64,000 nt of DNA from an uncultured Verrucomicrobiota bacterium (lineage in GTDB: Bacteria > Verrucomicrobiota > Verrucomicrobiia > Limisphaerales > CAIQOK01): the NCBI GenBank assembly GCA_903873415.1, contig CAIQOK010000092.1, forward strand, positions 1-64,000. The letters are read 5' to 3'. A model generated the notes under the pieces. It did not search any database, had not been told where the DNA came from, and worked only from the letters and a program-made list of their open reading frames with translations. The translations under genes were made by a program, and so were the position numbers. Numbering within the stretch: the first letter of the stretch is position 1; the number at the start of each line of letters is the position of its first letter. Shown here piece by piece: positions 1 through 64,000 of the stretch.

Positions 1-258
1 ATTGAACTTCTGGCCATACGGCCGGATTAGCCCGGTGGCGGACATCGAGGTTATCCCCAATTGCTTAAGCAGTGGCCACAGTCCGGCGATGGCCAGGGTG
101 AGCATGGAGCGGTTAACAAAGCGGTGGAATGGGCTGCCCGCAATTTTCGGCAGGGTTGGGGCGAAATGCTGCGCCACAAAGTAAAGCCATGGCGCAAGCA
201 GGGCGCCTCCTAGGAACACCGCCGCAATGTAGATGACCAGCATCCGGAGCGTTCGCAT
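1..258 (-). CDS. N-terminal part of a membrane protein, possibly a CPBP-family intramembrane protease (runs off the window)
   Basis: An open frame runs from an ATG at 258 to the window edge without a stop, giving the first 86 residues of a protein. It begins MRTLRMLVIYIAAVFLGG and has two hydrophobic stretches, about residues 6-29 and 50-66, separated by a segment with FHRFVNRS. That layout resembles the N-terminus of CPBP (Abi-like) intramembrane endopeptidases found next to sugar or coenzyme genes in Verrucomicrobiota, but the EExxR and HxxxN/D catalytic motifs would lie outside the window. The reading frame is supported by the membrane pattern. The family name is a guess from general resemblance. 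The gene is divergent from the CoaB-like gene at 528. Confidence 0.55.
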   Translation of the reverse strand, partial: MRTLRMLVIYIAAVFLGGALLAPWLYFVAQHFAPTLPKIAGSPFHRFVNRSMLTLAIAGLWPLLKQLGITSMSATGLIRPYGQKFN

Positions 259-527
259 AGGAATACAATAAAAAACACGGTCTCTGAAGCCAAGCGGGGA
301 TTTTCACCTCACCCGCAGGGATTTGGCCGCGCGAACCCGAGTCTTGCCAGCTTGCTTTCAGTCTTGTTTTTGATATGGTTTCAAAAATACAACGCAATGT
401 CCCCGGCCCGCAACACCCCTTGTAAAGAGACCACTGTAAAAGGAAGCGGGGATCTCCTGCCCGGCCAGCGCCGGTTTCGCAGAGTTTTCTGTGCGGTCTG
501 CGCCTAGATCACGATGGATTTTCCGCC

Positions 528-1175
528 ATGAATTGCGTCGTCACCGCCGGAGCGACCTTTGAGCCGCTGGATCAGGTCCGCCGGCTGACCAACTTCTCAA
601 CCGGCCGTCTCGGCACTGAGCTGGCGGCTTTTTTAACTGATCGCGGCCATGAGGTCACTTTGCTTATCGGCGAGCAGGCGACCTTTCGCGGCGAGCGCCG
701 GGCGCAACGGATCGAGACTTTCTCCACCACGGCGCATCTGCTCGAACAACTGCGCTCCCTTGCTTGGCTGGACGCGGGAGGTGTTTTCCATGCCGCGGCC
801 GTGAGCGATTTCTCATTCGGTAAAATCTGGCGCCGATCGCCGGAGGGCAACCTGGCACCGGTCCAGTCCGGCAAGATACCCACACGGACCGGCACGCTGC
901 TGGCTGAGTTGGTGCCGACGCCGAAAATCATTGCGGACTTGCGAGGGCTATTTCCGAAGGCGAAAATCATCGGATGGAAATATGAAGTCGATGGCGACCG
1001 CGAACAGGCGATAAGAGCTGCCGAACGCCAGTTGCGGGAATACAGGACGGATGCATGCGTCGCCAACGGCCCCGCCTATGGCGGCGGGTTCGGCTTGGTG
1101 GTCAAGGCGCCTCCGGCTCACTGCAACGACCAAGCGGCCTTGTTTTGCCTTCTCGAGCATTTGTTGGAGGAATAG
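528..1175 (+). CDS. CoaB-type phosphopantothenoylcysteine synthetase domain protein (stand-alone)
   Basis: The 215-residue product matches the CoaB half of the bifunctional CoaBC flavoprotein, which joins 4'-phosphopantothenate to cysteine in coenzyme A synthesis. Visible family features are the nucleotide-binding start VVTAGATFEPLDQVR, the NFSTGRLG segment that follows it (residues about 22-29), AAAVSDF near residue 90 and a GKI lysine motif further on, then VANGPAYGGGF in place of the usual VAND region. The CoaC decarboxylase half (about 180 residues with its FMN and His motifs) is missing, so this is a single-domain protein. The ATG at 528 begins right at the conserved first strand. A partner coaC gene must lie elsewhere if this is the biosynthetic enzyme. 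A divergent paralogue with another role is possible because several motif positions are altered. Confidence 0.8.
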   Translation: MNCVVTAGATFEPLDQVRRLTNFSTGRLGTELAAFLTDRGHEVTLLIGEQATFRGERRAQRIETFSTTAHLLEQLRSLAWLDAGGVFHAAAVSDFSFGKIWRRSPEGNLAPVQSGKIPTRTGTLLAELVPTPKIIADLRGLFPKAKIIGWKYEVDGDREQAIRAAERQLREYRTDACVANGPAYGGGFGLVVKAPPAHCNDQAALFCLLEHLLEE

Positions 1176-1558
1176 AACCGCCCTCCAGTGCACGACGGTT
1201 TGTTAAAGGTGGGAGCCGCCAAGCGGTGGCGAAGAGGCCGGCGATTTAGCTCGTATATCCTACGAACCCATGCCGGTATTGGCCAGGAGTTCGTTGGGAT
1301 TTTGCGAAATCCAGTTCGGAGAAAGTCGCAGTCCTAATAGAGGCCGCCCTGCCGAAGATCAGCGGGGCAGTTGGCTAGGCTTTGCAGTGGATAGGGCGGA
1401 ATCAATTCCAAGAATGACCGAGCAAGTCCGATACACCCAGTCCCCAACCGACAAAGTAGGGCCAAGGAGAGGATCTGGGGTGGGGGGCAATGCTGCCTAG
1501 TCAAGCTGCAGCCAGCAGTTGCAGAGGTTTAATAAAAACCCGAACACCCGGCGCTCTC
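1176..1558. other. Intergenic region between convergent genes, no gene seen
   Basis: This 383-base stretch separates the 3' ends of the CoaB-like gene and the nucleotidyltransferase gene. Short open frames exist, the longest at 1270-1500, but none has a recognisable product. Just past the stop of the minus-strand gene the minus strand carries a short GC-rich imperfect hairpin (about 1534-1552) followed by GTTTTTATT, which could act as a weak terminator for that gene. No tRNA or repeat was recognised. Confidence 0.4.
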
Positions 1559-2455
1559 TCAGGTCCATAGCTTTGATGGATAATCACCCCGGGCAATGAG
1601 AGCGCGGATGCTTTCCACCACGCGCGGACGATCCTCACGATAGGTGACACCAAACCAGGAGTCGGAGGACCGCAAGACCTTCACATTGGCCTGACGTCTG
1701 GCGACAAGGGCATTCACCGTGCTGGGTATATAGCACTCGGATTTAAGTTCTTGGCCGCTGTGCTGAAGGAATTCGGCGAATTCCACACGGAGTTGGGGGA
1801 ATATGGCAGGGGAAAAGCCCCAGAAATTCATCGATACGGCCTCGTCACCGGCAAGCCTCGTAATGTGGCCGTTGGGGTCCGTGTTTTTCGCCCCGGCACC
1901 GTCGCGCTCAATCTTGAGCATTTCGACGACGCTCAGGAGGCGGTGGTGTTCGTCCACCCGGCAAATACCGCGGGCGACGCTGCCGAAATCAGAGAGGGTG
2001 TTTCGGAGAATGAACCCCACCATCGCATAGTCGGGATTGGAGGAGGTCAAGTGGGCATTGAGCAGCCGGTAGGATTCCGCACCGTAAAAATCATCGGCGT
2101 TGATGGCGGCAAAAGGCTCGTTGATGACCCCCTCAGCCATAAGGATGGCGTGTGTGGTGCCCCAGGGTTTGGTGCGCCCGTGGGGAACCGGAATGCCGCC
2201 GGGCAAATCATCCAGCTCCTGAAACACGTATTGAACGGGCACACGACCGGCAAAGCGTGAACCGACGATTTCCCTGAAAGGTTGCTCGATATCGCGGCGG
2301 ATGACAAAGACAAGCTTTCCGAAACCCGCGCGAAGGGCATCGAAAATCGAATAGTCTATGATCGTCTCTCCAGCCGGACCGACGGGATCGATTTGTTTAA
2401 GGCCGCCATACCGGCTGCCCATTCCGGCTGCGAGAACAAGTAAGGTCGGTTTCAT
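1559..2455 (-). CDS. Nucleotidyltransferase, NDP-sugar pyrophosphorylase-like
   Basis: The product is a 298-residue GT-A fold nucleotidyltransferase that should activate a sugar phosphate with an NTP. It opens with the nucleotide-binding loop LVLAAGMGSRYGGLKQ, followed by a DYSIFDAL segment and the metal-binding region INADDFYG near residues 122-129. A longer frame opens 30 bases upstream at 2485, but the start at 2455 (MKPTLLVLAAG) puts the Rossmann-like strand directly at the N-terminus, as in the family. The GGLKQ signature resembles UTP-glucose-1-phosphate uridylyltransferase-like proteins common in Verrucomicrobiota and Bacteroidota, but the sugar cannot be told from sequence. It lies just beyond the terminator of the ribosomal operon on the same strand. 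Confidence 0.8.
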   Translation of the reverse strand: MKPTLLVLAAGMGSRYGGLKQIDPVGPAGETIIDYSIFDALRAGFGKLVFVIRRDIEQPFREIVGSRFAGRVPVQYVFQELDDLPGGIPVPHGRTKPWGTTHAILMAEGVINEPFAAINADDFYGAESYRLLNAHLTSSNPDYAMVGFILRNTLSDFGSVARGICRVDEHHRLLSVVEMLKIERDGAGAKNTDPNGHITRLAGDEAVSMNFWGFSPAIFPQLRVEFAEFLQHSGQELKSECYIPSTVNALVARRQANVKVLRSSDSWFGVTYREDRPRVVESIRALIARGDYPSKLWT

Positions 2456-2570
2456 TAGACCACAAGCATGGAGAACAAACCCCATGAGTGTCGACTAAGA
2501 ACTGCGCAAGGCAAACCGCTTCGGCACATGTGCTGGCATCCAGGGCAGAGACACCGCGGCGGGGTGAATA

Positions 2571-2602
2571 CAAGTAAAAAGCCCGATCGGGTGAGCGGGC
2601 TT
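2571..2602 (-). terminator. Rho-independent terminator of the ribosomal operon
   Basis: A 7-bp stem (AAGCCCG at 2579-2585 with CGGGCTT at 2596-2602) encloses a 10-base loop. On the minus strand the hairpin is followed by TTTTTACTTG. It lies 22 bases beyond the rplQ stop and is the natural 3' end of the operon. Confidence 0.85.
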
Positions 2603-2623
2603 GTAGAGACAACTAACAGACTA

Positions 2624-3043
2624 TCACTTGGCGGCGACTTTCGAATCATCCGCCTGCTTGACCTCGGCCGAAGATGTGGTGCCGGGTGCAAGGTCCACGA
2701 ACTCAAGAATGGCGAGCTGCGACGCATCCCCTTGACGCTGATGCATTTTGACAATCCGGGTGTAGCCGCCGCGGCGTTCCATCTGGGTCGGAGCGATCTC
2801 GTTGAAGAGGATTTTGACGACGTCGGCCTGATGCAATCGGGCAATGGCGAGACGACGGTCATGGACGGTGCCGTTCTTTCCAAGAGTAACGAGCTTCTCA
2901 GCAACGGAACGGGCTGCTTTGGCTTTGGCCAGCGTGGTGGTAACGCGTTTGTGAATAATAAGGCTGCACACCAAGTTGGCGAGCATGGCATTCCGGTGTT
3001 CGCCGGTGCGGCCCAACTTGGCGGTTCGCTTAAGGTGTCTCAT
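2624..3043 (-). CDS. rplQ: 50S ribosomal protein L17 (bL17)
   Basis: The 139-residue product is bL17, a protein of the large subunit near the polypeptide exit region. The N-terminus MRHLKRTAKLGRTGEHR and the RLHQADVVKILF region identify it. It is about a dozen residues longer than the E. coli protein because of an Ala/Lys/Asp tail after about residue 120 (SAEVKQADDSKVAAK). It is the last gene of the operon, 6 bases after rpoA. The start is preceded by AAAAATTT directly before ATG and has no Shine-Dalgarno sequence. Confidence 0.97.
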   Translation of the reverse strand: MRHLKRTAKLGRTGEHRNAMLANLVCSLIIHKRVTTTLAKAKAARSVAEKLVTLGKNGTVHDRRLAIARLHQADVVKILFNEIAPTQMERRGGYTRIVKMHQRQGDASQLAILEFVDLAPGTTSSAEVKQADDSKVAAK

Positions 3044-3049
3044 AAATTT

Positions 3050-4069
3050 TTATTGGATGGTGGGTGCCTTGTCTAAAATGGGCCCTTCAAGGATGTCCGC
3101 CTCGAAAGTCATCCCCAAAGCCAGGCCAAGGGCGGTTAGTTTATCCTTGATTTCATTCAGGGATTTCTTTCCGAAATTGCGATACTTGAGCATCTCGGCC
3201 TCGCTTTTCAAGGCAAGCTGCCCGACGGTGGTGATGTTCGCGTTGTTGAGGCAATTGGCTGCGCGGACGCTGAGCTCGATTTCATTGACGCTCATGTGCA
3301 GCAGCTTTTTGAGTTTGGTCTTTTCCTCATCCTGCTTGTCAACCACTTCCTCAAACTCAACCGCAGTCTTGTCGTATCCCACAAAAACATCCAAGTGGTG
3401 CGACAGAATGGCAGAGGCTTGGGTCAGCGCATCGTCGGGTGAGATACGCCCGTCAGTCCACACTTCCAGGACCAAGCGGTCATAGTCCGTCCGCTGACCG
3501 ACGCGCGCGCTTTCAACGCCGTAACGAACGCGGGTCACAGGTGAGAAGAGGGAGTCAATGGCAATGACACCAATGGCCTGTCCTGACTTCTTGTTTTCGT
3601 CCCCGGGACAGTAGCCGCGGCCTACGCGCACTTCGAGTTCCATCTCGAACTTTTTCTTCTTGTCGATCGTGCAGATATGCTGGCCGGGATTGACCAGTTC
3701 CATGTTTTGATTGACTTGGATATCCGCTGCGGTGACGGCGCCCTCCCTGCTTACGGACAGGAGCAGTGTTTGAGGTTCGCGGCTGTGTGCCTTGAAGATG
3801 ACCTTTTTGAGGTTCAAGACGATGTCCGTGACATCCTCTACGACACCTTCAACGGTGGCAAACTCATGCATGGCGCCATCAATCTTTATGGATGTGATGG
3901 CGGCGCCTTCAAGGGAGGAAAGCAGGACGCGGCGCAAAGAGTTGCCTACCGTGTGCCCGTAACCCGTTTCAAAGGGCTCAGCGAGGAACTTCGCGTAGAC
4001 ATCAGTTGCGGTCGACTCCTCCTTGGTCAAACGCTTTGGCATTTCAAACCGACCTAGACGTACTGGCAT
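3050..4069 (-). CDS. rpoA: DNA-directed RNA polymerase subunit alpha
   Basis: The 339-residue product is the alpha subunit that nucleates core RNA polymerase assembly. The N-terminal dimerisation domain (about residues 1-240) carries HTVGNSLRRVLLSSLEGAA. After an acidic linker (VVDKQDEEKTK) the C-terminal domain (about 258-325) keeps the R and N of VRAANCL (R269, N272), equivalent to E. coli R265 and N268 that contact UP elements and activators. It lies between rpsD and rplQ, as in the alpha operon of most bacteria. The start at 4069 has a modest GAAAG upstream. A second in-frame Met at residue 10 (MPKRLTK) could be an alternative start. Confidence 0.97.
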   Translation of the reverse strand: MPVRLGRFEMPKRLTKEESTATDVYAKFLAEPFETGYGHTVGNSLRRVLLSSLEGAAITSIKIDGAMHEFATVEGVVEDVTDIVLNLKKVIFKAHSREPQTLLLSVSREGAVTAADIQVNQNMELVNPGQHICTIDKKKKFEMELEVRVGRGYCPGDENKKSGQAIGVIAIDSLFSPVTRVRYGVESARVGQRTDYDRLVLEVWTDGRISPDDALTQASAILSHHLDVFVGYDKTAVEFEEVVDKQDEEKTKLKKLLHMSVNEIELSVRAANCLNNANITTVGQLALKSEAEMLKYRNFGKKSLNEIKDKLTALGLALGMTFEADILEGPILDKAPTIQ

Positions 4070-4174
4070 AATTTTCTTTCGACAATTTTAATCTGGCTTG
4101 GTCGATCTCCGATTCCCGCGGAGTGAAACAGGCCCGTATAATTGTCAGTTGTTCTTGGGTTACAAGGGTGTTTA

Positions 4175-4783
4175 CTATCGGGAATAGAACTCCACCACAG
4201 CTTGTTCGTTAGCTATGGGATTGATTTCGTCGCGTGTCGGTATCCGCATGACAACGCCTTTGAACTCGTCCTTGGTCAAGGAGAGCCAGTCAGGAACCAA
4301 CCGACTGGTGGCACCCTCGAGGTTCTTGCCGGCAAGCTGACGCGAGACACTGTTGTTCTTAGCGGTGATCACATCGTTAACCTTGAGAGCGTAGGAAGGA
4401 ATATTAACCTTTCGGCCGTTGACCTGAATGTGACCGTGACAGACCATTTGACGGGCGGCCGCGCGGGAGTTTGCGAAGCCTAGGTGATAAACCACATTGT
4501 CCAGGCGGGTCTCCAGGATTTGAAGCATCTGCTCGCCGGTTACGCCACGACGGCGGAGGGCTTTTTGATAAACCCCGCGGAACTGGCGTTCCATGAGGCC
4601 GTAGAAGTAACGCAACTTCTGTTTCTCAATCAAACCCAGACCGTAGTCGGTGTGTTTGCGGCGGGACTTCGGACCATGAACGCCCGGGCCATAATTGCGG
4701 CGTTCGAGGTATTTCGAAGGGCCGAAGATCGGAACACCAAAGCGACGGCTAATGCGGACGCGAGGACCTGTATAACGAGCCAT
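4175..4783 (-). CDS. rpsD: 30S ribosomal protein S4 (uS4)
   Basis: The 202-residue product is uS4, a primary 16S rRNA-binding protein and, in many bacteria, the translational repressor of the alpha operon. It starts MARYTGPRVRISRRFG and has the S4 RNA-binding domain from about residue 92 (RLDNVVYHLGFANSRAAARQ). Length and ending (VEFYSR) are normal for the family. It is separated from rpsK by 34 bases and from rpoA by 105 bases, the longest gap in this part of the operon, where a regulatory structure could sit. The start is preceded by AATTAATTT with no Shine-Dalgarno sequence. Confidence 0.97.
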   Translation of the reverse strand: MARYTGPRVRISRRFGVPIFGPSKYLERRNYGPGVHGPKSRRKHTDYGLGLIEKQKLRYFYGLMERQFRGVYQKALRRRGVTGEQMLQILETRLDNVVYHLGFANSRAAARQMVCHGHIQVNGRKVNIPSYALKVNDVITAKNNSVSRQLAGKNLEGATSRLVPDWLSLTKDEFKGVVMRIPTRDEINPIANEQAVVEFYSR

Positions 4784-4817
4784 AAATTAATTGGAAAAAT
4801 TGAGGATTAAAATCGGA

Positions 4818-5399
4818 CTAGACACGGCGTTTCTTGCGCGGACGGCAGCCATTGTGAGGCACGGGAGTCATATCCTTAATGGTGCTGATCTCAAGCCCGA
4901 TTGCCTGAAGGGCGCGTATCGCGGATTCGCGGCCGGATCCGGGACCCTTGACACGGATTTCGACTTCCTTCATTCCGTGGGACATTGCTTGACGGGCGGC
5001 GTCTTGGGCGACCTGCTGAGCCGCGTAGGCGGTGCTCTTGCGGGAACCCTTAAATCCAACACGACCGGCGCTTGACCATCCAAGCAGATTGCCCTGCATG
5101 TCGGTGATGGTCACTTGGGTGTTGTTGAATGTGGCAAGAATGTTGGCGATGCCTACGCTTATATTCTTGGCGCCCTTGGCCTTGACAATTTTCTTGCCGG
5201 CCAAATCGTCAGCAAGGAGTTCGGCGGCAGTGGGGGCTACGCCTGCCACCGGGACTACGGGTGCCTTGGTTGCATCGGCGGTAGCGGTGGACGCTTTGTC
5301 AGAAGGCTGTTTTCCAGCAGACTTCTCCTGCTTTTCAGCCGGAGGTTTGGCGTCTTTTTCCTTTTTAGGGGCGGGTGTTTTCTTGATCTCGTCGGACAT
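4818..5399 (-). CDS. rpsK: 30S ribosomal protein S11 (uS11) with a long N-terminal extension
   Basis: The conserved S11 core occupies about residues 78-193 ([14 protein letters not shown] ... [10 protein letters not shown]) and forms part of the small-subunit platform. Before it lies an extension of about 60 residues, rich in Lys, Pro, Ala and Glu ([18 protein letters not shown] and onward), making the protein 193 residues against about 130 in most bacteria. An open frame continues upstream to 5543 but overlaps rpsM, so the ATG at 5399, 6 bases after the rpsM stop and preceded by AATTTTT, is the likely start. A core-only start is not available because no Met or good GTG lies at the domain border. 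Confidence 0.92.
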
Positions 5400-5404
5400 A
5401 AAAA

Positions 5405-5800
5405 TTAGCTGATACCGGCTTTGGCATTGGGATTGCGCTGCACACCGACCGTGCGGCGCGGACCCTTCCTGGTGCGTGCGTTGGTTTGTGTGCGCTGACC
5501 GCGGACCGGCAGACCGCGCATGTGGCGCACGCCGCGGTAGCACTTGATTCCCTGAAGGCGTTTCAAGTTCATTCCGATCTCCCGGCGAAGATCCCCCTCG
5601 ATCACATATTTTCCGTCCTGAATTGAGTGAACAATCTGGGAGAGCTGGGCCTCAGTGAGGTCTTTAGCCCGGGTGCTGGGATCGATTTTGGCGTGTGCCA
5701 GGATGTCAACCGCGTTTTTCGGCCCGATGCCGTATATGTAGCGGAGAGCAATATCTATCCGCTTACCCGAAGGAACTTCAACACCGATAATACGTGCCAT
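5405..5800 (-). CDS. rpsM: 30S ribosomal protein S13 (uS13)
   Basis: The 131-residue product is uS13, which sits in the head of the small subunit and touches the large subunit and P-site tRNA. It begins [26 protein letters not shown], carries the helix-two-turns-helix region, and has the [23 protein letters not shown] signature; the tail NPNAKAGIS is a short lineage addition. It follows rpmJ after 41 bases. ATG is preceded by AACCAATTT, without a Shine-Dalgarno sequence. Confidence 0.97.
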
Positions 5801-5841
5801 AAATTGGTTAAGTTGTTGTGGAATGGACCGGGGTTACGACC

Positions 5842-5955
5842 TCAGCCTTGACGCTGTTTGTGCCGTTTATTGCTGCATATAACCCTGATGATACCTTTGC
5901 GTTTCACGATCTTGCAGTTTTCGCAAAGCTTCTTAATTGATGCGCGGACTTTCAT
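5842..5955 (-). CDS. rpmJ: 50S ribosomal protein L36 (bL36), zinc-binding form
   Basis: Translating the minus strand between infA and rpsM gives a 37-residue protein starting [15 protein letters not shown] and ending HKQRQG before a TGA. This is bL36, the smallest large-subunit protein, with its zinc ribbon ligands C11, C14, C27 and H32 all present (the C+ form). It starts 2 bases after the infA stop, so the two genes are probably translated together. Position between infA and rpsM is the standard one. Confidence 0.95.
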
Positions 5956-5957
5956 AT

Positions 5958-6182
5958 TTAAATTTGTTCCGTCTCTACGAGGATTCGCCCTTGCGACAAG
6001 TCGTAGGGCGTCAGCTGAACTTTTACAGTGTCGCCTACCCGCCCGACAGGCGGCTGCTTGGCACCCCTGAGGGAGTAAAACCCCAGAAGGGTGTGGCCGT
6101 TTGCCAACCCAACACGATGCGTCCCATTCGGATGCACCGCTATTATTATCCCTTCAACGCGGAAGGTTCTTTCGCCGGCCAT
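5958..6182 (-). CDS. infA: Translation initiation factor IF-1
   Basis: The 74-residue product is an S1/OB-fold IF-1, which binds the A site of the 30S subunit during initiation. Family landmarks are [22 protein letters not shown] and [10 protein letters not shown]. The loop that normally reads HISGKMRKN is replaced by [13 protein letters not shown], an unusual divergence in an otherwise highly conserved region that faces 16S rRNA. The gene overlaps the end of map by 37 bases, and its GGAG Shine-Dalgarno sequence lies 8 bases before the ATG inside map, one of the few genuine ones in this operon. Confidence 0.93.
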
Positions 6183-6919
6183 GTCAAAATCTCCGGCTCG
6201 CCCCCGGTCACCAAGACCGTGTGTTCAAAATGGGCTGATAGTGAACCATCTTGCGTGACGGCTGTCCAGCCGTCTTTCAATATTTTCACACCAGCCTGGC
6301 CTGCGTTTACCATGGGCTCAATTGCTAGCGTCATCCCGCTGCGCAACTTCTGGTTGCACCTAGAATCAACGTAGTTCGGTATTTGCGGGTCCTCATGGAC
6401 CGACCTACCTACGCCGTGCCCGACAAACTCACGAACAACGCTAAACCCGTTCGACTCCACAAACGACTGTATCGCCCGGGATATGTCTGTTATCCGATTT
6501 CCTGACACAGCCTGTGCAATTCCGGCGTAAAGTGACTTCTCAGTCACATCCATCAGCCTTTGTCCAAGCACTCCGCATCCGCCAACGGAAACGGTGGTTG
6601 CCGTGTCGCCTATGAAACCGTTATAAACGACGCCCACATCAACGCTGACTATGTCGCCGAAAACAAGCATCCGGTCGCCTGCGACGCCGTGAACCACTTG
6701 GTCATTGACCGATATACAGGTATGACAAGGATACTTACGGTATCCCAAAAACGCACTGCGTGAACCGTAAAAACTGATTCTCTGGGCGGCATACTCATCC
6801 ACTTCGAGTGTGGAGATCCCAGGACGGATAAAGGCTGCTATCTCGGAAAGAACGGTTCCGGCAATCGATCCTGCAGCACGCATCGTATCCAGATCCCGAC
6901 CGCTCTTCAAAATAATCAT
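6146..6919 (-). CDS. map: Type I methionine aminopeptidase
   Basis: The 257-residue enzyme removes the initiator Met from nascent proteins. All metal ligands are visible: the two Asp in VSVDVG and FIGDTAT, His in [14 protein letters not shown], Glu in LAIEPMV and Glu in FEHTVLV. It lacks the zinc-finger N-terminal extension of some map paralogues. It lies between secY and infA, so secY-map-infA-rpmJ is contiguous; adk, which often sits between secY and map, is absent. Its last 37 bases overlap infA in another frame. Confidence 0.96.
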
Positions 6920-6979
6920 CGCCTGAAACTGACAACTTGTCTTAACGACTCAAACTCTGGACCTGAGGGGAGAGCCCTG

Positions 6980-8365
6980 TCAAATCCTGCCTTTGAGCTT
7001 GCCCTTTTTAAGGAAACCATCGTAGTGACGCATCAACAGATGTGACTCCATCTGCCTCATGGTGTCAAGCATCACACCCACCGTGATAAGCATGCTTGTT
7101 CCGCCAAAGAACTGAGAAACTTGATAAGGCATATTCATGAGGCGGTATAGCACCATAGGGATGACCGCAATAATCACCAAAAACACAGCTCCAGCAAGGG
7201 TTATGCGGCTCATCGAGTTGTGAAGGAAATCACTGGTGGCCTGACCGGGACGAACACCGGGTATGTACCCGCCGTTTTTCTTCAAGTCATCTGCGATCTG
7301 AAGCTCGTTAAACTGGGTTGCAACCCAGAAGTAAGAGAAAAAGAGAACCATCAATGAATAGAGAACGAGATAGAGGACTGCGCCCTCGGAAAGTTTCCTG
7401 GCGAGATCCGAAAGAAAGGGAACGTTCCAGCTCTGTCCCAGCGTCAAAAGTATGCGTTGGGGAAACATGAGGATTGCTTGTGCAAAGATGATTGGCATTA
7501 CCCCAGCGTAATTGACACGCAAAGGCATAAATGAGGTGCCACCAGAGTAGACTTTTCTGCCCACAGCGCGCTGAGCATATTGAACAGGAACCTTTCTCTG
7601 GGCCTGGGTGATTGCAATGACGCCTGCAATGACCCCCGACAGCAGCAGAATGAGTGCTATGAAGTGACCAACATTCCACTTGGCCTCGACTCCGGCACCT
7701 GCAAAAAACATGTCCCTGATTCCCAGAGCAGCTTGGGGTAGCCGTGCCAGAATCCCGATGGTTATAACGAGTGAAACTCCGTTGCCAATCCCACGTTCGG
7801 TAATCTGTTCGCCCAGCCACATCAGCAGCATTGTGCCAGATGTAAGAAGAATCACGGTTTGAATCCTATACCACCAGATGTAGTTGTCATACATGTCAAG
7901 GACCAGCTTGCCGATACCTTGTCCAAAGATTGCATCCGGATGCTCCCAACCTATGGCCATTGCCATTCCTTGCCCAAGGCAAAGCAGGACAGTGGCGTAG
8001 CGGCCATACTGTATCAGCTTCGTTCGACCGCCCTCCTCGCGGGCCATTTTACTTAAAGAAGGAACCACGGCGGTGAGCAACTGAAGAATGATGGTTGCGC
8101 TGATATAGGGCATGATCCCCAAGGAACCGATGGCGCAGTTTTCAAGTGCGCCTCCGCTGAACATGCTGTACAAGCCGAGGGCGGAGCCGCCCCGATCGGA
8201 CTGGGTCTTGAAGAACTCAGCCAAGCGGGCGGAATTTAAACCCGGAATGTGAATGAAGGCCTCAAGTCGGCAGATCGCCAACACCACCATTGTGAAGATG
8301 ATCCGGGACTTCAGTTCCGGAATCTTGAAACAGTTGCTGAAGGTGTTGAAGATGTTCTTAAGCAT
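6980..8365 (-). CDS. secY: Preprotein translocase channel subunit SecY
   Basis: The 461-residue membrane protein forms the SecYEG protein-conducting channel. About ten hydrophobic segments are visible. Conserved features include PGLNSARLAEFF in the first periplasmic (plug-side) region, LQLLTAVVPSLSKMAREEGG in the segment around TM2, the GIGNGVSL stretch, and the cytoplasmic QRKVPVQYAQR and GQATSDFL regions that dock ribosome and SecA. The N-terminus starts MLKNIFNTFSNCFKIPELKSRI, typical for SecY. It is 17 bases downstream of rplO. The start has no purine-rich ribosome-binding site. Confidence 0.97.
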   Translation of the reverse strand: MLKNIFNTFSNCFKIPELKSRIIFTMVVLAICRLEAFIHIPGLNSARLAEFFKTQSDRGGSALGLYSMFSGGALENCAIGSLGIMPYISATIILQLLTAVVPSLSKMAREEGGRTKLIQYGRYATVLLCLGQGMAMAIGWEHPDAIFGQGIGKLVLDMYDNYIWWYRIQTVILLTSGTMLLMWLGEQITERGIGNGVSLVITIGILARLPQAALGIRDMFFAGAGVEAKWNVGHFIALILLLSGVIAGVIAITQAQRKVPVQYAQRAVGRKVYSGGTSFMPLRVNYAGVMPIIFAQAILMFPQRILLTLGQSWNVPFLSDLARKLSEGAVLYLVLYSLMVLFFSYFWVATQFNELQIADDLKKNGGYIPGVRPGQATSDFLHNSMSRITLAGAVFLVIIAVIPMVLYRLMNMPYQVSQFFGGTSMLITVGVMLDTMRQMESHLLMRHYDGFLKKGKLKGRI

Positions 8366-8382
8366 GGGAGCAGGAGGTTAAT

Positions 8383-8856
8383 TTACACCTTGGCTGCAGG
8401 GGGCCTGTTTGAGGGGATAATTTGGCAGACGCCTCCCTTAGCCTCGATCTTAGCCTTGGCTGCCGCGCTGAACTTATGCGCCCAAACGGTGAGCTTTTTT
8501 GTCACCTCGCCATCACCGAGAATCTTGATGGACGTGCAGGTTCCTCCGGCGAGCCCGACATTGCGCAGCGCGGCCTCGTCAACCGTGGCGCCTTCGTCAA
8601 ACAGGTTCAATGACTCCACATTTACGGGAATGTAGTTTGTGGCATGCCGGGTGTTGTTAAAACCACGTTTCGGAATTCGTCGGATCAAAGGCATCTGACC
8701 GCCCTCGAATCCGATGCGGATTGAGCTGCCGGAACGAGCCGTCTGGCCCTTTCCACCTCTACCTGCAGTCTTGCCTCGACCGCTAGACTCACCCTGTCCA
8801 AGGCGCTTGCGACGGTGTTTTGCTCCCGGGCGGGGTTTGAGATCGTGTAATCGCAT
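8383..8856 (-). CDS. rplO: 50S ribosomal protein L15 (uL15)
   Basis: The 157-residue product is uL15, a late assembly protein of the large subunit. It shows the glycine/arginine-rich N-terminal tail (RRKRLGQGESSGRGKTAGRG) and the GFEGGQMPLIRRIPKRGF signature. It starts 4 bases after the rpsE stop, leaving no room for rpmD (L30), which normally lies between these genes. ATG is preceded by TTTAATTTT. Confidence 0.97.
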   Translation of the reverse strand: MRLHDLKPRPGAKHRRKRLGQGESSGRGKTAGRGGKGQTARSGSSIRIGFEGGQMPLIRRIPKRGFNNTRHATNYIPVNVESLNLFDEGATVDEAALRNVGLAGGTCTSIKILGDGEVTKKLTVWAHKFSAAAKAKIEAKGGVCQIIPSNRPPAAKV

Positions 8857-8860
8857 AAAA

Positions 8861-9523
8861 TTAAACTGTTGCTGCTACAACCTGCTGGTCTGAGGGTTTC
8901 TTAAATTCCAATCCGCGGGCGCGGTAGATGGATTCTGCTTGGCGCAGGCTCAAGAGAGCCTTGACTGTCCCCTTTACCACATTGGCCGCATTCTTAGAAC
9001 CCAATGACTTGCTCAGAATATCCTTGATACCGGCAGACTCAAGAACGGCGCGAACTGTTTTACCGGCGATAATTCCCGTTCCAGGAGAGGCGGGGCGAAG
9101 GAGGATGCGCGCACCGCCGTAGGCGGAAAACACCTGATGCGGAATGGTCGCACCCTGAAGCGTAACTGTGACCATGTGATTCCGGGCATCCTCACCGCCC
9201 TTGCGAATGGCCTCGGCCACCTCGCTGGCTTTGCCGAGTCCGACACCCACTCGGCCGCGTTTGTCTCCCACGACAACCAATGCGCTGAAACTGAAGCGGC
9301 GGCCGCCCTTCACAACTTTTGCTGAACGGTTGATGAAAACCACTTTTTCAGCCAGCTCCTCAAGTGGTTTTCCGTCGGCTCCAAATTGGGGACCGTCGGC
9401 CATCGGTTTACGTCGGCCTCTGCCGCCTTGCTGTCCGCCCCGGGGTCCGCCGCGATGCTGCTGCGGTTGGTGCTGAACCTGGGGTTCAGCGCCGCCTTCG
9501 CTAGTTTTTGTTTCTTCAGCCAC
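8861..9523 (-). CDS. rpsE: 30S ribosomal protein S5 (uS5) with RG-rich N-terminal extension
   Basis: The S5 core, from about residue 55 ([21 protein letters not shown]) to the end, includes the double-stranded RNA-binding fold and [17 protein letters not shown]. It helps proofreading and mRNA entry in the small subunit. The 220-residue protein carries about 50 extra N-terminal residues rich in Gln, Gly and Arg ([18 protein letters not shown]), against about 167 residues in E. coli. The start codon is GTG at 9523 with GAGAAG just upstream, one of the few purine-rich sites in the operon. A later Met at residue 41 (MADGPQF) is an alternative start that would remove most of the extension. Confidence 0.95.
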
Positions 9524-9545
9524 AGTGTCTTCTCTTGGTTAAAAG

Positions 9546-9911
9546 TTAAAATTGTAAACCGGCTTCGCGGGCGGCGTCGGCCAAAGCCTTAACCTTGCCC
9601 ATGAATCGGGCGCTGCCGCGGTCGAACACGACCTGCTTAATCCCCTTGTCTAACGCGGCCTTTGCTGCGAGGGCGCCAAGAATCTTGGCGCTGGACACGT
9701 TTGCAGCCAGCTTTTCCCGGTCGGGAGTCGACTTGCTGGTTGTTGTCGCGGAGGCAAGAGTCACGCGCTTGATGTCGTCGATGAACTGAACATATATATG
9801 CTCATTGCTGAACATCACGCTCATTCGGGGACGATCATGGGTGCCGCTGATTTTATGGCGGACACGCCAGTGACGAAGTTGGGCTAACCGTTGTTTTTTT
9901 TGCGTTTGCAT
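9546..9911 (-). CDS. rplR: 50S ribosomal protein L18 (uL18)
   Basis: The 121-residue product is uL18, which binds 5S rRNA with L5 and L25. It has the basic N-terminus MQTQKKQRLAQLRHWRVRHKISGTHDRPRM in shortened family style, the YVQFIDD strand and the C-terminal VVFDRGSARFMGKVKALADAAREAGL signature (read as separate conserved blocks). Length is normal. It lies between rplF and rpsE. Confidence 0.96.
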   Translation of the reverse strand: MQTQKKQRLAQLRHWRVRHKISGTHDRPRMSVMFSNEHIYVQFIDDIKRVTLASATTTSKSTPDREKLAANVSSAKILGALAAKAALDKGIKQVVFDRGSARFMGKVKALADAAREAGLQF

Positions 9912-9953
9912 TTCATTTACTCACGGAGTTGGCCGTGGGCATTAAATTAATTA

Positions 9954-10490
9954 TTACTGTACCGTCTTGCCTTCCTTGCGGACGACCTTCTCGTCGGAAT
10001 AGCGGACTCCCTTGCCTTTGTAGGGCTCCGGGGGATAATAAGCGCGGATGGCTGCCGCAACCTGACCTACGACCTGGCGATCGGGACCCTCAATCGTTAG
10101 TTTCGTGTTTTCCTCCACAGTCACCTTGATTTGCTCAGGAATGGTGAAATTGATTGGGTGGGAGAATCCAAGGCTTAGGTTGACAACTTTGCCGGCAACC
10201 GCCGCCTTAAATCCGACACCTTGAATCTCCAGCTTTTTGACAAAGCCCTCGCTCACGCCCTTGATCATGTTGTTGACCAAAGCCCGGCTTAGCCCGTGCA
10301 TAGCTCGTGCCTCGGCGCCGTCGCCCGTGCGGGACACCAAGATCTGGGTCGCGTCAACGCTGAGGCTGGTGTGGGGAGGCAGAGCCATGCTTAGCTTGCC
10401 TTTCGGTCCCTCGACGCTGACTTGGCGCCCTTTTAGAACCACCGTTACCTTGGGCGGCACGGTTACGGGTTGTTTTCCAATTCGTGACAT
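9954..10490 (-). CDS. rplF: 50S ribosomal protein L6 (uL6)
   Basis: The 178-residue product is uL6, located near the factor-binding region of the large subunit. It starts MSRIGKQPVTVPPKV and contains the two L6 repeats, with GVSEGFVKKLEIQGVGFKA in the first half and GPDRQVVGQVAAAIRAYYPPEPYKGKG in the second as separate conserved blocks. It follows rpsH by 10 bases. Start context is AATTTGTTATG. Confidence 0.97.
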   Translation of the reverse strand: MSRIGKQPVTVPPKVTVVLKGRQVSVEGPKGKLSMALPPHTSLSVDATQILVSRTGDGAEARAMHGLSRALVNNMIKGVSEGFVKKLEIQGVGFKAAVAGKVVNLSLGFSHPINFTIPEQIKVTVEENTKLTIEGPDRQVVGQVAAAIRAYYPPEPYKGKGVRYSDEKVVRKEGKTVQ

Positions 10491-10500
10491 AACAAATTTA

Positions 10501-10887
10501 TTACCAGATGTAGCAGAGTACTTCGCCGCCCAAATTCTTCTTCTTGGCGTTGGTTCCGGTCATCACACCCTCGGGAGTCGATACGATGCATATGCCTAGC
10601 CCGCCAAGAACACGCGGAATCTCCGTCGCCCCTACGTAGTGGCGGAGACCAGGCTTGCTTATGCGGCGTAATCCCTCGATAACGCTTTTCTTGCCGGTAT
10701 ATTTAAGTTTGATCTTGAGTTTTTTGGGCACCTTACCCTCAACACCCACCTCGGCTACATAGCCTTCCTTTTTAAGGATCGAGGCAATGTTCTCTTTGAT
10801 TTTGGAGTGGGGCATCTCCAATGCCGGAAGCAAGGCGCTCTGCGCGTTGCGGATCCGGGTCAACATGTCGGAAATCGGGTCAGTCAT
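10501..10887 (-). CDS. rpsH: 30S ribosomal protein S8 (uS8)
   Basis: The 128-residue product is uS8, a central-domain 16S-binding protein and, in E. coli, the repressor of the spc operon. It starts MTDPISDMLTRIRNAQ and ends with the GVMTGTNAKKKNLGGEVLCYIW region carrying the RNA-binding TGxxA-like turn. It follows rpsN after 4 bases. Whether S8 autoregulation exists here cannot be told; no S8-box hairpin was identified. Confidence 0.97.
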   Translation of the reverse strand: MTDPISDMLTRIRNAQSALLPALEMPHSKIKENIASILKKEGYVAEVGVEGKVPKKLKIKLKYTGKKSVIEGLRRISKPGLRHYVGATEIPRVLGGLGICIVSTPEGVMTGTNAKKKNLGGEVLCYIW

Positions 10888-10891
10888 ATTA

Positions 10892-11161
10892 TTACCAGCT
10901 TGCTTTGGTCACGCCAGGGATAAGGCCGTTCAATGCCGCCTCACGGAAGGTCATACGGGAGCAGCCGAATTTGCGGAGGAAACCGCGACGCCTGCCGCTC
11001 ATCGAGCAGCGGTTGACAACCCGGGTGGGGCTGGCGTTGCGCGGTAGTTTGGAGAGCCCCGCGTAATCGCGTTTGGCCTTAAGCTCAGCTCTAACTGCGG
11101 CAAACTTTTTCACCGTTTCAGCCTTGCGCTTGTTGCGCTCTTTCCATGCTTTCTTCGCCAT
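10892..11161 (-). CDS. rpsN: 30S ribosomal protein S14 (uS14), zinc-free long form
   Basis: The 89-residue product is uS14 of the small-subunit head. It is the long, C-minus form: it lacks the two CxxC pairs of the zinc form (single Cys residues only) and has the [11 protein letters not shown] and [19 protein letters not shown] blocks. It starts [15 protein letters not shown], 4 bases after rplE stops. By contrast L36 in the same operon is the zinc-binding type. Confidence 0.96.
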
Positions 11162-11165
11162 AAAA

Positions 11166-11741
11166 TTATTTGGATTCTGTCTTGGATTCAGCCGCCTTGC
11201 TAACCTCGGCCAATGGGAGACCCATGAGCTTCAGTAGATCAAGTGCCTCAGCATCCGTGGGGGCACTGGTCACAATTGTGATGTCCATTCCTTGGGTGCG
11301 CTTGATCTTATCAAGTTCGATCTCGGGAAAAATCGTCTGCTCCGAAACGCCGAACGTGTAATTACCCCGCCCGTCAAACTTTCGGGGGGACAGGCCGCGG
11401 AAATCCCGTATCCGGGGAAGTGCGGTTGCAACCAGCCGGTCGAAGAACTCATACATGACCTCGCGGCGCAGGGTGACACGGCAACCGATCGGTTGGTTTT
11501 CCCGAAGCTTAAAATTCGCGATGCTTTTTCGGGATTTGCTGATGGCGGGTTTCCGCCCTGTGATCATCGTCAGGTCTTTCGCGGCGTCATCGATGGCCCC
11601 TTTTTCGAGCGAGGCACTAATGCCCATGTTGACCACTATCTTCTCAATCTTGGGGATTTGATGAACGTTGGTGTATTGGTGTTTTGCTTTAAGGGCAGGC
11701 ACCACTTCGCTGACGTATTTTTCGTAAAGTCTGGATTTCAT
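11166..11741 (-). CDS. rplE: 50S ribosomal protein L5 (uL5)
   Basis: The 191-residue product is uL5, which anchors 5S rRNA in the central protuberance. Conserved blocks include VPQ-like [57 protein letters not shown] and [19 protein letters not shown]. It starts [20 protein letters not shown]-terminal tail (AESKTESK) is slightly longer than usual. It is separated from rplX by 43 bases. Confidence 0.97.
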
Positions 11742-11784
11742 TTAGTTGCGCCACGGATGTTGCCGTGGTTGTAAAGATTTTCTT

Positions 11785-12039
11785 CTACCGTTTGGCCGCG
11801 GCAGCGTCGAAGCTCTCGGCTCTGACAAGATTCGACAGGTGAATCGTTCCTTCGCGCTGGATGATGGCACCTTGGGGATTCTGCTGGCTCTTGCGGGTGT
11901 GGCGCTTGATCATTTGGATTCCTTCGACAACCGCGCGGTTTTTCTTGGGCGAGACGGTGATCACCTTGCCGCGTTTGCCCTTGTCACGACCCGCAAGGAC
12001 AACGACCTCATCACCTTTTTTAACATGGAATTTTGCCAT
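11785..12039 (-). CDS. rplX: 50S ribosomal protein L24 (uL24)
   Basis: The 84-residue product is uL24, an assembly initiator protein of the large subunit. It starts [24 protein letters not shown], the KOW motif, and continues with [15 protein letters not shown] and the [16 protein letters not shown] block. At 84 residues it is shorter than the roughly 104 of E. coli, lacking part of the C-terminal segment. It begins 3 bases after rplN stops. Confidence 0.96.
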
Positions 12040-12042
12040 AAC

Positions 12043-12408
12043 TCAAATCACTTCCGGAGCCAGAGAGATAATCTTCATGAACTTCTTTTCGCGAAGCTCC
12101 CGGGCCACCGGCCCGAAAATACGCGTTCCTCGCGGGTTTTGCTCCTTGTCAATAATGACAATTGCGTTTCGGTCGAAACGGAGATAGGAGCCGTCGCTGC
12201 GGCGGATGGCTTGGCGGGTGCGCACCACCACCGCGTCGCAGACCTCCCCTTTCTTGATTTGCCCGTCCGGCGATGCTTCCTTGATGTGAACCTTCACAAC
12301 GTCACCCACATGGGCGTAGGTCTGGTTTTTACCCAGGACGCCGATGTTCCAGGCGAGCTTCGCGCCGGTATTGTCGGCAACGTCTAAATGAGTGCGAATC
12401 TGCAGCAT
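12043..12408 (-). CDS. rplN: 50S ribosomal protein L14 (uL14)
   Basis: The 121-residue product is uL14, which forms an intersubunit bridge. It starts [19 protein letters not shown] and has the family signature around [24 protein letters not shown] and the ending [12 protein letters not shown]. Length is standard. The start context is AAGATTTTATG, without a Shine-Dalgarno sequence. It follows rpsQ by 13 bases. Confidence 0.97.
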
Positions 12409-12421
12409 AAAATCTTAAAAT

Positions 12422-12742
12422 TCAGGGGGTCACCGCGCGCACAACCGTGCTTCGTTCCACCACCGCCACAAGGCGCCAACGCTTCAGTTTGGACAGAGGG
12501 CGTGTCTCCTCAATTCGAACCGTGTCGCCGACTTTGGCATCGTTTTTGTCGTCGTGGGCGTAGAACTTTGAATAGCCGGTCACGATCTTCTTGAACTTCG
12601 GGTGCGGAAAGCGCCTCTGCACCTTCACGATGATGGTTTTCGACATCTTGTTGGACACAACCTCGCCCACGCGTTCCTTTCGGTTTCCGCGCACGATTGG
12701 TGGTAGTGTCGCCGTTTCCACAGATTTGATTTCGTCAGCCAT
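12422..12742 (-). CDS. rpsQ: 30S ribosomal protein S17 (uS17)
   Basis: The OB-fold core (about residues 20-100) carries [20 protein letters not shown] and [20 protein letters not shown], the S17 signature; the protein binds 16S rRNA early in assembly. At 106 residues it is about 20 longer than the E. coli protein, mostly an N-terminal stretch [19 protein letters not shown]. It starts 6 bases after rpmC stops, with AATTTTGT before the ATG. Confidence 0.96.
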
Positions 12743-12748
12743 ACAAAA

Positions 12749-12946
12749 TTAGGCGGCTTTGTTCCGCAGTTGGGACATCCGCGTCTCGACCCGGGCCACG
12801 TCGCGGCGGATGGTGCGCAAGCGGGACGATTTTTCAAGTTGCGCGCTGGCCTGTTGCAAGCGCAGGTTAAAAATTTCCTGACGCAGATCCCGACCTTTGG
12901 TCGCAAGCTCTGTCAGCGTCATGTCATTAAGTTCCGACATCTTCAT
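12749..12946 (-). CDS. rpmC: 50S ribosomal protein L29 (uL29)
   Basis: The 65-residue product is uL29, which lies at the polypeptide exit and forms part of the docking site for trigger factor and SRP. It is almost all helical (MSELNDMTLTELATKGRDLR, then LRTIRRDVARVETRM). A longer frame opens at 12976 but would overlap rplP; the ATG at 12946 (MKMSEL) follows the rplP stop by 16 bases and has the AATTTT context shared by neighbouring genes. The ATG at 12940 two codons later is nearly as good. Confidence 0.94.
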   Translation of the reverse strand: MKMSELNDMTLTELATKGRDLRQEIFNLRLQQASAQLEKSSRLRTIRRDVARVETRMSQLRNKAA

Positions 12947-12962
12947 AAAATTAATTTCCCGC

Positions 12963-13385
12963 TCAGGCCGCCGCACGATGACGGGTGATAAATTTCGTCT
13001 TGATCGGCAGCTTCGTCGCCGCCAACCGCATCGATTCTCTGGCCACAGCCTCGGTCACGCCGTCCACCTCGAAGAGAATGTTGGCCGGACGCACCACGGC
13101 CACCCAGGATTCCAAGGGTCCCTTGCCTTTACCCATCCGGGTTTCAAGCGGCTTTTTGGTGTAGGATTTCTGGGGGAAAATCCGGATCCACAACTTTCCA
13201 TGGCGCTTCATGTTGCGTGCGATTGCCACGCGGGCCGCCTCGATCTGCTTGGTGTCCATCCAGCAGCGCTCAAGGGCCATTAATCCGAACTCGCCAAACG
13301 CAACTGTGCTTCCCCTGTAAGCCAGACCCGTCCGGCTGCCACGGTGCATTTTGCGGAACTTCACTCTTGCGGGCATCATTGCCAT
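12963..13385 (-). CDS. rplP: 50S ribosomal protein L16 (uL16)
   Basis: The 140-residue product is uL16, which organises the A-site tRNA environment of the large subunit. It shows [16 protein letters not shown] near the N-terminus and [20 protein letters not shown], the strong family signature. The N-terminal MAMM offers Met codons at residues 1, 3 and 4. It is one of the few genes here with a Shine-Dalgarno-like GAGGA, 8 bases before the start at 13385. It follows rpsC by 21 bases. Confidence 0.97.
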
Positions 13386-13406
13386 AACAAAATCCTCTTA
13401 AAAAAC

Positions 13407-14081
13407 TTACTTCCCGATCGGCATTTCCGCCGACGGTGGTTGTTGCGCCTTCTGCGGCTTGTTCTCACCCTTGCAAATCCAGCATTTTATCCCGAGTTTG
13501 CCATACATCGTCTTTGCCTCGGCAAATCCGTAATCAATGTTTGCCCGCAGCGTATGCAGCGGGACCCGGCCCCAGTGATATTGCTCTACTCGGGCGATTT
13601 CCGCTCCTCCCAATCGACCCGCTGCCCGGAGCTTGATGCCCTCGGCACCGAAATCCTTGGCGGTCTGAAGCGCTTTCTTCATCGCGCGGCGATGCGAAAC
13701 ACGCCGCTCCAATTGAAGAGCGATATTCTCGGCAACGAGCTGAGCATCAATCTCAGGCTGTTTGACCTCTTGGATGTCGACGTATACCTCTTTGCCGGTC
13801 ATCTTGCTCATCTCCTCCTTGAGTTTGTCGATCTCGGAACCCTTCCGGCCGATGACAACCCCGGGGCGGGCGGTGAGGATGGTGATGCGGCAGCGATTGG
13901 CGGCGCGCTCGATGAGGATTTTCGGCACCGAAGCCGCCTCAAGCTTGCGCATCAGCAGGGCCCGGATCTCGCGGTCCTCGGCGAGGAGCTTGCCGAATTC
14001 TTTTTTGCCGGCGTACCATTTCGAGCGCCAGTCTTTGTTGACAGCGACGCGAAAGCCGATTGGATTAACTTTTTGGCCCAT
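13407..14081 (-). CDS. rpsC: 30S ribosomal protein S3 (uS3)
   Basis: The 224-residue product is uS3 of the mRNA entry site. It starts MGQKVNPIGFRV, has the KH domain with PGVVIGRKGSEIDKLKEE, and the C-terminal signature GRLGGAEIAR followed by GKLGIKCWI. A short basic tail GENKPQKAQQPPSAEMPIGK follows. It starts 5 bases after rplV stops. The start context is TAATTTGTATG. Confidence 0.97.
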   Translation of the reverse strand: MGQKVNPIGFRVAVNKDWRSKWYAGKKEFGKLLAEDREIRALLMRKLEAASVPKILIERAANRCRITILTARPGVVIGRKGSEIDKLKEEMSKMTGKEVYVDIQEVKQPEIDAQLVAENIALQLERRVSHRRAMKKALQTAKDFGAEGIKLRAAGRLGGAEIARVEQYHWGRVPLHTLRANIDYGFAEAKTMYGKLGIKCWICKGENKPQKAQQPPSAEMPIGK

Positions 14082-14086
14082 ACAAA

Positions 14087-14419
14087 TTACTCGTCTGACA
14101 AAACAATTTTGATGTGACAGTTGCGCTTGATGATCGGACCGGCCGATCCGCGCGCCTTGGGAGTGAAGCGCCGCAGGGACGTCGCCGTTCCGGCCACCGC
14201 TTCCTTCACGATCAGCAGCTCGGGTTTTGCGTTTTTGTTGTTCTCCGCGTTGGCAATTGCGGACCTCAAAGTCTTGGCAACGAAGCGGGCGCCCTTGCGG
14301 GGGACCACTGCGAGCACGGCCTGCGCCTGCAGCGCCGGCAAGCCCTGAATCTGCCGCACCACCTCGCGCATTTTCTGCGCGGACATGCGGACGTTTTTCA
14401 TGATGGCGTGAACTTGCAT
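14087..14419 (-). CDS. rplV: 50S ribosomal protein L22 (uL22)
   Basis: The 110-residue product is uL22, whose beta-hairpin lines the nascent-peptide tunnel. Visible are MKNVRMSAQKMREVVRQIQG (start of the fold), VAKTLRSAIANAENN and the hairpin segment LRRFTPKARGSAGPIIKR. In this hairpin the common GRA turn is GSA. It starts 4 bases after rpsS stops. No Shine-Dalgarno sequence is visible. Confidence 0.97.
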   Translation of the reverse strand: MQVHAIMKNVRMSAQKMREVVRQIQGLPALQAQAVLAVVPRKGARFVAKTLRSAIANAENNKNAKPELLIVKEAVAGTATSLRRFTPKARGSAGPIIKRNCHIKIVLSDE

Positions 14420-14423
14420 AGTG

Positions 14424-14705
14424 CTATTTCGCTTCCGCTTTGGCCGTGTGTGCGCCGTGTTTCTTGAATGTCCGGGTCAGGGAGAACTCTCCCAAACGGT
14501 GCCCGACCATGTTTTCCGTCACGAACACCGGGTTGAACACCTTCCCGTTGTGCACGGTGAAAGTCAGCCCCACAAATTCGGGTGTTATCATCGACCGCCT
14601 CGACCAGGTCTTGATCGGCGTCTTTTGATTGTTGGCCTTGGCCTTGAGGATTTTTTCCTGCAAGTGACCGTCTATAAAGGGACCTTTTTTGATTGAGCGA
14701 CCCAT
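14424..14705 (-). CDS. rpsS: 30S ribosomal protein S19 (uS19)
   Basis: The 93-residue product is uS19, which pairs with S13 in the small-subunit head. It starts [15 protein letters not shown] and includes [41 protein letters not shown] (as two adjacent conserved blocks) and a short Ala/Lys tail. It starts 6 bases after rplB stops, with GAATTT before the ATG. Confidence 0.97.
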
Positions 14706-14711
14706 AAATTC

Positions 14712-15566
14712 TTACTTGTTCTTCATCGGCCGACCATCACGTCGAACCAGAATAAAGCGGTTTGAAAGTTTCTTCTTGTCCCGCGTCCGGTAACCTTTGG
14801 CCTGCAATCCCCACGGCGATGTCAGCTGCTGCCAACCGCCGCCGCCCTTGGACTTGCCCTGACCGCCGCCATTCGGATGGTCAACCGGGTTGCGCGCCAC
14901 ACCGCGGCTTATGGGCCGGATCCCGCGATGCCGTGAACGGCCCGCCTTGCCTAGAATCACGTTTTCATTCTCAGTGTTCCCCACTTGACCTATCGTGGCG
15001 TAGCACTCCTCATTGATCTTGCGGATCTCACCAGAAGGCAGACGCACCTGCGCAAACCCTTCATCCCGGGACATCAGTATTGCCGCCCCGCCTGCGGAAC
15101 GCACCATCTGACCACCGCGTCCCGGAATCAGCTCAATGCTGTGAATCGACGAGCTGACGGGAATAAGTTTCAGCGGCAGACAATTTCCAACCACTGGAGG
15201 AGCCGTTGGGCCACTCATGAGCTTCACACCCACCGACAACCCGACAGGCGCCACAATGTAGGCTTTTTCCCCGTCCGCATATTGCAGAAGGGCGAGCCGC
15301 GCCGTCCGACCCGGATCATACTCAATGGAGGACACCACAGCCTCGACGCCGTGTTTTTTGCGCTTAAAATCCACGAGACGGATCTTCTGCTTGTGCCCCC
15401 CGCCAATACCGCGCGCGGTGGCCCGGCCGTAATGGTTACGGCCGCCAGTCCTCTTACGAATTTCAACCAGGCTCTTTTCAGGCTTGGTCTTTGTGATATC
15501 GCTATAATCCGCATACGTGACGTATCGCGTAGACGGTGTCAGCGGTCTAAATGTCTTCAACGGCAT
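14712..15566 (-). CDS. rplB: 50S ribosomal protein L2 (uL2)
   Basis: The 284-residue product is uL2, needed for subunit association and peptidyl transfer. It starts MPLKTFRPLTPSTRYVTYAD and contains GRNHYGRATARGIGGGHKQ, the core KRKKHGVEAVVSSIEYDPGR and the catalytic-centre-proximal NPVDHPNGGGQGKSKGG, with the conserved His. It is the first gene of the operon here: no L23, L4, L3 or S10 gene lies upstream. A promoter candidate sits about 130 bases before its ATG. Confidence 0.97.
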   Translation of the reverse strand: MPLKTFRPLTPSTRYVTYADYSDITKTKPEKSLVEIRKRTGGRNHYGRATARGIGGGHKQKIRLVDFKRKKHGVEAVVSSIEYDPGRTARLALLQYADGEKAYIVAPVGLSVGVKLMSGPTAPPVVGNCLPLKLIPVSSSIHSIELIPGRGGQMVRSAGGAAILMSRDEGFAQVRLPSGEIRKINEECYATIGQVGNTENENVILGKAGRSRHRGIRPISRGVARNPVDHPNGGGQGKSKGGGGWQQLTSPWGLQAKGYRTRDKKKLSNRFILVRRDGRPMKNK

Positions 15567-15693
15567 AAAATCAATTCGCTTACCAAGTCAGCTACTTGGG
15601 GTTCGGAGCCATTATTCCTGCGCCCTGTTGGGCTGCCCAGTTGTCGGTTCCGCCGGTTAAGCTGTCCTGCCATTTTACGGGCAAGGAACAAAG

Positions 15694-15721
15694 ATATTAG
15701 CACTGGATTTAATCCGCGCAA
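15694..15721 (-). promoter_or_regulatory. Probable sigma70 promoter of the rplB-rplQ operon, with a palindromic spacer
   Basis: On the minus strand TTGCGC (15716-15721) and TAATAT (15694-15699) are separated by 16 bases, a good -35/-10 pair. The spacer contains GGATTAAATCC, a perfect 11-base palindrome that could be an operator. A leader of about 120 bases would follow before rplB. Assigned from sequence only. Confidence 0.55.
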
Positions 15722-16774
15722 TCCTTTTCTCTGTTTTTTTTATGGACCCTTTTCCCGGTGCCTTTTTGCGATGTTTTGCCCATCCGCTTTGCCTGAGCGG
15801 ACTTTTGCCATCCCGTACTTTTCGAACTCCGCCGCCACTTACTTGGCAAACACAGCCGCCATCCCAACCGAATTCAAGTATCCTGCCCGACACGCACCCC
15901 CTTGCGCCTTCTGGCTCCTTTTTTGCCTAGCACCAACCCCCCGGATGGATTCAGCACAAGTTGTCTCAGACCGCCTTGTTTTTTACTCTGCTGCTGCTCG
16001 TATCCTGCAAAGCACAATCTGTCTACCCCTCGCCTCTTGCGCCTCTTTCTCTCGTACCACTTTCGAACGCCCGCATTCTGTAGACCACACGGATTCCACC
16101 TTACTGATAACCACTTAGAAACTCCAAAATCCAAGCCATTGCATTAAGTCGGCTCGCACTTTGCCGCAACATTCCTGAGCGCGGCACGACTTCCGGATGC
16201 CTCCTCCGTGACCGCCACCCCGCCCAGCTAGACACCGGGTGAAAACCAAAACCCTCCTTCCATTTCTCCGACCATAAAATTCACCCCGCGGACTCAAAAC
16301 TTTGCAAACGCCGCAACCCGAACGTGGATACACTCCCTCCCGTTTTTTGTGCCGCCTAGTTTTAGCGATGCAATCGGTGTCCGGCACGAGATTGGCCCCC
16401 AGCGAGACCCGCGGCAACCTTATCGGCGCTGATGGCAGCGGCATCCGCCGGAACCGATTCAAACGCCATGGTTCGACAGGCGCACCACCCTCTTTTCCGC
16501 TACTCCGCGCGCGCACTTTTTTGAGACCCCTACGTTGCCGAAACGTGCTGATCCGCTTTGATCACGGCACTACGCCCGCCTCCTGGCCGTCAAATGCTTT
16601 CCCGCCGACCCTATCCGACAGTGGTCCAAAATTCCTTTTTCAGGGATCGACGCTCACAAATCATTTGGACCTAGACCCTTCTCCCGCTATTCTGGAAGTA
16701 TTCATATTCCTTGGAACAACGCCTGAATTTTAAGCGTCATCACTGGCCCAACCCACACCAGCAGCATCTGTTTT
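15722..16774. other. About 1 kb without a recognisable gene; strongly strand-asymmetric
   Basis: No credible protein was found on either strand. The plus strand is rich in C and T, so the minus strand is purine-rich (for example AAAAAAGGAGCC and AAGGGGGTG). Three overlapping minus-strand open frames tile 16516-15675 in different phases (133, 86 and 72 codons) but read as basic, low-complexity peptides unlike any ribosomal protein; the missing rplW, rplD, rplC and rpsJ are not here. I looked for tmRNA, RNase P RNA, SRP RNA and tRNA landmarks and found none. It may be a decayed gene, a long leader or simply spacer. Confidence 0.5.
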
Positions 16775-19423
16775 ATGTATTTTCCCGACATCACTCTCCG
16801 AAGATTTGCCCTGTCACTCTGCTTTTGCTGGTTCGCCTGCGGTTTATTGCCCGCCCAACCAGTGCATTCCAACATGCCTGTGGATTCCATTAATCACGCC
16901 AACGTGATTTCCAAATGGGACCCCCAGAGCTTGGAGCGGGGCGAGAAGCTCTACACAGCTGTTTGCATCACCTGTCACGGCACGGCCGATCGGCAGGGAA
17001 CCCTGCCGACCTCGCGCGCCTTTTGGAAAGAGCCTTTTAAAAATGGCAATGACCCCCTGAGCCTTTACCAGACGATCGGGAACGGATTAAACCAGATGCC
17101 TCCACAGCGCTGGATGACGCCCGAGCAGCGCTACGACGTCATCCATTTTCTGCGTGAAAAGTTTCTCAAACCCTTTAACCCGAACCAGTATTTCCCCGTC
17201 ACGCCGGAATATTTGGCTTCTTTGCCCAAGGGGACCAACGGTGTTTTCCGGAAAACGGCCGAAATGCTCGACTACGAGAAAGGCCCGAAATATCTGCGGA
17301 TGGATTTCGGCCCAGCGTTGTTCTGGACCTATCAGGTGGCCCCTGAAAATTTCGCTCACAAGGGGATTGCCGTGCGACTGGACCCCGGCCCGGGCGGTAT
17401 ATCCAAAGGCCATGCGTGGATGGTGTTTGATCATGACACTCTGCGCTGGGCCGCGGCATGGTCCGGCGATCAGTTTATTGACTGGAAAGGCATCGCCCTT
17501 GACGGCACACACCAGACCCACGCCAGCATTGTGGGCCGCAAAGCGTTCATCAACCCCGTCGGCCCCGGCTGGGCCGACCCGGCAACCGGCCGCTTTGAAG
17601 ATCCCCGGCCTGCCGGGCGTGATCATAAGCCCTACGGCCCCCTGCCGCGAACATGGGCTCATTACAAAGGGCTCCGGCTCAACGGCGGCAAGCCCGTCGT
17701 AAGCTACTCGGTCGGCGACGCCGACGTGCTCGAGCAGGCCGGTTTTGCCGAGGGCGAGGGAGTTCGCATCTTCACTCGCACTTTGAATATCGGCAAAAGC
17801 ACCCGCGATCTTCTCCTGCGCGTTTCACCTGAATCATCCCCCGCCATGCTGGTCGGCCCAAGCCCGGCACAACTCGTCCACAAACTGGGAATGAACCTGG
17901 TTCAAATCCCGGCAGCCAGCACACCGCTGAATTTGAAAATTCTCGTGAGTGACACGGACCCCGGCATGGATCCGGGCGTGCTTTACGGGTTTGCTGTCAC
18001 CGCCCAACCCGCCGAGGATTTAAAGGCTCAAGCCGCCCTGCCGCCGTCGCGCTGGCCAACGGTTCAAACGCATGGAAAACCAGGCGCCAGCAGCGGCCCT
18101 TTTGCCGTGGACGAATTGACCGTCCCGCCCCAAGATCAAATGCTCGGGCACGCCTGGATGCGCCTGAGCGGGTTTGATTTTTTCAAAAACGGAAACACCG
18201 CGGCAGTCTGCACGTGGAACGGAGATGTCTGGCTGGTCAAGGGAATCGACTCCACCTTGGCCAACCTGACTTGGCAACGCATCGCCACCGGACTTTTCCA
18301 ACCCTTGGGCTTGAAGATTGTGGACGAAAAGATCTATGTGTGTTGCCGCGACCAGATCGCCCGCTTGCAGGACCGTCATGGCAACGGGGATGTGGATTTT
18401 ATTGAGAGTTTCAACAGCGACCATCAGGTCACCGAACATTTCCATGAATTTGCGTGCGGCCTGCAGACCGATGCTGGCGGGAATTTCTTCTACGCCAAAT
18501 GCGGCCGCCACGGCCTGCCGGCCGTGGTGCCCCAGCACGGGACAGTGCTCAAAGTCAGCCCGGACGGTTTGCAAACGGAAATCTTCGCCCACGGGTTCCG
18601 GAGCGTCAACGGCATGTGCGTGAACGACGACGGAACCTGCCTGGTCACCGACCAGGAAGGTCACTGGACCCCCAAAAACCGCATCAACTGGGTCCGACCA
18701 GGCCGCTATTACGGCTACCAATGGGCCTACGATCATCCAGAAAGCGCCGACGACGAAGCCATGGCCCAACCCCTGGTCTGGATCGTCAACGAAATGGACC
18801 GCTCCCCGGCCGAAATCGTGCGCATTCCGCGCGGCCACTGGGGCGCGCTGGCCGGATCGCTCTTGAATATCTCCTATGGAATGGGACAGATCTTCCTCGT
18901 TCCCTCCGAGCGTATTGGCGATGAGATGCAAGGCGGGGTGGTCGCGCTGCCCCTGCCGCTCTTCCCAACCGGCATCATGCGCGGTCGTTTCCATCCCAAA
19001 GACGGCAATCTTTATACCTGCGGCCTTTTTGGTTGGGCCGGCAATCGCACCGGCGACGGGGGCTTTTTCCGGGTGCGCCACACCGGCCTGCCCGCCTATC
19101 TGCCACTCGGAATCCATGCCCGCACCAACAGCGTCGAGTTGACCTTCACCGAAGCTCTGGATCCGGCCATCGCGCAGGATCCGAAGAACTATGAGGTCAA
19201 GACCTGGGGCTTGAAACGAGCCGAAGACTACGGCTCGCCCCGCGTGGGGGAGGCGGCAATGGGTGTGACTCGCGCGGTTTTGTCCCGCGATCATAAATCG
19301 GTTCATCTGGAAATGCCCGGACTCAGACCCGTTTGGTGCATGGAAATTAAAGTGTCAATCGCAGGCGCCGACGGCACCAGCATTCACCGGACAATCCACA
19401 ACACCCTCCACGTGCTGCGCTGA
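16775..19423 (+). CDS. Secreted cytochrome c / DUF6797-like / beta-propeller protein
   Basis: The 882-residue protein begins with a signal peptide (hydrophobic to about residue 28, ending LPAQ). A single c-type cytochrome domain follows, with the heme motif CITCH near residues 65-69 and a Met ligand candidate in LNQMPPQRW. The middle third (about 130-430) resembles the domain often found with such proteins in Planctomycetota and Verrucomicrobiota (DUF6797-like). The rest looks like a PQQ/Gluconolaconase-like beta-propeller (GLFQPLGLKIVDEKIYV, NGMCVNDDGTCLVTDQEGHW) and a C-terminal beta domain (NSVELTFTEALDP). It probably oxidises an organic substrate in the periplasm and passes electrons to the heme. 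The substrate is unknown. Transcribed with the two downstream genes or separately; gaps are 100 and 44 bases. Confidence 0.75.
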   Translation: MYFPDITLRRFALSLCFCWFACGLLPAQPVHSNMPVDSINHANVISKWDPQSLERGEKLYTAVCITCHGTADRQGTLPTSRAFWKEPFKNGNDPLSLYQTIGNGLNQMPPQRWMTPEQRYDVIHFLREKFLKPFNPNQYFPVTPEYLASLPKGTNGVFRKTAEMLDYEKGPKYLRMDFGPALFWTYQVAPENFAHKGIAVRLDPGPGGISKGHAWMVFDHDTLRWAAAWSGDQFIDWKGIALDGTHQTHASIVGRKAFINPVGPGWADPATGRFEDPRPAGRDHKPYGPLPRTWAHYKGLRLNGGKPVVSYSVGDADVLEQAGFAEGEGVRIFTRTLNIGKSTRDLLLRVSPESSPAMLVGPSPAQLVHKLGMNLVQIPAASTPLNLKILVSDTDPGMDPGVLYGFAVTAQPAEDLKAQAALPPSRWPTVQTHGKPGASSGPFAVDELTVPPQDQMLGHAWMRLSGFDFFKNGNTAAVCTWNGDVWLVKGIDSTLANLTWQRIATGLFQPLGLKIVDEKIYVCCRDQIARLQDRHGNGDVDFIESFNSDHQVTEHFHEFACGLQTDAGGNFFYAKCGRHGLPAVVPQHGTVLKVSPDGLQTEIFAHGFRSVNGMCVNDDGTCLVTDQEGHWTPKNRINWVRPGRYYGYQWAYDHPESADDEAMAQPLVWIVNEMDRSPAEIVRIPRGHWGALAGSLLNISYGMGQIFLVPSERIGDEMQGGVVALPLPLFPTGIMRGRFHPKDGNLYTCGLFGWAGNRTGDGGFFRVRHTGLPAYLPLGIHARTNSVELTFTEALDPAIAQDPKNYEVKTWGLKRAEDYGSPRVGEAAMGVTRAVLSRDHKSVHLEMPGLRPVWCMEIKVSIAGADGTSIHRTIHNTLHVLR

Positions 19424-19523
19424 CCCGGCTTTTGACACGCCCGCTCCAACACCCATCATCCAGTCTCGAGTTTGCGGCGCGCGGACCGCAGCACAAACGG
19501 GGCAATGCACGGCGCGAAATATT

Positions 19524-20438
19524 ATGACTGAAAAAAACACCGACACCGCCGGCTCCTTGGCGCCATCCGGACTTCCGGCGAACGTCCCGTGCGGAGTGCA
19601 TCGCTTCGCTTGGGGTGGTCTTCTCTTGTTAGTGCTGCTGGTAGCAGGTCTTTCACAAATCTATCGCGGCAAAGACATATGGAGCGGATGGGCCGAAAGC
19701 CGCGAGCTGCGCCATCACGCCTACGCCGAGCGGATCTATGTCGAGGACCTGCTCCGCACCCGGGCCAATAGCTGGTCCAATCTGGCCTATGTGGTCGTGG
19801 GACTTTACGCGCTTGCAATGGGCTGGCAGGACCGCCGGCTCGGACCGGCCCCAAACGGAGGTTATCTGGTCAGAACCCCGGGAATGAGCCTCCTGTTTGG
19901 TGCCTGCTGCTGCTATCTGGGATTGGGCAGCGGATTCTATCACGCCTCGCTCACACGCGTGGGGCAACAGGTTGACGTAGCCGCTATGTTCATGCCGCTG
20001 GTGGTCCTCTGCGCGATCAACCTGGGACGATGGGTTCCACGGCTCAAATTGAGCCGTTCGGGCCAGGGGATATGCACGTGGCCTTTTCTGACGGCCCTGT
20101 CGCTGGTTTCGGCCATTCTTCTCTTCCGCTACAAATGGTCCATCCGCACCGGAGTGGTGATGAACACACTCATCCTGACGCTGACGGCCTTTGCCCTGCT
20201 GGACCTGGTTCAGCGCCGTTGGAAACTCCCGGCGCCCTTGATATTGCTATCGGGCGCGGCTCTGGTGTCGGCCCGCCTCTGCTGGCAGTGGGACATCGAC
20301 GGCAAGTTCAGCGGCCCGGACACCTGGTTCCAAGGCCATTCCGTGTGGCATTTGCTCACCGCTCTTTCCCTGGCCGGAATGTATTTCTACTACCGGCTCG
20401 AAGTCTCCCATCCCGCCCCGGAATCAGCGCGGGTCTGA
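19524..20438 (+). CDS. Ceramidase-like (CREST superfamily) integral membrane hydrolase
   Basis: The 304-residue protein has about seven hydrophobic segments after a soluble N-terminus of about 27 residues. The alkaline ceramidase/PAQR (CREST) active-site pattern is present: E74 and R78 before ANSWSNLAYV, S136 and H140 in GSGFYH (SxxxH), D151 in GQQVD, and H262/H266 in GHSVWH (HxxxH). Such enzymes are zinc hydrolases of amide bonds in lipids. This suggests a lipid amide hydrolase, with ceramide as one possible substrate. The link to sphingolipids would fit the ceramide-glucosyltransferase-like gene at 46760, but that is inference. It follows the cytochrome gene by 100 bases and precedes an unknown secreted protein. 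Confidence 0.8.
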   Translation: MTEKNTDTAGSLAPSGLPANVPCGVHRFAWGGLLLLVLLVAGLSQIYRGKDIWSGWAESRELRHHAYAERIYVEDLLRTRANSWSNLAYVVVGLYALAMGWQDRRLGPAPNGGYLVRTPGMSLLFGACCCYLGLGSGFYHASLTRVGQQVDVAAMFMPLVVLCAINLGRWVPRLKLSRSGQGICTWPFLTALSLVSAILLFRYKWSIRTGVVMNTLILTLTAFALLDLVQRRWKLPAPLILLSGAALVSARLCWQWDIDGKFSGPDTWFQGHSVWHLLTALSLAGMYFYYRLEVSHPAPESARV

Positions 20439-20482
20439 AACCGCTCCTACTCCGGACTGGATTCCATCCGCCATTACACTAG

Positions 20483-22348
20483 ATGATCAAAAAAAACCTC
20501 CTCAAACTCCCGCTGCTGCTGGGGCTGGCCTGGGTTGACAGCCTCTTCGGCCAAATCCCGCCTGCGGTGCCAAGTCCCTTGGCGGACATCGCACAGCGGG
20601 TTGAATCGGGTTGCATTTCCACCGAACAAGGCATCGACGGACCCAACCCGCAGCCCTCGGTGCGCCAACTGACCGCCGCCGCTCTGGGGATGCTCGAATT
20701 AGACCGGTCCGCCGACCGCGCCGAACGGCTGATGCGCCACACCTTCTCCCTGCAAGACATGGATCCCGCCTCGCCGGGTTACGGAACCGTGCCCTGGCAG
20801 CAGGGGCATCCGGAAATCAAAGATCCCAATGCCATCGAATTCACCATGCTGCCGGTGGGCGTAATCCTCCTGCGGCACGGCGCCAAACTCTCCGAGGCAT
20901 TCAAGCGGGAGGTCGGACCGCACGTCCGCGCCGCGATTGCGGCCATCCGCCGGCATCCCGTCCCGGTTGGCTACTCCAACATTTACCTGATGAAGCTCGC
21001 CAACTTGCTTTTACTCGGTCAGGCAATCGCAGACCCCGCCGCGGTCGCCGACGGCCAAGCACTCTTTGACACCTGGCTGTCGCTGACCCGGATGAACGGA
21101 GTTACGGAATACGACAGCCCCACCTACTCACCCATTCAAGCGGATTGCCTGGCTCTGGCCTGCAACCTCACCCAAAATCCCGCCTTGAAAACGCGCCTGA
21201 AATCGGCGGTCGATTTTTACTGGTCCGATTTTGCAGCGAATTATTTCCCCGGCAGCCAAACCATGACCGGCCCGGCCAGCCGGAACTACAATCAGGGTTT
21301 CGTGTTTAGCGATGCGAACATTGAATACTCTTATTATCTAGCCGGGGTGCGAAGCCGTCCGCCGGGCGGGACGTTCTTGTGCGATTCGGTCCGCGTCTTC
21401 ACTCTGGCCCGAATGGGGAATTTCCGGCCCGCACCGGAAACACTTGCCTTGGCCGCCTTGCCGCAGAGGGTTATCCGCTCCAAATTCGGCCCCGGTCCGG
21501 GACAAGATCGTTACCAATGGATCACGCCGGATCTGGCGCTTGGCAGTTCAAGCGCCTACTACGGGCCGCAGGACCGCCGGATCTGCGCCGAACTGGCTTC
21601 AGCCAAAAAGCTGCCTCTCATCACGGTGGTGGCCGATGCCCTGGACGCACCATACGGATTGGTCCGGTCCAACGACCGCGGCGGGCACAGCAAACCGCAT
21701 CACCTTGCTCATCTGCTCGCCACGGTGCAGGAAAAGGATTTCCTTCTGGCCTTGATGGATCTTTCACCCGTCACTCGACCGAGGGCCTTCACCAACCTTG
21801 CCAGCAACATCACCCTGCCCGTTCATGCCGATCGGCTGGTGTTGGACGGAAAGGTGGTGGACACAACGAAAGCGTTCGCGCTTCCAGCCAACTCCCATTC
21901 CGTCGTCGGCTTGCGTGAGGGCAATGCCGCCTTGGCCGCCCGGCTGTTCGCCGCCGACGGTGCTGGCGGGCAAACCCCTTCGTGGTCGCTGCAGTTCGAC
22001 GGGAACAAAGAAGGAGCCGGACGTTTGGTAGCGCACCATTATATCGGAGCGGCACGCGACCTTGACGCGGCAGGCATTCGCAGCGGCGTGCTTCTGATGA
22101 CCGCCCACTGTGAAACCGACGCGGAATTCGAAGGTTTCCTGAAGCGTGTGGACCGGATCAAACTCACCGAAACCAACCACCGTGGAATCTGGCTCGTCAC
22201 AGCCAAATCCGGCCCGGTGGAACTGCAAGCGGGTCTGAATTTGAACGAGAGGAAGATCGCAGTGCGCCGGGTCAATGGCCAAGAGTGGAAGTCCACCCCG
22301 CTGACGGTCAACGGGCGCGATCTGGCCGCACAAATCCCAGGCCTCTGA
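20483..22348 (+). CDS. Secreted protein of unknown function, possible alpha/alpha-toroid plus beta domain
   Basis: I do not recognise the family with certainty. The 621-residue protein has a signal peptide (MIKKNLLKLPLLLGLAWVDS, cleavage likely near LFGQ). Residues about 30-330 are helix-rich with recurring Trp/Tyr and paired helices (IEFTMLPVGVILLRHG, SNIYLMKLANLLLLGQA, YSPIQADCLALACNL), which looks like an alpha/alpha toroid such as those of polysaccharide lyases and heparinases. The C-terminal half has many beta-type segments (WSLQFDGNKEGAGRLVAHHYIG). A role in degrading an extracellular polymer is possible. Position, 44 bases after the ceramidase-like gene, suggests co-transcription. Confidence 0.6.
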   Translation: MIKKNLLKLPLLLGLAWVDSLFGQIPPAVPSPLADIAQRVESGCISTEQGIDGPNPQPSVRQLTAAALGMLELDRSADRAERLMRHTFSLQDMDPASPGYGTVPWQQGHPEIKDPNAIEFTMLPVGVILLRHGAKLSEAFKREVGPHVRAAIAAIRRHPVPVGYSNIYLMKLANLLLLGQAIADPAAVADGQALFDTWLSLTRMNGVTEYDSPTYSPIQADCLALACNLTQNPALKTRLKSAVDFYWSDFAANYFPGSQTMTGPASRNYNQGFVFSDANIEYSYYLAGVRSRPPGGTFLCDSVRVFTLARMGNFRPAPETLALAALPQRVIRSKFGPGPGQDRYQWITPDLALGSSSAYYGPQDRRICAELASAKKLPLITVVADALDAPYGLVRSNDRGGHSKPHHLAHLLATVQEKDFLLALMDLSPVTRPRAFTNLASNITLPVHADRLVLDGKVVDTTKAFALPANSHSVVGLREGNAALAARLFAADGAGGQTPSWSLQFDGNKEGAGRLVAHHYIGAARDLDAAGIRSGVLLMTAHCETDAEFEGFLKRVDRIKLTETNHRGIWLVTAKSGPVELQAGLNLNERKIAVRRVNGQEWKSTPLTVNGRDLAAQIPGL

Positions 22349-22367
22349 CAACACTCCCGGCACCGGT

Positions 22368-24806
22368 TCAGCGCCGCACACGCCAGCGGATCAACCGCAG
22401 CGCATTCCCAATCACAATCAGGTCCGACGCGCCCATTGCCACCGCGCAGAGAATCGGGCTCATGAAGCCCAGCGCCGCCAGCGGCACTCCCAGGGCGTTG
22501 TAGAAAAACGCCCAAAACAAATTTTGTTTGATGGTCCGCAGAGTGGCCCGCGCCAGCGCCAGACTTTCCGGCACCGCCTCAATTTCCGAGTTGAGCAGAA
22601 TAATGTCCGCCGACTCCCTCGCCAGATCGCTGGCCCGGCTCACAGCGATGCCCAAGTCGGCCTGCTCCAACGCCGGCGCATCATTGAGCCCGTCCCCCAC
22701 GAATGCCACCCGCTCCCCGCTCAACTGCAATCCCTTCACAAACTCCGCTTTCCCCTCAGGTCGGATTTGAGCAAACACCCCCGCCGCTTCAATACCGACC
22801 TGCCTGGCCACCGCCAGCGTGGTAAGCGCATGATCACCCGAAACCAAAAAGGTCCGCAGCCCCTGCCGGCGCAAATCCGCGATGACTTTGGCCGCACCCG
22901 GTTTGACGGTGTCCTTCAACGCGAAGACGCCGCACAATTCCATTCCCACCGCCAACCCAACCAGCGTGGCGCCCCGATCGGACCACTCTGAAATGAATTT
23001 TCCCGCCTTTGAAATGTCCACCCCCGCCTCCTCTAACCATCGCAATGCGCCCAACCGGGCCTTCCGTTCGTCCCTTGAGCTTTGACCTGTGCCGCTTGAA
23101 ATCCCCCCTTCGACCCCGGCCCCGGGCAGCTCGATCCAGTCCGTGACTGGAACCTCTTTACTGGAAAGTTTTGCCAGCGCCTGACTGATGGGGTGCGATG
23201 AATGCCGCGCAAGTGAGGCCGCAATCCCCCTTTCCGTTTGCACGCCGGATCCGACAGACTCCAACCCCTGCCTCTCTTTGGAACCAGCATTCCCGGACCG
23301 GTGGGAGATCGCTGCAACCCACTCACCGGCCACCTCTGGTTTTCCCAGAGTCAACGTTCCGGTCTTGTCGAACACAACTGCCGTCACCCGCCCGGCCTTT
23401 TCAAGCGCCACACCGTCTCGGATCAAAATACCGCGCCGGGCCGCCGCGTTCGATCCTGCCATGATCGCCACCGGTGTCGCCAATCCCATGGCGCAAGGAC
23501 ACGCCACAATAAGCACCGCAGCCGCAGTCATTAAAGCAGTTCCCAGAGGGGAAGCCATCGTCTGCACGTGCCAGGGGAGGAGTGCACCAACACCGTCGTG
23601 AAGTCCCTGAATGAACCCCGGCACCAATCCCCATGCCAGCCCGGCGACAATGGCCACTCCTACCACAATCGGAACAAAGACACTGCTGACGCGATCGCCC
23701 AGTCGCTGGATGTCGGCCCGACTGCTCTGCGCCCTCTCCACCGCCGCGATGATATGAGCCAAAGCCGTAGCATCTCCGGTCGCCGAAACACGCATGATCA
23801 AACGCCCGTTGAGATTCACCGTGCCTGCGAATAGGGCGTTGCCAAACGATTTGTCCACCGGAATCGACTCGCCAGTGAGCATGGCCTCATCCACCGCCGA
23901 GCCGCCCTCGCTCACCACACCGTCCACCGGCACGCGATCGCCGGGCCGCAACACAACCAAGTCACCCACACACAGCCCAGCGACGGCAATTTCCTCCTCC
24001 AGCCCGAAGGCCGGTGGCTGAAGAGTGGAATCGGTTGAAAATTTTGTGGATCGAATATTAAATTGTCCGGCCGAATCCTTCATCGGCCGGATCCGGACAA
24101 GCCGCCGGGCAGTCGGCGGGGCGAGCTGGAGCAACTGCCTGAGCGTTCCGGCAGCGTGGGCACTGATCCGGACCTCCAGCCAGTGGCCTAAGCTGATAAG
24201 GGTAATGATACTGACCGATTCCATGAAATAAACATGCCCCCCCGCGCCGCTCAGAAGAACCCAAGTGCTATAGGCAAAGGCAGTGGAAGATCCGAGTGAA
24301 ACCAAGGTGTCCATGTTGGAGTTACCGGCTTTGAGCTGGTTCCACGCGCCCCGATAAAACCGCGCACCGGCGAAAAACTGCACTCCAACGGCCAACACCC
24401 AAGCCATCCAACGGAACCACGGAGTCATCCCCCAATCTAAAAACCACTCCCCCATCATCAGCCAAACCATCACCGGCAGACCGAGCATAAGATTCAAGCG
24501 CCATCCAAGGAGCGGCGGACGGGCCAAATTCCCCTGGCCGCTGACGAAATGAAGGGGAGCAGCTTGGAACCCCCTTTGTTTCAAAGCCGACACAAGCTTT
24601 TCCACGTTGGGAGGGGTGCCGGCAGACCAGCGGACGATGGCGCGACCCGCCTCCAACTCCACGGTAGCCGACTGCACCCCGGGCAGGCTGCGGAGCGCCT
24701 GGCCCACCTGCCTCGCGCAGTTGGTGCAGGTCATCCCTTCCACACGCAGCTTGGTGATGGACGGACTCGAAACGGAAAAAGTGGCAGCGGTTAGGGGTAT
24801 TGACAC
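22368..24806 (-). CDS. copA: Copper-translocating P1B-type ATPase
   Basis: The 812-residue pump exports Cu+ from the cytoplasm. It has one N-terminal heavy-metal domain with GMTCTNC (C27, C30), eight membrane segments, the actuator motif TGES at 311-314, the ion-binding CPC at 436-438, the phosphorylation site DKTGTLT at 480-486, an HP dipeptide in SSHPISQAL, and VGDGLNDAP in the P domain. An insertion of about 35 residues (roughly 238-272) lies in the actuator domain before TGES and is unusual. No copper regulator or chaperone is adjacent. It faces the secreted protein gene at 20483 tail to tail with a 19-base gap. Confidence 0.95.
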   Translation of the reverse strand: MSIPLTAATFSVSSPSITKLRVEGMTCTNCARQVGQALRSLPGVQSATVELEAGRAIVRWSAGTPPNVEKLVSALKQRGFQAAPLHFVSGQGNLARPPLLGWRLNLMLGLPVMVWLMMGEWFLDWGMTPWFRWMAWVLAVGVQFFAGARFYRGAWNQLKAGNSNMDTLVSLGSSTAFAYSTWVLLSGAGGHVYFMESVSIITLISLGHWLEVRISAHAAGTLRQLLQLAPPTARRLVRIRPMKDSAGQFNIRSTKFSTDSTLQPPAFGLEEEIAVAGLCVGDLVVLRPGDRVPVDGVVSEGGSAVDEAMLTGESIPVDKSFGNALFAGTVNLNGRLIMRVSATGDATALAHIIAAVERAQSSRADIQRLGDRVSSVFVPIVVGVAIVAGLAWGLVPGFIQGLHDGVGALLPWHVQTMASPLGTALMTAAAVLIVACPCAMGLATPVAIMAGSNAAARRGILIRDGVALEKAGRVTAVVFDKTGTLTLGKPEVAGEWVAAISHRSGNAGSKERQGLESVGSGVQTERGIAASLARHSSHPISQALAKLSSKEVPVTDWIELPGAGVEGGISSGTGQSSRDERKARLGALRWLEEAGVDISKAGKFISEWSDRGATLVGLAVGMELCGVFALKDTVKPGAAKVIADLRRQGLRTFLVSGDHALTTLAVARQVGIEAAGVFAQIRPEGKAEFVKGLQLSGERVAFVGDGLNDAPALEQADLGIAVSRASDLARESADIILLNSEIEAVPESLALARATLRTIKQNLFWAFFYNALGVPLAALGFMSPILCAVAMGASDLIVIGNALRLIRWRVRR

Positions 24807-24831
24807 GACGGCAACCTAACCGATGAAGCCA

Positions 24832-24898
24832 AAAAGAAAAGCCCGCGAAGGGCCTCCCGCGGGTGAAAAAAGGCGGGGCAGGCTTGCGCCTGCCCCGC
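24832..24898 (-). terminator. Tandem rho-independent terminators after the Ig-domain protein gene
   Basis: Read on the minus strand, an 11-bp perfect stem (24873-24883 with 24888-24898, tetraloop GCAA) is followed by CTTTTTT. About 10 bases further a second hairpin (CCCGCG at 24842-24847 with CGCGGG at 24858-24863) is followed by a T-rich tract from 24840 down. They lie between the stop at 24934 and copA, insulating copA from upstream transcription. Confidence 0.9.
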
Positions 24899-24933
24899 GT
24901 GATCCAACCCCATTACCTCCCCGGCGTAAGCCC

Positions 24934-27900
24934 TCAGGGCTGGCTCAAACGATAGTAGCGCTGAACCACATTGGTCGCCTGGGTATCAGTAAACTGATAC
25001 TGGCCGGAAGTGACCTCGGAGGGATGTCCGAGGTTCTGCCACTGTGCAAGGGGCAAAGCCGCATTCGTTGTGCTCAGCACCGAGAAGATTACCCCGGTGA
25101 CATTTGTGAACCCGAACTGGAAAGCGCCGGAGGACAGACGCTGCACCGAGGAAGCGGTGATGGTGACGGGCTGAACCGGCAGGACAACAGCCGGAGAGGC
25201 TGAGAACTGTAGGTTGTCAATCGCCACGGCCTGGGCTGTGCCAAGAGTCTGGGCCTGCCAGACAAGCCACAGGGTCGCACCTGAAGGCCAGTTCGTGATG
25301 GCCAGATTCGAGGCAGCTTTGGCCACCTGATTGCTGCTCTGCGTGCCGTCGACAATTGCCGTTCCCACACTGGTCGGGAAGCTGACATCCAGCGAACTGA
25401 CATAATGAATCCCGTTAGTGGCATCCCATGCAGTCGGCTGGAAGGTCGCGCTGTTACCAGCGGCATCAATCGCATAACCAAACTGCAGAGTCTGCGCATT
25501 GGGATTATTGCGCCAGAGCTCACCGAGATAACTCAGGTTGATGGAGCCAAGGGTCTGGCCGGTGTTGTTGGTGAAACCAACTCCGATGAACTGGACGCCG
25601 GTCGCCGTGGTGCCGATGAGGCCGAGCGCACGGTTGGTGATGCTGACAAGAGACGCCCCATCGCCCTTGAAGTTCTGACCCAAGTCAATAAAACCGCCGG
25701 CGCTCTGATCGCCATAGGTTGCACCGAAGCGCAGCTTTGAACTGGCATAGCTGTACCAACCCGACATGGTGTTGGAGAGTCCCAAGCCGCCGATAAAGCC
25801 GGCAGGGATGATCGGATAACCGAAGTCCGTGGGGTTATCGAGGCTGTAGGTGTTCAGCGTGGCTGCCACCGTAAAGTCGATGTTGGTCTGGATCCAGAGG
25901 GCATTGGTCTCCGCATAGAGTCCCTGAGGATTGGCGGCATCGGCGCTGGAGCCGCCGTTGACCGGCAGTGAATTGAATGTCTGCGAGTAAACCTGACCCG
26001 GCGCGGAATAGTTTACGAACGTGTGGGCCGGAGCCGTCAGGACCGCAAGTGCTGCCGGGGCGCTGGTGATGGATCCACCCGGACTGCTCACGACGACTAC
26101 ATAGTTGGACGAGTCTGCCTTCGCTGCAGGACTTACCACGAGGGAAGCCGTGGCCGTTCCACTGAAATCTCCGGTGTCGGTCATGGGTTTCAGGTTTGCT
26201 GAAGCACTGCTGCTGGCGCTGCTGCAGAAATACCACTTATAGGTCAGAAGCTGACCATAGGCGGAAATCGCATTAGTCACTCCACGACCAATAAAGGTGG
26301 TAATCCCGGAGGGCGGCTGAACCAAGGCAGGAGGGGCATAAACTGTATAAAGGTTGGCGACCAAACTGGTAACGCTTCCACCCACATTGGTTACCGCCAG
26401 AGAATAGGTCCCTTGATTATTAATTGAGAGCTGCGTAATGGAGAGCGTTGCGGTCTGTGTGCCGCTAAATTCGTTGGCATCCGCCAACGGGACCCCATTG
26501 TAATACCATTGGTATCCGCCCTTGGGATCCGTGCCGGAAATGCTCGCTGCAATCGTTTGATTGTTACCGACATAGTTGGTGATGTTCTGGGCCGCGGCAA
26601 TGACCGGCGCAACCGCCGAGGCGTTCACAGTCAGCGTGGCAACCGAGCTGGTAACAGATCCATAACTGTTCCCGACCACACAAAACACGGAGCTGCCATT
26701 GTCACCGAGAGTCACACTGGAAAGACTCACGGTGGAGGACGTCGCTCCAGCCAACGCCGTTCCGTTTGTATACCATTGAAATGCCGTGGCGGACGAAGCC
26801 GATACGGAGAAGCTCACGGTGTCGCCGCCCACAGCCGACCAGTTGACGGGATTGGCGGTGATCTGGGGCCGGAGGTCAGGAGTGAATGTAACTGACTTGA
26901 AAACCATGTTAGTCACCACCAGACCGTTCACAATCGGCGGCATCACAACCGTTGTCAGGAAGTTGGTCGTGGCTATCAGGTTTGCACCCGACTGCACCGT
27001 ATTGGTATCGTTGATCCGGACGACGCGGTTTCCGTAGTAGGGATCTTGATTGTCATTGCCGCAATCAGCAGTCGTGGCATAAACGACGGGATTGGCACCA
27101 GACCAATCCACGGTCAGGCTGAAGCAGCCTACGAGAACATTGGTATTTCCGACGTCCGTAGGGAGCCCGAGGCTGTCCCTCGTGGAGTAGATACCGGTGG
27201 TGTGGTTGGTGTAACCTGGAATGGAGAGATTATAAGCAAATTTCCACCCTAATCCGGAGCGGACATATTTCTGGATGCCGCCATACGGGACCTTACCTTT
27301 ACCTGCCCCAGCGTCGGCAACATAAGCGATGGTCTGTTGCGGATTGATGTCGAATCCAATGCAGTTGGTATAGGGCACCTGAGCCTGAAGATAAAGTTTC
27401 AAGAAGGAGGCTGAATTCGGATAAGCCACCGGGTTGTTATTGAAATCGACAAACGAATAGATACCAGCTGGATATAGGTTCACGGACTCCGCACCCTTCA
27501 CAGTTGAATAGACCGCGCTGTTGATCACCTTGGAGCAGGAGGTCAACGCGATGTTCTGGAACTGGATAGGCTGGCTCATGGTGTTGACATTGATGTACAA
27601 GCTGCCATAGCCGTTGCCACAACCCCAGAATCCACCCAGGCCATCAGTAGCCACACCACGGGGATTGGTCTTGCCGGTGGCGGTGCCATACCACCCGTTG
27701 CCCCGGTATTGGCTTGTCACATTGCCGAACGCATCGATGGTATCAATGCCACGGTCGTAACTCAGATTGCTCGGCGCAGTCTGTCCGCCCGTGGTGAGCG
27801 AAAGCAGATCTCCGGCATAACCCGCAACCGCCAGAACACTCTTATCTCCGGAAAGCGTGAGATTGCCTTCAGTGCCGGCATTGCCATTAATCATCAACGC

Positions 27901-28191
27901 CGCCTGACCATTCGTGGGGATAGCCACTTGAACTGCAGGAATCGACTGGTTCGTGCCATTCGGATCGAACTGGTCAATATAAAGGGCGGTTTGACGGGAA
28001 CCCATGATATCGGACGCCTGATAATTCGTAATGCCAGTCGTGGCGCCAAGCGGAGAGCAGCGGTTGGTCTGACCGTCGCCCAATTGAAGGACCGCCAGCT
28101 GACCCGGAGTGAAGATAGGGGTCTGGGCTTTGGCCTCCATTGATATCAGGGCCGCAAGCCCCGCCGTAAACAGTATTTTTTTCAGTTTCAT
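24934..28191 (-). CDS. Large secreted protein with propeller-like N-terminal region and Ig-like domains
   Basis: The 1085-residue protein has a signal peptide (MKLKKILFTAGLAALISMEAKA). About residues 25-440 contain blocks like YDRGIDTIDAFGNV, GVATDGLGGFWGCGNG and VYATTADCGND that resemble a sequential beta-propeller. Three immunoglobulin-like domains follow (about 445-525, 530-615, 620-720), each with the LSITQLSINNQGTYSLAVTN-type strand pattern. The C-terminal part (about 725-1085) looks like a galactose-binding-like or lectin-like beta domain with a tail ending TNVVQRYYRLSQP, a common ending in verrucomicrobial surface proteins. No catalytic residues are recognised. A surface or exported binding role is likely. 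The composition is rich in Ser, Thr, Asn, Gly and Ala. Confidence 0.75.
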   Translation of the reverse strand: MKLKKILFTAGLAALISMEAKAQTPIFTPGQLAVLQLGDGQTNRCSPLGATTGITNYQASDIMGSRQTALYIDQFDPNGTNQSIPAVQVAIPTNGQAALMINGNAGTEGNLTLSGDKSVLAVAGYAGDLLSLTTGGQTAPSNLSYDRGIDTIDAFGNVTSQYRGNGWYGTATGKTNPRGVATDGLGGFWGCGNGYGSLYINVNTMSQPIQFQNIALTSCSKVINSAVYSTVKGAESVNLYPAGIYSFVDFNNNPVAYPNSASFLKLYLQAQVPYTNCIGFDINPQQTIAYVADAGAGKGKVPYGGIQKYVRSGLGWKFAYNLSIPGYTNHTTGIYSTRDSLGLPTDVGNTNVLVGCFSLTVDWSGANPVVYATTADCGNDNQDPYYGNRVVRINDTNTVQSGANLIATTNFLTTVVMPPIVNGLVVTNMVFKSVTFTPDLRPQITANPVNWSAVGGDTVSFSVSASSATAFQWYTNGTALAGATSSTVSLSSVTLGDNGSSVFCVVGNSYGSVTSSVATLTVNASAVAPVIAAAQNITNYVGNNQTIAASISGTDPKGGYQWYYNGVPLADANEFSGTQTATLSITQLSINNQGTYSLAVTNVGGSVTSLVANLYTVYAPPALVQPPSGITTFIGRGVTNAISAYGQLLTYKWYFCSSASSSASANLKPMTDTGDFSGTATASLVVSPAAKADSSNYVVVVSSPGGSITSAPAALAVLTAPAHTFVNYSAPGQVYSQTFNSLPVNGGSSADAANPQGLYAETNALWIQTNIDFTVAATLNTYSLDNPTDFGYPIIPAGFIGGLGLSNTMSGWYSYASSKLRFGATYGDQSAGGFIDLGQNFKGDGASLVSITNRALGLIGTTATGVQFIGVGFTNNTGQTLGSINLSYLGELWRNNPNAQTLQFGYAIDAAGNSATFQPTAWDATNGIHYVSSLDVSFPTSVGTAIVDGTQSSNQVAKAASNLAITNWPSGATLWLVWQAQTLGTAQAVAIDNLQFSASPAVVLPVQPVTITASSVQRLSSGAFQFGFTNVTGVIFSVLSTTNAALPLAQWQNLGHPSEVTSGQYQFTDTQATNVVQRYYRLSQP

Positions 28192-28475
28192 TGTGTTTGA
28201 TTCCGGTCGTGCTACTTCATCCCTGCTATTCTATTAGGTTTTTTCCAAACCAAGCAGCAGACTGGTTCCAGTCAACCAGACCCTTGTTACAGCACAACGG
28301 AGCTTTGGTTACAAACTGGTGACAATACCGCAGTCACAATCACCCTTTGTCACAGGAACGTAACTTCCATTTTCACAAAACAGGATAATGCTGTCATCAG
28401 CTTGCAGTTTGAGGACATCGGGCAAACTGACAGCTTCGACCAAATTCAGCCCCGATCCCTGAAACCGGTTTTTTT

Positions 28476-29351
28476 ATGAGATACAAAAACAAGCCTGACG
28501 GCTTCACGCTGATAGAACTGCTCGTGGTCATTGCCATCATTGCCATCCTTGCCTCAATGCTTTTGCCCGCGCTCAGCAAGGCCAAAAACAAGGCGAACAG
28601 TGCGGTCTGCCTGAGCAACCTGAAACAGTGGGGGCTGGCTCAAACGATGTATACCGACGACAACAACCAGCTGTTTCCCGACACCAAGCTTGCCAACGGC
28701 ACCACCGGGACACCCGGAGATTATAACGAGGATCAACCCCGCTGGCTGGATCTGACGGACGTGGAATACATTAACAAGCAGCAGGGTACCAGCTATGGAC
28801 GAACAGCTTGGTTCAATGCTCTCCCCCCCTACATTCACAGCCAACCCCTCTGGCAATACTCCCTTTCACAGAGCAGCATCGACGGCTACAACAGCGCCAA
28901 GAACGTCTTCCATTGCCCCACCGCTGCCAGCGCTCCGGTCGACCCGGTCTTGAATCCCAACACTAGAGCGGTTTTCCCTTACGGAATGAACTCCAAGGGC
29001 ATGTGGGAAAAGGGTGGAACGGTGCAGATCACCCCGTTGAAAACCTCGATGGTTAGCCATCCCTCCGCCTTCGTGATGTTTTCGGACAACCGCCTCCGGT
29101 CAGACGAAACCCCCTATTATGGCACGGACTCCAGCAAAGCCTCCACCCTCGGCAGCCCGCAAAACTACACCAGCCGTTTCTCTTCCAGGCACAGTCAGGG
29201 TGGCAATATCGCCTTCAGCGACGCGCACGCCGCCTATTTCAAATACTCCTACGTCGTTGTCGGCAACAACGGCAAACCATCCGACCCGGCAAAACCGGAT
29301 ATCAACTGGACCCACGACGGCACTTCGGCGGACAATCTGCCCCCCCAATAA
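28476..29351 (+). CDS. Type II secretion/type IV pilin-like protein with prepilin N-terminal motif
   Basis: The 291-residue protein starts with a short basic leader and the prepilin processing site, [20 protein letters not shown] (cleavage after Gly, with Glu at +5), then the globular region with [11 protein letters not shown] and [18 protein letters not shown], typical of the many stand-alone pseudopilins of Verrucomicrobiota, Planctomycetota and Lentisphaerota. The C-terminus has the region [12 protein letters not shown] near the end, as in the DUF1559-like group. Such proteins are thought to be part of secretion-linked surface systems. It is divergent from the Ig-domain gene with 284 bases between, containing the promoters of both. 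Confidence 0.85.
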
Positions 29352-29459
29352 CATCAGCCTCCAATACTCCTGCGGCATGGATACATCTTGGAATTCCCTC
29401 TTTGATCAACGCCATCTAACTGCTTTCCAAATGCTGTGGGCCATTTAACTTGGAGTCGT

Positions 29460-30629
29460 ATGATCTTCGCTGCCTTTGACCGGCTCCGTATGCAGTCCCT
29501 GCCTTCAGCCAGGGCAGCCATCCCCATGCTGATGACCCTCCTGTTGTTGCGGACTTCTCCCTGCGCCGCCCAGACTGAGGAGATCGACGACAAAGTTGTC
29601 TTCAGCTTTGCCACCGTGGGTGATTCGCGAGGCGACGCGAACGAAGCCGATGCGACCCCTCAAGACAAGCTTTGGCAGCAAAACACACGCGCCCTGTCCA
29701 GGATCCTGCGGGAAATTCAGGCCCAAAAACCCAATGCCTTCTTCTTCAACGGCGACATGATCATGGGCTACAGCACCAAGCGCTCGCTTCTGAACCCGCA
29801 ATATGCCTATTGGCGGGGAATGGTTTCAGCCCTGCTGGAGACTGGCACCTATGTTGTACCTATCCCGGGAAATCACGAGGTCCAGATCAAGGTGCCCCGA
29901 CCGGACGGGGACGTGGACAAGGTTGCCCAACCCGAAAGCGAGACCGTATGGCGCGAAAACATGGGTGACCTCATCGTCGACACCAACCTCTGGCTGCGTC
30001 TGATCGGCCGACCCGTTAGCTTCTGGGATATCAACGACCATCCCAAAATCGGCGGCACCGATGGAGTTCTGAGCGACCAGTCCCAGCTGACATACTCCTT
30101 CGACTGTGGAGATATGCACTTCTGCATCCTCAACACGGATGCTGTGGGGCAAGACTCCCATGCACCAACAGCGTGGCTGAAGGGGGATTTGGAATCAGCA
30201 GAGAAGCGCGGCGCCCGGCATTTTTTCATTTTCGGCCATAAAATGGCTTTCACCTACCAGTATGGCAAAAAGCACAAGGAAAAAGGACTGGATTCGTTCA
30301 CAAAAAACCGTGACCGTTTTTGGAATCTGGTGGAAACCTACCACGCCACCTACTTTTGCGGACACGAGCACATTTACAATGTGATGCAACCACTTCAGGA
30401 AGGCCGGGCTCATCATTCATGGCAGATTCTGGTAGGTTCCGGCGGCTCCCCCTTTGAAGCCAAGCCTGGCGAAAGCACCAAGCCCAATGACCGCACCTAT
30501 GCCTGGGCGCTGGTCCGGGTTCACCAAAGCGGAAAAGTCACCTTGGAGTCCCGCGGCTTTGACGAATATTACCACGCCACCACAACACTGGATTGCATTC
30601 AGCTGAACCCTCCGTTTAATAAAAACTAG
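29460..30629 (+). CDS. Secreted metallophosphoesterase
   Basis: The 389-residue protein belongs to the calcineurin-like phosphoesterase superfamily. All five metal-binding motifs are visible: VGDSRGD, FNGDMIMG, PGNHE, FGHKM and CGHEHIYN. A signal peptide follows a short basic start (IPMLMTLLLLRTSPCAAQ). The reading frame begins upstream at 29436, but the ATG at 29460 has TGGAG 4 bases before it; the ATG at 29490 is a further option. It could be a purple-acid-type or other phosphatase; the substrate is unknown. It ends 29 bases from the convergent Ppx/GppA gene and follows the pseudopilin gene by 108 bases. Confidence 0.85.
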   Translation: MIFAAFDRLRMQSLPSARAAIPMLMTLLLLRTSPCAAQTEEIDDKVVFSFATVGDSRGDANEADATPQDKLWQQNTRALSRILREIQAQKPNAFFFNGDMIMGYSTKRSLLNPQYAYWRGMVSALLETGTYVVPIPGNHEVQIKVPRPDGDVDKVAQPESETVWRENMGDLIVDTNLWLRLIGRPVSFWDINDHPKIGGTDGVLSDQSQLTYSFDCGDMHFCILNTDAVGQDSHAPTAWLKGDLESAEKRGARHFFIFGHKMAFTYQYGKKHKEKGLDSFTKNRDRFWNLVETYHATYFCGHEHIYNVMQPLQEGRAHHSWQILVGSGGSPFEAKPGESTKPNDRTYAWALVRVHQSGKVTLESRGFDEYYHATTTLDCIQLNPPFNKN

Positions 30630-30658
30630 CACCGCGCCCCGCCGCGAACCGGCTCAGG

Positions 30659-31606
30659 CTAATCCATCAGCGCGGCAAATCGAAGACCCCGCGTGCTAAT
30701 CCTCAGCTCGTTCATGCCAAATCGATCCATTACAGCCTGATAAATCGCCACTCCGGTGAGAATGATGTCGGCTCGCTTGGCCGGCAACCCGGGAATCCGG
30801 CTGCGCTCCTCCAAAGACACACTCCAAAGCCGCTGCAAGTGGAAAGCCACCTGGGCCCGGGTAAACCGCACCGCTTCGATCCGGGATCGGTCAAACCCGT
30901 CGCTTCGCAGCTCCATCCGGGCCAGAATGCTGGCCGTGCCACCCGTACCGACAAGATGCAGGCCCGAACACCCACCACCCATCCGCCCCCGCCGCAGGGC
31001 AGGCTCCAGCCCGGGCACGACTTCACTGTCCAAAAATCCGCTTATTTCCTTCAGACAGGCAGCCAAATCCCCGGCTCGCGGCGGATTGGACAGCGGGTTT
31101 TGCTCCAGCAACCGCACCGCGCCCACGGCAAAACTCGCGCTAAACTCCCGGCACCCGCCCTGCCCCAGAATGAACTCAGTGCTCCCACCCCCAACATCGA
31201 GCAGGAGCAGCGGCGCAATCCCCAGTTTGGGATCACTCGTCACACCCGCATACGCCCACTCCGCCTCAAGATCCCCGGAAATGATTTCCACCGTCACTTG
31301 GGTGACCGATTCGATGGCCCTAATCAAATCCTGCGGATTGACTGCATCGCGGGCGGCGCTGGTGGCAATAACCCGCACCGTGCGGGCCCCGGACTCCCGG
31401 GCGAGGCTTGCGAAATCCGCCACCGCCCGCGCCGAATCGGCAACAGGCCCGGCCTGCAACATGCGCGATTCGTAAAACCCCTGACCCAGCCTGGTCTGCC
31501 GGCTGGTCTCAAGCACAGGGCGCACCTCACGCCCCCTCACATCGGCCACCAACACCTTTACGGAGTTGGTGCCGACATCGATGACTGCCCGGCGATTCAA
31601 GATCAC
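30659..31606 (-). CDS. Ppx/GppA phosphatase family protein (short form)
   Basis: The product is an exopolyphosphatase/guanosine pentaphosphate phosphatase-like ASKHA ATPase fold protein. It shows RRAVIDVGTNSVKVLVAD (phosphate-1 loop), ATSAARDAVN and LLLDVGGGSTEFILG (phosphate-2 loop). With the GTG at 31606 the protein is 315 residues and starts right before the conserved strand. An in-frame TTG at 31741 would add 45 Gly/Arg-rich residues without homology, and a TTG at 31600 is also possible. It lacks the C-terminal HD-like domains of E. coli Ppx, so it is a two-domain short member. Substrate: polyphosphate or pppGpp, unresolved. Confidence 0.8.
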   Translation of the reverse strand: MILNRRAVIDVGTNSVKVLVADVRGREVRPVLETSRQTRLGQGFYESRMLQAGPVADSARAVADFASLARESGARTVRVIATSAARDAVNPQDLIRAIESVTQVTVEIISGDLEAEWAYAGVTSDPKLGIAPLLLLDVGGGSTEFILGQGGCREFSASFAVGAVRLLEQNPLSNPPRAGDLAACLKEISGFLDSEVVPGLEPALRRGRMGGGCSGLHLVGTGGTASILARMELRSDGFDRSRIEAVRFTRAQVAFHLQRLWSVSLEERSRIPGLPAKRADIILTGVAIYQAVMDRFGMNELRISTRGLRFAALMD

Positions 31607-31819
31607 GGGTTGAATAAAGCAGGCGTTTGCCCAACGCCAAGCTAAATTTGTCACCCGACACCCACCACCACCTCCGGATGACCATCCTGCTGCGCTGTTC
31701 CGCCGCCCAAAATTCCGCCCGCCTGCCGACACCGGCCCCAAAAACTCTTGCCGCCACCGCTCACAGTGTCTATTCTGGAGATGTTCGCCGGATTGCGCCG
31801 CTGGGCGGTTCCACCGGTT

Positions 31820-31894
31820 GCGTGCTTAGCTCAGTGGTAGAGCATTTCCTTCACACGGAAGGGGTCGCAGGTTCGAACCCTGCAGCGCGCACCA
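31820..31894 (+). tRNA. tRNA-Val (anticodon CAC)
   Basis: The sequence folds as a standard cloverleaf: acceptor GCGTGCT pairs with AGCGCGC, D arm GCTC/GAGC, anticodon stem TTTCC/GGAAG with loop TTCACAC, and T arm GCAGG-TTCGAAC-CCTGC. The anticodon is CAC. CCA is encoded at 31892-31894 after the discriminator A. Confidence 0.95.
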
Positions 31895-32324
31895 TCCTCG
31901 TTTTCAACATCTCACCTAAAACAACGACCATCACCAACCCAGGAAAGGATATAACGAAGTCCGCCTGCGCAGCTTCTCTTCAAAGTCGTTGTTTCAGACC
32001 CCTCCCAAGCTCCTCCATTTCGCTCTCCACCGCGTGGAAGACCGTCTTCCGGAAATAAAACAGCAGCGGCACGCGGAAAGTTTTTTCGATAAATCACCGG
32101 CAGCATGCCGAGCGGGGTAAAAGCGTGTTCCGTGTAGAAAAGCGAGTTATTTCAACCAATACGCCGCAGATTTTAATAAATAATTAGTGTCCGCCCGGAA
32201 ACGCGTATTTTCGGAAACGCTGTGCCGCGTTAAGGGCGGAAAACGGGCATAGAGTGGCCGCTCCAGCATGCCCAAAAACACGGACAATCCTGCACACTCC
32301 AAATCAAGCCCCGGCCCTTGGCCT
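31895..32324. other. Intergenic region after tRNA-Val, with a short direct repeat
   Basis: No gene was recognised in these 430 bases. A 9-base direct repeat CGGAAACGC occurs at 32196-32204 and 32212-32220, preceded by an A/T-rich stretch (32171-32187). The sequence GTGTCCGCCCGG next to it recalls the tips of some insertion sequences, but no inverted partner or transposase is present. The region lies at the 3' ends of two converging units, so promoters are not required here. Confidence 0.35.
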
Positions 32325-33914
32325 TCACCAGTCCGTCTCGCGATAGTCCTTCAGAAACTTCCCCCAAACATGCCCGCCGCTGTTGCAACCGGCAATGATC
32401 GGATCCACGATCCGCGCCGCGCCGTCCACAATATCGAGAGGCGGATGGAAACGATGTTCCTTGACCTTGCGCTCGGCTATCTGTACCGGGTCTTCATCCG
32501 TCACCCATCCGGTATCCACGGCGTTCATGTGGATGCCGTCGACCTGATAATCCGCCGCCGAGGTGCGGGTCATCATATTGAGCGCGGCCTTGGCCATGTT
32601 GGTGTGGGGATGGCGCGTGGTCTTGAATTTGCGGTAGAACTGGCCCTCCACGGCCGAAACGTTGACGATGTGCTTGTCGCGCTCCGGCGTGCGGAGCATC
32701 AGGGGCTTGAGCCGGGCATTCAGGAGAAACGGGGCGATGGCGTTGACCAACTGGACCTCGAGCAATTCCACGGTCGGCACCTCCGCCATCATCAACCGCC
32801 AGGAATTGCGTTCCCGAAGATCGACCTGCTGCAAATCCTGATCCAGCCGGCCCTCGGGGAACAACCCCCTCTGCGCCGCAAGTTCATCGGGCAACATGGG
32901 AATCTGCGAGAGGGCGGCGGCATGGGTAAGTCCCGCGACCTGCAGAATGCGGCCGTCCAACGGAGCATACGCGCTGAATTTTCCGGCGGGGTCGGCGCCC
33001 TCAGGCAGGAGATGGTAGCCGCGCAAACCTTCATAGGCGCCGAGCAACTGACGCGCCGCCTGCGGCAGATCCTGCAACGCGCCCTGCTCGCGTTCCATCA
33101 TGTGGGAGTAGAAATCCGGAGGCCGGCGCACCGTCTGGCAGGCATTGTTGACGATGAAATCCAACCGGGTGCGCGTGGCTAGAAGGTGACGGCAAAACTG
33201 CTCCACGCTCGGCGTGTGGCGAAGATCGAGCCCGAAAATCTCCAGCCGGTGCCCCCACTCGGCGAAGTCCGGTTCCGCGGCATAGCGCACGGCCGAATCC
33301 CTTGGAAACCGCGTGGTGACAATTAATTGTGCGCCGGCGCGCAGCAGCTTAATGCCCGCCTGATAGCCGATTTTGACCCGCCCGCCGGTCAACAACGCCA
33401 CGCGCCCCCGCAGGTCGGCCGTTTCGCTGCGCTTGCGGAAATTCAACTCCGCACAAGACGGACATAGCTGGTCGTAGAAGTGGTGGATGGTGGAGTAATT
33501 CTGTTTGCAGATGTAGCAATTCTGCGGCTCCAGCACCTCGCGAAACCCGGGATCTTCCGCAACCTCCTGCTGTTGGAAATCGGGCGGAGGAAGAAGGTTG
33601 GGAGTGGTGAACACGGGCTTGCGGCGAAGCGTACGAATCCCCGTCTCCTCCAACACGGACTGGTCGCGCACTGTCTTTTCCTCCTTGCGCTGCCTGACCC
33701 GCGCCTTGACCAGTCGCCGGCGCTCGCGGACGTCCGGGCAGTAGAGTTGCCCCGCCGCTTGGATCAACCGGGTGCGGTCCTCGTGCGAGAGTTCTAAAAG
33801 CCGGGCGCGGTTGGCGGCCACTTCTTCAAGCAATGCGAGGGCGGCGGCCAGTTGCACCCTGCAGCCGTCTTGCGGTTTCACGCCGCCCTGTTGGTTTTGT
33901 TGGGGATCCGACAT
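32325..33914 (-). CDS. SDR-fold protein with N-terminal helical region and Cys4 zinc motif; altered active site
   Basis: The 529-residue protein has three parts. Residues 1-125 are helical and charged. A four-Cys knuckle follows (C133xxC136 and C151xxC154). From about residue 168 a short-chain dehydrogenase/reductase fold begins: RVALLTGGRVKIGYQ (176-183 replaces the usual TGxxxGIG), NNA at 256-258, and Ser420 in NVSAVEG. At the place of the catalytic YxxxK, the sequence is TNMAK with Lys442 present but Thr438 where Tyr should be. An insert of about 100 residues lies between strand 4 and strand 5. Function is unknown; with Tyr absent it may bind nucleotide without normal oxidoreduction. It sits upstream of photolyase on the other side of an 81-base gap, on the same strand. 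Confidence 0.7.
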   Translation of the reverse strand: MSDPQQNQQGGVKPQDGCRVQLAAALALLEEVAANRARLLELSHEDRTRLIQAAGQLYCPDVRERRRLVKARVRQRKEEKTVRDQSVLEETGIRTLRRKPVFTTPNLLPPPDFQQQEVAEDPGFREVLEPQNCYICKQNYSTIHHFYDQLCPSCAELNFRKRSETADLRGRVALLTGGRVKIGYQAGIKLLRAGAQLIVTTRFPRDSAVRYAAEPDFAEWGHRLEIFGLDLRHTPSVEQFCRHLLATRTRLDFIVNNACQTVRRPPDFYSHMMEREQGALQDLPQAARQLLGAYEGLRGYHLLPEGADPAGKFSAYAPLDGRILQVAGLTHAAALSQIPMLPDELAAQRGLFPEGRLDQDLQQVDLRERNSWRLMMAEVPTVELLEVQLVNAIAPFLLNARLKPLMLRTPERDKHIVNVSAVEGQFYRKFKTTRHPHTNMAKAALNMMTRTSAADYQVDGIHMNAVDTGWVTDEDPVQIAERKVKEHRFHPPLDIVDGAARIVDPIIAGCNSGGHVWGKFLKDYRETDW

Positions 33915-33995
33915 TTAATTAGCCGAAGACCATAGCAGCCGGCGCAAGGGCGGGCGAATGAAAAGGTGAAACCCGCAACGCTTCCACCACGGCGC

Positions 33996-35450
33996 TCAGG
34001 CGGGAGTGGCTTTGATCCGCGCGTAGGCCGCCAGTGCCACTTCCCTGGCGATGCTGTGGTTGACCATCGGCTCGGGATAAGTGCGCCCCAGCTCAACCCC
34101 GGCCCGGCGGAGAATTTCCGGCCCGGCCATATGCGGCTGATGAATCCATTCCGTGGGCAGCTTGGCCAGCTCCGGACACCAGAGCCTCACATAGTCGCCG
34201 TTGGGATCGAACTTTTGGCCTTGGCTGATGGGGTTGAAAACGCGGAAGTAAGGGGCGGCATCCGCGCCACAGCCGGCGGTCCATTGCCACCCCGAGGTGT
34301 TCTGGGCAAGGTCCGCATCCACCAACGTGTCCCAGAACCACCGCGCCCCCTGCTGCCAGGGCAGCAAAAGATCCTTGACCAGAAAACTGGCGGTGATCAT
34401 CCGCACCCGGTTATGCATCCAGCCCGTGGCCCACAACTCGCGCATTCCCGCATCGACGATGGAATAACCGGTGAGGCCTTTTTGCCAGGCGCGCAGACAG
34501 ACGGCGTCGTCACGCCAGGGAAAATTCTGGAATGCGGGACGCAGGGGTTCAGTGGGCGTGTTTGGAAAATGGAAGAGCAGATGATGGGCGAATTCGCGCC
34601 AGCCGATTTCCGCAAGGAATTGCGAGCCGCGCCACTGTGCCGCCGAGAGCCCTCGTTGCGCCGCCATCCGGCTCACACCGGACCAGATTTGGCGCGGACT
34701 AATCTCACCAAAGTGCAGGTGCGGCGAAAGGCGCGAAGTGCCCGTCAAATCGGGCCGGTTGCGCTGGACGGAGTAACCATCAAAAGCGGCGGAAAGGAAC
34801 CGGTCCAGATGCACGGCCGCACCGGCCTCACCGGGTTGCCAGGCGGACTGCAACCCCCCGGCCCACGATATGGCCGGGTCGAGCTGCAACTCGGCCAGAG
34901 CGACTGACTTGGGCCAGCGGGCCGGGGACGAAATGGATGCCGGCAACGGAAAGGGTTCGGCCGGGTCGGGTTTGGCGAGGCAATGTTTCCAGAACGGGGT
35001 GAAGACCTGAAACGGCTTTCCACTCTGGTTGGCAATGGTCCAAGGTTCATGTAGCAGCGCGGCGTTGTAACTTTCGGCGCCGCAGCCGGCCGCGCGCAGC
35101 GCTTCCTTCACCCGGGCATCGCGGGCAATGACTGCGGGTTCGTAGCGCCGGTTCCACACGACCGACGTCGCACCGGTTTCCCGGACCAGTTCACCGAGGG
35201 TCTCCAGAGCGGGACCACAACGAATGACGAGCCGGGATCCCAGCCCGCGCAATCGGGTGTCCAGCGCCTGCAATGACCGGTGCATCCACCAGCGGGTCGC
35301 CCCCCCGGGCTGCCAGGGGGCCTCCTCCGCAGGTTCATGAATGAACACAGGAATAACAGGACAGCCGCTCTGAAGCGCGGCATGCAGGGCGGAATGGTCG
35401 GCAAGACGCAGGTCGATGCGGAACCAGACGATGACGGGAGAGTTTTTCAT
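33996..35450 (-). CDS. phrB: Deoxyribodipyrimidine photo-lyase (CPD class I type)
   Basis: The 484-residue flavoprotein repairs cyclobutane pyrimidine dimers with blue light. The N-terminal Rossmann-like antenna domain begins VIVWFRIDLRLADHSAL and has VVWNRRYEP. The C-terminal FAD domain contains TGTSRLSPHLHFGEISPRQIW-type blocks, GYSIVDAGMRELWATGWMHNR and WQWTAGCGADAAPYFRVFNP, the strong FAD/substrate signature (with GCG for the usual GTG). The stop of the upstream CIA30-like gene overlaps its start codon by 4 bases, so the two are translationally coupled. The DNA repair role is certain at family level; 6-4 specificity was not seen. Confidence 0.92.
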   Translation of the reverse strand: MKNSPVIVWFRIDLRLADHSALHAALQSGCPVIPVFIHEPAEEAPWQPGGATRWWMHRSLQALDTRLRGLGSRLVIRCGPALETLGELVRETGATSVVWNRRYEPAVIARDARVKEALRAAGCGAESYNAALLHEPWTIANQSGKPFQVFTPFWKHCLAKPDPAEPFPLPASISSPARWPKSVALAELQLDPAISWAGGLQSAWQPGEAGAAVHLDRFLSAAFDGYSVQRNRPDLTGTSRLSPHLHFGEISPRQIWSGVSRMAAQRGLSAAQWRGSQFLAEIGWREFAHHLLFHFPNTPTEPLRPAFQNFPWRDDAVCLRAWQKGLTGYSIVDAGMRELWATGWMHNRVRMITASFLVKDLLLPWQQGARWFWDTLVDADLAQNTSGWQWTAGCGADAAPYFRVFNPISQGQKFDPNGDYVRLWCPELAKLPTEWIHQPHMAGPEILRRAGVELGRTYPEPMVNHSIAREVALAAYARIKATPA

Positions 35451-36040
35451 GGCTGGGCCGGAGCAGCTTTGATCCAGCCGATTTCCAAGCGGAACGGGCC
35501 GGACTGTTTGTCCGCAATCAGAAACCCCACCGATGCGATTTTAGCCGGATCCAACGGCGGCACGCTGGTCAGGACACGACCTCGATAGGTCGGGACAAAA
35601 TCTTTGAACGCGAGCCGATGCTCCTCCCACTCGTCACGCTTCGTCAAAAAGGAACACTGATAAAAAGGGGCGTCAAAACCCGATCCGGTCCGGACACTGC
35701 ACTTGTAACGCTGACCGTCGCCCCGAACCCGGATTATTAAAACGCCCAAGCCGCGAAGATCCCCGCCCACCGGTCCGGACCGGACGGAAGCGAACCCGCC
35801 GTTGTTTTCCAGAGACACGTTGCCGCTAAAGATGGCGCACCCATTGGTGGAAACCTGGAACCGGCTGGCAGAGACCCCGCCCATGACATCGTCATTGACG
35901 ACCTGCCAGCCGGGCTCTTTAGAAGCGGAGTGAAAATCGAACAGGGTGGTTTCAGGCACGGCGTCGGCATTCATGGCGAGGAAAAAACAGGTCCAAAGGA
36001 TCGCGGCGGGGATGACGATGAGGGTTTTCAGCGGATTCAT
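35447..36040 (-). CDS. Exported CIA30-family (complex I intermediate-associated 30-like) protein
   Basis: The 197-residue protein starts with a hydrophobic signal sequence (about residues 7-27) and then a beta-sandwich of the CIA30/galactose-binding type: WQVVNDDVMGGVSASRF, LENNGGFASVRSGP, YKCSVRTGSGFDAPFYQCSF and DFVPTYRGR are typical. In bacteria this family is often found next to photolyase and SRPBCC genes, as here. Function in bacteria is unknown. It is coupled to phrB by a 4-base overlap and follows the SRPBCC gene by 6 bases, so the three genes form one operon. Confidence 0.8.
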   Translation of the reverse strand: MNPLKTLIVIPAAILWTCFFLAMNADAVPETTLFDFHSASKEPGWQVVNDDVMGGVSASRFQVSTNGCAIFSGNVSLENNGGFASVRSGPVGGDLRGLGVLIIRVRGDGQRYKCSVRTGSGFDAPFYQCSFLTKRDEWEEHRLAFKDFVPTYRGRVLTSVPPLDPAKIASVGFLIADKQSGPFRLEIGWIKAAPAQP

Positions 36041-36046
36041 AAGGTT

Positions 36047-36511
36047 TCACTTGATGCCGGTGGAAGGACTGGCGAAGCGTTTTTGCAGCGCGGCGCAACG
36101 GAACTGGAAAATCCGCTCGATATCAGGGCGGACAAACCATCGGTGAGCCAGCAGATCCAAGGGCACCGCATATCGCACATGGTCACGGGTCAGCGTTCCG
36201 CCGTTGTGCGGCTGGAAAGTGTGTTCATGAATCCACATCCGGTAAGGCCCTCTTAATTGTTCATCCACGAAGCGGCGCTGCGGTTCCCACACATTAATCC
36301 GGGTCCGCCATTTCATCGGCAGGCCGCGCACGCGGAGTTGGTAATCAATCAGGGCTCCTTCGCGCATCACCACGGGGCCCGGGGTGATCGTGCGCAGATT
36401 CAGCCACGGCGGGGTGAGCAGATCCAAATTGGCCGGGTCGCTGAAGAACGGGAAGATTCTATCCGGGGGCTGGGGAAGCCAGAGTTCGGCGGTGAATTCG
36501 CGGATGCGCAT
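36047..36511 (-). CDS. SRPBCC (START-like) ligand-binding protein
   Basis: The 154-residue product has the SRPBCC fold order: an N-terminal strand FTAELWLPQPPDRIFPFFSDPANLDLLTPPWLN (given here as the family landmark, in pieces: LPQPPDRIFPFFSDPANL), WRTRINVWEPQRRFVDEQ and a C-terminal helix with FQFRCAALQKRF. The COG4276-like subgroup occurs with photolyase and carotenoid genes in many bacteria. Binding a hydrophobic ligand, perhaps a pigment or quinone, is inference. It starts the operon with the CIA30-like gene and phrB; its ATG is at 36511. Confidence 0.75.
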   Translation of the reverse strand: MRIREFTAELWLPQPPDRIFPFFSDPANLDLLTPPWLNLRTITPGPVVMREGALIDYQLRVRGLPMKWRTRINVWEPQRRFVDEQLRGPYRMWIHEHTFQPHNGGTLTRDHVRYAVPLDLLAHRWFVRPDIERIFQFRCAALQKRFASPSTGIK

Positions 36512-36570
36512 CTGGATTAGGGTTCAGGAACAAGCCGATCTCGGAACTGCTCTGTGTGCCGCGGTCGGTG

Positions 36571-38049
36571 TCAGGCCAAATCCTCCAGCAGCAGCTTGGA
36601 GCTGATCCGTGCGGATTCAAAAATGACGGGCAGGCCGCTGCCGGGGTGGGTGCCGCCGCCCACCAGGTACATGCGACTGAATTCCTCGAAGCGGTTTTGA
36701 GGGCGCAGGTTGAGCATCTGGGCGAAGTTGTGGGCCAGATTGAAGGTGGCTCCGCGATAAATATCCAGTTTGCTCTCCCAGTCCGCCGGGGTGATCACAC
36801 GTTCGAACCGGATTCGTTTCTCGATATCAACAATTCCCAGCTTGGCCAACTGGCGCAGGGCAAGATCCCAGTAGCGCTTGGTTTCTTTCTTCCAATCCAC
36901 ATTGGCGTGCTGATGGGTGACAGGCAGCAGCACATACAGGGCGCTGTGCCCCGGCGGGGCCATGGTGGGATCTGTCAGGACTGGATTGGCGACGTAAAAG
37001 GAAGGATCCTCGGACAACACGTGCCGGTGCTCAATATCGTTGAGGTTCTGACGGTAATCCTTTGTGACGTAAATGTTATGATGCGCGAGATGGTCGAATT
37101 TCCCCTCCACACCAAGATAGAGCATGAACGTGGAGCAGGAGAAGTCCTTCTTGGCCACCTTCGCATCACTCCAGCGGCGACGGAGACGGTCCGGAACGAG
37201 CTTGGTGATGGCGTTGGCAAAATCGGCGTTAAGCATGACCGCGTCGGCGCGCTGCTCGCCCTGCGCGGTGCGCACGCCCACGGCGCGGCGGCCCTCAAAG
37301 AGAATTTCCTCCACGGCTGTGTTGAGCTGGATTTTCACCCCCAGTTCCCGGGCCACACGCGCCATGTTCTCCGAGATGGCGCTGCAGCCGCCCGTTGGGT
37401 GCCAAATGCCGTGCTCGTATTCCAGGAAGGAGAGAATGGAAAACAGGCTTGGGCATTGGAAGGGCGACATGCCGAGATATTTCGCCTGGAAGGTGAAAGC
37501 CAGTTGCAGCCGGGGATCCTTAAAGTAGCCTGCCAACTCGGAGTGCAACGATTTCCATGGCTTGAGGAAAGGCAGCACCGAGAGCAGTCGCAAACTGAGC
37601 AGACTCTTCCAGCCCGGGTAGGGCATCTGCAGGCACGGCGCAAACTTCTCCAGCTTCACCCGGTTGTAATCCATGAAACGGCGGAAACCTTCGGCGTCCT
37701 GCGGCGAAAGCCGGGCAATCTCCGCCACCATGCGATCCATGTCGGGCGTCGCATTCAACTCCCCACCCGCACCGAAAAGAATCCGGTACTGCGGGTCCAG
37801 CTTGGTCATAGGCACCTCTTGGTAGAGGTCGCGGCCGACGGACTGGAAGATCTCTTGAAGGATCTGCGGGTAGAGGAAAAACGTGGGGCCCAAGTCGAAA
37901 CGGTAGCCGCCGCTTTCAATGGCGGAGGTGCGGCCTCCCACTCTGGGTTGTTTCTCCAGAACCGTCACTTCCGCTCCGCCCTTGGCAAGCAACATGGCGG
38001 ATGCCAGCCCCCCCGGCCCGGCTCCGATAACAACAACACGACGCGACAT
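36571..38049 (-). CDS. Phytoene/diapophytoene desaturase-type FAD oxidoreductase (CrtI/CrtN family), copy 1
   Basis: The 492-residue protein begins with the FAD dinucleotide loop VVVIGAGPGGLASAMLLAK and the VTVLEKQPRVGGR strand. The C-terminal CrtI signature region is VGGGTHPGSGLPVIFESA. Such enzymes introduce double bonds into, or oxidise, carotenoid precursors. Which step (CrtI, CrtN, or the CrtP-like terminal oxidase) cannot be read from the sequence alone, but with the aldehyde dehydrogenase upstream and a second family member at 40289, a C30 pathway is a good hypothesis. It follows the aldehyde dehydrogenase gene by 37 bases on the same strand. Confidence 0.85.
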   Translation of the reverse strand: MSRRVVVIGAGPGGLASAMLLAKGGAEVTVLEKQPRVGGRTSAIESGGYRFDLGPTFFLYPQILQEIFQSVGRDLYQEVPMTKLDPQYRILFGAGGELNATPDMDRMVAEIARLSPQDAEGFRRFMDYNRVKLEKFAPCLQMPYPGWKSLLSLRLLSVLPFLKPWKSLHSELAGYFKDPRLQLAFTFQAKYLGMSPFQCPSLFSILSFLEYEHGIWHPTGGCSAISENMARVARELGVKIQLNTAVEEILFEGRRAVGVRTAQGEQRADAVMLNADFANAITKLVPDRLRRRWSDAKVAKKDFSCSTFMLYLGVEGKFDHLAHHNIYVTKDYRQNLNDIEHRHVLSEDPSFYVANPVLTDPTMAPPGHSALYVLLPVTHQHANVDWKKETKRYWDLALRQLAKLGIVDIEKRIRFERVITPADWESKLDIYRGATFNLAHNFAQMLNLRPQNRFEEFSRMYLVGGGTHPGSGLPVIFESARISSKLLLEDLA

Positions 38050-38086
38050 GCTTATTGTTTAAACAAAACCAACCGGTTGAGCAAGT

Positions 38087-39469
38087 TTAGTCGCTGAGCA
38101 GGAAGCCCATGGCGCGCTTCAAAACCGCCAGCGACAGCTTCTGCGGCGGGTAACGAAACGGCGTGTCCAGCCAGAGGGCCCGCCGAAGCACCGAACGGGA
38201 ATGGGAAAAGGCTTCGAAGCCGGCCCGGCCATGAGAGGCACCCATGCCGCTGGGACCCAGCCCCCCAAAGGGCAGAGCGCCCCCGATCATGTGCGACACG
38301 GTGTCGTTGACGCAGGCCCCGCCGGAAGGCACCTCTGCCAGCACCCGCCGCTCTGTGGCATGGTTTCGGGTGAAAAGATAGAGCGCCAAGGCCGTGGGCC
38401 GTCCGCGCAGCAATTCCAAAGCCTCCTCCAACCCGTCAAATTCCAGAACGGGCAGAATGGGACCGAAGATTTCCTCCTGCATCACCCGGGCGGAGGGATC
38501 CACCTTTGTCAGAACTGTGGGGGCAATGAAACGCTCCGCCGCATCGTGCGCGCCGCCATGTTCCACCCGGCCGTCCGTCAAATAACCCGCCAGCCGGGTG
38601 AAATGGCGGGCGTTGACGATGCGGCCGTAATCCGGGCTGCAGCGGGCGTCATCGCCGTAAAAACGGCGGATGTTTTTTTTCAGCGCCGCAATAAAGGGCT
38701 CACTCACCGCACGGTCCACCAACACGAAATCCGGCGCGACGCAGGTCTGCCCGGCATTGAGGAATTTCCCCCAGACAATCCGCCGGGCGGCCAGCTCCAC
38801 CGCGGCATCGGCGCAAACCAGCGTCGGGCACTTGCCCCCCAATTCCAAAGTGACCGGCGTGAGATGGCGGGCCGCCGCAGCCATGACACTGCGACCCACC
38901 CGCGTGCTGCCGGTGAAAAAGATTTTGTCAAAACGCTCCGTCAGCAGCGCCTCGGCCACCTCAGCGCCCCCCTCAACCGCGCAGACAAACTCCTCCGGAA
39001 ACGTTTCCCTGATCAGCGCCGCCACCGCCTCGGAAGTGCGCGGAGCCAGCTCGGAGGGTTTGACCACGGCGCAGTTGCCCGCCGCAATGGCGCTGACCAG
39101 CGGTGCAAGAATCAACTGGGCCGGGTAATTCCAAGGACCGAACAGCAACGCAACCCCGTAGGGTTCGGGCTGGATCCAGCTCCGGGCGGGTGCGGAAAAC
39201 CAAGCCGTTGGCCGGCGCGCCGCAGCGGACCATCTGCGCAGTTGCCTGACGGCATGCCGGATCTCCGCCTGCACCAAACCCAGTTCCGATGCGTAGGCTT
39301 GCAGGGGGGATTTGTTCAGATCGGATTGGAGTGCTGCAAGCAGGGGGGACTCATGGCGCACCAGAGCGGCGGACAGGGCTTGAAGTTGGGCCCGGCGGAA
39401 ATCCAAAGGACGCGTGGCGCCGGATTGAAAAAAGGCCCGCTGGCGCTGAACAAAATTGGCAAAATTCAT
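38087..39469 (-). CDS. NAD(P)-dependent aldehyde dehydrogenase, ALDH3-like, probably for carotenoid aldehydes
   Basis: The 460-residue protein has the aldehyde dehydrogenase landmarks: FGPWNYPAQLILAPL in the substrate channel, FFTGSTRVGRSV in the cofactor site, the general-base Glu in TLELGGKCP and the nucleophile Cys in NAGQTCVAPD. Length and absence of an N-terminal extension suit the ALDH3-like group used in staphyloxanthin-type pathways to turn a terminal carotenal into a carboxylate. The setting between two CrtI/CrtN-type genes supports that role but does not prove it. It is divergent from the TPR gene at 39517. Confidence 0.85.
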   Translation of the reverse strand: MNFANFVQRQRAFFQSGATRPLDFRRAQLQALSAALVRHESPLLAALQSDLNKSPLQAYASELGLVQAEIRHAVRQLRRWSAAARRPTAWFSAPARSWIQPEPYGVALLFGPWNYPAQLILAPLVSAIAAGNCAVVKPSELAPRTSEAVAALIRETFPEEFVCAVEGGAEVAEALLTERFDKIFFTGSTRVGRSVMAAAARHLTPVTLELGGKCPTLVCADAAVELAARRIVWGKFLNAGQTCVAPDFVLVDRAVSEPFIAALKKNIRRFYGDDARCSPDYGRIVNARHFTRLAGYLTDGRVEHGGAHDAAERFIAPTVLTKVDPSARVMQEEIFGPILPVLEFDGLEEALELLRGRPTALALYLFTRNHATERRVLAEVPSGGACVNDTVSHMIGGALPFGGLGPSGMGASHGRAGFEAFSHSRSVLRRALWLDTPFRYPPQKLSLAVLKRAMGFLLSD

Positions 39470-39516
39470 AATCGGCTTGGTAAAAGCTCTCCCGCCGCGT
39501 ATTAGTTCGTCAAGCG

Positions 39517-40281
39517 ATGATTCATTTTGGTTGCATCCTGATGCTGATGACCGCGCTGCTGGTGCGGGCCGACTCCGTGGCGGACAGGCTCACGGCAGGC
39601 GGCATCGCGGAATTCACCGCCGCCTATCAGGCTTGGGACGGTGCGCGGTTCGAGACCGCCGCGCAACTCTTTCGTCAGGCCTCAACCCGAACGCCGGAGA
39701 CGGCCGCCTCGTTTTACTGGCTCGGAGTGGCGGAGTTTCACCGCACCCTGCAGTTAAACACCCAGCCCACCAATTCCGCCGCCGCCGCCAGGACGCTCGA
39801 CACCGCGGTTGCAGACCTCAACACCGCCCTGCGTCTGGACTCAACAAACCCCGAAACCCACGCCCTGCTGGGCACGCTCTACGGCATGAAAATCAACGGC
39901 AACCCACTGCGCGCGGTCTGGTTCGGCCCGCGTCTGGTCCGCCATCGCGCCCGGGCTCTCGAGTTCGGGATGGACAATCCCCGGGTTCAGTATCTGCTGG
40001 GCATGTGCCAATTCCATATGGCCGGGAAGCCTGAAGCCTGGAGTGAGGCCCTGGCAACGCTGCAGAGAGCGGAAAAGCTCTTCAACGCGGAATCCAAGTC
40101 CGCCCCCGCGCCTCTGGCTCCGCGCTGGGGACACGACAGTTGCCTGACATTTATCGGACGGACCTGCGAGAGCCTGGGCCGGAGGACGGAGGCCGTGGAT
40201 TATTTCCACCGCGCGCTGGCCCTCCACCCGGGCGACAGCGTGGCGCTGGCCGGCCTTGAGCGGTTGCGGGCATCCAAATGA
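39517..40281 (+). CDS. Exported TPR-like protein
   Basis: The 254-residue protein has an N-terminal hydrophobic segment (MIHFGCILMLMTALLVRA) suited to a signal peptide. The remainder is helical with tetratricopeptide-like pairs: FETAAQLFRQASTRTPETAASFYWLG, LDTAVADLNTALRLDSTNPETHALLG in pieces, and TEAVDYFHRALALHPGDSVALAG. The conserved spacing of small and aromatic residues suits three to four TPR motifs. A scaffold or binding role is likely. The stop codon is 7 bases before the start of the second desaturase gene, so the two are probably co-transcribed. Confidence 0.75.
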   Translation: MIHFGCILMLMTALLVRADSVADRLTAGGIAEFTAAYQAWDGARFETAAQLFRQASTRTPETAASFYWLGVAEFHRTLQLNTQPTNSAAAARTLDTAVADLNTALRLDSTNPETHALLGTLYGMKINGNPLRAVWFGPRLVRHRARALEFGMDNPRVQYLLGMCQFHMAGKPEAWSEALATLQRAEKLFNAESKSAPAPLAPRWGHDSCLTFIGRTCESLGRRTEAVDYFHRALALHPGDSVALAGLERLRASK

Positions 40282-40288
40282 AAACAAC

Positions 40289-41767
40289 ATGAGCGGAAAA
40301 AAAGTCATAGTCATCGGATCGGGTCTGGGCGGGTTGTCGGCGGCCATCTCGCTCAGACAGTCGGGCTACGAGGTGGAAATCTTCGAGAAAAACGCGCAGA
40401 TCGGCGGCAAGCTCAACGTGCTCAAGGACCGGGGTTACACGTTTGATCTCGGCCCGTCCATCCTGACGCTGCCTCATATTTTCGAGCGCCTCTTCGAACG
40501 CAGCGGCCGCAAGATGGCCGACTATATTTCGATCCGCCCGTTGCGTCCGCACTGGCGGAATTTTTTCGAGGACGGCATCACGCTGGACCTCTACCCGGAG
40601 CCGGAAAAGATGGCCGCCGAGGCCCGCAAAGTGGGCGAACCGCCGGAGAACATCGAGCGGTTTCTGAAGTACTCCGCCGGCCTTTACGACCTGACCAACG
40701 AGGGCTATTTCGAGCAGGGACTGGACAACTGGCGCGATTTCGCCCGGCATTACGGCCTCTGGAAATTTTTCCAGTTCGACCTCTTCCGCAACATGCATCA
40801 GGGCGTGGCTTCGCATCTCAAAACCCCCTATTTCCGCGATATATTCGACTTCTTCATCAAATATGTCGGATCCTCGGCGCAGCGGGCCCCGGCGTTCATG
40901 AACGCCATGCCCACCATCCAGTTCCGCTACGACCTGTGGTATGTCGACGGCGGCCTTTACAATATCGCGCTGGGCTTGCGCCGACTGATGGATGAGCTAG
41001 GCATCAAAATCCATCTCAACGCCCCGGTGAGCGATGTCCGGCGCGAGGGCTCCCGCGTCTCCGGCCTGGTGGCCAACGGCACCTTCCACGCCGCCGACAT
41101 CATCGTGTCCAACATGGAGGTCATCCCCGCCTACGAGCAACTGCTGCGCGAGGACAAGACTTTCATCGCCTCGCTGGAAAAGAAGCTTGAGCCGGCCTGC
41201 TCCGGCCTGATCTTGGACTTGGGGTTGGATTGCAAATATCCGCAGCTGGCGCACCACAATTTCTTCTTCAGCGCCCACCAGCGGGGGCATTTCCACACCG
41301 TCTTTCAAAAACGCCAGATGCCCGACGACCCGACCATCTATCTGGTCGCGGCCTCCAGGTCGGATCCGGGCGTGGCACCGGCCGGTTGCGACTGCCTGAA
41401 AATCCTGCCCCACATCCCCTACATCGACGACAAGCATCCGTTGACGCGGGAGGATTATCTTAAATTCAAGGAGCGGATTTTGGACAAGCTGGAGCGGATG
41501 GGATTGAAAGACCTGCGCAAGCACATTGTGTTTGAGCATGTCTGGACCCCGCTGGACATCCGGGAACAATACAATTCCAACAAGGGCTCCATCTACGGAG
41601 TGGTTAGCGACCGTTGGAAAAATCTGGCCTTCAAAGCCCCAAAACAAAGCACACTTTATCCCAACCTCTTTTTCGTCGGCGGCTCGGTCAATCCCGGCGG
41701 CGGAATGCCCATGGTGGTCCTCTGTGGCCAGAACGTGGCCAGAAAAATCGTCGCTTGGGACAAGTAA
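40289..41767 (+). CDS. Phytoene/diapophytoene desaturase-type FAD oxidoreductase (CrtI/CrtN family), copy 2
   Basis: The 492-residue protein starts MSGKKVIVIGSGLGGLSAA (FAD loop), followed by VEIFEKNAQIGGK. The C-terminal signature is FFVGGSVNPGGGMPMVVL. A longer frame opens at 40256, but the ATG at 40289 puts the Rossmann strand at the N-terminus and follows the TPR stop by 7 bases. It is clearly different from the copy at 36571, so the two may act on successive steps. The synthase that would make the C30 or C40 precursor is not in this window. Confidence 0.85.
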   Translation: MSGKKVIVIGSGLGGLSAAISLRQSGYEVEIFEKNAQIGGKLNVLKDRGYTFDLGPSILTLPHIFERLFERSGRKMADYISIRPLRPHWRNFFEDGITLDLYPEPEKMAAEARKVGEPPENIERFLKYSAGLYDLTNEGYFEQGLDNWRDFARHYGLWKFFQFDLFRNMHQGVASHLKTPYFRDIFDFFIKYVGSSAQRAPAFMNAMPTIQFRYDLWYVDGGLYNIALGLRRLMDELGIKIHLNAPVSDVRREGSRVSGLVANGTFHAADIIVSNMEVIPAYEQLLREDKTFIASLEKKLEPACSGLILDLGLDCKYPQLAHHNFFFSAHQRGHFHTVFQKRQMPDDPTIYLVAASRSDPGVAPAGCDCLKILPHIPYIDDKHPLTREDYLKFKERILDKLERMGLKDLRKHIVFEHVWTPLDIREQYNSNKGSIYGVVSDRWKNLAFKAPKQSTLYPNLFFVGGSVNPGGGMPMVVLCGQNVARKIVAWDK

Positions 41768-41791
41768 TCCCTCCGCCCGACCCCTCCGGCT

Positions 41792-42559
41792 TCAGCTTGG
41801 GCGACCCGGGTTGATACCGGATGCTCCGGGGTTTGAATGGCGAGGTTTGCGCCGCAGCCCGTTTTGCAGCCACAAGCGCCACACCATCCATAACGCCTCC
41901 CGCACAATGTTCCCGGACATCTTCGACGCGCCCTGAAAGCGGTCGGTGAAAATAATCGGCACCTCCACCACCTTCATTCCCTGACGCCACAGCTTGTGGG
42001 TCAGCTCAATCTGGAAACTGTAACCGTTGGAACGGACCGCATCGAGATCGAGCGCCTGAAGTGCGCGGCGGCGAAAGCATTTGAAACCCCCGGTGGGGTC
42101 TGTGAATGGCATGCCCGTGATGAGATGAACATAAGCCGCCGCCCCCTTGCTGAGCATCAGCCGGCTCAGGGGCCAGTTGATGACCCGGATCCCGTGGACG
42201 TAGCGGGAGCCCAAAGCCAGATCGGCGTTCTTAGCCGCCTCGAGCAGGACCGGAATGTCATCTGGATTATGCGAGAAATCCCCATCCATCTCGAACACGA
42301 ATTCATAGCCTCGTTCCAGCGCCCATTTGAAACCGGCGATATAGGCGCGGCCCAATCCGTTCTTCTCGGCGCGGTGCAGAACATGAATCGAGGAATGCTG
42401 GGCCGCCAGTTCATCCGCAATCCGCCCGGTGCCGTCCGGTGAACTGTCGTCCACCACCAGCAGGTCCGCCGGGGTGGGCAGCGCCAAAAGACGTCGGGCG
42501 AGCGGGGGGAGATTATCCCGCTCATTGTAGGTCGGCACGACGATCAGCGCAGAGTTCAT
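41792..42559 (-). CDS. Polyprenol-phosphate sugar transferase, Dpm1-like GT2
   Basis: The 255-residue product is a GT-A glycosyltransferase like dolichol-phosphate mannose synthase. It starts SALIVVPTYNERDNLPPL, has LLVVDDSSPDGTG and the metal-binding FEMDGDFSHNPDD, and the acceptor-side block TDPTGGFKCFRRRAL. It has no C-terminal GtrA-like membrane domain, so it is the soluble/peripheral type. A longer frame starts at 42616, but the ATG at 42559 gives the family N-terminus. It is convergent with the second desaturase gene. It may glycosylate the carotenoid acid or make a lipid-linked sugar for another path; both are inference. Confidence 0.8.
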   Translation of the reverse strand: MNSALIVVPTYNERDNLPPLARRLLALPTPADLLVVDDSSPDGTGRIADELAAQHSSIHVLHRAEKNGLGRAYIAGFKWALERGYEFVFEMDGDFSHNPDDIPVLLEAAKNADLALGSRYVHGIRVINWPLSRLMLSKGAAAYVHLITGMPFTDPTGGFKCFRRRALQALDLDAVRSNGYSFQIELTHKLWRQGMKVVEVPIIFTDRFQGASKMSGNIVREALWMVWRLWLQNGLRRKPRHSNPGASGINPGRPS

Positions 42560-42705
42560 TCGTATGAAGCCTGCCAGCATAAGTAAACAACCCGCCGTCC
42601 GATAACAAGCCGACATTTACCGCCGCCGCACGGAGACCCGGCCCCGCCCGCAGGTGCCCCGAGTTGCCTTGCAACCCGCGGCAGAACTCCTAGCCTTGCC
42701 ACACA

Positions 42706-43488
42706 ATGGTCGCCACCGTGCTTAATGAGTTGCTGGATCTGGATTCGCTGATCAGTCATCCGTGGCTGCTGGCATTGACGGCATTCCAGGTTTGGATGCT
42801 GATCGACGCGCTGCGCCGCAAGGAATGGCTCTGGTCGGTCTTTCTTTTTCTCGGGTTCAGCCTTTCCGCAGTGCTTTATTTCTTCATGGTTTACCGCGCC
42901 GCCCCGGCGGCCACCCGCGGCTTTGAGCTCCCCGGCACCCAGGACCGCCGCCGCATCAAACAACTCGAAGCCCAGATCCATCACCTCGACAAGGCCCACC
43001 ATCACTCCCAGTTGGGGGATGTTTATTTTCAACAGGCCCGGCTCGACGAGGCCGCGGCCTGCTACAGAGCATCCTTGGAACGCGATCCGGTGGATCTGGA
43101 CACCCGCGCCCACTTCGGTCAATGCCTCCTACGCCAGAAAAAACCGGCCCAAGCGCGGCCATTGCTGGAAGGGGTGGTCGCCGAAAACCCCAAACACGAC
43201 TACGGTCACACGCTCATGGCCCTGGCGGAAACACTCACCGCCCTGGGCGAAACCGACGCGGCTCTGGCCCTCTGGAAACGGGTCACCGAACAGCACTCCT
43301 ATCCCCGGGCAAAAGTCCAGTTGGCGGAGCTCTATGCGGCAAAAAACCAGCCCGCCCTGGCCCGCGCCGAACTCCAGGAAGTCGTCGCCGAGGACCCGCA
43401 CGCCCCGGCCTTTCAACGCCGCCGCGACCATGTCTGGATCAGCCGCGCCAAAACGCTGCTCAGGCGGCTCGGCACCGGCCCGCGCTGA
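42706..43488 (+). CDS. Membrane-anchored TPR protein
   Basis: The 260-residue protein has two hydrophobic segments near the N-terminus (about residues 15-32 and 42-64, WLLALTAFQVWMLIDAL and WSVFLFLGFSLSAVLYFFM) and then a helical region of TPR repeats (LGDVYFQQARLDEAAACYRASLERDP, LGETDAALALWKRV and AELYAAKNQPALARAELQEV). A role as a membrane-bound scaffold is likely. Partners are unknown. Confidence 0.75.
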   Translation: MVATVLNELLDLDSLISHPWLLALTAFQVWMLIDALRRKEWLWSVFLFLGFSLSAVLYFFMVYRAAPAATRGFELPGTQDRRRIKQLEAQIHHLDKAHHHSQLGDVYFQQARLDEAAACYRASLERDPVDLDTRAHFGQCLLRQKKPAQARPLLEGVVAENPKHDYGHTLMALAETLTALGETDAALALWKRVTEQHSYPRAKVQLAELYAAKNQPALARAELQEVVAEDPHAPAFQRRRDHVWISRAKTLLRRLGTGPR

Positions 43489-43762
43489 CACCTTTTCCTC
43501 GTCCGTAGCGATAGCGCGAATCCGGCCGCAATCGCCTGCCGATTCGTTTTCGAATCCTTTCAAATCATTGGGGCTACAATGGTTCTACTGGGACACTTGA
43601 CCGAGGGCCGGAGTTGGTTTAGTGGTTTTCTCGCGGCAACGCCCGGCGGTGTCCGCCCAGGGTTTCAAACTTAGAAGGAGCAGTCCCGGTTTCAAGGTCG
43701 CAAGGAGTGCCGCATAAGAAGGTTCACCTGCTCAAGTTCAATGATAAGGGGGCGGAATTTTT

Positions 43763-44698
43763 ATGGATGCTTTCCAAACAGCAAAACAAAAATCCAAACT
43801 TATGAAAACCAAATATTATTGCATCGCCTCAGCCGGATGGGTTGCCCTGATGGCCTTCCGCGCCACCGCCCAGCTGGTCTTATCCGGAACCAATTACACC
43901 CAAAACTTCGATGCTCTGGCCTCGGGCCTGCCTCAGGGATGGACCGTGCGCACCGACGCCACCGCCGGCTTCCTTGGCGACCCGGCCGGCTTTGTCACTG
44001 CGGCAACCTCATGGAACACCCCCGATGGCCAGTTCGCCAATGCGGCCTCGACCATCAGCAACCGCGGCACCAACTTTCTAGGTGATGAATCCTTGACCGT
44101 CCAAGCTGGGTGCACAAACCGGGCGATCGAAGTGCAGCAGATCGGCAGTAACGGTTCCGACCCCGGTGCGGCCTTTGTTCTGCAAATACTCAACACTACG
44201 AACCGTTACAATTTCCAATTGAACCTGGATTTTTTGACGCTCGATGTGGAGAATCGCGCTGCGACATGGACGGTGGATTACGCCGTCGGCCCAAATCCCA
44301 CGGCTTTCATCCCGGTCGGAACGTTCACAGACCCGGATGTTTTCGGCAAAATTGGAAGAACCTTTACTCTTCCTACGGGACTCGAAAATCAACTCGCAAC
44401 TGTCTGGGTTAGAATAGCCTCACTATCTACCAACATCGGTAGCGGAGCTCGCAACATGTTCGGGATCGATAACTTTGCACTGAGCTGGCAGCCGACCCCT
44501 TCGGCTCCGGTCGTTGCACTCCACCTGAATATCCAGCCAATTGCCGGCCAGGTGGTGTTGAGTTGGACCAATCAGAACTGCGTATTACAGACGGCTGCAG
44601 AGGTTTCCGGCACTTATGTGGACCTGTCAGCCGCCACCAGCCCCTACACCAACGCAGTCTCCGAATCGCAGCGGTATTTCCGATTGAAAGCCAACTGA
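43763..44698 (+). CDS. Secreted beta-rich protein, function unknown
   Basis: The 311-residue protein has a signal peptide in KTKYYCIASAGWVALMAFRA to about residue 37, followed by a beta-rich region (SGTNYTQNFDALASGLPQGW, TAATSWNTPDGQFANAA, FVLQILNTTNRYNFQLNLDF) and a C-terminal fibronectin-like end NAVSESQRYFRLKAN. It resembles the 'endonuclease-like' or PEP-type outer proteins of Verrucomicrobiota, but I cannot name a family. The ATG at 43763 has AAGGGGG 10 bases before it; the ATG at 43802 would start exactly at the hydrophobic signal and may be used instead. Confidence 0.65.
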   Translation: MDAFQTAKQKSKLMKTKYYCIASAGWVALMAFRATAQLVLSGTNYTQNFDALASGLPQGWTVRTDATAGFLGDPAGFVTAATSWNTPDGQFANAASTISNRGTNFLGDESLTVQAGCTNRAIEVQQIGSNGSDPGAAFVLQILNTTNRYNFQLNLDFLTLDVENRAATWTVDYAVGPNPTAFIPVGTFTDPDVFGKIGRTFTLPTGLENQLATVWVRIASLSTNIGSGARNMFGIDNFALSWQPTPSAPVVALHLNIQPIAGQVVLSWTNQNCVLQTAAEVSGTYVDLSAATSPYTNAVSESQRYFRLKAN

Positions 44699-45061
44699 TT
44701 TCAGGGCGGTTGACACTTGTTCCACAGCCCTCACCACAGGGCAGCGTGGGAATGATGACGCGGCGCGGCGCTGGCCATTTCACACAAAAACCACCCCGGC
44801 CGGCGCTCCCGTCCTCATCCGCAACAGAGGCGCAACAGAGGATTTCATGTTCGTTTGAGTCAAGGTGACGAGCTGGTTGGCGATAGGCATTCGTTTTCCA
44901 TCGCCGTTCGAATTTTGCATCGAAGCGGACTCTGAGACGGGTTTGACCGGCAAGGGGCAGCCTTAAACGAGGTGGTTTTGTTACGCCAAACTGTTATGCC
45001 TTCAACCTCGTTGTCGGGACCGATCTTTCGAAGCCTTTCACACTGTTGATCAAAATAAAAG
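44699..45061. other. Intergenic region with a small tandem repeat
   Basis: No gene was recognised. An 11-base unit CGCAACAGAGG occurs twice in tandem at 44820-44830 and 44831-44841. GCCCTCACCACAGGGC (around 44728-44743) forms a small hairpin just past the secreted protein gene, without a clear T-tract. The rest shows no repeat or RNA. Confidence 0.4.
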
Positions 45062-45147
45062 TGGTGGTAGGTGATGGATTCGAACCATCGAAGGCGTGAG
45101 CCAGCAGATTTACAGTCTGCCCCCGTTGGCCACTTGGGTAACCTACC
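45062..45147 (-). tRNA. tRNA-Tyr (anticodon GTA)
   Basis: On the minus strand the acceptor GGTAGGT pairs with ACCTACC, followed by discriminator A and an encoded CCA (45062-45064). The anticodon stem CAGA/TCTG with loop CTGTAAA gives anticodon GTA, and a long variable arm marks it as class II. The T arm is GATGG-TTCGAAT-CCATC. Confidence 0.95.
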
Positions 45148-45535
45148 CACCGAAATCTTCCCGCCAGAATCCCTCGCTTTCAGCGAAGTCTCATTGCGGC
45201 AGTTTACGTTCAAATCCACCGGGAACTTCTTTAGTCCCGTGCGGACCGGACGGACGGTGCTGCGAAATACTGCCCGAACCGATCCAAAGGGCAAGCCCAA
45301 TTCGGGTCAATTCATGCCGCACGCGCTGAAATCTCACGAACCCGCCGGACGCACGGGCTGATTTGCGCCCTTAAAAAAGCGGCCCTAGTTATTTTAAGCC
45401 AACCCGCCAAGGAAATTGCAGAGGAAGAATAGACCGCCAAGCGCTGCGCTGCGGCGAGCACCAGATCAAGGATCAACACCGGCAAAAGAAAAGTTTGCTT
45501 CCCCCTGCCGGTTCGCCGCAAACTTGGCTCGAGGT
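45148..45535. other. Intergenic region upstream of the radical SAM gene, no gene seen
   Basis: This stretch separates tRNA-Tyr (minus strand) from the radical SAM gene. A frame opens at a TTG at 45416 in phase with the radical SAM gene but reads as a Pro/Arg-rich segment without homology. No tRNA, repeat or clear terminator was recognised. Confidence 0.4.
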
Positions 45536-46711
45536 ATGGAAACCAACACATTGTCCGCCGTGCCGCCGCCAGCAGGGCGTGCTCCGGCCCCCACTGACTT
45601 CTCACTTCCCGTCATCAAACCAAAAAAGAGCGCGTTCAAACTTTTGGGCGAGGTGCTTGATCACGGCGGACCGGGCTACCTGCAGTTTGCAATCACCAAC
45701 ATCTGCAACGCCGATTGCGGCTTCTGCGGCTTTGCCCGGTCCCAGTTCGATCCCAAGGCCCGGCGCAGCGTCACCCTGAGGGAGGCGCAGGACGTCGTGG
45801 ATATTGCGCTCAAAAACCACGTCGGCTACCTGCTCTTTGTCGGCGGCGAACCCCTGGTCCACCGCGACCTGCGCGCCATGACCCGCTACGCCGCCTCGCG
45901 CGGCATCCGTCCGATGATCTGCACCAACGGCGCACTCTGGACCGGGGAAAACATGCGCGGGTTGGCCGCCGACGGCTTGAGCAGCGTGATCATGTCGATT
46001 GATGCGCATGACATTGCCAAGCATGAGAAGAACCGGGGGCTGCCGGATGTCTGCCGCAAGATCAAACACGCCAACGCTGTCTTTCGCGACCTTGGCATCC
46101 AAACCACCGCCAGCATCACCGCCAGCCGGCTGATCGACGATTATGAAAAGCTGCCCGCTTTTCTGGAATCCCTGGGCTTCAAAAGCTGCACATTCAGCTA
46201 TCCGCTCACCTCTCTGGCCAGCAGCTATCTGAGCTTCAGCGACAGCGGGCTGGTCAACTACAGCAACGAGGAGCTCGTCAGCCTGTTTGAAAACATCAAG
46301 AAAATGAAGCTCAACAGCGGCTATCCCGTGGTCAACCCCAGCGAATCCCTTGATGAAATGCAGCGCCATCTCCGCGGTCAGCCGGAAAAATTCGGATGCC
46401 TGGGCGGACACAAGTATTTCTATCTCGACTGGCATTTGAACCTTTACCGCTGCCACTTCTGGGAGTCGCCCATGTGCAACGTGTACGAATGGGATGACTC
46501 CAAACTCATCCGGGACGGCTGCACCCGCTGCATGATCGACTGCTATCGCGATCCGAGCGTGCTGCAGTTCGTGGCCATCAGCGCCAGCGATGCCTATCAA
46601 AATCTGAAAAAAGGCAGGGTGGCGACTGCGGCAAAGCACATCTTCGACCGGCGCAATCTCACCTCGCTCAAGGCCGTGTGGGAAGAACGTCAGTGGATCG
46701 GCAAGGTCTAG
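45536..46711 (+). CDS. Radical SAM enzyme, COG0535-like, with C-terminal Cys cluster
   Basis: The 391-residue protein has the radical SAM cluster motif CNADCGFC (CxxxCxxC) near residue 57-64, followed by LLFVGGEPLVHRDL (the GGE motif) and the barrel with TNGALW and SIDAHD. A second set of Cys lies in the C-terminal third (CHFWESPMC and CTRCMIDC), which could hold an auxiliary Fe-S cluster as in SPASM proteins. It is not the hopanoid adenosyl-hopene enzyme HpnH by its motif context. It precedes the GT21-like gene by 48 bases on the same strand, suggesting a two-gene unit. Upstream TTG at 45416 would add 40 residues without homology. Reaction unknown. Confidence 0.8.
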   Translation: METNTLSAVPPPAGRAPAPTDFSLPVIKPKKSAFKLLGEVLDHGGPGYLQFAITNICNADCGFCGFARSQFDPKARRSVTLREAQDVVDIALKNHVGYLLFVGGEPLVHRDLRAMTRYAASRGIRPMICTNGALWTGENMRGLAADGLSSVIMSIDAHDIAKHEKNRGLPDVCRKIKHANAVFRDLGIQTTASITASRLIDDYEKLPAFLESLGFKSCTFSYPLTSLASSYLSFSDSGLVNYSNEELVSLFENIKKMKLNSGYPVVNPSESLDEMQRHLRGQPEKFGCLGGHKYFYLDWHLNLYRCHFWESPMCNVYEWDDSKLIRDGCTRCMIDCYRDPSVLQFVAISASDAYQNLKKGRVATAAKHIFDRRNLTSLKAVWEERQWIGKV

Positions 46712-46759
46712 CGGCGAATCCGCTTGCCGTTGCAGCCCGGTTCCGACTAGGAACAGGTT

Positions 46760-47923
46760 GTGATTTTCAACGGCATCCTGTTTTTTTTATCCGCGCTGAG
46801 TCTCATCCTGCTGTTCTGGCAGTGGATGGCCGCGCGGCGTTTCCACCTGCACAGCCGCGGGGACACCTCGCATTTTACCCCGCCTGTCACGCTGCTCAAA
46901 CCGATTAAGGGGTCGGACGCCCACACGGAGGCCTGCCTGCGAAGTTGGTTTGCCCAGCGCTACCAGGGGCCCGTTCAGATCTTACTCGGCGTCGCTTCCC
47001 CGGAGGATTCCGCGTGCAAGCTCATTCACAAACTGATCGGCGAGTTTCCCCACACCGATGCGCAACTCATCGTTTGCGGGCCTTTGGCCGGTGCCAATGC
47101 CAAGGTGTCCAAACTGGCCCAACTCCAACCCCGGGCACGGCACGAGATACTGGTCGTGAGCGATGCGGATGTGTGTGTGCCCGATGATTTCCTAGCCGCT
47201 GCCGTACAGCCGTTCGCTCCCAAATCCAGTGGCGGACTGACGGCTGGAAGGGAAACCGGGTTGGTGAACTGCTTCTACCAGCTTGCCAACCCGACCACGC
47301 TGGCAATGCGCTGGGAAGCCCTCGCCATCAATGCGGATTTCTGGAGCCAGGTGCTCCAGTCCAAGACACTCAAACCGCTCGATTTCGCCCTCGGGGCGGT
47401 GATGCTGACCCGGCGCCCGCATCTGGAAAAAATCGGCGGGTTCGAGGCGTTGATGAACTGCCTGGCCGACGATTACCAACTCGGTCACCGCATCGCCCGG
47501 CAAGGTCATGAAATTGTTCTCTCCCCGGTCGTAGTGGAATGCTGGGATCCGCCGCAGACGTGGAAAGCGGTCTGGACCCATCAGCTCCGCTGGGCGCGGA
47601 CGATTCGGGTTTGCCAGCCCGCGCCCTATTTTTTCAGCATCCTGAGCAACCCGACCTGCTGGCCGCTGCTCTGGCTGGTCCTTGCGCCGACACGGTGGTC
47701 GCTGGGCTTTTGCGGGATTTCGCTGGCGGCGCGACTGCTCACCGCCTTGGACCTGCAAGCCAGGCTTACCCGGTCCTTGTCCCATGCGCCTTTTATCTGG
47801 ATGGCCCCGGTGAAAGACCTCATTCAGGTGGGGATTTGGCTGGGGGCGTTCACAGGAAACACAGTGGAATGGCGCGGGGTGCGGTTCAGATTGCGCCGCG
47901 ACGGGACGCTGGTCAAAAACTAA
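46760..47923 (+). CDS. Ceramide glucosyltransferase/HpnI-like glycosyltransferase (GT21-type)
   Basis: The 387-residue protein has one N-terminal membrane segment, a GT-A domain with VTLLKPIKGSD, the metal-binding VSDADVCVPDD, the acidic block LADDYQLGHRIA and HQLRWARTIR, then two to three C-terminal hydrophobic segments. This layout is that of ceramide glucosyltransferases and the hopanoid-associated HpnI. The start codon is GTG at 46760 with AGGAACAGG just upstream. Acceptor could be a ceramide, a hopanoid or another lipid. A genomic link to hopanoid or sphingolipid genes is not in the window. Confidence 0.8.
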   Translation: MIFNGILFFLSALSLILLFWQWMAARRFHLHSRGDTSHFTPPVTLLKPIKGSDAHTEACLRSWFAQRYQGPVQILLGVASPEDSACKLIHKLIGEFPHTDAQLIVCGPLAGANAKVSKLAQLQPRARHEILVVSDADVCVPDDFLAAAVQPFAPKSSGGLTAGRETGLVNCFYQLANPTTLAMRWEALAINADFWSQVLQSKTLKPLDFALGAVMLTRRPHLEKIGGFEALMNCLADDYQLGHRIARQGHEIVLSPVVVECWDPPQTWKAVWTHQLRWARTIRVCQPAPYFFSILSNPTCWPLLWLVLAPTRWSLGFCGISLAARLLTALDLQARLTRSLSHAPFIWMAPVKDLIQVGIWLGAFTGNTVEWRGVRFRLRRDGTLVKN

Positions 47924-47959
47924 ACTTTCGCCCCAATCTCAAAACTGGTAAAAAAAAAC

Positions 47960-48775
47960 ATGACTCCCAAGTTGACCGTCGGGTTTCTCGGTGCCGGCAA
48001 AATGGCCACAGCTCTGGCAAAAGGTTTTCTCCAAGCCGGCCTCATTACCAATGAACAGATCATCGCCAATGATGTCATCGGCGCGGCGGCGGCAGCCTTC
48101 GCAGCCGAGACAGGCGGGCGGACCGCCGCCTCCAACGCCGAGGTAATGAAGCTCTCCAACGTCATCATTCTTGCTGTAAAACCGGATCAGGTGGCCGGCG
48201 TTCTGGCCGAAATCCACGGCCAGTTCACTCCCGATCACCTGCTCGTCTCCATCGCCGCGGGCGTCACGCTGACCAGGATGGAGGCGGCCCTGCCCGGCGG
48301 CGCCCGGGTGGTGCGGGTGATGCCCAACACACCGGCACTGGTAGGCCAGTCCGCCTCGGCCTTCGCAACCGGCAAGTGCGCTTCGACGGCAGATGCCGGG
48401 CTTGCCGAAAAACTCCTTTCCGCCGTGGGCCTGGCTTTGCAGGTGAAGGAAGGCCTGCTCGATGCGGTGACCGGGCTGAGCGGCAGCGGACCAGCCTACG
48501 TTTACCAGTTCATCGAGGCGCTGAGCGACGGCGGCGTCGCCTCGGGCCTGCCACGCGACATCGCCACCCGGCTGGCGGCACAGACCGTTTTGGGTGCGGC
48601 GAAGATGGTCTTGGAAAGCGGCATGCACCCTGGCGCACTAAAAGATCAGGTCACCAGTCCTGGCGGCACGACAATCGAAGGAGTGCATGCGCTCGAATTG
48701 GGCGGTTTGCGCGGCACAGTGATGAATGCGGTCCGGGCAGCAACCGATAAGTCCAAAAAACTAGGTCAGGCATGA
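47960..48775 (+). CDS. proC: Pyrroline-5-carboxylate reductase
   Basis: The 271-residue enzyme makes the last step of proline synthesis. It has the NADPH-binding loop VGFLGAGKMATALAKGF, VILAVKPDQV, RVMPNTPALVGQ and the P5C-site block TGLSGSGPAYVYQFIEALSDGGV (in pieces), and the C-terminal VTSPGGTTIEGVH. Length is normal. It lies 36 bases after the GT21-like gene. The start ATG follows an A-rich stretch. Confidence 0.96.
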   Translation: MTPKLTVGFLGAGKMATALAKGFLQAGLITNEQIIANDVIGAAAAAFAAETGGRTAASNAEVMKLSNVIILAVKPDQVAGVLAEIHGQFTPDHLLVSIAAGVTLTRMEAALPGGARVVRVMPNTPALVGQSASAFATGKCASTADAGLAEKLLSAVGLALQVKEGLLDAVTGLSGSGPAYVYQFIEALSDGGVASGLPRDIATRLAAQTVLGAAKMVLESGMHPGALKDQVTSPGGTTIEGVHALELGGLRGTVMNAVRAATDKSKKLGQA

Positions 48776-48963
48776 TGCCGGTGTTCACGGCGTAAAGAGG
48801 CACACCAAGACGAGCCTCTCACACAAGGACCAGGCCGGAGTTTGTTGGCCTTCTTTTACGCGGAGAAACAAACTCGCATCCGGCGGTTGGATCGGTCGTT
48901 CTGTGGATCAACCCGGCCCTGCCACAGGGTCAGTTGCGACCAATTGCCCGCCCAAGAGCGGGG

Positions 48964-50400
48964 TCAAACCTTATAAAACTGTTCCCAACCCTTGCGTGGC
49001 GGCGGGCCGACGAGGAGGTTGTTGCCCAGTTTGCTGTTGGTGATTTGCTTGGTAGCGGGGTCGAAGGCGAGCTTGGCATTCAAGCGCTGGGCCAGAACGC
49101 CCAACGCCATGGTTTGGCAGAGCGGGCCGGCCACGCCGAAGGACGAGCGGCATTTCTCCTGCCCCTTGGCGGCAAGCAGGAAGTTCTTGAAATGATTCGA
49201 TGGGCTCTCGGGCACCGGCGGCAGCTTCGACTCCATATCCCTTGCCTTGGACTCGGGAATGATTTTGAGGGTGGACCCGTGGCTGCCGCCCTTGAAGGTG
49301 AGCCCTTCGCCATAGATGACTTTCCCCGTCGGGCGTTTCTTTGCATCAACGGCGCCATTGGAAGGCGGCGGGACATTGGGATCGACCACACCCTCGCCGA
49401 AGTCATTCGGGAGTGGCGGAAGGTTGTCCTGCCCATCATACCAGGTCAGTTCGAGCGGGGGCTTGGCGCCCCGGGCCGGAAACTTGAATGAGAGAGTGGA
49501 TGCCTGAGGAAAAAGGAACGGACTGTGTCCGTCGAGCCTGACCGCATTGACCTCGGTGGGAAGACCGAGCTCAAGAAATTCGTGGGCCGTGTCGAAAATG
49601 TGCGCCCCCCAATCGCCGAGCGCGCCGTTGCCGAACTCGAACCATGAGCGCCACTCCCCGTTGATATATCCGTGGTTATAGTCGTGCCGCGGCGCCGTGG
49701 CCATCCAGCGGTCCCAGTCGAGGGTTTGGGGGACGGGCTGTCCGGCCAGAAATCCGGAAACCTTCATTCCATGCCAGCGGCGTTTTCCGTTCATGAAGGC
49801 GGTGATCCGGGTGACGTTCCTGATGATTCCGGCATCAACCCATGCCTTGAACTGGAAATAGTTCGCCTCGGAATGCCCCTGATTTCCCATTTGGGTGGCT
49901 ACTTTGTATTTCTTTTCGGCGGCCATCATCAATTCCACTTCCTGAAAGGTGTGGGCCATCGGCTTCTCGACATAGACATGCTTGCCCAGTTTCATCGCCA
50001 GCATGGCGTTTGGAAAATGGGAGAAGTCGGGCACCGCCACGCTGACGGCATCAATCTGCCTGCCCAGCTTGTCGAACATCCGCTCGGCGTTCTGGAAGCG
50101 GGGGACGTTGGGATATTTCTCGAGTGTCTTGACGGTGTGGGGCGCGCCCATGTCGACGTCACAGAATGCAACGATGTTGGCCAAGCCGGTGGCATCAAGC
50201 GCCTTGATGACTTCGGCGGCTCGGTTGCCCACGCCAATGCAGGCGAGGTTGACCCGTTCACCCGGCGCGACCTTGCCTGCCGCACCCAAGAGGCGCCGCG
50301 GCACAAGGGTTGCCGAGGCCCCAGCCGCAATGACTTGCTTGATAAAAAAGCGGCGGTCCAGGAATCGATGGGAGAGCGGGCGGGCGGCGGTTGGCTTCAT
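48964..50400 (-). CDS. Tat-exported Gfo/Idh/MocA family oxidoreductase
   Basis: The 478-residue protein starts with a twin-arginine signal (DRRFFIKQVIAAGASATLVPRR) and then the NAD(P)-binding Rossmann fold ACIGVGNRAAEV and the VEKPMAHTFQEVELM block (catalytic EKP). The rest is the alpha/beta substrate domain, with a Gly/Pro-rich insert near residues 320-345 (NLPPLPNDFGEG). Export by Tat suggests that the cofactor is loaded in the cytoplasm and the enzyme works on sugar derivatives in the periplasm. Substrate unknown. This class is expanded in Verrucomicrobiota and Planctomycetota. Confidence 0.85.
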   Translation of the reverse strand: MKPTAARPLSHRFLDRRFFIKQVIAAGASATLVPRRLLGAAGKVAPGERVNLACIGVGNRAAEVIKALDATGLANIVAFCDVDMGAPHTVKTLEKYPNVPRFQNAERMFDKLGRQIDAVSVAVPDFSHFPNAMLAMKLGKHVYVEKPMAHTFQEVELMMAAEKKYKVATQMGNQGHSEANYFQFKAWVDAGIIRNVTRITAFMNGKRRWHGMKVSGFLAGQPVPQTLDWDRWMATAPRHDYNHGYINGEWRSWFEFGNGALGDWGAHIFDTAHEFLELGLPTEVNAVRLDGHSPFLFPQASTLSFKFPARGAKPPLELTWYDGQDNLPPLPNDFGEGVVDPNVPPPSNGAVDAKKRPTGKVIYGEGLTFKGGSHGSTLKIIPESKARDMESKLPPVPESPSNHFKNFLLAAKGQEKCRSSFGVAGPLCQTMALGVLAQRLNAKLAFDPATKQITNSKLGNNLLVGPPPRKGWEQFYKV

Positions 50401-50578
50401 GATATGGCGCTGTGAATGACAGTTGAAACGTTCATGGGATTAATATTGAAATTCTAGAGAACTCCGGACAAAAAAGGAACCGTTTTCCGCGCCAAACCCG
50501 CCAGACAAAACCCTCAGGTCTTGAGATGCAAAGAAGTTTTCCAGCCCGGAGGACCGGGTTTGATTCGCAACACTCAAC

Positions 50579-52312
50579 TCATAGTGGAAATCCCCTCGCC
50601 GCATCATCGGGCGTTGCAATGGCGGCATCCCTACCCGATGTCTGCCCCGCAACCGGGATCCCATCCGCAGCGGCGACCTGCTGCACGGCCGGCTCGGCTG
50701 CCTCCAGAGTGAGCATCGGCTCTGTTGCCGCAACTCCGCTTGAGGGTTCCAGTGGCGAAGCCCCGGGCAATGAAAAGTCGAGCGCCCCCCTGTGGCTGTC
50801 GGGAGCGGCCAGCTCCAACCGCGCCTGGGCCCGCTGAATGAGGGCAAGCATGGTAATGGAAGCGGCGGCCAGTTTCTCCGCCTCCTGAATCCTGGCAAAC
50901 TCTCCATAGACCTCCTCCCTCAAGGGCTCCTCCCGGGTGACCAACTCCTGGCCGTTGGTGGCCCGCATCGCCTGCAGGACATGATGGGCATTGATGCTGT
51001 CGAGCGGCCGGGCCGGGGTGAAGGCCGCCTCGGCGCCCTGGATTTCGGTCACCAGGCGCGCGGCCACCAACGTTTGTAAAACCTGCTGCACCAACCGGCT
51101 GGGGACGGCCAATTCGCGCGACATTTCCCGCAATGTCGGCGGTGGCAGTCCGCCTTGGAAACGCTGACCGATGCAGGTCAGGAGGCGCAAAGCGACGAAT
51201 TCGCGGCCGCGCTGGTTGACGTTTTCCGCTATTTTCTCCTGCAAATAAAGCGTGCGGTTCTGGAATGCATAGGCCAGTTGCGCGCCGAGCAACAGGACCA
51301 GCCATGACAAATAGACCCCCACCATGAACACCGGGACCAGGCCGAGACTGCCGTAGATTTTGAAATTGGTCACGACCCGCGAGATGAACAGAAACCCAGA
51401 CACATTGATAAGTTGCCAAAGAGAACCGGCAACGACACCGCCCACCAAGGCGGCGCTGAAGTTGACCTTGGTGTTGGGCACCAACTGATACAGCAGGGCG
51501 AAAGCCAACCAAAGCAGCAGCAGGGTGAGCACCGGAAAAAACATCGGACCGACAACAGGCATATTGCGCATCAACTCCTGCGTCGCCTGAAGATACGGAC
51601 CCCCGGTCAGACCCAGAGCGGCGATCACCAGCAACGGCCCCAGGGTGATCGTCGTCCAATGCAAAACAATCCGCAGCAGCCAGTTGCGACCGCGCGTCAC
51701 CCCCCAGATGTCGTTGAAGGTGGTTTCAATCTGGCTGAGCATGCGCAGGGCCACAAACACGAGCAGCACCATCCCCGTGACGCCCAGCGTGCCGCTGCGG
51801 GTGTTTTGTATGAACTCATGGATTTTCCGCGCGGCTTCACGCTGCGCCGTCGCCACCCGGTCCTCCCCGGCAGCGGCCGATCCCGGCAGTGCCGCGGCGT
51901 TGCCGGACACGCCTGGAGGGGCCGAAAGCGCAGTCGATCCGCCCTCAGTCGGGGCCCCTTGGGGAGATGTTTCCGGCAAAGCCCCCGCCGCCCCGCGCAA
52001 TGGCGCCGCGGCCGAAGGCACCACTCCCGAAACAAATTGTTCGATAAAGTGATAAATCCGCTCCTCCCCCTCGTCCTTAAGCAGGCTACTGGTCACGCCA
52101 ATGGCCAGAGCACAGAGGGGAATGATGGCCAAAAGGGTCGAGTAAGACAGGGCCGAGGCGCGGACCGGACATCGGTTGCCGACAAAGCTCTTGCCCACGA
52201 GGACCCAGAAATGCAGGAACTGATGCAGGCCCGTCACTTCGGCGTCTGAGCGCAGGGTGCTTACATCCAGAAGCGATCGGATTTTTAGAAAGCTGTTTTT
52301 TTGTTTTGCCAT
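50579..52312 (-). CDS. YihY/BrkB-family integral membrane protein with a low-complexity insert
   Basis: The 577-residue protein has the YihY core: NRCPVRASALSYSTLLAIIPLCALAIG, IETTFNDIWGVTRGRNW and FNSKVNFSAALVGGVVAG-type blocks, with about six membrane segments. Between TM1 and TM2 is an insert of about 70 residues rich in Ala, Gly, Pro and Ser (residues about 100-170), and after the core (from about 370) a winged-helix-like segment LAVPSRLVQQVLQTLVAARLV and a long tail. The ATG at 52312 is chosen; a TTG at 52333 would add seven residues. The family was once annotated as ribonuclease BN but its role is not settled. Confidence 0.8.
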   Translation of the reverse strand: MAKQKNSFLKIRSLLDVSTLRSDAEVTGLHQFLHFWVLVGKSFVGNRCPVRASALSYSTLLAIIPLCALAIGVTSSLLKDEGEERIYHFIEQFVSGVVPSAAAPLRGAAGALPETSPQGAPTEGGSTALSAPPGVSGNAAALPGSAAAGEDRVATAQREAARKIHEFIQNTRSGTLGVTGMVLLVFVALRMLSQIETTFNDIWGVTRGRNWLLRIVLHWTTITLGPLLVIAALGLTGGPYLQATQELMRNMPVVGPMFFPVLTLLLLWLAFALLYQLVPNTKVNFSAALVGGVVAGSLWQLINVSGFLFISRVVTNFKIYGSLGLVPVFMVGVYLSWLVLLLGAQLAYAFQNRTLYLQEKIAENVNQRGREFVALRLLTCIGQRFQGGLPPPTLREMSRELAVPSRLVQQVLQTLVAARLVTEIQGAEAAFTPARPLDSINAHHVLQAMRATNGQELVTREEPLREEVYGEFARIQEAEKLAAASITMLALIQRAQARLELAAPDSHRGALDFSLPGASPLEPSSGVAATEPMLTLEAAEPAVQQVAAADGIPVAGQTSGRDAAIATPDDAARGFPL

Positions 52313-52534
52313 GCTGTTAAACAACCCTACCAAGGCCCGCGGCGGGTGACGAGCGGCAACTCCCGGTCACGCCGGGACACCCAACTCTCAACTTGCGAGC
52401 CATGCCGGGAAATCACCCCGCATCGGCTGGTCTGGCAATATCACGAACTGCAGACCCATTGCCCATGTGCGCGCCGGAGGATTGGAGTCACTCGTCGCTT
52501 GTCACCTCTTGCGCGCCACTGTTAAGTTTAGGGC

Positions 52535-55120
52535 ATGGCACGAAAACCAGCGGCAGACTCAGAACCATTGCACGGCTTCGACGATATCATCGGCGTGGCT
52601 TCGATTGCGGCGGCACTTCTGCTGATGATCGCCCAGTTCTCCTTTGATGCGAACGACTTGTCGTCGCACATCAATCCGCCCAACAAGCCGGCGCACAACT
52701 GGATCGGCCCTTCGGGGGCGGGGCTGGCGCACAGCTCCTTTCAATGCCTTGGGGCGGCCGCCTATCTGGTTCCTTTCCTGCTCACCGCCTTCGGGCTGTC
52801 CCACTTTCTCAAAAGCCTGACGCACCTTCGCGCACGTCAAAACTGGATGCTGCTCTGGTGCTCGGTGATGATGGTTTCCCTGACCGGTCTGCTCCACCTG
52901 CTGGACAACCCTCTGCAACATATCAAGGAGTCTCTGGACGCTCCCTCTGCCGGAGGCTGGCTGGGATACCTGCCCTATACTTTTGGTTTTTGGGCTCTAG
53001 GCAATTTCGGGGCCACCATTGTGCACTCCGCCCTGCTGCTCATCAGCGTGCTCTTCCTAACCAATTTCCGCCTGGGCGACTGGGTGCGCCGCCTCCCCAT
53101 CCGCAAGAATGCCGCCGGGATCGAACTTTCCGACGAGGAAATGGTGCTGGAACGAAAACTGCAAGAAACGAGAAAACAACGCGAGAAACTGGAGCGCGAG
53201 CCCGGTGTGAGCACCAACAGCGGCTTGGGCGCAGACGGGCAACCCGTGCCGGAACCTACCATACGCGACCTCAGCGTGCCCCAACCCAAACCCCGCGGCC
53301 GGAAAAACGACCCCTCAGAACCGTCCCAAGACACTCATCTCGCCGAGGGGGTTGAAGTCATATCCGCCCGTGAACTCGCGGCCGCGGACTCCTCCGCCGC
53401 ATCGGAGCGGAAACAGGAATCCACCACAGAAGCAACGGTTCATAAAAACGGTGATTCCCCCGCCAACGGCCCGGACAGTTCCACCCTGATGCCCCGAACG
53501 CGGCCCACGCTCAAACGAAAACCTGTCACCGTGGCCTCCGTCCCGATGATCGGGAATTACAAGCTACCGACACTCGAATTCCTGCAGCACGCCGACATGA
53601 CCGCCAAGCCCACCGAATCGAAGGAGGAGCTCATGGCCAATGCCCGGCTGATGCAGCAGACCCTGACCCAGTTCCAAATCGAGGTTTCACTGGGCGACAT
53701 CACCAAGGGGCCCACCATCACCCGATACGAGTTGCATCCCGCGCCCGGGGTGAAGCTTGAAAAAATCGTCAACCTCTCAAACAATATCGCCGCCGCCCTC
53801 AAAGCAGAACGCATCAACATACTGGCCCCGGTTCCCGGCAAAAGTTCCGTCGGCGTGGAGGTGCCCAACCTCATCAAGACCAAGGTCATCATGCGCGACC
53901 TCTTCGAATCAGACGAATGGCGCAACACCAAAGCCCGAATCCCCATCGCCTTGGGCAAGGACGTTTACGGGCAACCCATCATTGCCGATCTGGCGGAGAT
54001 GCCCCACCTCCTGATCGCCGGCAGCACCGGCTCCGGCAAATCCGTCTGCATCAATTCCATCATCGCCTCGCTCCTCTACCGCTTCACCCCGGACCAGATG
54101 CGTTTTGTAATGATCGATCCGAAGGTGGTCGAACTCCAGCTCTACAATGTGCTGCCGCACCTCGTGGTCCCGGTGGTAACCGACGCCAAAAAAGTGATCT
54201 TGGCGCTGCGCTGGGTCATCAATGAGATGGAAAAGCGCTACCAGATTTTCGCCCGCGTCGGCATTAAAAACATCAAATCATTCAACGAACGCCCGAAAAA
54301 CAACCCGCTCCCGATCGTCGAACCCGAACTGCCCCTCACGGCAAAAAAGGAGAAGGTCGAACCCGGGGCTGACGGCTTCGCCGTGGAAGTCGACGAGGAA
54401 ATTGTCGTCCCGCGCGAGGATGAAATCGTCATCCCCGAAAAACTCTCCTACATCGTCGTCATCATTGATGAACTGGCGGACCTGATGCTCGTCGCACCTG
54501 CCGAGGTGGAAATGGCCATCGCCCGGATCACCCAAATGGCCCGCGCCGCCGGCATCCACTGCATCGTCGCCACCCAGCGCCCCTCGGTGGATGTCATCAC
54601 CGGCGTCATCAAGTCCAACATTCCCGCGCGAATCGCCTTCCAAGTGGCCGCGGCGGTGGACTCACGCACAATTCTCGACGCCAAAGGGGCCGACAAGCTG
54701 CTGGGCAAGGGCGACATGCTTTATCTGCCCCCCGGCTCCGCCAACCTCAAACGCGCCCAAGGCGCTCTCATAACGGATCAGGAGATACAGAGCGCGGTCG
54801 ACTTCATCGCCAAGCAAGGCAAACCCAGTTATGAATTGGAAATCCACAAACAGCTCGCCAAATCAACCGGTTCGATGCCGGGCGAAGGTGGTATCAATGA
54901 GGACGAAGAACTGATCGAAAACTGCATCGAAGTCATCCGCAGCGAACAGAAAGCCAGCGTCTCGTTGCTTCAACGCCGCCTCAAACTCGGCTACGGCCGC
55001 GCCGCCCGCATCATGGATGAGTTGGAAAACCGGGGCATCGTCGGCCCCAACAAAGGGGCGGAACCACGCGATATCCTCATCGATCTGGACGGGGGCGGAG
55101 CCGACGGCGCGGGACAATGA
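52535..55120 (+). CDS. ftsK: DNA translocase FtsK
   Basis: The 861-residue protein coordinates chromosome dimer resolution with septation. About four hydrophobic segments lie in residues 15-185, followed by a Lys/Glu/Pro-rich linker (about 190-340), then the RecA-like motor with Walker A AGSTGSGKS (K502) and a Walker B near IIDELADLML, and the C-terminal winged-helix gamma domain (ELIENCIEVIRSEQ ... LENRGIVGP) that reads KOPS sequences. An insert of about 40 residues (PELPLTAKKEKVEPGADGFA and neighbours) lies between the sensor region and Walker B. Length and order are otherwise normal. It converges with the polymerase fusion gene, 18 bases apart. Confidence 0.95.
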   Translation: MARKPAADSEPLHGFDDIIGVASIAAALLLMIAQFSFDANDLSSHINPPNKPAHNWIGPSGAGLAHSSFQCLGAAAYLVPFLLTAFGLSHFLKSLTHLRARQNWMLLWCSVMMVSLTGLLHLLDNPLQHIKESLDAPSAGGWLGYLPYTFGFWALGNFGATIVHSALLLISVLFLTNFRLGDWVRRLPIRKNAAGIELSDEEMVLERKLQETRKQREKLEREPGVSTNSGLGADGQPVPEPTIRDLSVPQPKPRGRKNDPSEPSQDTHLAEGVEVISARELAAADSSAASERKQESTTEATVHKNGDSPANGPDSSTLMPRTRPTLKRKPVTVASVPMIGNYKLPTLEFLQHADMTAKPTESKEELMANARLMQQTLTQFQIEVSLGDITKGPTITRYELHPAPGVKLEKIVNLSNNIAAALKAERINILAPVPGKSSVGVEVPNLIKTKVIMRDLFESDEWRNTKARIPIALGKDVYGQPIIADLAEMPHLLIAGSTGSGKSVCINSIIASLLYRFTPDQMRFVMIDPKVVELQLYNVLPHLVVPVVTDAKKVILALRWVINEMEKRYQIFARVGIKNIKSFNERPKNNPLPIVEPELPLTAKKEKVEPGADGFAVEVDEEIVVPREDEIVIPEKLSYIVVIIDELADLMLVAPAEVEMAIARITQMARAAGIHCIVATQRPSVDVITGVIKSNIPARIAFQVAAAVDSRTILDAKGADKLLGKGDMLYLPPGSANLKRAQGALITDQEIQSAVDFIAKQGKPSYELEIHKQLAKSTGSMPGEGGINEDEELIENCIEVIRSEQKASVSLLQRRLKLGYGRAARIMDELENRGIVGPNKGAEPRDILIDLDGGGADGAGQ

Positions 55121-55138
55121 GCTGAAGGTGCTGACAAT

Positions 55139-58100
55139 TTATTTTCCTGACTCGGCGGTGTTGCGGGTCCTTGGCTTGCCGGCCCGCAGAACCCGGAGCG
55201 AAAAGCCTCGCCCGTTTTCAAACGGCTCCACCCGAGCCTCCACTTCCAGCACCGGATACCGCACGGTGGCCAGACCATAACTCTGGTAGGTCCGGGCAAA
55301 AAGCTCCGTCGCCACTATGCCGCTCCAATCAGCCAGCGAAAGAAATTTCATCGGCTCACCCGTCGACTGATGGTGCGTGCGCTGCTCCACCACCAGACCA
55401 CAGACGGTCACAATCTGTCCGACAAATTCTCCAAGCCGGTTCACCGGACAATAGGTGTCCCAGGCAATATCCGCGAAAACCTCAAGCGGATGCCCGCTCA
55501 CGGGAAATCCGAACAGCTCCGTTTCCCACAGCAACCGCTCCTGATACGTGGGCTCGTGCAAGGACATTTGCGGCAGCGAAACTGGATCGACCGTAGGCAG
55601 CAGCCAACCCTGACCCGAAACAGCGTTTCCACCGCCGAGTTGCAAGAGTTGTTGCGCCTGCCAGAACTGGCGGGTCCGAGTCTCACCAAACCCGTCAAAA
55701 CCTCCGGCGCGGATCAGGGATTCCAAATCGCCACCTTCCGGAGCCACCCGCCGGAAAAAATCCGGCATTGAATCGAACGGCCCCACGGCACGCGCCTCCA
55801 GCATCACCTCCACCGTTCGTGCTGTCAGACCTTTGACCCGGGAGATCGGCACGCGAAGGACCCGACCATGCACGGCATAGGCCGGGCCCGGTTCGTTCAC
55901 CGAAGGGGGCAGGAATGACAATCCCAGCCGGTGGCATTCGAGCACATAGACCAGAGGATGATAGAAGCCCTTGCCATTTGTCAGCACGGCAGCCATGAAT
56001 TCCGCAGGGAAATAGTGTTTCAGCCATGCCGATTGATAGGCCTCGACGCCATAAGCCGTGCTGTGTGCTTTGCAGAAGGCATAGCCGGCAAAGCCGCTGA
56101 CCAGCTCCCAGACCTCGGCTGTCTTTTCCGGAGGGTGTCCGCGGGCGTGGGCGGATTGGAAAAATTCCAGCCGCAGTTCCTCAATCACTGCCCGCTTTTG
56201 TTTGGCAAGCGCGCGCCGCAGTAGATCGGCCCGGCCCGGCGCCATGCCGGCAAAGGCTTCGCAGACCTGGAGGATATGCTCCTCGTAGACCACCAGCCCA
56301 TAGGTGCTGCGCAGACACGACTCCAACGAAGGATGGGGATAGGTCACCGGCTCCAGCCCCTGATAACGACGGGTGAAGGCCTGCTTCTTGCCCTCGTTGG
56401 CAGCACCGGGCCTGATCACGCTGACGATGGCGATGATCCCGTCAATCTCCCGCACCCCGCACATCTGGCAGAGGCTCGTCATGGCCGGCGATTCGATGTG
56501 ATGCACCGCGCGGGCGCCGCCACCGGCAATCATCTCCCAGACGGCGGTATCCTGCCAGGGTTCGACCGCCTGCGGGTCTCCCAGCAACAGACGGCCTCCG
56601 GCTTTTTCCCGCGCGAAACAGCGTTCCAGGTCAACGATTATGCCCCGGTCGGCCAACATGTGTTTCACATCGCGCAACACGGCCAGACCGCCTTGGGCAA
56701 GAATATCCATCTTCACCAACCCCACCGCTTCCACGGCGTCCATGTCGAAATGAGTGGTGGGCAAACCCTTGTTGGAAATGAAGGTCGGGGTCAGCTCCTC
56801 CAGCGGCTGCCGCGACAACACCAGACCGCAGGGATGCATCTTGGGGTATCGGGGGACGCCGTCGAGCAGGGCGGCCATTTCCAGCGCCGTGCGGTAGGGT
56901 TCTTCGTCGATCGGGAGGTCGCGGTTTTCCGGGCTCGCACGCAGTTTCCCGCGCAAACCGGATTCACCCGACACCTCATCGGAGTTGCACCCGCCACCGA
57001 ACCCCCAGGGAAAATGATCGGTGAACCGCCGGACTTCGCGCTCGGCAACTCCGAGGACTTTGGCCGATTCCGCAAACGCGCTCCGGGCCTGGAAGGTGGA
57101 GAATCCGCCGACCACCGCACACTGCGCCGCACCGTATTTCCCGAACACGATCTTCACCACCTCATCCTTCGCATCATGCGCAAAATCAATGTCGATGTCC
57201 GGCAGCTTGTTCAGCGCCATGCGTTCGCGGTTGAGAAAACGACGGAAATAAAGTTCGAACCGGATCGGACAAACCCCGCTGATGCCAAGGGAGTAGCAAA
57301 CCAGCGAATCCGCTGCGCTGCCACGCGTGATCCATTCCAACCCGCGTCGCCGGCACTCCTGCAGCAGATCCCAGGTGATGAGAAAATAGTCTTCGTAGCC
57401 GACAGCGCCGATGATTCCCAGCTCCTCGTCCAACTGGGCGTGGACGGCAGGGAGTTGGGGTGGGCGGTAAAGACGTTGCGCCCCTTCCCAAGCCAATCGC
57501 CGTAGAAATGCGGTGGCCGTCGAACCGTCCGGCGTGCGGAATTCCGGGAACTGCGGTTTGCCCAAGGGCAGCTCAAAGCGGCAGCGCTCCGCAATCTCCT
57601 CCGTGTGCCTGAGCCATTCGGGATGCTCCCGGCACGCCGCAGCCATATCCAACGGCATGCGGAAATGAAACCGGCCACCCTCACGCTTGGCCGGATGCTT
57701 CTCTCCCAGCAGGGTGAGGGTATGGATGCTTTGCAGGATATCAAATTTCCGCCGGTCCTCCGGAGCGGCATAATGCACGGCGGGTGCCGCAATCCCGCGA
57801 AACTCCGTCACTTCATCCCGCGTCGTTATCAGGCTGTAGAATCGGCCCGGAAACAAGTCCGCCATGCGCATATCTCCGCTGACTGCAATCAAGCCACCGG
57901 TGAGGCCATCAAGCTCTTCGCGCCGGAATGGCGCTCGCTGCCGGGCTGCGACGGATGATTCCTCGCCGACATTGGCGAACCGCTCCGCATGGCGGGAGAG
58001 CAGCCGGCAGAGATTGGGATAACCCGAGGCTGATTCCACATGAAGCAGGAGCGGCTGGTCATCCACTGTCACCTCTACGCCCAAAATCGGTTGGATCCCC

Positions 58101-59506
58101 GCCTCCCGGGCGGCTTGGGTGAACTCCACCGCGCCGTGCAAGTTGCCGGTGTCCGTCAGCGCCACGGACTTCAAGCCGTGTTGCCTGGCCAATCCCACAA
58201 TGGCGGCAGGCGAAAGCGTGGAATCCAGAAACGAATAGTGACTGCGAACACGCAACGGCACATAGGATTGCACCTGCCCGGGCATAGCCCGGCGACGGAT
58301 TTGTGGCGGAGCCGGCTGTGACAAGGGCCGTGCGGCATCTTCGGGCCGATTCATCAGCAGAAAGTCGTGCCCTCGAAGTATTACTTCATGTCCCCGACTG
58401 CGGCGCAACTCGTCGATCACCCCAGCCAACCGCGACCGGGCTTCCTGCCGCTGAACGGATATTTCAAGCGGCAGCTCGCTGCGAAACCGGCCGTCGTAAA
58501 TCTGGGAGAGCTTCAACGAGACCAGGCGAAGGCTCACGCGCCGTTTCCAAGCCGCCCGCAGCAGAACGCGCAAACGCCCATACACCTCGGTTTCAAGATC
58601 CGTCGGCTCGCTCAAGCTTTCCCCCGCTTGGTCCTCGGCCATGTTGTTATAGCGCACCTTCACGGTCAGCGTGCGGATGCAGCGCCCCTCCTCGCGGACT
58701 TTGGAAAACAAGTTGTCCGCCATGCGCCGCAGCGTGGCTTCGGCATAATCCTCGTCCGTCAGGTCGGCCGCGAACGTCTCCTGCTGGCTGAAGGATTTTT
58801 GGGGTGTGCGGGCCGGGATCAACGGACGCTCATCAATGCCGCGGGCAAACTGGCGGATGCCCGCCGCCGCAGGACCAAGCAGCAGCCCGAGCAGATCCAG
58901 CGGGGTGGCGGCGACATGCGAGATGCGCGCCAGGCCGGCGGCATTGAGCCGCGCACTGGTTTTTGGACCGATACCCGGCAGCCACTGGTTTGGCAACGGC
59001 TGGAGAAAAGCCGCCTCGTCTCCGGGCGATACCGTCGTGAAGCCCGAGGGCTTGTTCAGTTTCGAAGCCACCGCGCTGACGAGCTTGCTGGTGGCGATGC
59101 CTTCGCTGACGTTGATTTTCAGCTTCTGCCCGATGGCATTGCGAATCGTCTGGGCAATCTCGACCGCCGGACGGCGCGCGGCCGAAAGGTCAAAATACCC
59201 CTCATCAATCGAAGTCTGCTCCACCTCCGGTGTGAAGTCGTAACAGTAGCCAAACATCCAGTTGGAAAACTGTTCGTAGCGCTCAAAATCGCCGGGCAAT
59301 ACGATCAGCTTCGGGCACAGCTTCCGGGCCCGGGCGGTGGGCATCGGCGTATAGATGCCGAATCGCCGCGCCTCATACGAGGCCGAGGCGATGATGCCGC
59401 GTTTCTCGCCGCCAACGGCGATGGGCCGGCCCCGCAATTTCGGGTCCGACGCCTGCTCGACCGCGGCGAAAAAAGCATCCGCATCCAGATGAACAATGGT
59501 CCGCAT
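55139..59506 (-). CDS. Fusion DNA polymerase: Y-family (DinB/Pol IV type) joined to C-family (DnaE type)
   Basis: One uninterrupted 1455-codon frame encodes two polymerases. Residues 1 to about 345 form a complete Y-family polymerase: HLDADAFFAAVE with D8, SIDEGYFDLS with D101/E102 (the Pol IV catalytic pair), a helix-hairpin-helix near 174-190 (WLPGIGPKTSARLNAAG), and a little-finger domain (TLTVKVRYNNM, VSLRLVSLKLS). A charged linker (about 360-412, ending SQPAPPQIRRRAMPGQVQ) leads into a PHP domain (about 415-640, first ligands lost as in many DnaE), then the DnaE palm/fingers with PDIDIDF (D770, D772), VKMD (D934), a tandem HhH near 1219-1238, QMSLH at 1313-1317 in the place of the E. coli clamp-binding QADMF, and an OB fold (1361-1440). 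The gene starts 3 bases after lexA. Confidence 0.93.
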   Translation of the reverse strand: MRTIVHLDADAFFAAVEQASDPKLRGRPIAVGGEKRGIIASASYEARRFGIYTPMPTARARKLCPKLIVLPGDFERYEQFSNWMFGYCYDFTPEVEQTSIDEGYFDLSAARRPAVEIAQTIRNAIGQKLKINVSEGIATSKLVSAVASKLNKPSGFTTVSPGDEAAFLQPLPNQWLPGIGPKTSARLNAAGLARISHVAATPLDLLGLLLGPAAAGIRQFARGIDERPLIPARTPQKSFSQQETFAADLTDEDYAEATLRRMADNLFSKVREEGRCIRTLTVKVRYNNMAEDQAGESLSEPTDLETEVYGRLRVLLRAAWKRRVSLRLVSLKLSQIYDGRFRSELPLEISVQRQEARSRLAGVIDELRRSRGHEVILRGHDFLLMNRPEDAARPLSQPAPPQIRRRAMPGQVQSYVPLRVRSHYSFLDSTLSPAAIVGLARQHGLKSVALTDTGNLHGAVEFTQAAREAGIQPILGVEVTVDDQPLLLHVESASGYPNLCRLLSRHAERFANVGEESSVAARQRAPFRREELDGLTGGLIAVSGDMRMADLFPGRFYSLITTRDEVTEFRGIAAPAVHYAAPEDRRKFDILQSIHTLTLLGEKHPAKREGGRFHFRMPLDMAAACREHPEWLRHTEEIAERCRFELPLGKPQFPEFRTPDGSTATAFLRRLAWEGAQRLYRPPQLPAVHAQLDEELGIIGAVGYEDYFLITWDLLQECRRRGLEWITRGSAADSLVCYSLGISGVCPIRFELYFRRFLNRERMALNKLPDIDIDFAHDAKDEVVKIVFGKYGAAQCAVVGGFSTFQARSAFAESAKVLGVAEREVRRFTDHFPWGFGGGCNSDEVSGESGLRGKLRASPENRDLPIDEEPYRTALEMAALLDGVPRYPKMHPCGLVLSRQPLEELTPTFISNKGLPTTHFDMDAVEAVGLVKMDILAQGGLAVLRDVKHMLADRGIIVDLERCFAREKAGGRLLLGDPQAVEPWQDTAVWEMIAGGGARAVHHIESPAMTSLCQMCGVREIDGIIAIVSVIRPGAANEGKKQAFTRRYQGLEPVTYPHPSLESCLRSTYGLVVYEEHILQVCEAFAGMAPGRADLLRRALAKQKRAVIEELRLEFFQSAHARGHPPEKTAEVWELVSGFAGYAFCKAHSTAYGVEAYQSAWLKHYFPAEFMAAVLTNGKGFYHPLVYVLECHRLGLSFLPPSVNEPGPAYAVHGRVLRVPISRVKGLTARTVEVMLEARAVGPFDSMPDFFRRVAPEGGDLESLIRAGGFDGFGETRTRQFWQAQQLLQLGGGNAVSGQGWLLPTVDPVSLPQMSLHEPTYQERLLWETELFGFPVSGHPLEVFADIAWDTYCPVNRLGEFVGQIVTVCGLVVEQRTHHQSTGEPMKFLSLADWSGIVATELFARTYQSYGLATVRYPVLEVEARVEPFENGRGFSLRVLRAGKPRTRNTAESGK

Positions 59507-59509
59507 GGT

Positions 59510-60133
59510 TCATTCCCGCGCCTTTCGGATCAGCCCCCGGAACACCCCCTGAATCATGAGTTCCTCGGACGGGATCAGGTCCGGGTATTTGGGGTTTTCC
59601 GCCTTGAGGAAGGGGCGGTGGTTTTTCAGCAGAAAGGTTTTGAGCGTGCTTTTCCGGTCGATCAGCGCCGCCACAATCTGCCCGTGCCTCGGTTCGGGAC
59701 CATGCTCCAGAATCACAATGTCGCCGGAGCAGATATGCCGGCCGATCATCGAATCGCCCGTCACCCGCAGGGCGAAGGTGTTGCGGGTCGGACTAAATCC
59801 GATCGTGGCGACATCCACCGAAACGCAGCCCTCGGGATCCGATTCCCGGTCGTCACCGAAGCCGGCCGGGATGGAGCCGAAGAGGGGGATATCCACGACG
59901 TGTTGGCGCAGCTTCTGCAGCGGATTGGTCGGGCGCAGCGACCGGGCCTTGCCGGGGGTGGATTCCAGAAAGCCTTTGTGCTTGAGGGCCTCCAGATGGC
60001 AGGCCGCCGCCCGGTGCGCCCGGAATCCGAAGTGCGCCGCGATCTCACGCAGGGTGGGACCTGGGCGCCCCGCCTGGTTCTCCGCCTGTAGAAACTCCAA
60101 CACCTTTTTTTGAATCTGGGTCAATCCGGTCAT
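59510..60133 (-). CDS. lexA: LexA repressor, short HTH variant, SOS regulator
   Basis: The 207-residue repressor has a winged-helix DNA-binding domain (HTH about residues 26-48, PTLREIAAHFGFRAHRAAAC), the self-cleavage site Ala90-Gly91 in GSIPAGFG, and the Ser128/Lys165 dyad in TGDSMIG and STLKTF. The 37-residue Ser-Lys spacing equals that of E. coli LexA. An in-frame ATG at 60145 lies inside the operator palindrome and would add four residues; the promoter places the likely transcript start close to the ATG at 60133, so that start is preferred. It heads a two-gene operon with the fusion polymerase and is divergent from der. Confidence 0.93.
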   Translation of the reverse strand: MTGLTQIQKKVLEFLQAENQAGRPGPTLREIAAHFGFRAHRAAACHLEALKHKGFLESTPGKARSLRPTNPLQKLRQHVVDIPLFGSIPAGFGDDRESDPEGCVSVDVATIGFSPTRNTFALRVTGDSMIGRHICSGDIVILEHGPEPRHGQIVAALIDRKSTLKTFLLKNHRPFLKAENPKYPDLIPSEELMIQGVFRGLIRKARE

Positions 60134-60134
60134 A

Positions 60135-60152
60135 ACTATCCACATGGATAGT
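60135..60152. promoter_or_regulatory. LexA operator (SOS box), 18-bp palindrome
   Basis: The minus-strand sequence ACTATCCATGTGGATAGT is a perfect 8+2+8 inverted repeat (60135-60152). It begins 2 bases upstream of the lexA ATG at 60133 and covers the -10 region of the promoter, as expected for autorepression. It is unlike the E. coli CTGT(N8)ACAG and Bacillus GAAC(N4)GTTC boxes. That LexA binds it is inferred from position. Confidence 0.75.
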
Positions 60153-60173
60153 ATTCAGACGCGGCGTTGTCAA
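60145..60173 (-). promoter_or_regulatory. Probable lexA-polymerase operon promoter
   Basis: TTGACA (60168-60173, minus strand) is followed after 17 bases by TATCCA (60145-60150). The -10 hexamer falls inside the LexA palindrome. The predicted transcription start would be a few bases before the ATG at 60133, so the mRNA is probably leaderless or nearly so. Confidence 0.65.
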
Positions 60174-60339
60174 CTGCCGGATGGATTGGTGGGGATTTAA
60201 ACTGGCGGGCAAAAGCGGAATCCATGCCGTTTCCCCATTTTACAAATTTATACAGCCCGTAAAGAACGGGGGCGTGAACCGCGAAACGCCACCGAACCTT
60301 TCACTTTCGCACGGGACCAAACTGCGGCATCATGACGCT

Positions 60340-61911
60340 GTGTCAGATCTAATCGCCATCGTAGGCCGGCCCAACGTCGGGAAGTCAGCCCTCTTCAACC
60401 GCATTGTCGGCCGGCGCATCGCCATCGTCCATGACCAGCCAGGTGTCACCCGGGATCGTGTTTCTGCGGAGGCCGAGTGGCACGGGCGGCCATTCACCTT
60501 GGTGGACACGGGCGGCATCGGCCTGTTACGGCGGGAAAAGGCCGAGGACGTGATCACCCAGGCCGCCATCGAGCAGGTGGGCCTGGCCATTGAATCGGCC
60601 AACGTGATTGTGCTTGTGGTCAACGTGCAGGAGGGAGTGGTGCCTCTGGATCGCGAAGTGGCCACCCGCCTGCGGCGCTGCGGCAAGCCTGTCCTCGTGG
60701 CGGTCAACAAGGTCGACACCAGCCGCGCGGAATCCGGAGCGGATGAGTTCGCCCGGCTGGGTTTTGAGAAGATTTTCCCGGTCAGCGCCATTCATGGCGA
60801 AGGCATACACCCCTTGATGGACGCGGCGATGGCATTGCTGCCCGCCTCCAGCGAAGCCCTCCATCCGGTCGTTGAAGGGGAAGAAAGTTCCGAACCCGCA
60901 GCGGGTGAGGATGCGACGGCGGCGGCAGCGCCGCCGGCCCCCCTGAAACTTGCCATTGTCGGCCGACCCAATGTCGGGAAGTCGTCGATCATCAACGCCC
61001 TGACCCGGTCGGAGCGGGTCATTGTCTCGCCCATTCCCGGGACCACGCGCGACTCGGTGGATGTGCCTTTTGAGGTTGAGACGGAAGGCGTGCGCCAGAA
61101 ATATATCCTGATCGACACCGCCGGAATGCGTAAAACCCGGAGCATCGGGGATTCTATCGAGTTTTTCAGCGTGAAACGCTCCGAGGATTCCATCGCGCGC
61201 TGCGACATAGCCTTGCTGGTGCTGGACGCCGAGGCCGGAATCACGGAGCAAGAGAAGAAAATAGCGGATCGGATTGTCGAGGAACGCAAGGCCTGCATTG
61301 TGGTTATCAATAAATGGGACTTGTTCGACGAGAAAGTGCTTGAAGCGCGCAAGGAAGAGATTCAGCGGCGCGCCCGCAAACAGCACCGGGAGGGGAACGA
61401 CGACCCGGTGACCACCCTGTCTGAGTTCGGCGAATGGGTACAGGAGAAGCTTTTCTTCCTCGATTACGCGCCGGTGATTTTCACCTCGGCCAAGTCAGGC
61501 TTTCATCTGGAGCGCCTACTGGAAGCGGTCCGTTACGTGGCGGCGCAGTTGCAACAGAAAGTCCCCACAGCCATTCTCAATCGCACGATTCAAGATGCGG
61601 TGGAGCGCCGCCAACCCGTGAGCGATCTGGGCCACCGCTTGAAATTCTTCTACGCGACCCAGGTGCGCCAGTCGCCGCCGACCTTTCTGCTGTTCGTCAA
61701 CCGGGACGAGCTTTTTTCCGACCAATACAAAAAATATCTCGGGGACCAACTGCGGAAGGCGTTTGGCTACGAAGGGTGTCCCTTGGTGCTGGTGCCCAAG
61801 GCGCGGCCCAAAACGATCGAGCCGGTGCGCAAACCCCGGCATCCCCGCGCACCCCAGCGGTCGGAACAGCCGGAAGGGCGGCGCCCCGAGCGGCGGCAAC
61901 GCAGGGGTTGA
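60340..61911 (+). CDS. der: GTPase Der (EngA), ribosome assembly
   Basis: The 524-residue protein has two tandem GTPase domains: GRPNVGKS at residues 9-16 and again at 208-215, each with DTGG/DTAG and NKxD (NKVD, NKWD), and a C-terminal KH-like domain (from about 400) with a basic tail ending RRPERRQRRG. It acts in maturation of the large ribosomal subunit. An ATG at 60181 opens the frame but adds 53 residues without homology; the GTG at 60340 (VSDLIAIVGRPNVG) puts the first G1 motif near the N-terminus as in the family. A linker of about 30 residues, Ala/Glu/Pro-rich, joins the GTPase domains. Confidence 0.93.
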   Translation: MSDLIAIVGRPNVGKSALFNRIVGRRIAIVHDQPGVTRDRVSAEAEWHGRPFTLVDTGGIGLLRREKAEDVITQAAIEQVGLAIESANVIVLVVNVQEGVVPLDREVATRLRRCGKPVLVAVNKVDTSRAESGADEFARLGFEKIFPVSAIHGEGIHPLMDAAMALLPASSEALHPVVEGEESSEPAAGEDATAAAAPPAPLKLAIVGRPNVGKSSIINALTRSERVIVSPIPGTTRDSVDVPFEVETEGVRQKYILIDTAGMRKTRSIGDSIEFFSVKRSEDSIARCDIALLVLDAEAGITEQEKKIADRIVEERKACIVVINKWDLFDEKVLEARKEEIQRRARKQHREGNDDPVTTLSEFGEWVQEKLFFLDYAPVIFTSAKSGFHLERLLEAVRYVAAQLQQKVPTAILNRTIQDAVERRQPVSDLGHRLKFFYATQVRQSPPTFLLFVNRDELFSDQYKKYLGDQLRKAFGYEGCPLVLVPKARPKTIEPVRKPRHPRAPQRSEQPEGRRPERRQRRG

Positions 61912-61946
61912 CCTGCCTTGCGCCCAACCCAGCCCTCATCAAACCC

Positions 61947-62624
61947 ATGAGCGAAACCAACCACTTCATCCGCGAAGATCCTTGGAGGATCTTTCGCATC
62001 ATGGCCGAGTTCGTGGAATCGTTTGAAACGATGTCCAAACTCGGGCCGGCGGTGACGATTTTCGGTTCCGCCCGCACCCGGCGGACCGATCCCTATTACC
62101 GGGCCGCGCAGGCGCTGGGCCGCAAGCTGGCCCAGAATGACTTTGCGGTCATCACCGGCGGCGGTCCCGGGATAATGGAAGCCGCCAACCGGGGGGCGTC
62201 CCAGGCCAAGGGCAAATCGGTCGGGCTGAATATCGAACTGCCCCGCGAGCAGCGGGGCAATTCCTACGCCAATGTGCCCATCCAGTTCCATTACTTCTTC
62301 GCCCGGAAAGTCTGCTTCACCAAATACAGCATGGGTTTCATCTATCTCCCCGGCGGATTCGGCACGCTGGACGAACTGTTCGAGGTCCTCACCCTGGCCC
62401 AGACCGAGCGCATCTCGCGCTTCCCCATGATCCTTTTCGGCAAAAAACATTGGCAGGGCCTGCTGCGCTGGCTCAAACCGGCGCTGCGGGAGAAGGGATT
62501 CATCGACAGTGCCGATCTGGATTTGCTCCATCTGACGGACGATGTGGAGGAAGCGCTGGAGATTCTCGTTGATTACCGGCGTGAATCCGGGGTGCCGCAA
62601 ACCATTCCCAAGGCCTTTTCATGA
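61947..62624 (+). CDS. LOG family protein (cytokinin riboside 5'-monophosphate phosphoribohydrolase-like)
   Basis: The 225-residue product has the LOG signatures GGGPGIMEAANRGA (71-84) and PGGFGTLDE (135-143), with VTIFGSARTRR before them. LOG-type enzymes split the N-glycosidic bond of nucleoside monophosphates; in bacteria the substrate is often unknown (YgdH/PpnN-like or nucleotide turnover). An open frame starts at 61434 but overlaps der; the ATG at 61947 follows the der stop by 35 bases and begins the family N-terminus. Confidence 0.9.
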   Translation: MSETNHFIREDPWRIFRIMAEFVESFETMSKLGPAVTIFGSARTRRTDPYYRAAQALGRKLAQNDFAVITGGGPGIMEAANRGASQAKGKSVGLNIELPREQRGNSYANVPIQFHYFFARKVCFTKYSMGFIYLPGGFGTLDELFEVLTLAQTERISRFPMILFGKKHWQGLLRWLKPALREKGFIDSADLDLLHLTDDVEEALEILVDYRRESGVPQTIPKAFS

Positions 62625-62699
62625 GCCGGGGCCCAAGGCGCGGGCTGAAACCGCAACCGTCCCGCGGGGCACCTCCCTCCGGATCAAATCCCTAATCCC

Positions 62700-63962
62700 A
62701 TGTATCAATTCACCCGTCTCCCCAACGGCCTGACCGTTGCCACTGCCGAAATGCCGCACATGGCCAGCGTCAGTGTCGGCGTATGGGTGGGCACCGGCGC
62801 CCGCTGCGAATCCGCCCCGCTCAACGGCGCCTGTCATTTCATCGAACACCTCCTCTTCAAAGGGACCCCCAAACGATCCTCCGAGGAAATTTCCCAGGCC
62901 GTGGAAGGAGTGGGCGGTTATTTGAACGCGTTCACCAGCGAGGAGATGACCTGTTTCCACGCCCGCGCCGGAGCCGACCGCTTCGACACGCTGCTGGATG
63001 TGCTCGTCGACATGCTGCTCAACTCGAAGTTCACGCCGGCGGATATCGCCAAGGAACGCGATGTCATCAAGGAGGAAATTGCGATGTATCTGGACCAGCC
63101 CGCTCAGCACGTCCAAGAACTGCTCAATGCGACACTCTGGCCGGGGCAGCCGCTGGGCCGCTCTGTCACCGGCACCGCGGCCTCGCTCAACGCCCTGACC
63201 CGCAGCAAACTCCTCGATTATCTGCGCGGGAATTATGTCACCGGCGCCACGGTGATTGTGGTGGCGGGAAACATCCGGCACCAGCAGGCCGTGGCGGCCG
63301 TGGCGCGCCGGGCGCGGCACTTCAAAACCGGCCCGCGCCCTGTGTTTGAGCCGGCCCTGATCGCCCAGCGCTCGCCCCGGGTGAATCTGCTCTCCAAAAA
63401 AACGGAGCAGACCCAGCTCGCACTGGGCATCCACACCTGCTCACGCCATGACGACCGCCGGTTCGCACTCCGCCTGCTCAACGTCATTCTCGGCGAGAAC
63501 ATGAGTTCACGCCTCTTTCAGGTCATCCGCGAAGACCGCGGCCTGGCGTATTCGATTTACAGCTCGCCCAGTTTTTACGCTGACACCGGCGATCTGGTGA
63601 TTTCCGCCGGATTGGACACAGGCAATGTGAAAGAGACTCTGCGCTTGGTTGGCCGGGAATTGCGGCGCTGCACCGAAGCGCCCCCCGGTGCCGCCGAATT
63701 GCGCCGCGCCCGCGACTATGCCGTCGGACAGATGGACTTGAGCCTGGAGAGCACCGACAACCAGATGAACTGGGTGGGAGAACATCTGCTGGGTTACGGC
63801 CAGATTTTCTCGCCAGCGGAAGCCAAACAGCGCCTGCAAAAAGTCACTGCCGGAGACATTAGGGCCGTGGCCCGCGACTTTTTCCGCCCGGACCGGCTGA
63901 ATCTGGCCCTGATCAGCCCGTTAAAGACCGACCGGGGTCTGGCGAAACTGCTGAGTTTTTGA
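62700..63962 (+). CDS. M16-family zinc peptidase (processing-peptidase-like)
   Basis: The 420-residue protein has the inverted zinc motif HFIEH at residues 46-50 (HxxEH, with E49 as catalytic base and H46/H50 as ligands) and the third ligand about 76 residues on in KEEIAMY (E126). The C-terminal half has the R/Y motif EDRGLAYSIYSS. It resembles the PqqL/mitochondrial-processing-peptidase group and has no signal peptide, so it is likely cytoplasmic. It lies 75 bases after the LOG gene and ends 38 bases before the window edge. Confidence 0.92.
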   Translation: MYQFTRLPNGLTVATAEMPHMASVSVGVWVGTGARCESAPLNGACHFIEHLLFKGTPKRSSEEISQAVEGVGGYLNAFTSEEMTCFHARAGADRFDTLLDVLVDMLLNSKFTPADIAKERDVIKEEIAMYLDQPAQHVQELLNATLWPGQPLGRSVTGTAASLNALTRSKLLDYLRGNYVTGATVIVVAGNIRHQQAVAAVARRARHFKTGPRPVFEPALIAQRSPRVNLLSKKTEQTQLALGIHTCSRHDDRRFALRLLNVILGENMSSRLFQVIREDRGLAYSIYSSPSFYADTGDLVISAGLDTGNVKETLRLVGRELRRCTEAPPGAAELRRARDYAVGQMDLSLESTDNQMNWVGEHLLGYGQIFSPAEAKQRLQKVTAGDIRAVARDFFRPDRLNLALISPLKTDRGLAKLLSF

Positions 63963-64000
63963 AACGCCGCCTCACTCCGGATGCGCCCCTTGATCCAAGA

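Follow-up and report, generated by a model that had tools for sequence, protein, structure and literature searches.

Studies of how Y-family and C-family DNA polymerases cooperate at lesions deal with multi-subunit bacterial complexes. One of these, ImuA-ImuB-DnaE2, has a catalytically dead Y-family adaptor, ImuB (PMC6511836); this system comprises three chains, requires ImuA, is often lexA-linked, and combines an inactive, ImuB-C-bearing ImuB with a DnaE2 that lacks the C-terminal domain (CTD) and has a disrupted PHP site. The PolY and DnaE2(B) pair of Bacteroidetes, presented as two active polymerases in PMC6511836 and PMC12926913, is a nearer known system for the locus reported here than ImuABC. 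In its DnaE2B-PolY-RecA form (Cellulophaga algicola type), an apparently active PolY with a RecA-NT motif and a QxxLF-type clamp motif and an apparently active DnaE2 are separate proteins encoded by adjacent genes (plasmid examples L095 to L099), without ImuA or ImuB. Further points of comparison are Pol V (UmuC-UmuD'-RecA) and E. coli Pol IV (DinB), a free chain that carries a C-terminal clamp peptide. A PolY-DnaE2 fusion is not described in the published surveys, insofar as their text was available and earlier work on Verrucomicrobia LexA and cassettes aside, in keeping with a previous sequence-only reading that knew of no published account.

The window analyzed here, a 64,000-nucleotide stretch of DNA from an uncultured Verrucomicrobiota bacterium, encodes such a fusion (Table 1). 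The sequence-only reading had described one uninterrupted frame, from an ATG at 59506 to 55139, joining two whole polymerases, and translation confirmed this, yielding 1,455 residues with a sole, terminal stop. The domain search it proposed recovered the Pfam domain sets of both families above curated cut-offs: IMS (144.9 bits) and IMS_C, followed by PHP, DNA_pol3_alpha (215.8 bits), DNA_pol3_finger and HHH_6. The protein consists of a Y-family polymerase, a linker predicted to be disordered, and then a DnaE-type C-family polymerase. The predicted fold of residues 1-337 matches E. coli Pol IV (4r8u; Z 25.5, 326 residues aligned) and that of residues 410-1195 matches E. coli Pol III alpha (2hnh; Z 41.8, 739 aligned), in a model that ends at residue 1195 and has a pTM of 0.65, with the relative seating of the halves not firm. 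Across 8 hand-chosen pairs, dN/dS was 0.03-0.21 in the Y half and 0.04-0.18 in the C-family core, values which indicate that purifying selection acts on both halves.

Table 1. Features of the fusion locus, by position in the window; residue numbers refer to the fusion protein.
Feature	Position	Strand	Remark
polY::dnaE2 fusion gene	55139..59506	-	single frame, 1,455 aa
IMS catalytic domain, residues 7-149	59060..59488	-	Pfam; D8, D101, E102
IMS_C little finger, residues 237-336	58499..58798	-	Pfam
Y-family clamp-motif position, SELPL, residues 343-347	58466..58480	-	degenerate, by eye
RecA-NT-like stretch, residues 359-381	58364..58432	-	by eye, against RecA N-terminus and PMC6511836 motif
Variable linker, residues 386-414	58265..58351	-	low identity, low pLDDT
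PHP domain, residues 418-546	57869..58255	-	Pfam; metal site disrupted
C-family palm/thumb, residues 667-937	56696..57508	-	Pfam; D770, D772, D934
C-family fingers, residues 983-1122	56141..56560	-	Pfam
HhH domain, residues 1195-1279	55670..55924	-	Pfam
Clamp-motif-like QGWLL, residues 1299-1303	55598..55612	-	by eye
lexA	59510..60145	-	TIGR00498; likely start ATG at 60133
Palindrome ACTATCCATGTGGATAGT, LexA-operator candidate	60135..60152	.	inner 16-mer exactly once in genome
TTGACA, -35-like box preceding lexA	60168..60173	-	by eye

DnaE2-type is the best reading of the DnaE half, in which all three catalytic aspartates (D770, D772 and D934) are present in 58/58 sequences. In a tree with few DnaE2 references, made by a quick method, it groups with DnaE2 and away from 6 DnaE1 rows (SH-aLRT 100). 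The PHP metal site, judged from its first two His positions, is disrupted as in DnaE2, with R-x-R in the window and H-x-H in the genome's own DnaE1; His occurs at 419 in 2 of the 58 sequences, at 421 in 20 and at both in 1. A DnaE2 is also expected to lack the C-terminal, tau-binding domain (PMC3919608), and this domain is missing here, as the best PDB match, 3e0d, stops at its residue 1107 of 1220 opposite query residue 1428 in a chain that ends at 1455. Of two NCBIfam models, the general Pol III alpha PRK05673 gives this half the higher score (625 bits against a cut-off of 1002) and the error-prone PRK05672 the lower (495 against 939); neither cut-off is reached, and these models do not settle the type. 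At the clamp position, 27 rows examined by eye hold QxxL[LIF] in 18 cases and a Q-less xxxLF in 7, with neither form in L045 and L070.

The fusion ATG sits 3 nt past the stop codon of lexA, whose product exceeds the TIGR00498 cut-off (134.5 against 110.95 bits) and is the single LexA_DNA_bind match in the whole genome. Upstream sequence of 700 b or more is available for 55 complete loci; in 52 of these, a same-strand lexA (39) or LexA-derived S24 gene (13) lies no farther than 475 nt upstream. Within the 3.8 kb surrounding recA, nothing closely resembles the candidate operator (best 9/14 positions), and with up to two mismatches this palindrome matches the genome 68 times, about equal to the 61 of the control, so that a wider LexA regulon is not shown. 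The LexA box of V. spinosum is reportedly TGTTC-N4-GAACA; this is absent at the window lexA, and the window holds one one-mismatch match (16705) where 1.9 are expected by chance. The genome encodes one IMS protein, one LexA and one RecA above cut-off, the fusion being the only Y-family polymerase found.

A contig scan queried with six peptides of the window protein alone, which distant fusions would escape, gave 78 related loci, 57 of them with the complete single-frame fusion and 21 with contig-end cuts, frameshifts, an internal stop or a single half. Loci with the fusion are nearly all labelled Verrucomicrobia, among them one from a cultured isolate, Brevifollis gellanilyticus (L035), and one from a single-cell genome (L019). 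A search of whole genomes from the window's order found a complete single-frame match in 40 of 146, its own included (counted from search rows, in assemblies partly common to the 78-locus scan); one of the 40, G384, is assembled as one contig (about 4.7 Mb). Outside the window's phylum, no complete stop-free fusion was among the matches listed from the 149 genomes searched. Large frames considered as further fusions (G460, G473 and others) were rejected, with 0/10 inspected loci fused: five were lexA-polY-dnaE2, two polY-dnaE2, one dnaE2 with a polY piece at a contig end, and two a dnaE2 half close to the end of a contig. In none of 1,341 matching phage records did a single place cover 80% of the fusion query. 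At least 44 plasmid records (of the best 5,000) had such a place, and all 40 plasmid matches listed were in two pieces, with both halves in one frame in 0/9 of those inspected.

Architecture, recurrence, catalytic residues, selection, lexA-linked order and unfused relatives form the observed basis for our reading that the fusion is probably a translesion polymerase in a single chain, induced by damage: a PolY-DnaE2B mutasome with both polymerase subunits merged. Its relatives bear on this reading. Unfused lexA-polY-dnaE2 operons or polY-dnaE2 pairs are present in other lineages, the operons in L141, L142, L143, L144 and L148 (genomes from the phylum of G433); they share the gene order, and the fusion's profiles match both halves over most of their length, but a stop codon lies between the polymerases. 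Trees of the two halves, which the sequence-only reading had called for, were built from 29 of the 57 complete loci, L083, the window and split rows (2 DnaE, 3 Y), with the DnaE row of L028 trimmed to its last 951 residues; a second C tree omitted Streptomyces DnaE2 and a second Y tree the Streptomyces and Desulfosarcina rows (long branches). The A1 set held 26 loci plus the window, the A2 set 47 of 51 loci, and VIA-align rows span single domains. In both trees the fused form is kept across deep branches, and two split versions, in MAGs and relocated, are nested within the fused clade with the same fused relatives adjoining each half. (G391 was rejected as a split version, both of its halves running into contig ends.) Because unfused operons and pairs exist elsewhere, this looks like the known DnaE2B-PolY-RecA module, fused once and split again in two MAGs; the natural splits mean that a single chain is not strictly needed. 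Operon ancestry, the relocated splits and an unconserved linker of 33-140 residues would also suit two independent polymerases that share expression, held at a 1:1 ratio by the fusion and not passing one substrate between them. We regard this as unlikely, since the split halves keep the same fused neighbors in both trees, which fits joint action but is no proof of it.

The Y-family half has the IMS and IMS_C domains with the catalytic D, D, E of a DinB/PolY: D8 and E102 occur in 58/58 sequences and D101 in 57 (E in L061), while residue 13, which we take to be the steric-gate position, is F in 56 sequences, with Y in the other 2. It resembles E. coli Pol IV in fold and catalytic residues and passes PRK02406 (268 bits, cut-off 256); unlike UmuC of Pol V, with which the fusion may share a RecA-NT-like stretch, it has DnaE2 attached and falls far under the cut-off of the UmuC model NF002955 (58.6 against 431 bits). 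The QxxLF motif typical of PolY is found at the Y-half clamp position in 0/27 fused rows aligned by eye (nearest, QLPLE in L046 and ELDLF in L070), whereas Bacteroidota PolY partners have QIDLF, QINLF or QMDLF there (5/5, by eye). A helix is predicted after the little finger at residues 349-371, and the RecA-NT resemblance was judged by eye. This stretch, lying beside the linker, and the dead Y-family adaptor of ImuA-ImuB-DnaE2 (PMC6511836) could be taken to mean that the Y half is mainly an ImuB-like scaffold bringing its DnaE2 partner into contact with RecA and the clamp, with synthesis by DnaE2. We consider this unlikely, given the retained acidic site and residue 13, a dN/dS equally low in the Y half and the C-family core, and a degenerate clamp motif that would be odd in a clamp adaptor. 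The sequence-only reading was right about the joining of two whole polymerases, but its ImuABC comparison has to be revised: the Y active site is intact in the sole IMS protein, there is one chain, and the genome has no convincing ImuA (best match 17.2 bits, E 0.0045, with one Novosphingobium ImuA query), so that membership was rejected. An apparently intact-site PolY and a DnaE2 encoded together without imuA agree with DnaE2B-PolY-RecA, from which the fusion differs in having one frame in place of two chains and in its decayed motif.

The linker sequence is unconserved (mean identity 18%, with its length measured between fixed columns D381 and L418) and is predicted to be disordered (pLDDT < 50 at residues 388-411). 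For an ImuB-C domain, the linker has room of about 30 residues. Such a linker, along with the natural splits, might permit proteolysis of the fusion, or an internal start giving free DnaE2, so that two ordinary proteins act; we find this improbable, as a Met of any kind occurs in only 20/58 linkers (GTG and TTG starts fall outside this count) and the fusion has persisted across deep branches. That the fusion is an assembly or frameshift artefact of the 189-contig assembly from which the window stems has almost no probability left, because the same single-frame fusion recurs in those 57 loci from many assemblies, an isolate and a single-cell genome among them, and in a one-contig genome.

For the damage-inducible polymerase that we favor, it is plausible that a single chain performs both lesion bypass and extension, and the way in which the two active sites would cooperate is inferred. 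LexA would repress the lexA-fusion operon until cleaved by RecA*, and RecA may dock on the RecA-NT-like stretch beside the linker. The Y-family site would insert opposite the lesion, and the flexible linker could let the DnaE2 site take over the primer end and extend, presumably without proofreading (the PHP site is disrupted and the tau-binding CTD is absent). Clamp contact would be mainly through the DnaE2 half because the Y-half motif has decayed. A normally multi-protein damage-bypass machine would then be condensed to a single chain in a conserved arrangement, with copying past damage the role of the first error-prone polymerase and extension the likely role of the second, also error-prone; a welded chain, active-looking at both sites and sometimes re-split, makes the handover question directly testable.

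More tentatively, we raise the possibility of a Pol V/DnaE2 mutasome hybrid: a single-chain insert-and-extend mutasome whose active sites share one clamp contact (DnaE2 half) and one RecA contact (Y half), and for which, in one clade mostly labelled Verrucomicrobiaceae, the neighboring lexA might have become a UmuD-like cleavable partner, maybe binding the motif R[VTA]L[RKL]xRP of the linker. In this clade lexA gives way to an S24 protein derived from LexA but lacking the HTH, which adjoins the polymerase in a UmuD-like layout that recalls Pol V. A single lineage holds both a LexA-linked and a UmuD-like-linked form of the SOS cassette.

The minus-strand frame at 55139-59506 translates into 1,455 residues, and a domain search of the translation returned IMS, IMS_C, PHP and DNA_pol3_alpha, all above curated cut-offs (see table). 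The sequence-only reading had placed a Y-family and a C-family polymerase in one frame, and the translation, the Pfam domains and the recurrence of the arrangement in other genomes bear this out. With NCBIfam, the fusion exceeds the cut-offs of both the DNA polymerase IV model PRK02406 (268 bits; cut-off 256) and the superfamily model TIGR00594 (575 bits; cut-off 434). In an AlphaFold2 prediction covering residues 1-1195 (pLDDT 82.6, pTM 0.65), confident domains are connected through residues 388-411, where pLDDT falls below 50. Against known structures, the model matches E. coli Pol IV over residues 1-337 (4r8u; Z 25.5, 326 residues aligned at 6.7 A) and E. coli Pol III alpha over residues 410-1195 (2hnh; Z 41.8, 739 residues aligned at 4.0 A). 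We conclude that the fusion is real, conserved and lineage-specific, and that it is a variant of the DnaE2-PolY mutasome kind.

Domains of the fusion protein (residue numbers) and other features of the window (nucleotide positions)
Feature	Position	Strand	Basis or remark
IMS (Y-family)	residues 7-149	-	Pfam, over curated cut-off
IMS_C (Y-family)	residues 237-336	-	Pfam, over curated cut-off
PHP (DnaE-type C-family)	residues 418-546	-	Pfam, over curated cut-off
DNA_pol3_alpha	residues 667-937	-	Pfam, over curated cut-off
C-family fingers	residues 983-1122	-	Pfam, over curated cut-off
HHH_6	residues 1195-1279	-	Pfam, over curated cut-off
Palindrome ACTATCCATGTGGATAGT	60135-60152		LexA-operator candidate, between TTGACA box and lexA
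tRNA-Val(cac)	31820-31894	+	
tRNA-Tyr(gta)	45062-45147	-	

A genome_contigs scan with six peptides yielded 78 loci. In 57 of them a single frame carries the whole fusion; the remaining 21 run into contig ends, have frameshifts or stops, or retain a single half. Locus titles mostly name Verrucomicrobia or a group inside it, the labels as deposited otherwise being "Klebsiella pneumoniae" (L018), "Acidobacteria" (L080) or merely a bacterium (L039, L052, L064), and the loci include a cultured isolate, Brevifollis gellanilyticus (L035), and a single-cell genome (L019). A complete single-frame match was found in 40/146 genomes of the window's order, a count that partly overlaps the assemblies of the 78-locus scan, and in 2/276 genomes of a phylum sample, the window's own included; the fusion is therefore lineage-restricted and patchy. 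The loci are not all independent, as complete fusions occur in two or three copies in the genomes JAIPJY (L044, L050, L074), JABARQ (L061, L065), CAIRYQ (L028, L067), G381 and G434, and each of these seven numbered loci has its own lexA or S24 gene upstream.

DnaE2 polymerases are marked by a disrupted PHP metal site and a missing C-terminal domain, according to PMC3919608 and PMC12926913. The fusion has R-x-R where the genome's own DnaE1, encoded on another contig, has H-x-H (judged on two positions), and its DnaE half leaves no room for a C-terminal domain. In IQ-TREE phylogenies, built by a quick method with a small number of DnaE2 references, this half joins the DnaE2 rows and is separated from the six DnaE1 rows (SH-aLRT 100). 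The NCBIfam scores of this half count against the DnaE2 assignment: the general Pol III alpha model (625 bits) outscores the error-prone model (495 bits), both below cut-off.

Across 58 sequences (57 complete loci and the window), D8 and E102 of the Y half and D770, D772 and D934 of the C-family half are invariant, and D101 of the Y half is kept in 57. Mean identity of the 57 loci to the window is 66% over residues 1-385 and 69% over 661-1200; it is 18% in the linker, which spans 33 to 140 residues between fixed columns (median 43). Nei-Gojobori dN/dS for eight hand-picked close pairs was 0.03-0.21 in the Y half, 0.04-0.18 in the C-family core, 0.08-0.31 in the C-terminal part and, for seven pairs, 0.13-0.47 in PHP; linker values, where defined, were noisy (0.06-0.68 over 28-36 codons).

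The phylogeny of the two halves places fused and split rows in a single clade with support of 100 in both trees (33 DnaE halves, 34 Y halves). Unfused polY-dnaE2 pairs occur on Bacteroidota plasmids (L095-L099), a Desulfosarcina plasmid has the order lexA-DUF72-polY-dnaE, and 5/10 inspected loci from the phylum of genome G433 have unfused lexA-polY-dnaE2 operons. Within the window's phylum, genome G004 has a stand-alone DnaE2, placed in the tree as sister to the fused DnaE halves; no related PolY occurs in the 10 kb inspected. Genomes G339 and G358 have the two halves on separate contigs, and each half has the same fused relatives as neighbors in its tree, which would most simply reflect fission after fusion, with the caveats that the two genomes are drafts and that the G339 DnaE half has an ambiguous start codon. 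Genome G354 has a Y half alone next to lexA, with no DnaE half identified.

The window's lexA lies 3 nt upstream of the fusion on the same strand and is the sole LexA_DNA_bind match in the assembly (97.8% complete). The fusion is likewise the genome's sole IMS protein; a single RecA exceeds its cut-off, and the best match to an ImuA query reached just 17 bits. Complete fusions with an upstream stretch of 700 b or more number 55, and in 52 of them a same-strand lexA (39) or LexA-derived S24 gene (13) lies no more than 475 nt upstream; of the exceptions, L075 has lexA 3.9 kb away, L045 has it on the opposite strand, and L070 has no lexA found upstream. The inner 16-mer of ACTATCCATGTGGATAGT has one exact occurrence in the genome. 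In 35/48 lexA-type upstream stretches, the arms of the best inverted repeat measure 6 or more; on average 5.9/30 shuffles reach the observed value, so that single palindromes are only suggestive, and a better case is made by the ATACTnnnCAnnTGnnnAGTAT-like form that recurs at this position. Palindrome arms differ among genomes (ACTATCC, ACTGTTC, ACTGTCC, ACTACTC), as if LexA specificity had drifted fast in fused loci. We also note that ftsK (+) runs toward the fusion (-), leaving 18 nt between the two gene ends (52535-55139 region), and that positions 2185-5340 of locus L118 include a second, separate Y-family polymerase gene immediately before lexA and the beginning of a fusion truncated by the contig end.

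Sixteen loci (L035, L036, L037, L038, L044, L046, L050, L056, L059, L061, L065, L071, L074, L076, L078 and L083) instead have an upstream gene for a short protein of the S24 kind (151-222 codons per frame), aligning to the window's LexA only from LexA residue 58-86 onward. All four proteins tested have Peptidase_S24 and lack LexA_DNA_bind, and all nine aligned keep the Ala-Gly cleavage site, Ser and Lys. Judging from these sequences, they look like LexA minus its DNA-binding domain, turned UmuD-like in layout; we read them as LexA-derived because the LexA model outscores the UmuD model, both under cut-off. TGTTC-N4-GAACA, the published LexA box of Verrucomicrobium spinosum, lies upstream in 15/15 S24 loci tested (all but L083) versus 6/48 lexA-type loci. 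The linker motif R[VTA]L[RKL]xRP occurs in 13/13 complete fusions with the S24 gene, 2/42 loci with full-length LexA (window included) and 0/3 with neither found. S24 loci are mostly labelled Verrucomicrobiaceae, and L055, labelled Prosthecobacter, has full LexA. The 6/16 S24 loci present in the trees form one clade, so gene and motif may represent one correlated change rather than thirteen.

From the directly observed architecture, recurrence, kept residues, selection and gene order, we propose a mechanism running from induction to extension that we consider somewhat favored. The fusion would be induced under LexA control, the Y half would insert opposite the lesion, and the DnaE2 half would extend without proofreading. 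RecA may dock at residues 359-381, which by eye resemble the RecA N-terminus, a likeness of the kind described in PMC6511836. Because the Y-half clamp site is degenerate (SELPL, 343-347; by eye, five Bacteroidota partners have QIDLF-type motifs), we tentatively assign clamp contact to QGWLL (1299-1303) of the DnaE2 half. By eye, this motif is complete in 18/27 rows, without Q in 7 and missing in 2; as clamp motifs are weak in DnaE2 generally (PMC3919608), the clamp step is uncertain, and the incomplete motif and the NCBIfam scores slightly weaken our confidence in the mechanism.

PolY-DnaE2 systems in the portions of PMC6511836 and PMC12926913 available to us, including a Bacteroidetes pair of two active polymerases, are separate proteins, whereas here they form one chain. 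The available text of PMC12926913 has no word beginning "fusion" and uses "fused" twice, for other matters; for the 1,590 C-family sequences surveyed in PMC3919608, as available, the untypical domains named are just UDG and Lar. The passages of PMC3765255 and PMC8565304 describe dinB with dnaE in operons and contain no polY-dnaE fusion, and our literature searches, including passages of PMC7739468, did not find the fusion in print. Elsewhere in the window, the minus-strand frame at 50582-52333 joins a BrkB-type domain to an Rrf2-like stretch (26.8 bits; cut-off 30) and is possibly another fusion.

Follow-up and report, generated by a model that had tools for sequence, protein, structure and literature searches.

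LexA systems beside mutagenesis genes

The SOS box of Escherichia coli is CTGT-N8-ACAG, and for Verrucomicrobia Erill et al. reportedly described in 2016 the LexA box TGTTC-N4-GAACA. The DNA considered here is a stretch of 64,000 nucleotides (the window) from a genome of the Limisphaerales (Verrucomicrobiota), whose close relatives belong to Limisphaerales/Pedosphaera. The initial annotation had called the box at its lexA start distinct from known SOS boxes; this is true of the letters (CTAT/ATAG, TATCC/GGATA) but not of the 18-bp frame, which is common to the E. coli and Verrucomicrobia boxes. The Verrucomicrobia box comes from the same phylum and has the same 18-bp frame as that of the window, and it was met here at cassettes in Verrucomicrobiaceae and in some Limisphaerales. 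However, the two boxes differ at core positions 4 and 6, with a corresponding difference in the recognition helix.

Regulators of this kind have also been described in other bacteria. For example, in Pseudomonas putida the LexA borne by the lexA2-imuA-imuB-imuC cassette controls its own mutagenesis operon, as is proposed here; in that bacterium lexA2 defines a second regulon, distinct from that of the global LexA1, which coexists with it (PMC5261740, PMC3901139). On the other hand, imuA, imuB and dnaE2 are separate genes in P. putida, whereas in the window's genome there is one LexA, and the polymerase is a single fused protein. The likeness to the lexA-imuA-imuB-dnaE2 order proposed in the initial annotation holds for the arrangement, but the operon contains only lexA and the fusion, imuA being absent, and the catalytic residues of the Y-family part are retained, in contrast to ImuB, which has been described as catalytically inactive (PMC6511836, PMC3901139). 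Lacking both ImuA and an inactive ImuB, the operon is not a member of the imuA-imuB-dnaE2 type. Another example is the lexA-imuY-imuB-C-dnaE2 cassette of Deinococcus, which, in the sections consulted, is likewise a mutagenesis cassette under LexA/RecA control; recA is induced there independently of LexA, comparable to a recA without the box in the window's genome, while imuY and dnaE2 are separate, ImuB-C stands alone, and those sections report no operator diversification (PMC8072749). Finally, excerpts of a 2021 paper describe SOS regulators of Bacteroidetes that, as in the window, lie beside error-prone polymerases and have diverged self-operators, the divergence being linked to paralogy; however, these proteins have a CI-like DNA-binding domain and are not LexA homologues, and the excerpts give no residue-level code (PMC8565304). 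The same excerpts count 17 LexA-binding motifs across bacteria and present the motif as extremely stable over broad groups (PMC8565304).

Three things are new in the present case: how much the operator changes within one group, the code that links it to the helix, and the difference from cassettes lacking the LexA DNA-binding domain. Within one phylum, and mostly one order, 38 half-sites have been matched residue by residue to the recognition helix, and an operator changing in step with the residues that read it is a natural record of a repressor altering its DNA target. These natural protein-operator pairs make it directly testable how and why LexA switches target, and supply LexA switches that are possibly orthogonal to one another.

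The lexA-polymerase operon of the window

All features described below lie on the minus strand. The lexA gene (59510..60133; 207 aa from the ATG at 60133) encodes a protein scoring 134.5 bits against TIGR00498 in a profile search (cut-off 110.95), with PF01726 and PF00717 also above cut-off. The residues for self-cleavage are all present, namely the Ala-Gly site (PAG), the catalytic Ser (GDSM) and the Lys (LKTF), and the protein appears to be a LexA repressor with a complete predicted self-cleavage set. It has the single LexA DNA-binding domain detected by a search of the window's genome, and the codons of its recognition helix, residues 39-46 (A39 H40 R41 A42 A43 A44 C45 H46) counted from ATG 60133, are located at 59996..60019.

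The next gene (55139..59506) encodes a polymerase of 1455 aa in which a DinB (Y-family) and a DnaE (C-family) part are fused, with the Pfam domains IMS, IMS_C, PHP, DNA_pol3_alpha, finger and HHH. It follows lexA after 3 nt (59510 to 59506), just as the initial annotation had it, and both genes would form a single transcription unit. The Y-family part matches DNA polymerase IV models; the C-family part reaches 575 bits with the polc model, above cut-off, and 494.8 bits with the error-prone model PRK05672, below its cut-off of 939. Catalytic motifs are kept in both halves (DADAFFA, SIDE, PDIDIDF, MDIL), and judging by these both polymerase active sites look intact. A search of open papers for phrases denoting a DinB-DnaE fusion returned none, and the fusion is absent from the "fused/fusion" passages of two polymerase surveys. 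DinB-DnaE fusions are widespread in Verrucomicrobiota.

The operator, ACTATCCA-TG-TGGATAGT, is located at 60135..60152. Inverted-repeat analysis gives arms of 8 bp each (60135-60142 and 60145-60152) that are 100% complementary across a 2-nt spacer; the TG centre is not self-complementary, and therefore the operator is palindromic in 16 of its 18 bp. "Perfect 18-bp palindrome" was thus right for the arms and a slight overstatement for the whole. In the window the operator is single-copy at up to 3 mismatches, the chance expectation being 0.02. A -35 hexamer TTGACA (60168..60173) and a -10-like hexamer TATCCA (60145..60150), the latter inside the operator, are separated by 17 nt (60173-60168 to 60150-60145), as previously noted; the putative -10 would so be covered by the operator. 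The lexA ATG (60133-60131) abuts the palindrome as claimed, at a gap of 1 nt instead of 2. A second in-frame ATG is found within the operator, the longer ORF starting at 60145; ATG 60133 is likely the lexA start because relatives begin there too.

Operators in relatives: same frame, changed letters

The relatives examined comprise 97 draft genomes, and 89 lexA loci were compared. An 18-bp palindrome occupies the same place and frame at the lexA start in 66 of the 89 loci, and no clear palindrome was found at this start in the remaining 23; an operator was called with at least 6 of the 7 outer pairs, and several boxes have imperfect arms. Arms with all eight pairs occur at the lexA start in 35/89 loci versus none in windows of the same size placed 200 nt to either side, and in 55 of the 66 loci TTGAC precedes the operator by at most 26 nt (0-1 in shifted windows). 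The operator at the lexA start is confirmed as genuine. The start codon falls 0-2 nt past the operator in 47/66 loci, so that there is little space for a separate Shine-Dalgarno site; the term "near-leaderless" fits this geometry, and a transcript of that kind would follow from the spacing.

Within this constant frame the letters vary: 38 half-sites are found among 58 non-redundant loci, and positions 4-6 take 17 forms across the 66 loci. Parsimony requires 36 changes in core positions 4-6 when the tree is derived solely from the LexA C-terminal domain. The operator calling favoured an A...T frame, which affects positions 1-3 and 7-8 and not positions 4-6. The helix SHRAAACH of the window is associated with the half-site ACTATCCA, and among the relatives SKRAAECH is paired with ACTAGCCA, SSRAAADH with ACTACTCA, SKTAAACH with ACTGTCCA, SMTAAADH with ACTGTTCA, SMKAAVDH with ACTATTCA, SVKAAADH with ACTATACA, SSYAAACH with ACTGCTCA and SLTTVADH with ACCGTATA.

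A code between recognition helix and operator

Across the loci of the relatives, operator letters track LexA residues 40, 41, 42, 44 and 45. The highest covariation is that of operator position 4 with residue 41 (z 15.6), followed by position 6 with residue 40 (11.6), 3 with 42 (11.4) and 2 with 45 (10.4), which are the top four among 1600 operator-residue pairs; position 5 with residue 44 (8.7) is sixth. The permutation test ignores the tree, and columns of the C-terminal domain and an identity cut served as controls. The former, sharing the same ancestry, give a best z of 5.9 among 1024 pairs. With the latter, predicting from loci below 70% C-terminal identity, residue 41 predicts operator position 4 in 51 of 53 cases, against a majority baseline of 31/53: R or K at residue 41 goes with A, and T, N, Y or S mostly with G. 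A locus outside the data set, L261, provided an out-of-set test by chance, as it was fetched later; it has the helix SHRAAACH and carries ACTATCCAGGTGGATAGT, which is the window's box.

The residue numbering used here is that of E. coli LexA, in which S39, A42, E44 and E45 presumably also contact the operator, according to the published structure. For Asn41 such a contact has been described in the E. coli LexA-operator complex (PMC5999292). The covarying residues 40, 41, 42, 44 and 45 include base-contacting residues of E. coli LexA. The earlier reading of the palindrome as LexA's own operator is supported by its position and by this covariation, from which binding of the window's LexA to it is predicted.

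A palindrome that abuts a start codon could alternatively act mainly as an RNA hairpin or translational control element, and symmetric changes in its arms would fit a stem too. However, a stem does not predict letters that covary with LexA residues 40-45, a 2-nt loop is too short unless arm pairs open, and TTGAC lies at promoter distance. We regard the hairpin as highly improbable, and it was rejected on the covariation with the protein.

Cassettes without the LexA DNA-binding domain

A natural control for a LexA operator read by its own product is given by 15 loci (L163-L206, mostly Verrucomicrobiaceae) in which the protein before the fusion has no DNA-binding domain and is UmuD-like (S24 only). 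In 12 of these 15 cassettes ACTGTTC-N4-GAACAGT or a near copy is present, and in one Prosthecobacter genome three cassettes share an identical box. Their genomes encode LexA separately, with a single conserved helix (SQTAAMSH), and contain sites resembling TGTTC-N4-GAACA. The box is nearly constant in the domain-less cassettes and varied in the LexA-bearing ones, so it seems to be variable where the cassette encodes its own reader and stable where an outside LexA would read it. The UmuD-like S24 protein is a possible UmuD-type partner of the fused polymerase.

Regulon and proposed mechanism

When the window's genome was scanned with the window's box at up to 3 mismatches, five sites were found, namely lexA, C183:48188 and three within genes; such mismatch scans could miss weak or differently spaced sites. 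The weak sites in C67, C139 and C157 were dropped, being located inside genes. C183:48188 is a second strong copy of the operator, with 1 mismatch. The site (C183:48188-48205, equal to L131 19839-19856) is placed between a gene for a tyrosine (phage-type) integrase and an ORF with its start 12 nt downstream that is cut off by the contig end, in what seems to be a mobile element using the host's unusual LexA. The recA promoter of the window's genome showed no copy of the box, nor did the recA promoters read in other LexA-bearing genomes show their own boxes (best match 6-9 of 16 mismatches); scans of other genomes with their own boxes gave mostly lexA alone. A wider regulon, for which copies at recA or other SOS genes had been set as the test, is therefore not borne out by a scan that returned lexA, the integrase-linked site, three intragenic sites and none at recA; this counts against the regulon and not against the operator. 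With up to 1 mismatch ACTGTTC-N4-GAACAGT does not occur in the window's genome, and with up to 2 mismatches it has 4 sites versus 3 in the control, so nothing points to another, hidden LexA network. A canonical TGTTC-N4-GAACA network was rejected for this genome for want of an excess over the control. In another genome, G006, the same motif has 26 sites at up to 2 mismatches (2 in the control), and the LexA DNA-binding domain was not found there.

From operator, gene order, covariation code, the lack of sites at recA and the contrast with domain-less cassettes, all of them sequence-based, we consider it very probable that this LexA is a private, autoregulated repressor that mainly controls the mutagenesis cassette to which it belongs, with box and helix co-diverging. 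The palindrome would be bound by the LexA whose start codon follows it after 1 nt, and a LexA dimer over the -10 would repress one promoter for both lexA and the gene of the DinB-DnaE polymerase. On damaged DNA, RecA filaments would then promote self-cleavage of LexA and release the promoter, so that lexA and polymerase would be induced together; translesion synthesis would follow, and new LexA would restore repression. The steps of repression, cleavage and induction are those of general LexA biology; binding, the transcription start and a mutagenic role are, like these steps, what we infer for the window. In Limisphaerales, LexA would be a private regulator travelling with the cassette, with recA outside its regulon. 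Regulons shrunk to about one operon are the suggested cause of the target change: with few sites to change together, operator and recognition helix may co-diverge fast within one 18-bp frame.

Alternatively, the box might be the global SOS operator of the lineage, with a normal SOS regulon, a new motif and other sites too degenerate to be seen. LexA regulons elsewhere do include degenerate sites, and one more strong site exists at C183:48188. However, recA has no nearby site, three of the five sites at up to 3/16 mismatches are intragenic, and the LexA DNA-binding domain was not found in 46 of the 97 relatives, most of which have recA (RecA matches in 85/97). This explanation is unlikely, and we retain the private regulator.

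With the same anatomy, the divergence could also result from selection for insulation, mobile cassettes needing operators unbound by the resident LexA, as in phage immunity groups. Genomes with two or more LexA genes have different boxes (G094, L014/L078; G013, L018/L113; Spartobacteria CAIRYQ, L156/L195; G108, L133/L261) and the distribution is patchy, a same-genus genome (G001) being without the cassette; on the other hand, multi-copy genomes are few, transfer is not directly proven, and drift in a one-site regulon accounts for the same data. Insulation is a tentative explanation. It is conceivable, if somewhat doubtful, that the mutagenesis cassettes of Verrucomicrobiota are specificity groups, each cassette pairing a LexA of its own with a matching box under selection for orthogonality to the cassettes already resident; one cell could then hold several independently switched mutasomes.

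Distribution of the cassette

The LexA DNA-binding domain is present in 51/97 relatives, mostly once per genome; in G001 neither this domain nor the fusion was found. LexA and fusion occur together in 38 of the 97 genomes, with fusion only in 4, LexA only in 13 and neither in 42 (Fisher p 3e-11), in a table hand-counted from two outputs with the fusion taken as present at a best E of at most 1e-130. The DinB part is downstream in 70 of the 89 lexA loci, and many others reach a contig edge soon after lexA; some LexA genes are without the fusion, often on short or incomplete contigs. One genome, G076 (L065, L112, L114 and others), has seven LexA-domain matches with several different boxes and may be a mixed bin (4% contamination). 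In G040, whose own LexA box is ACTAGCCA, a weaker LexA-like site (L217 1501-1518, G040:C224:5188) precedes by 37 nt an ORF encoding a phage-integrase N-terminal domain, whereas for an extra site in G090 (L252) no gene lies clearly downstream. Finally, public records under the names Akkermansia muciniphila, Klebsiella pneumoniae or Acidobacteria bear the cassette (L139, L146, L151, L177, L201, L208) and are probably mislabelled bins.
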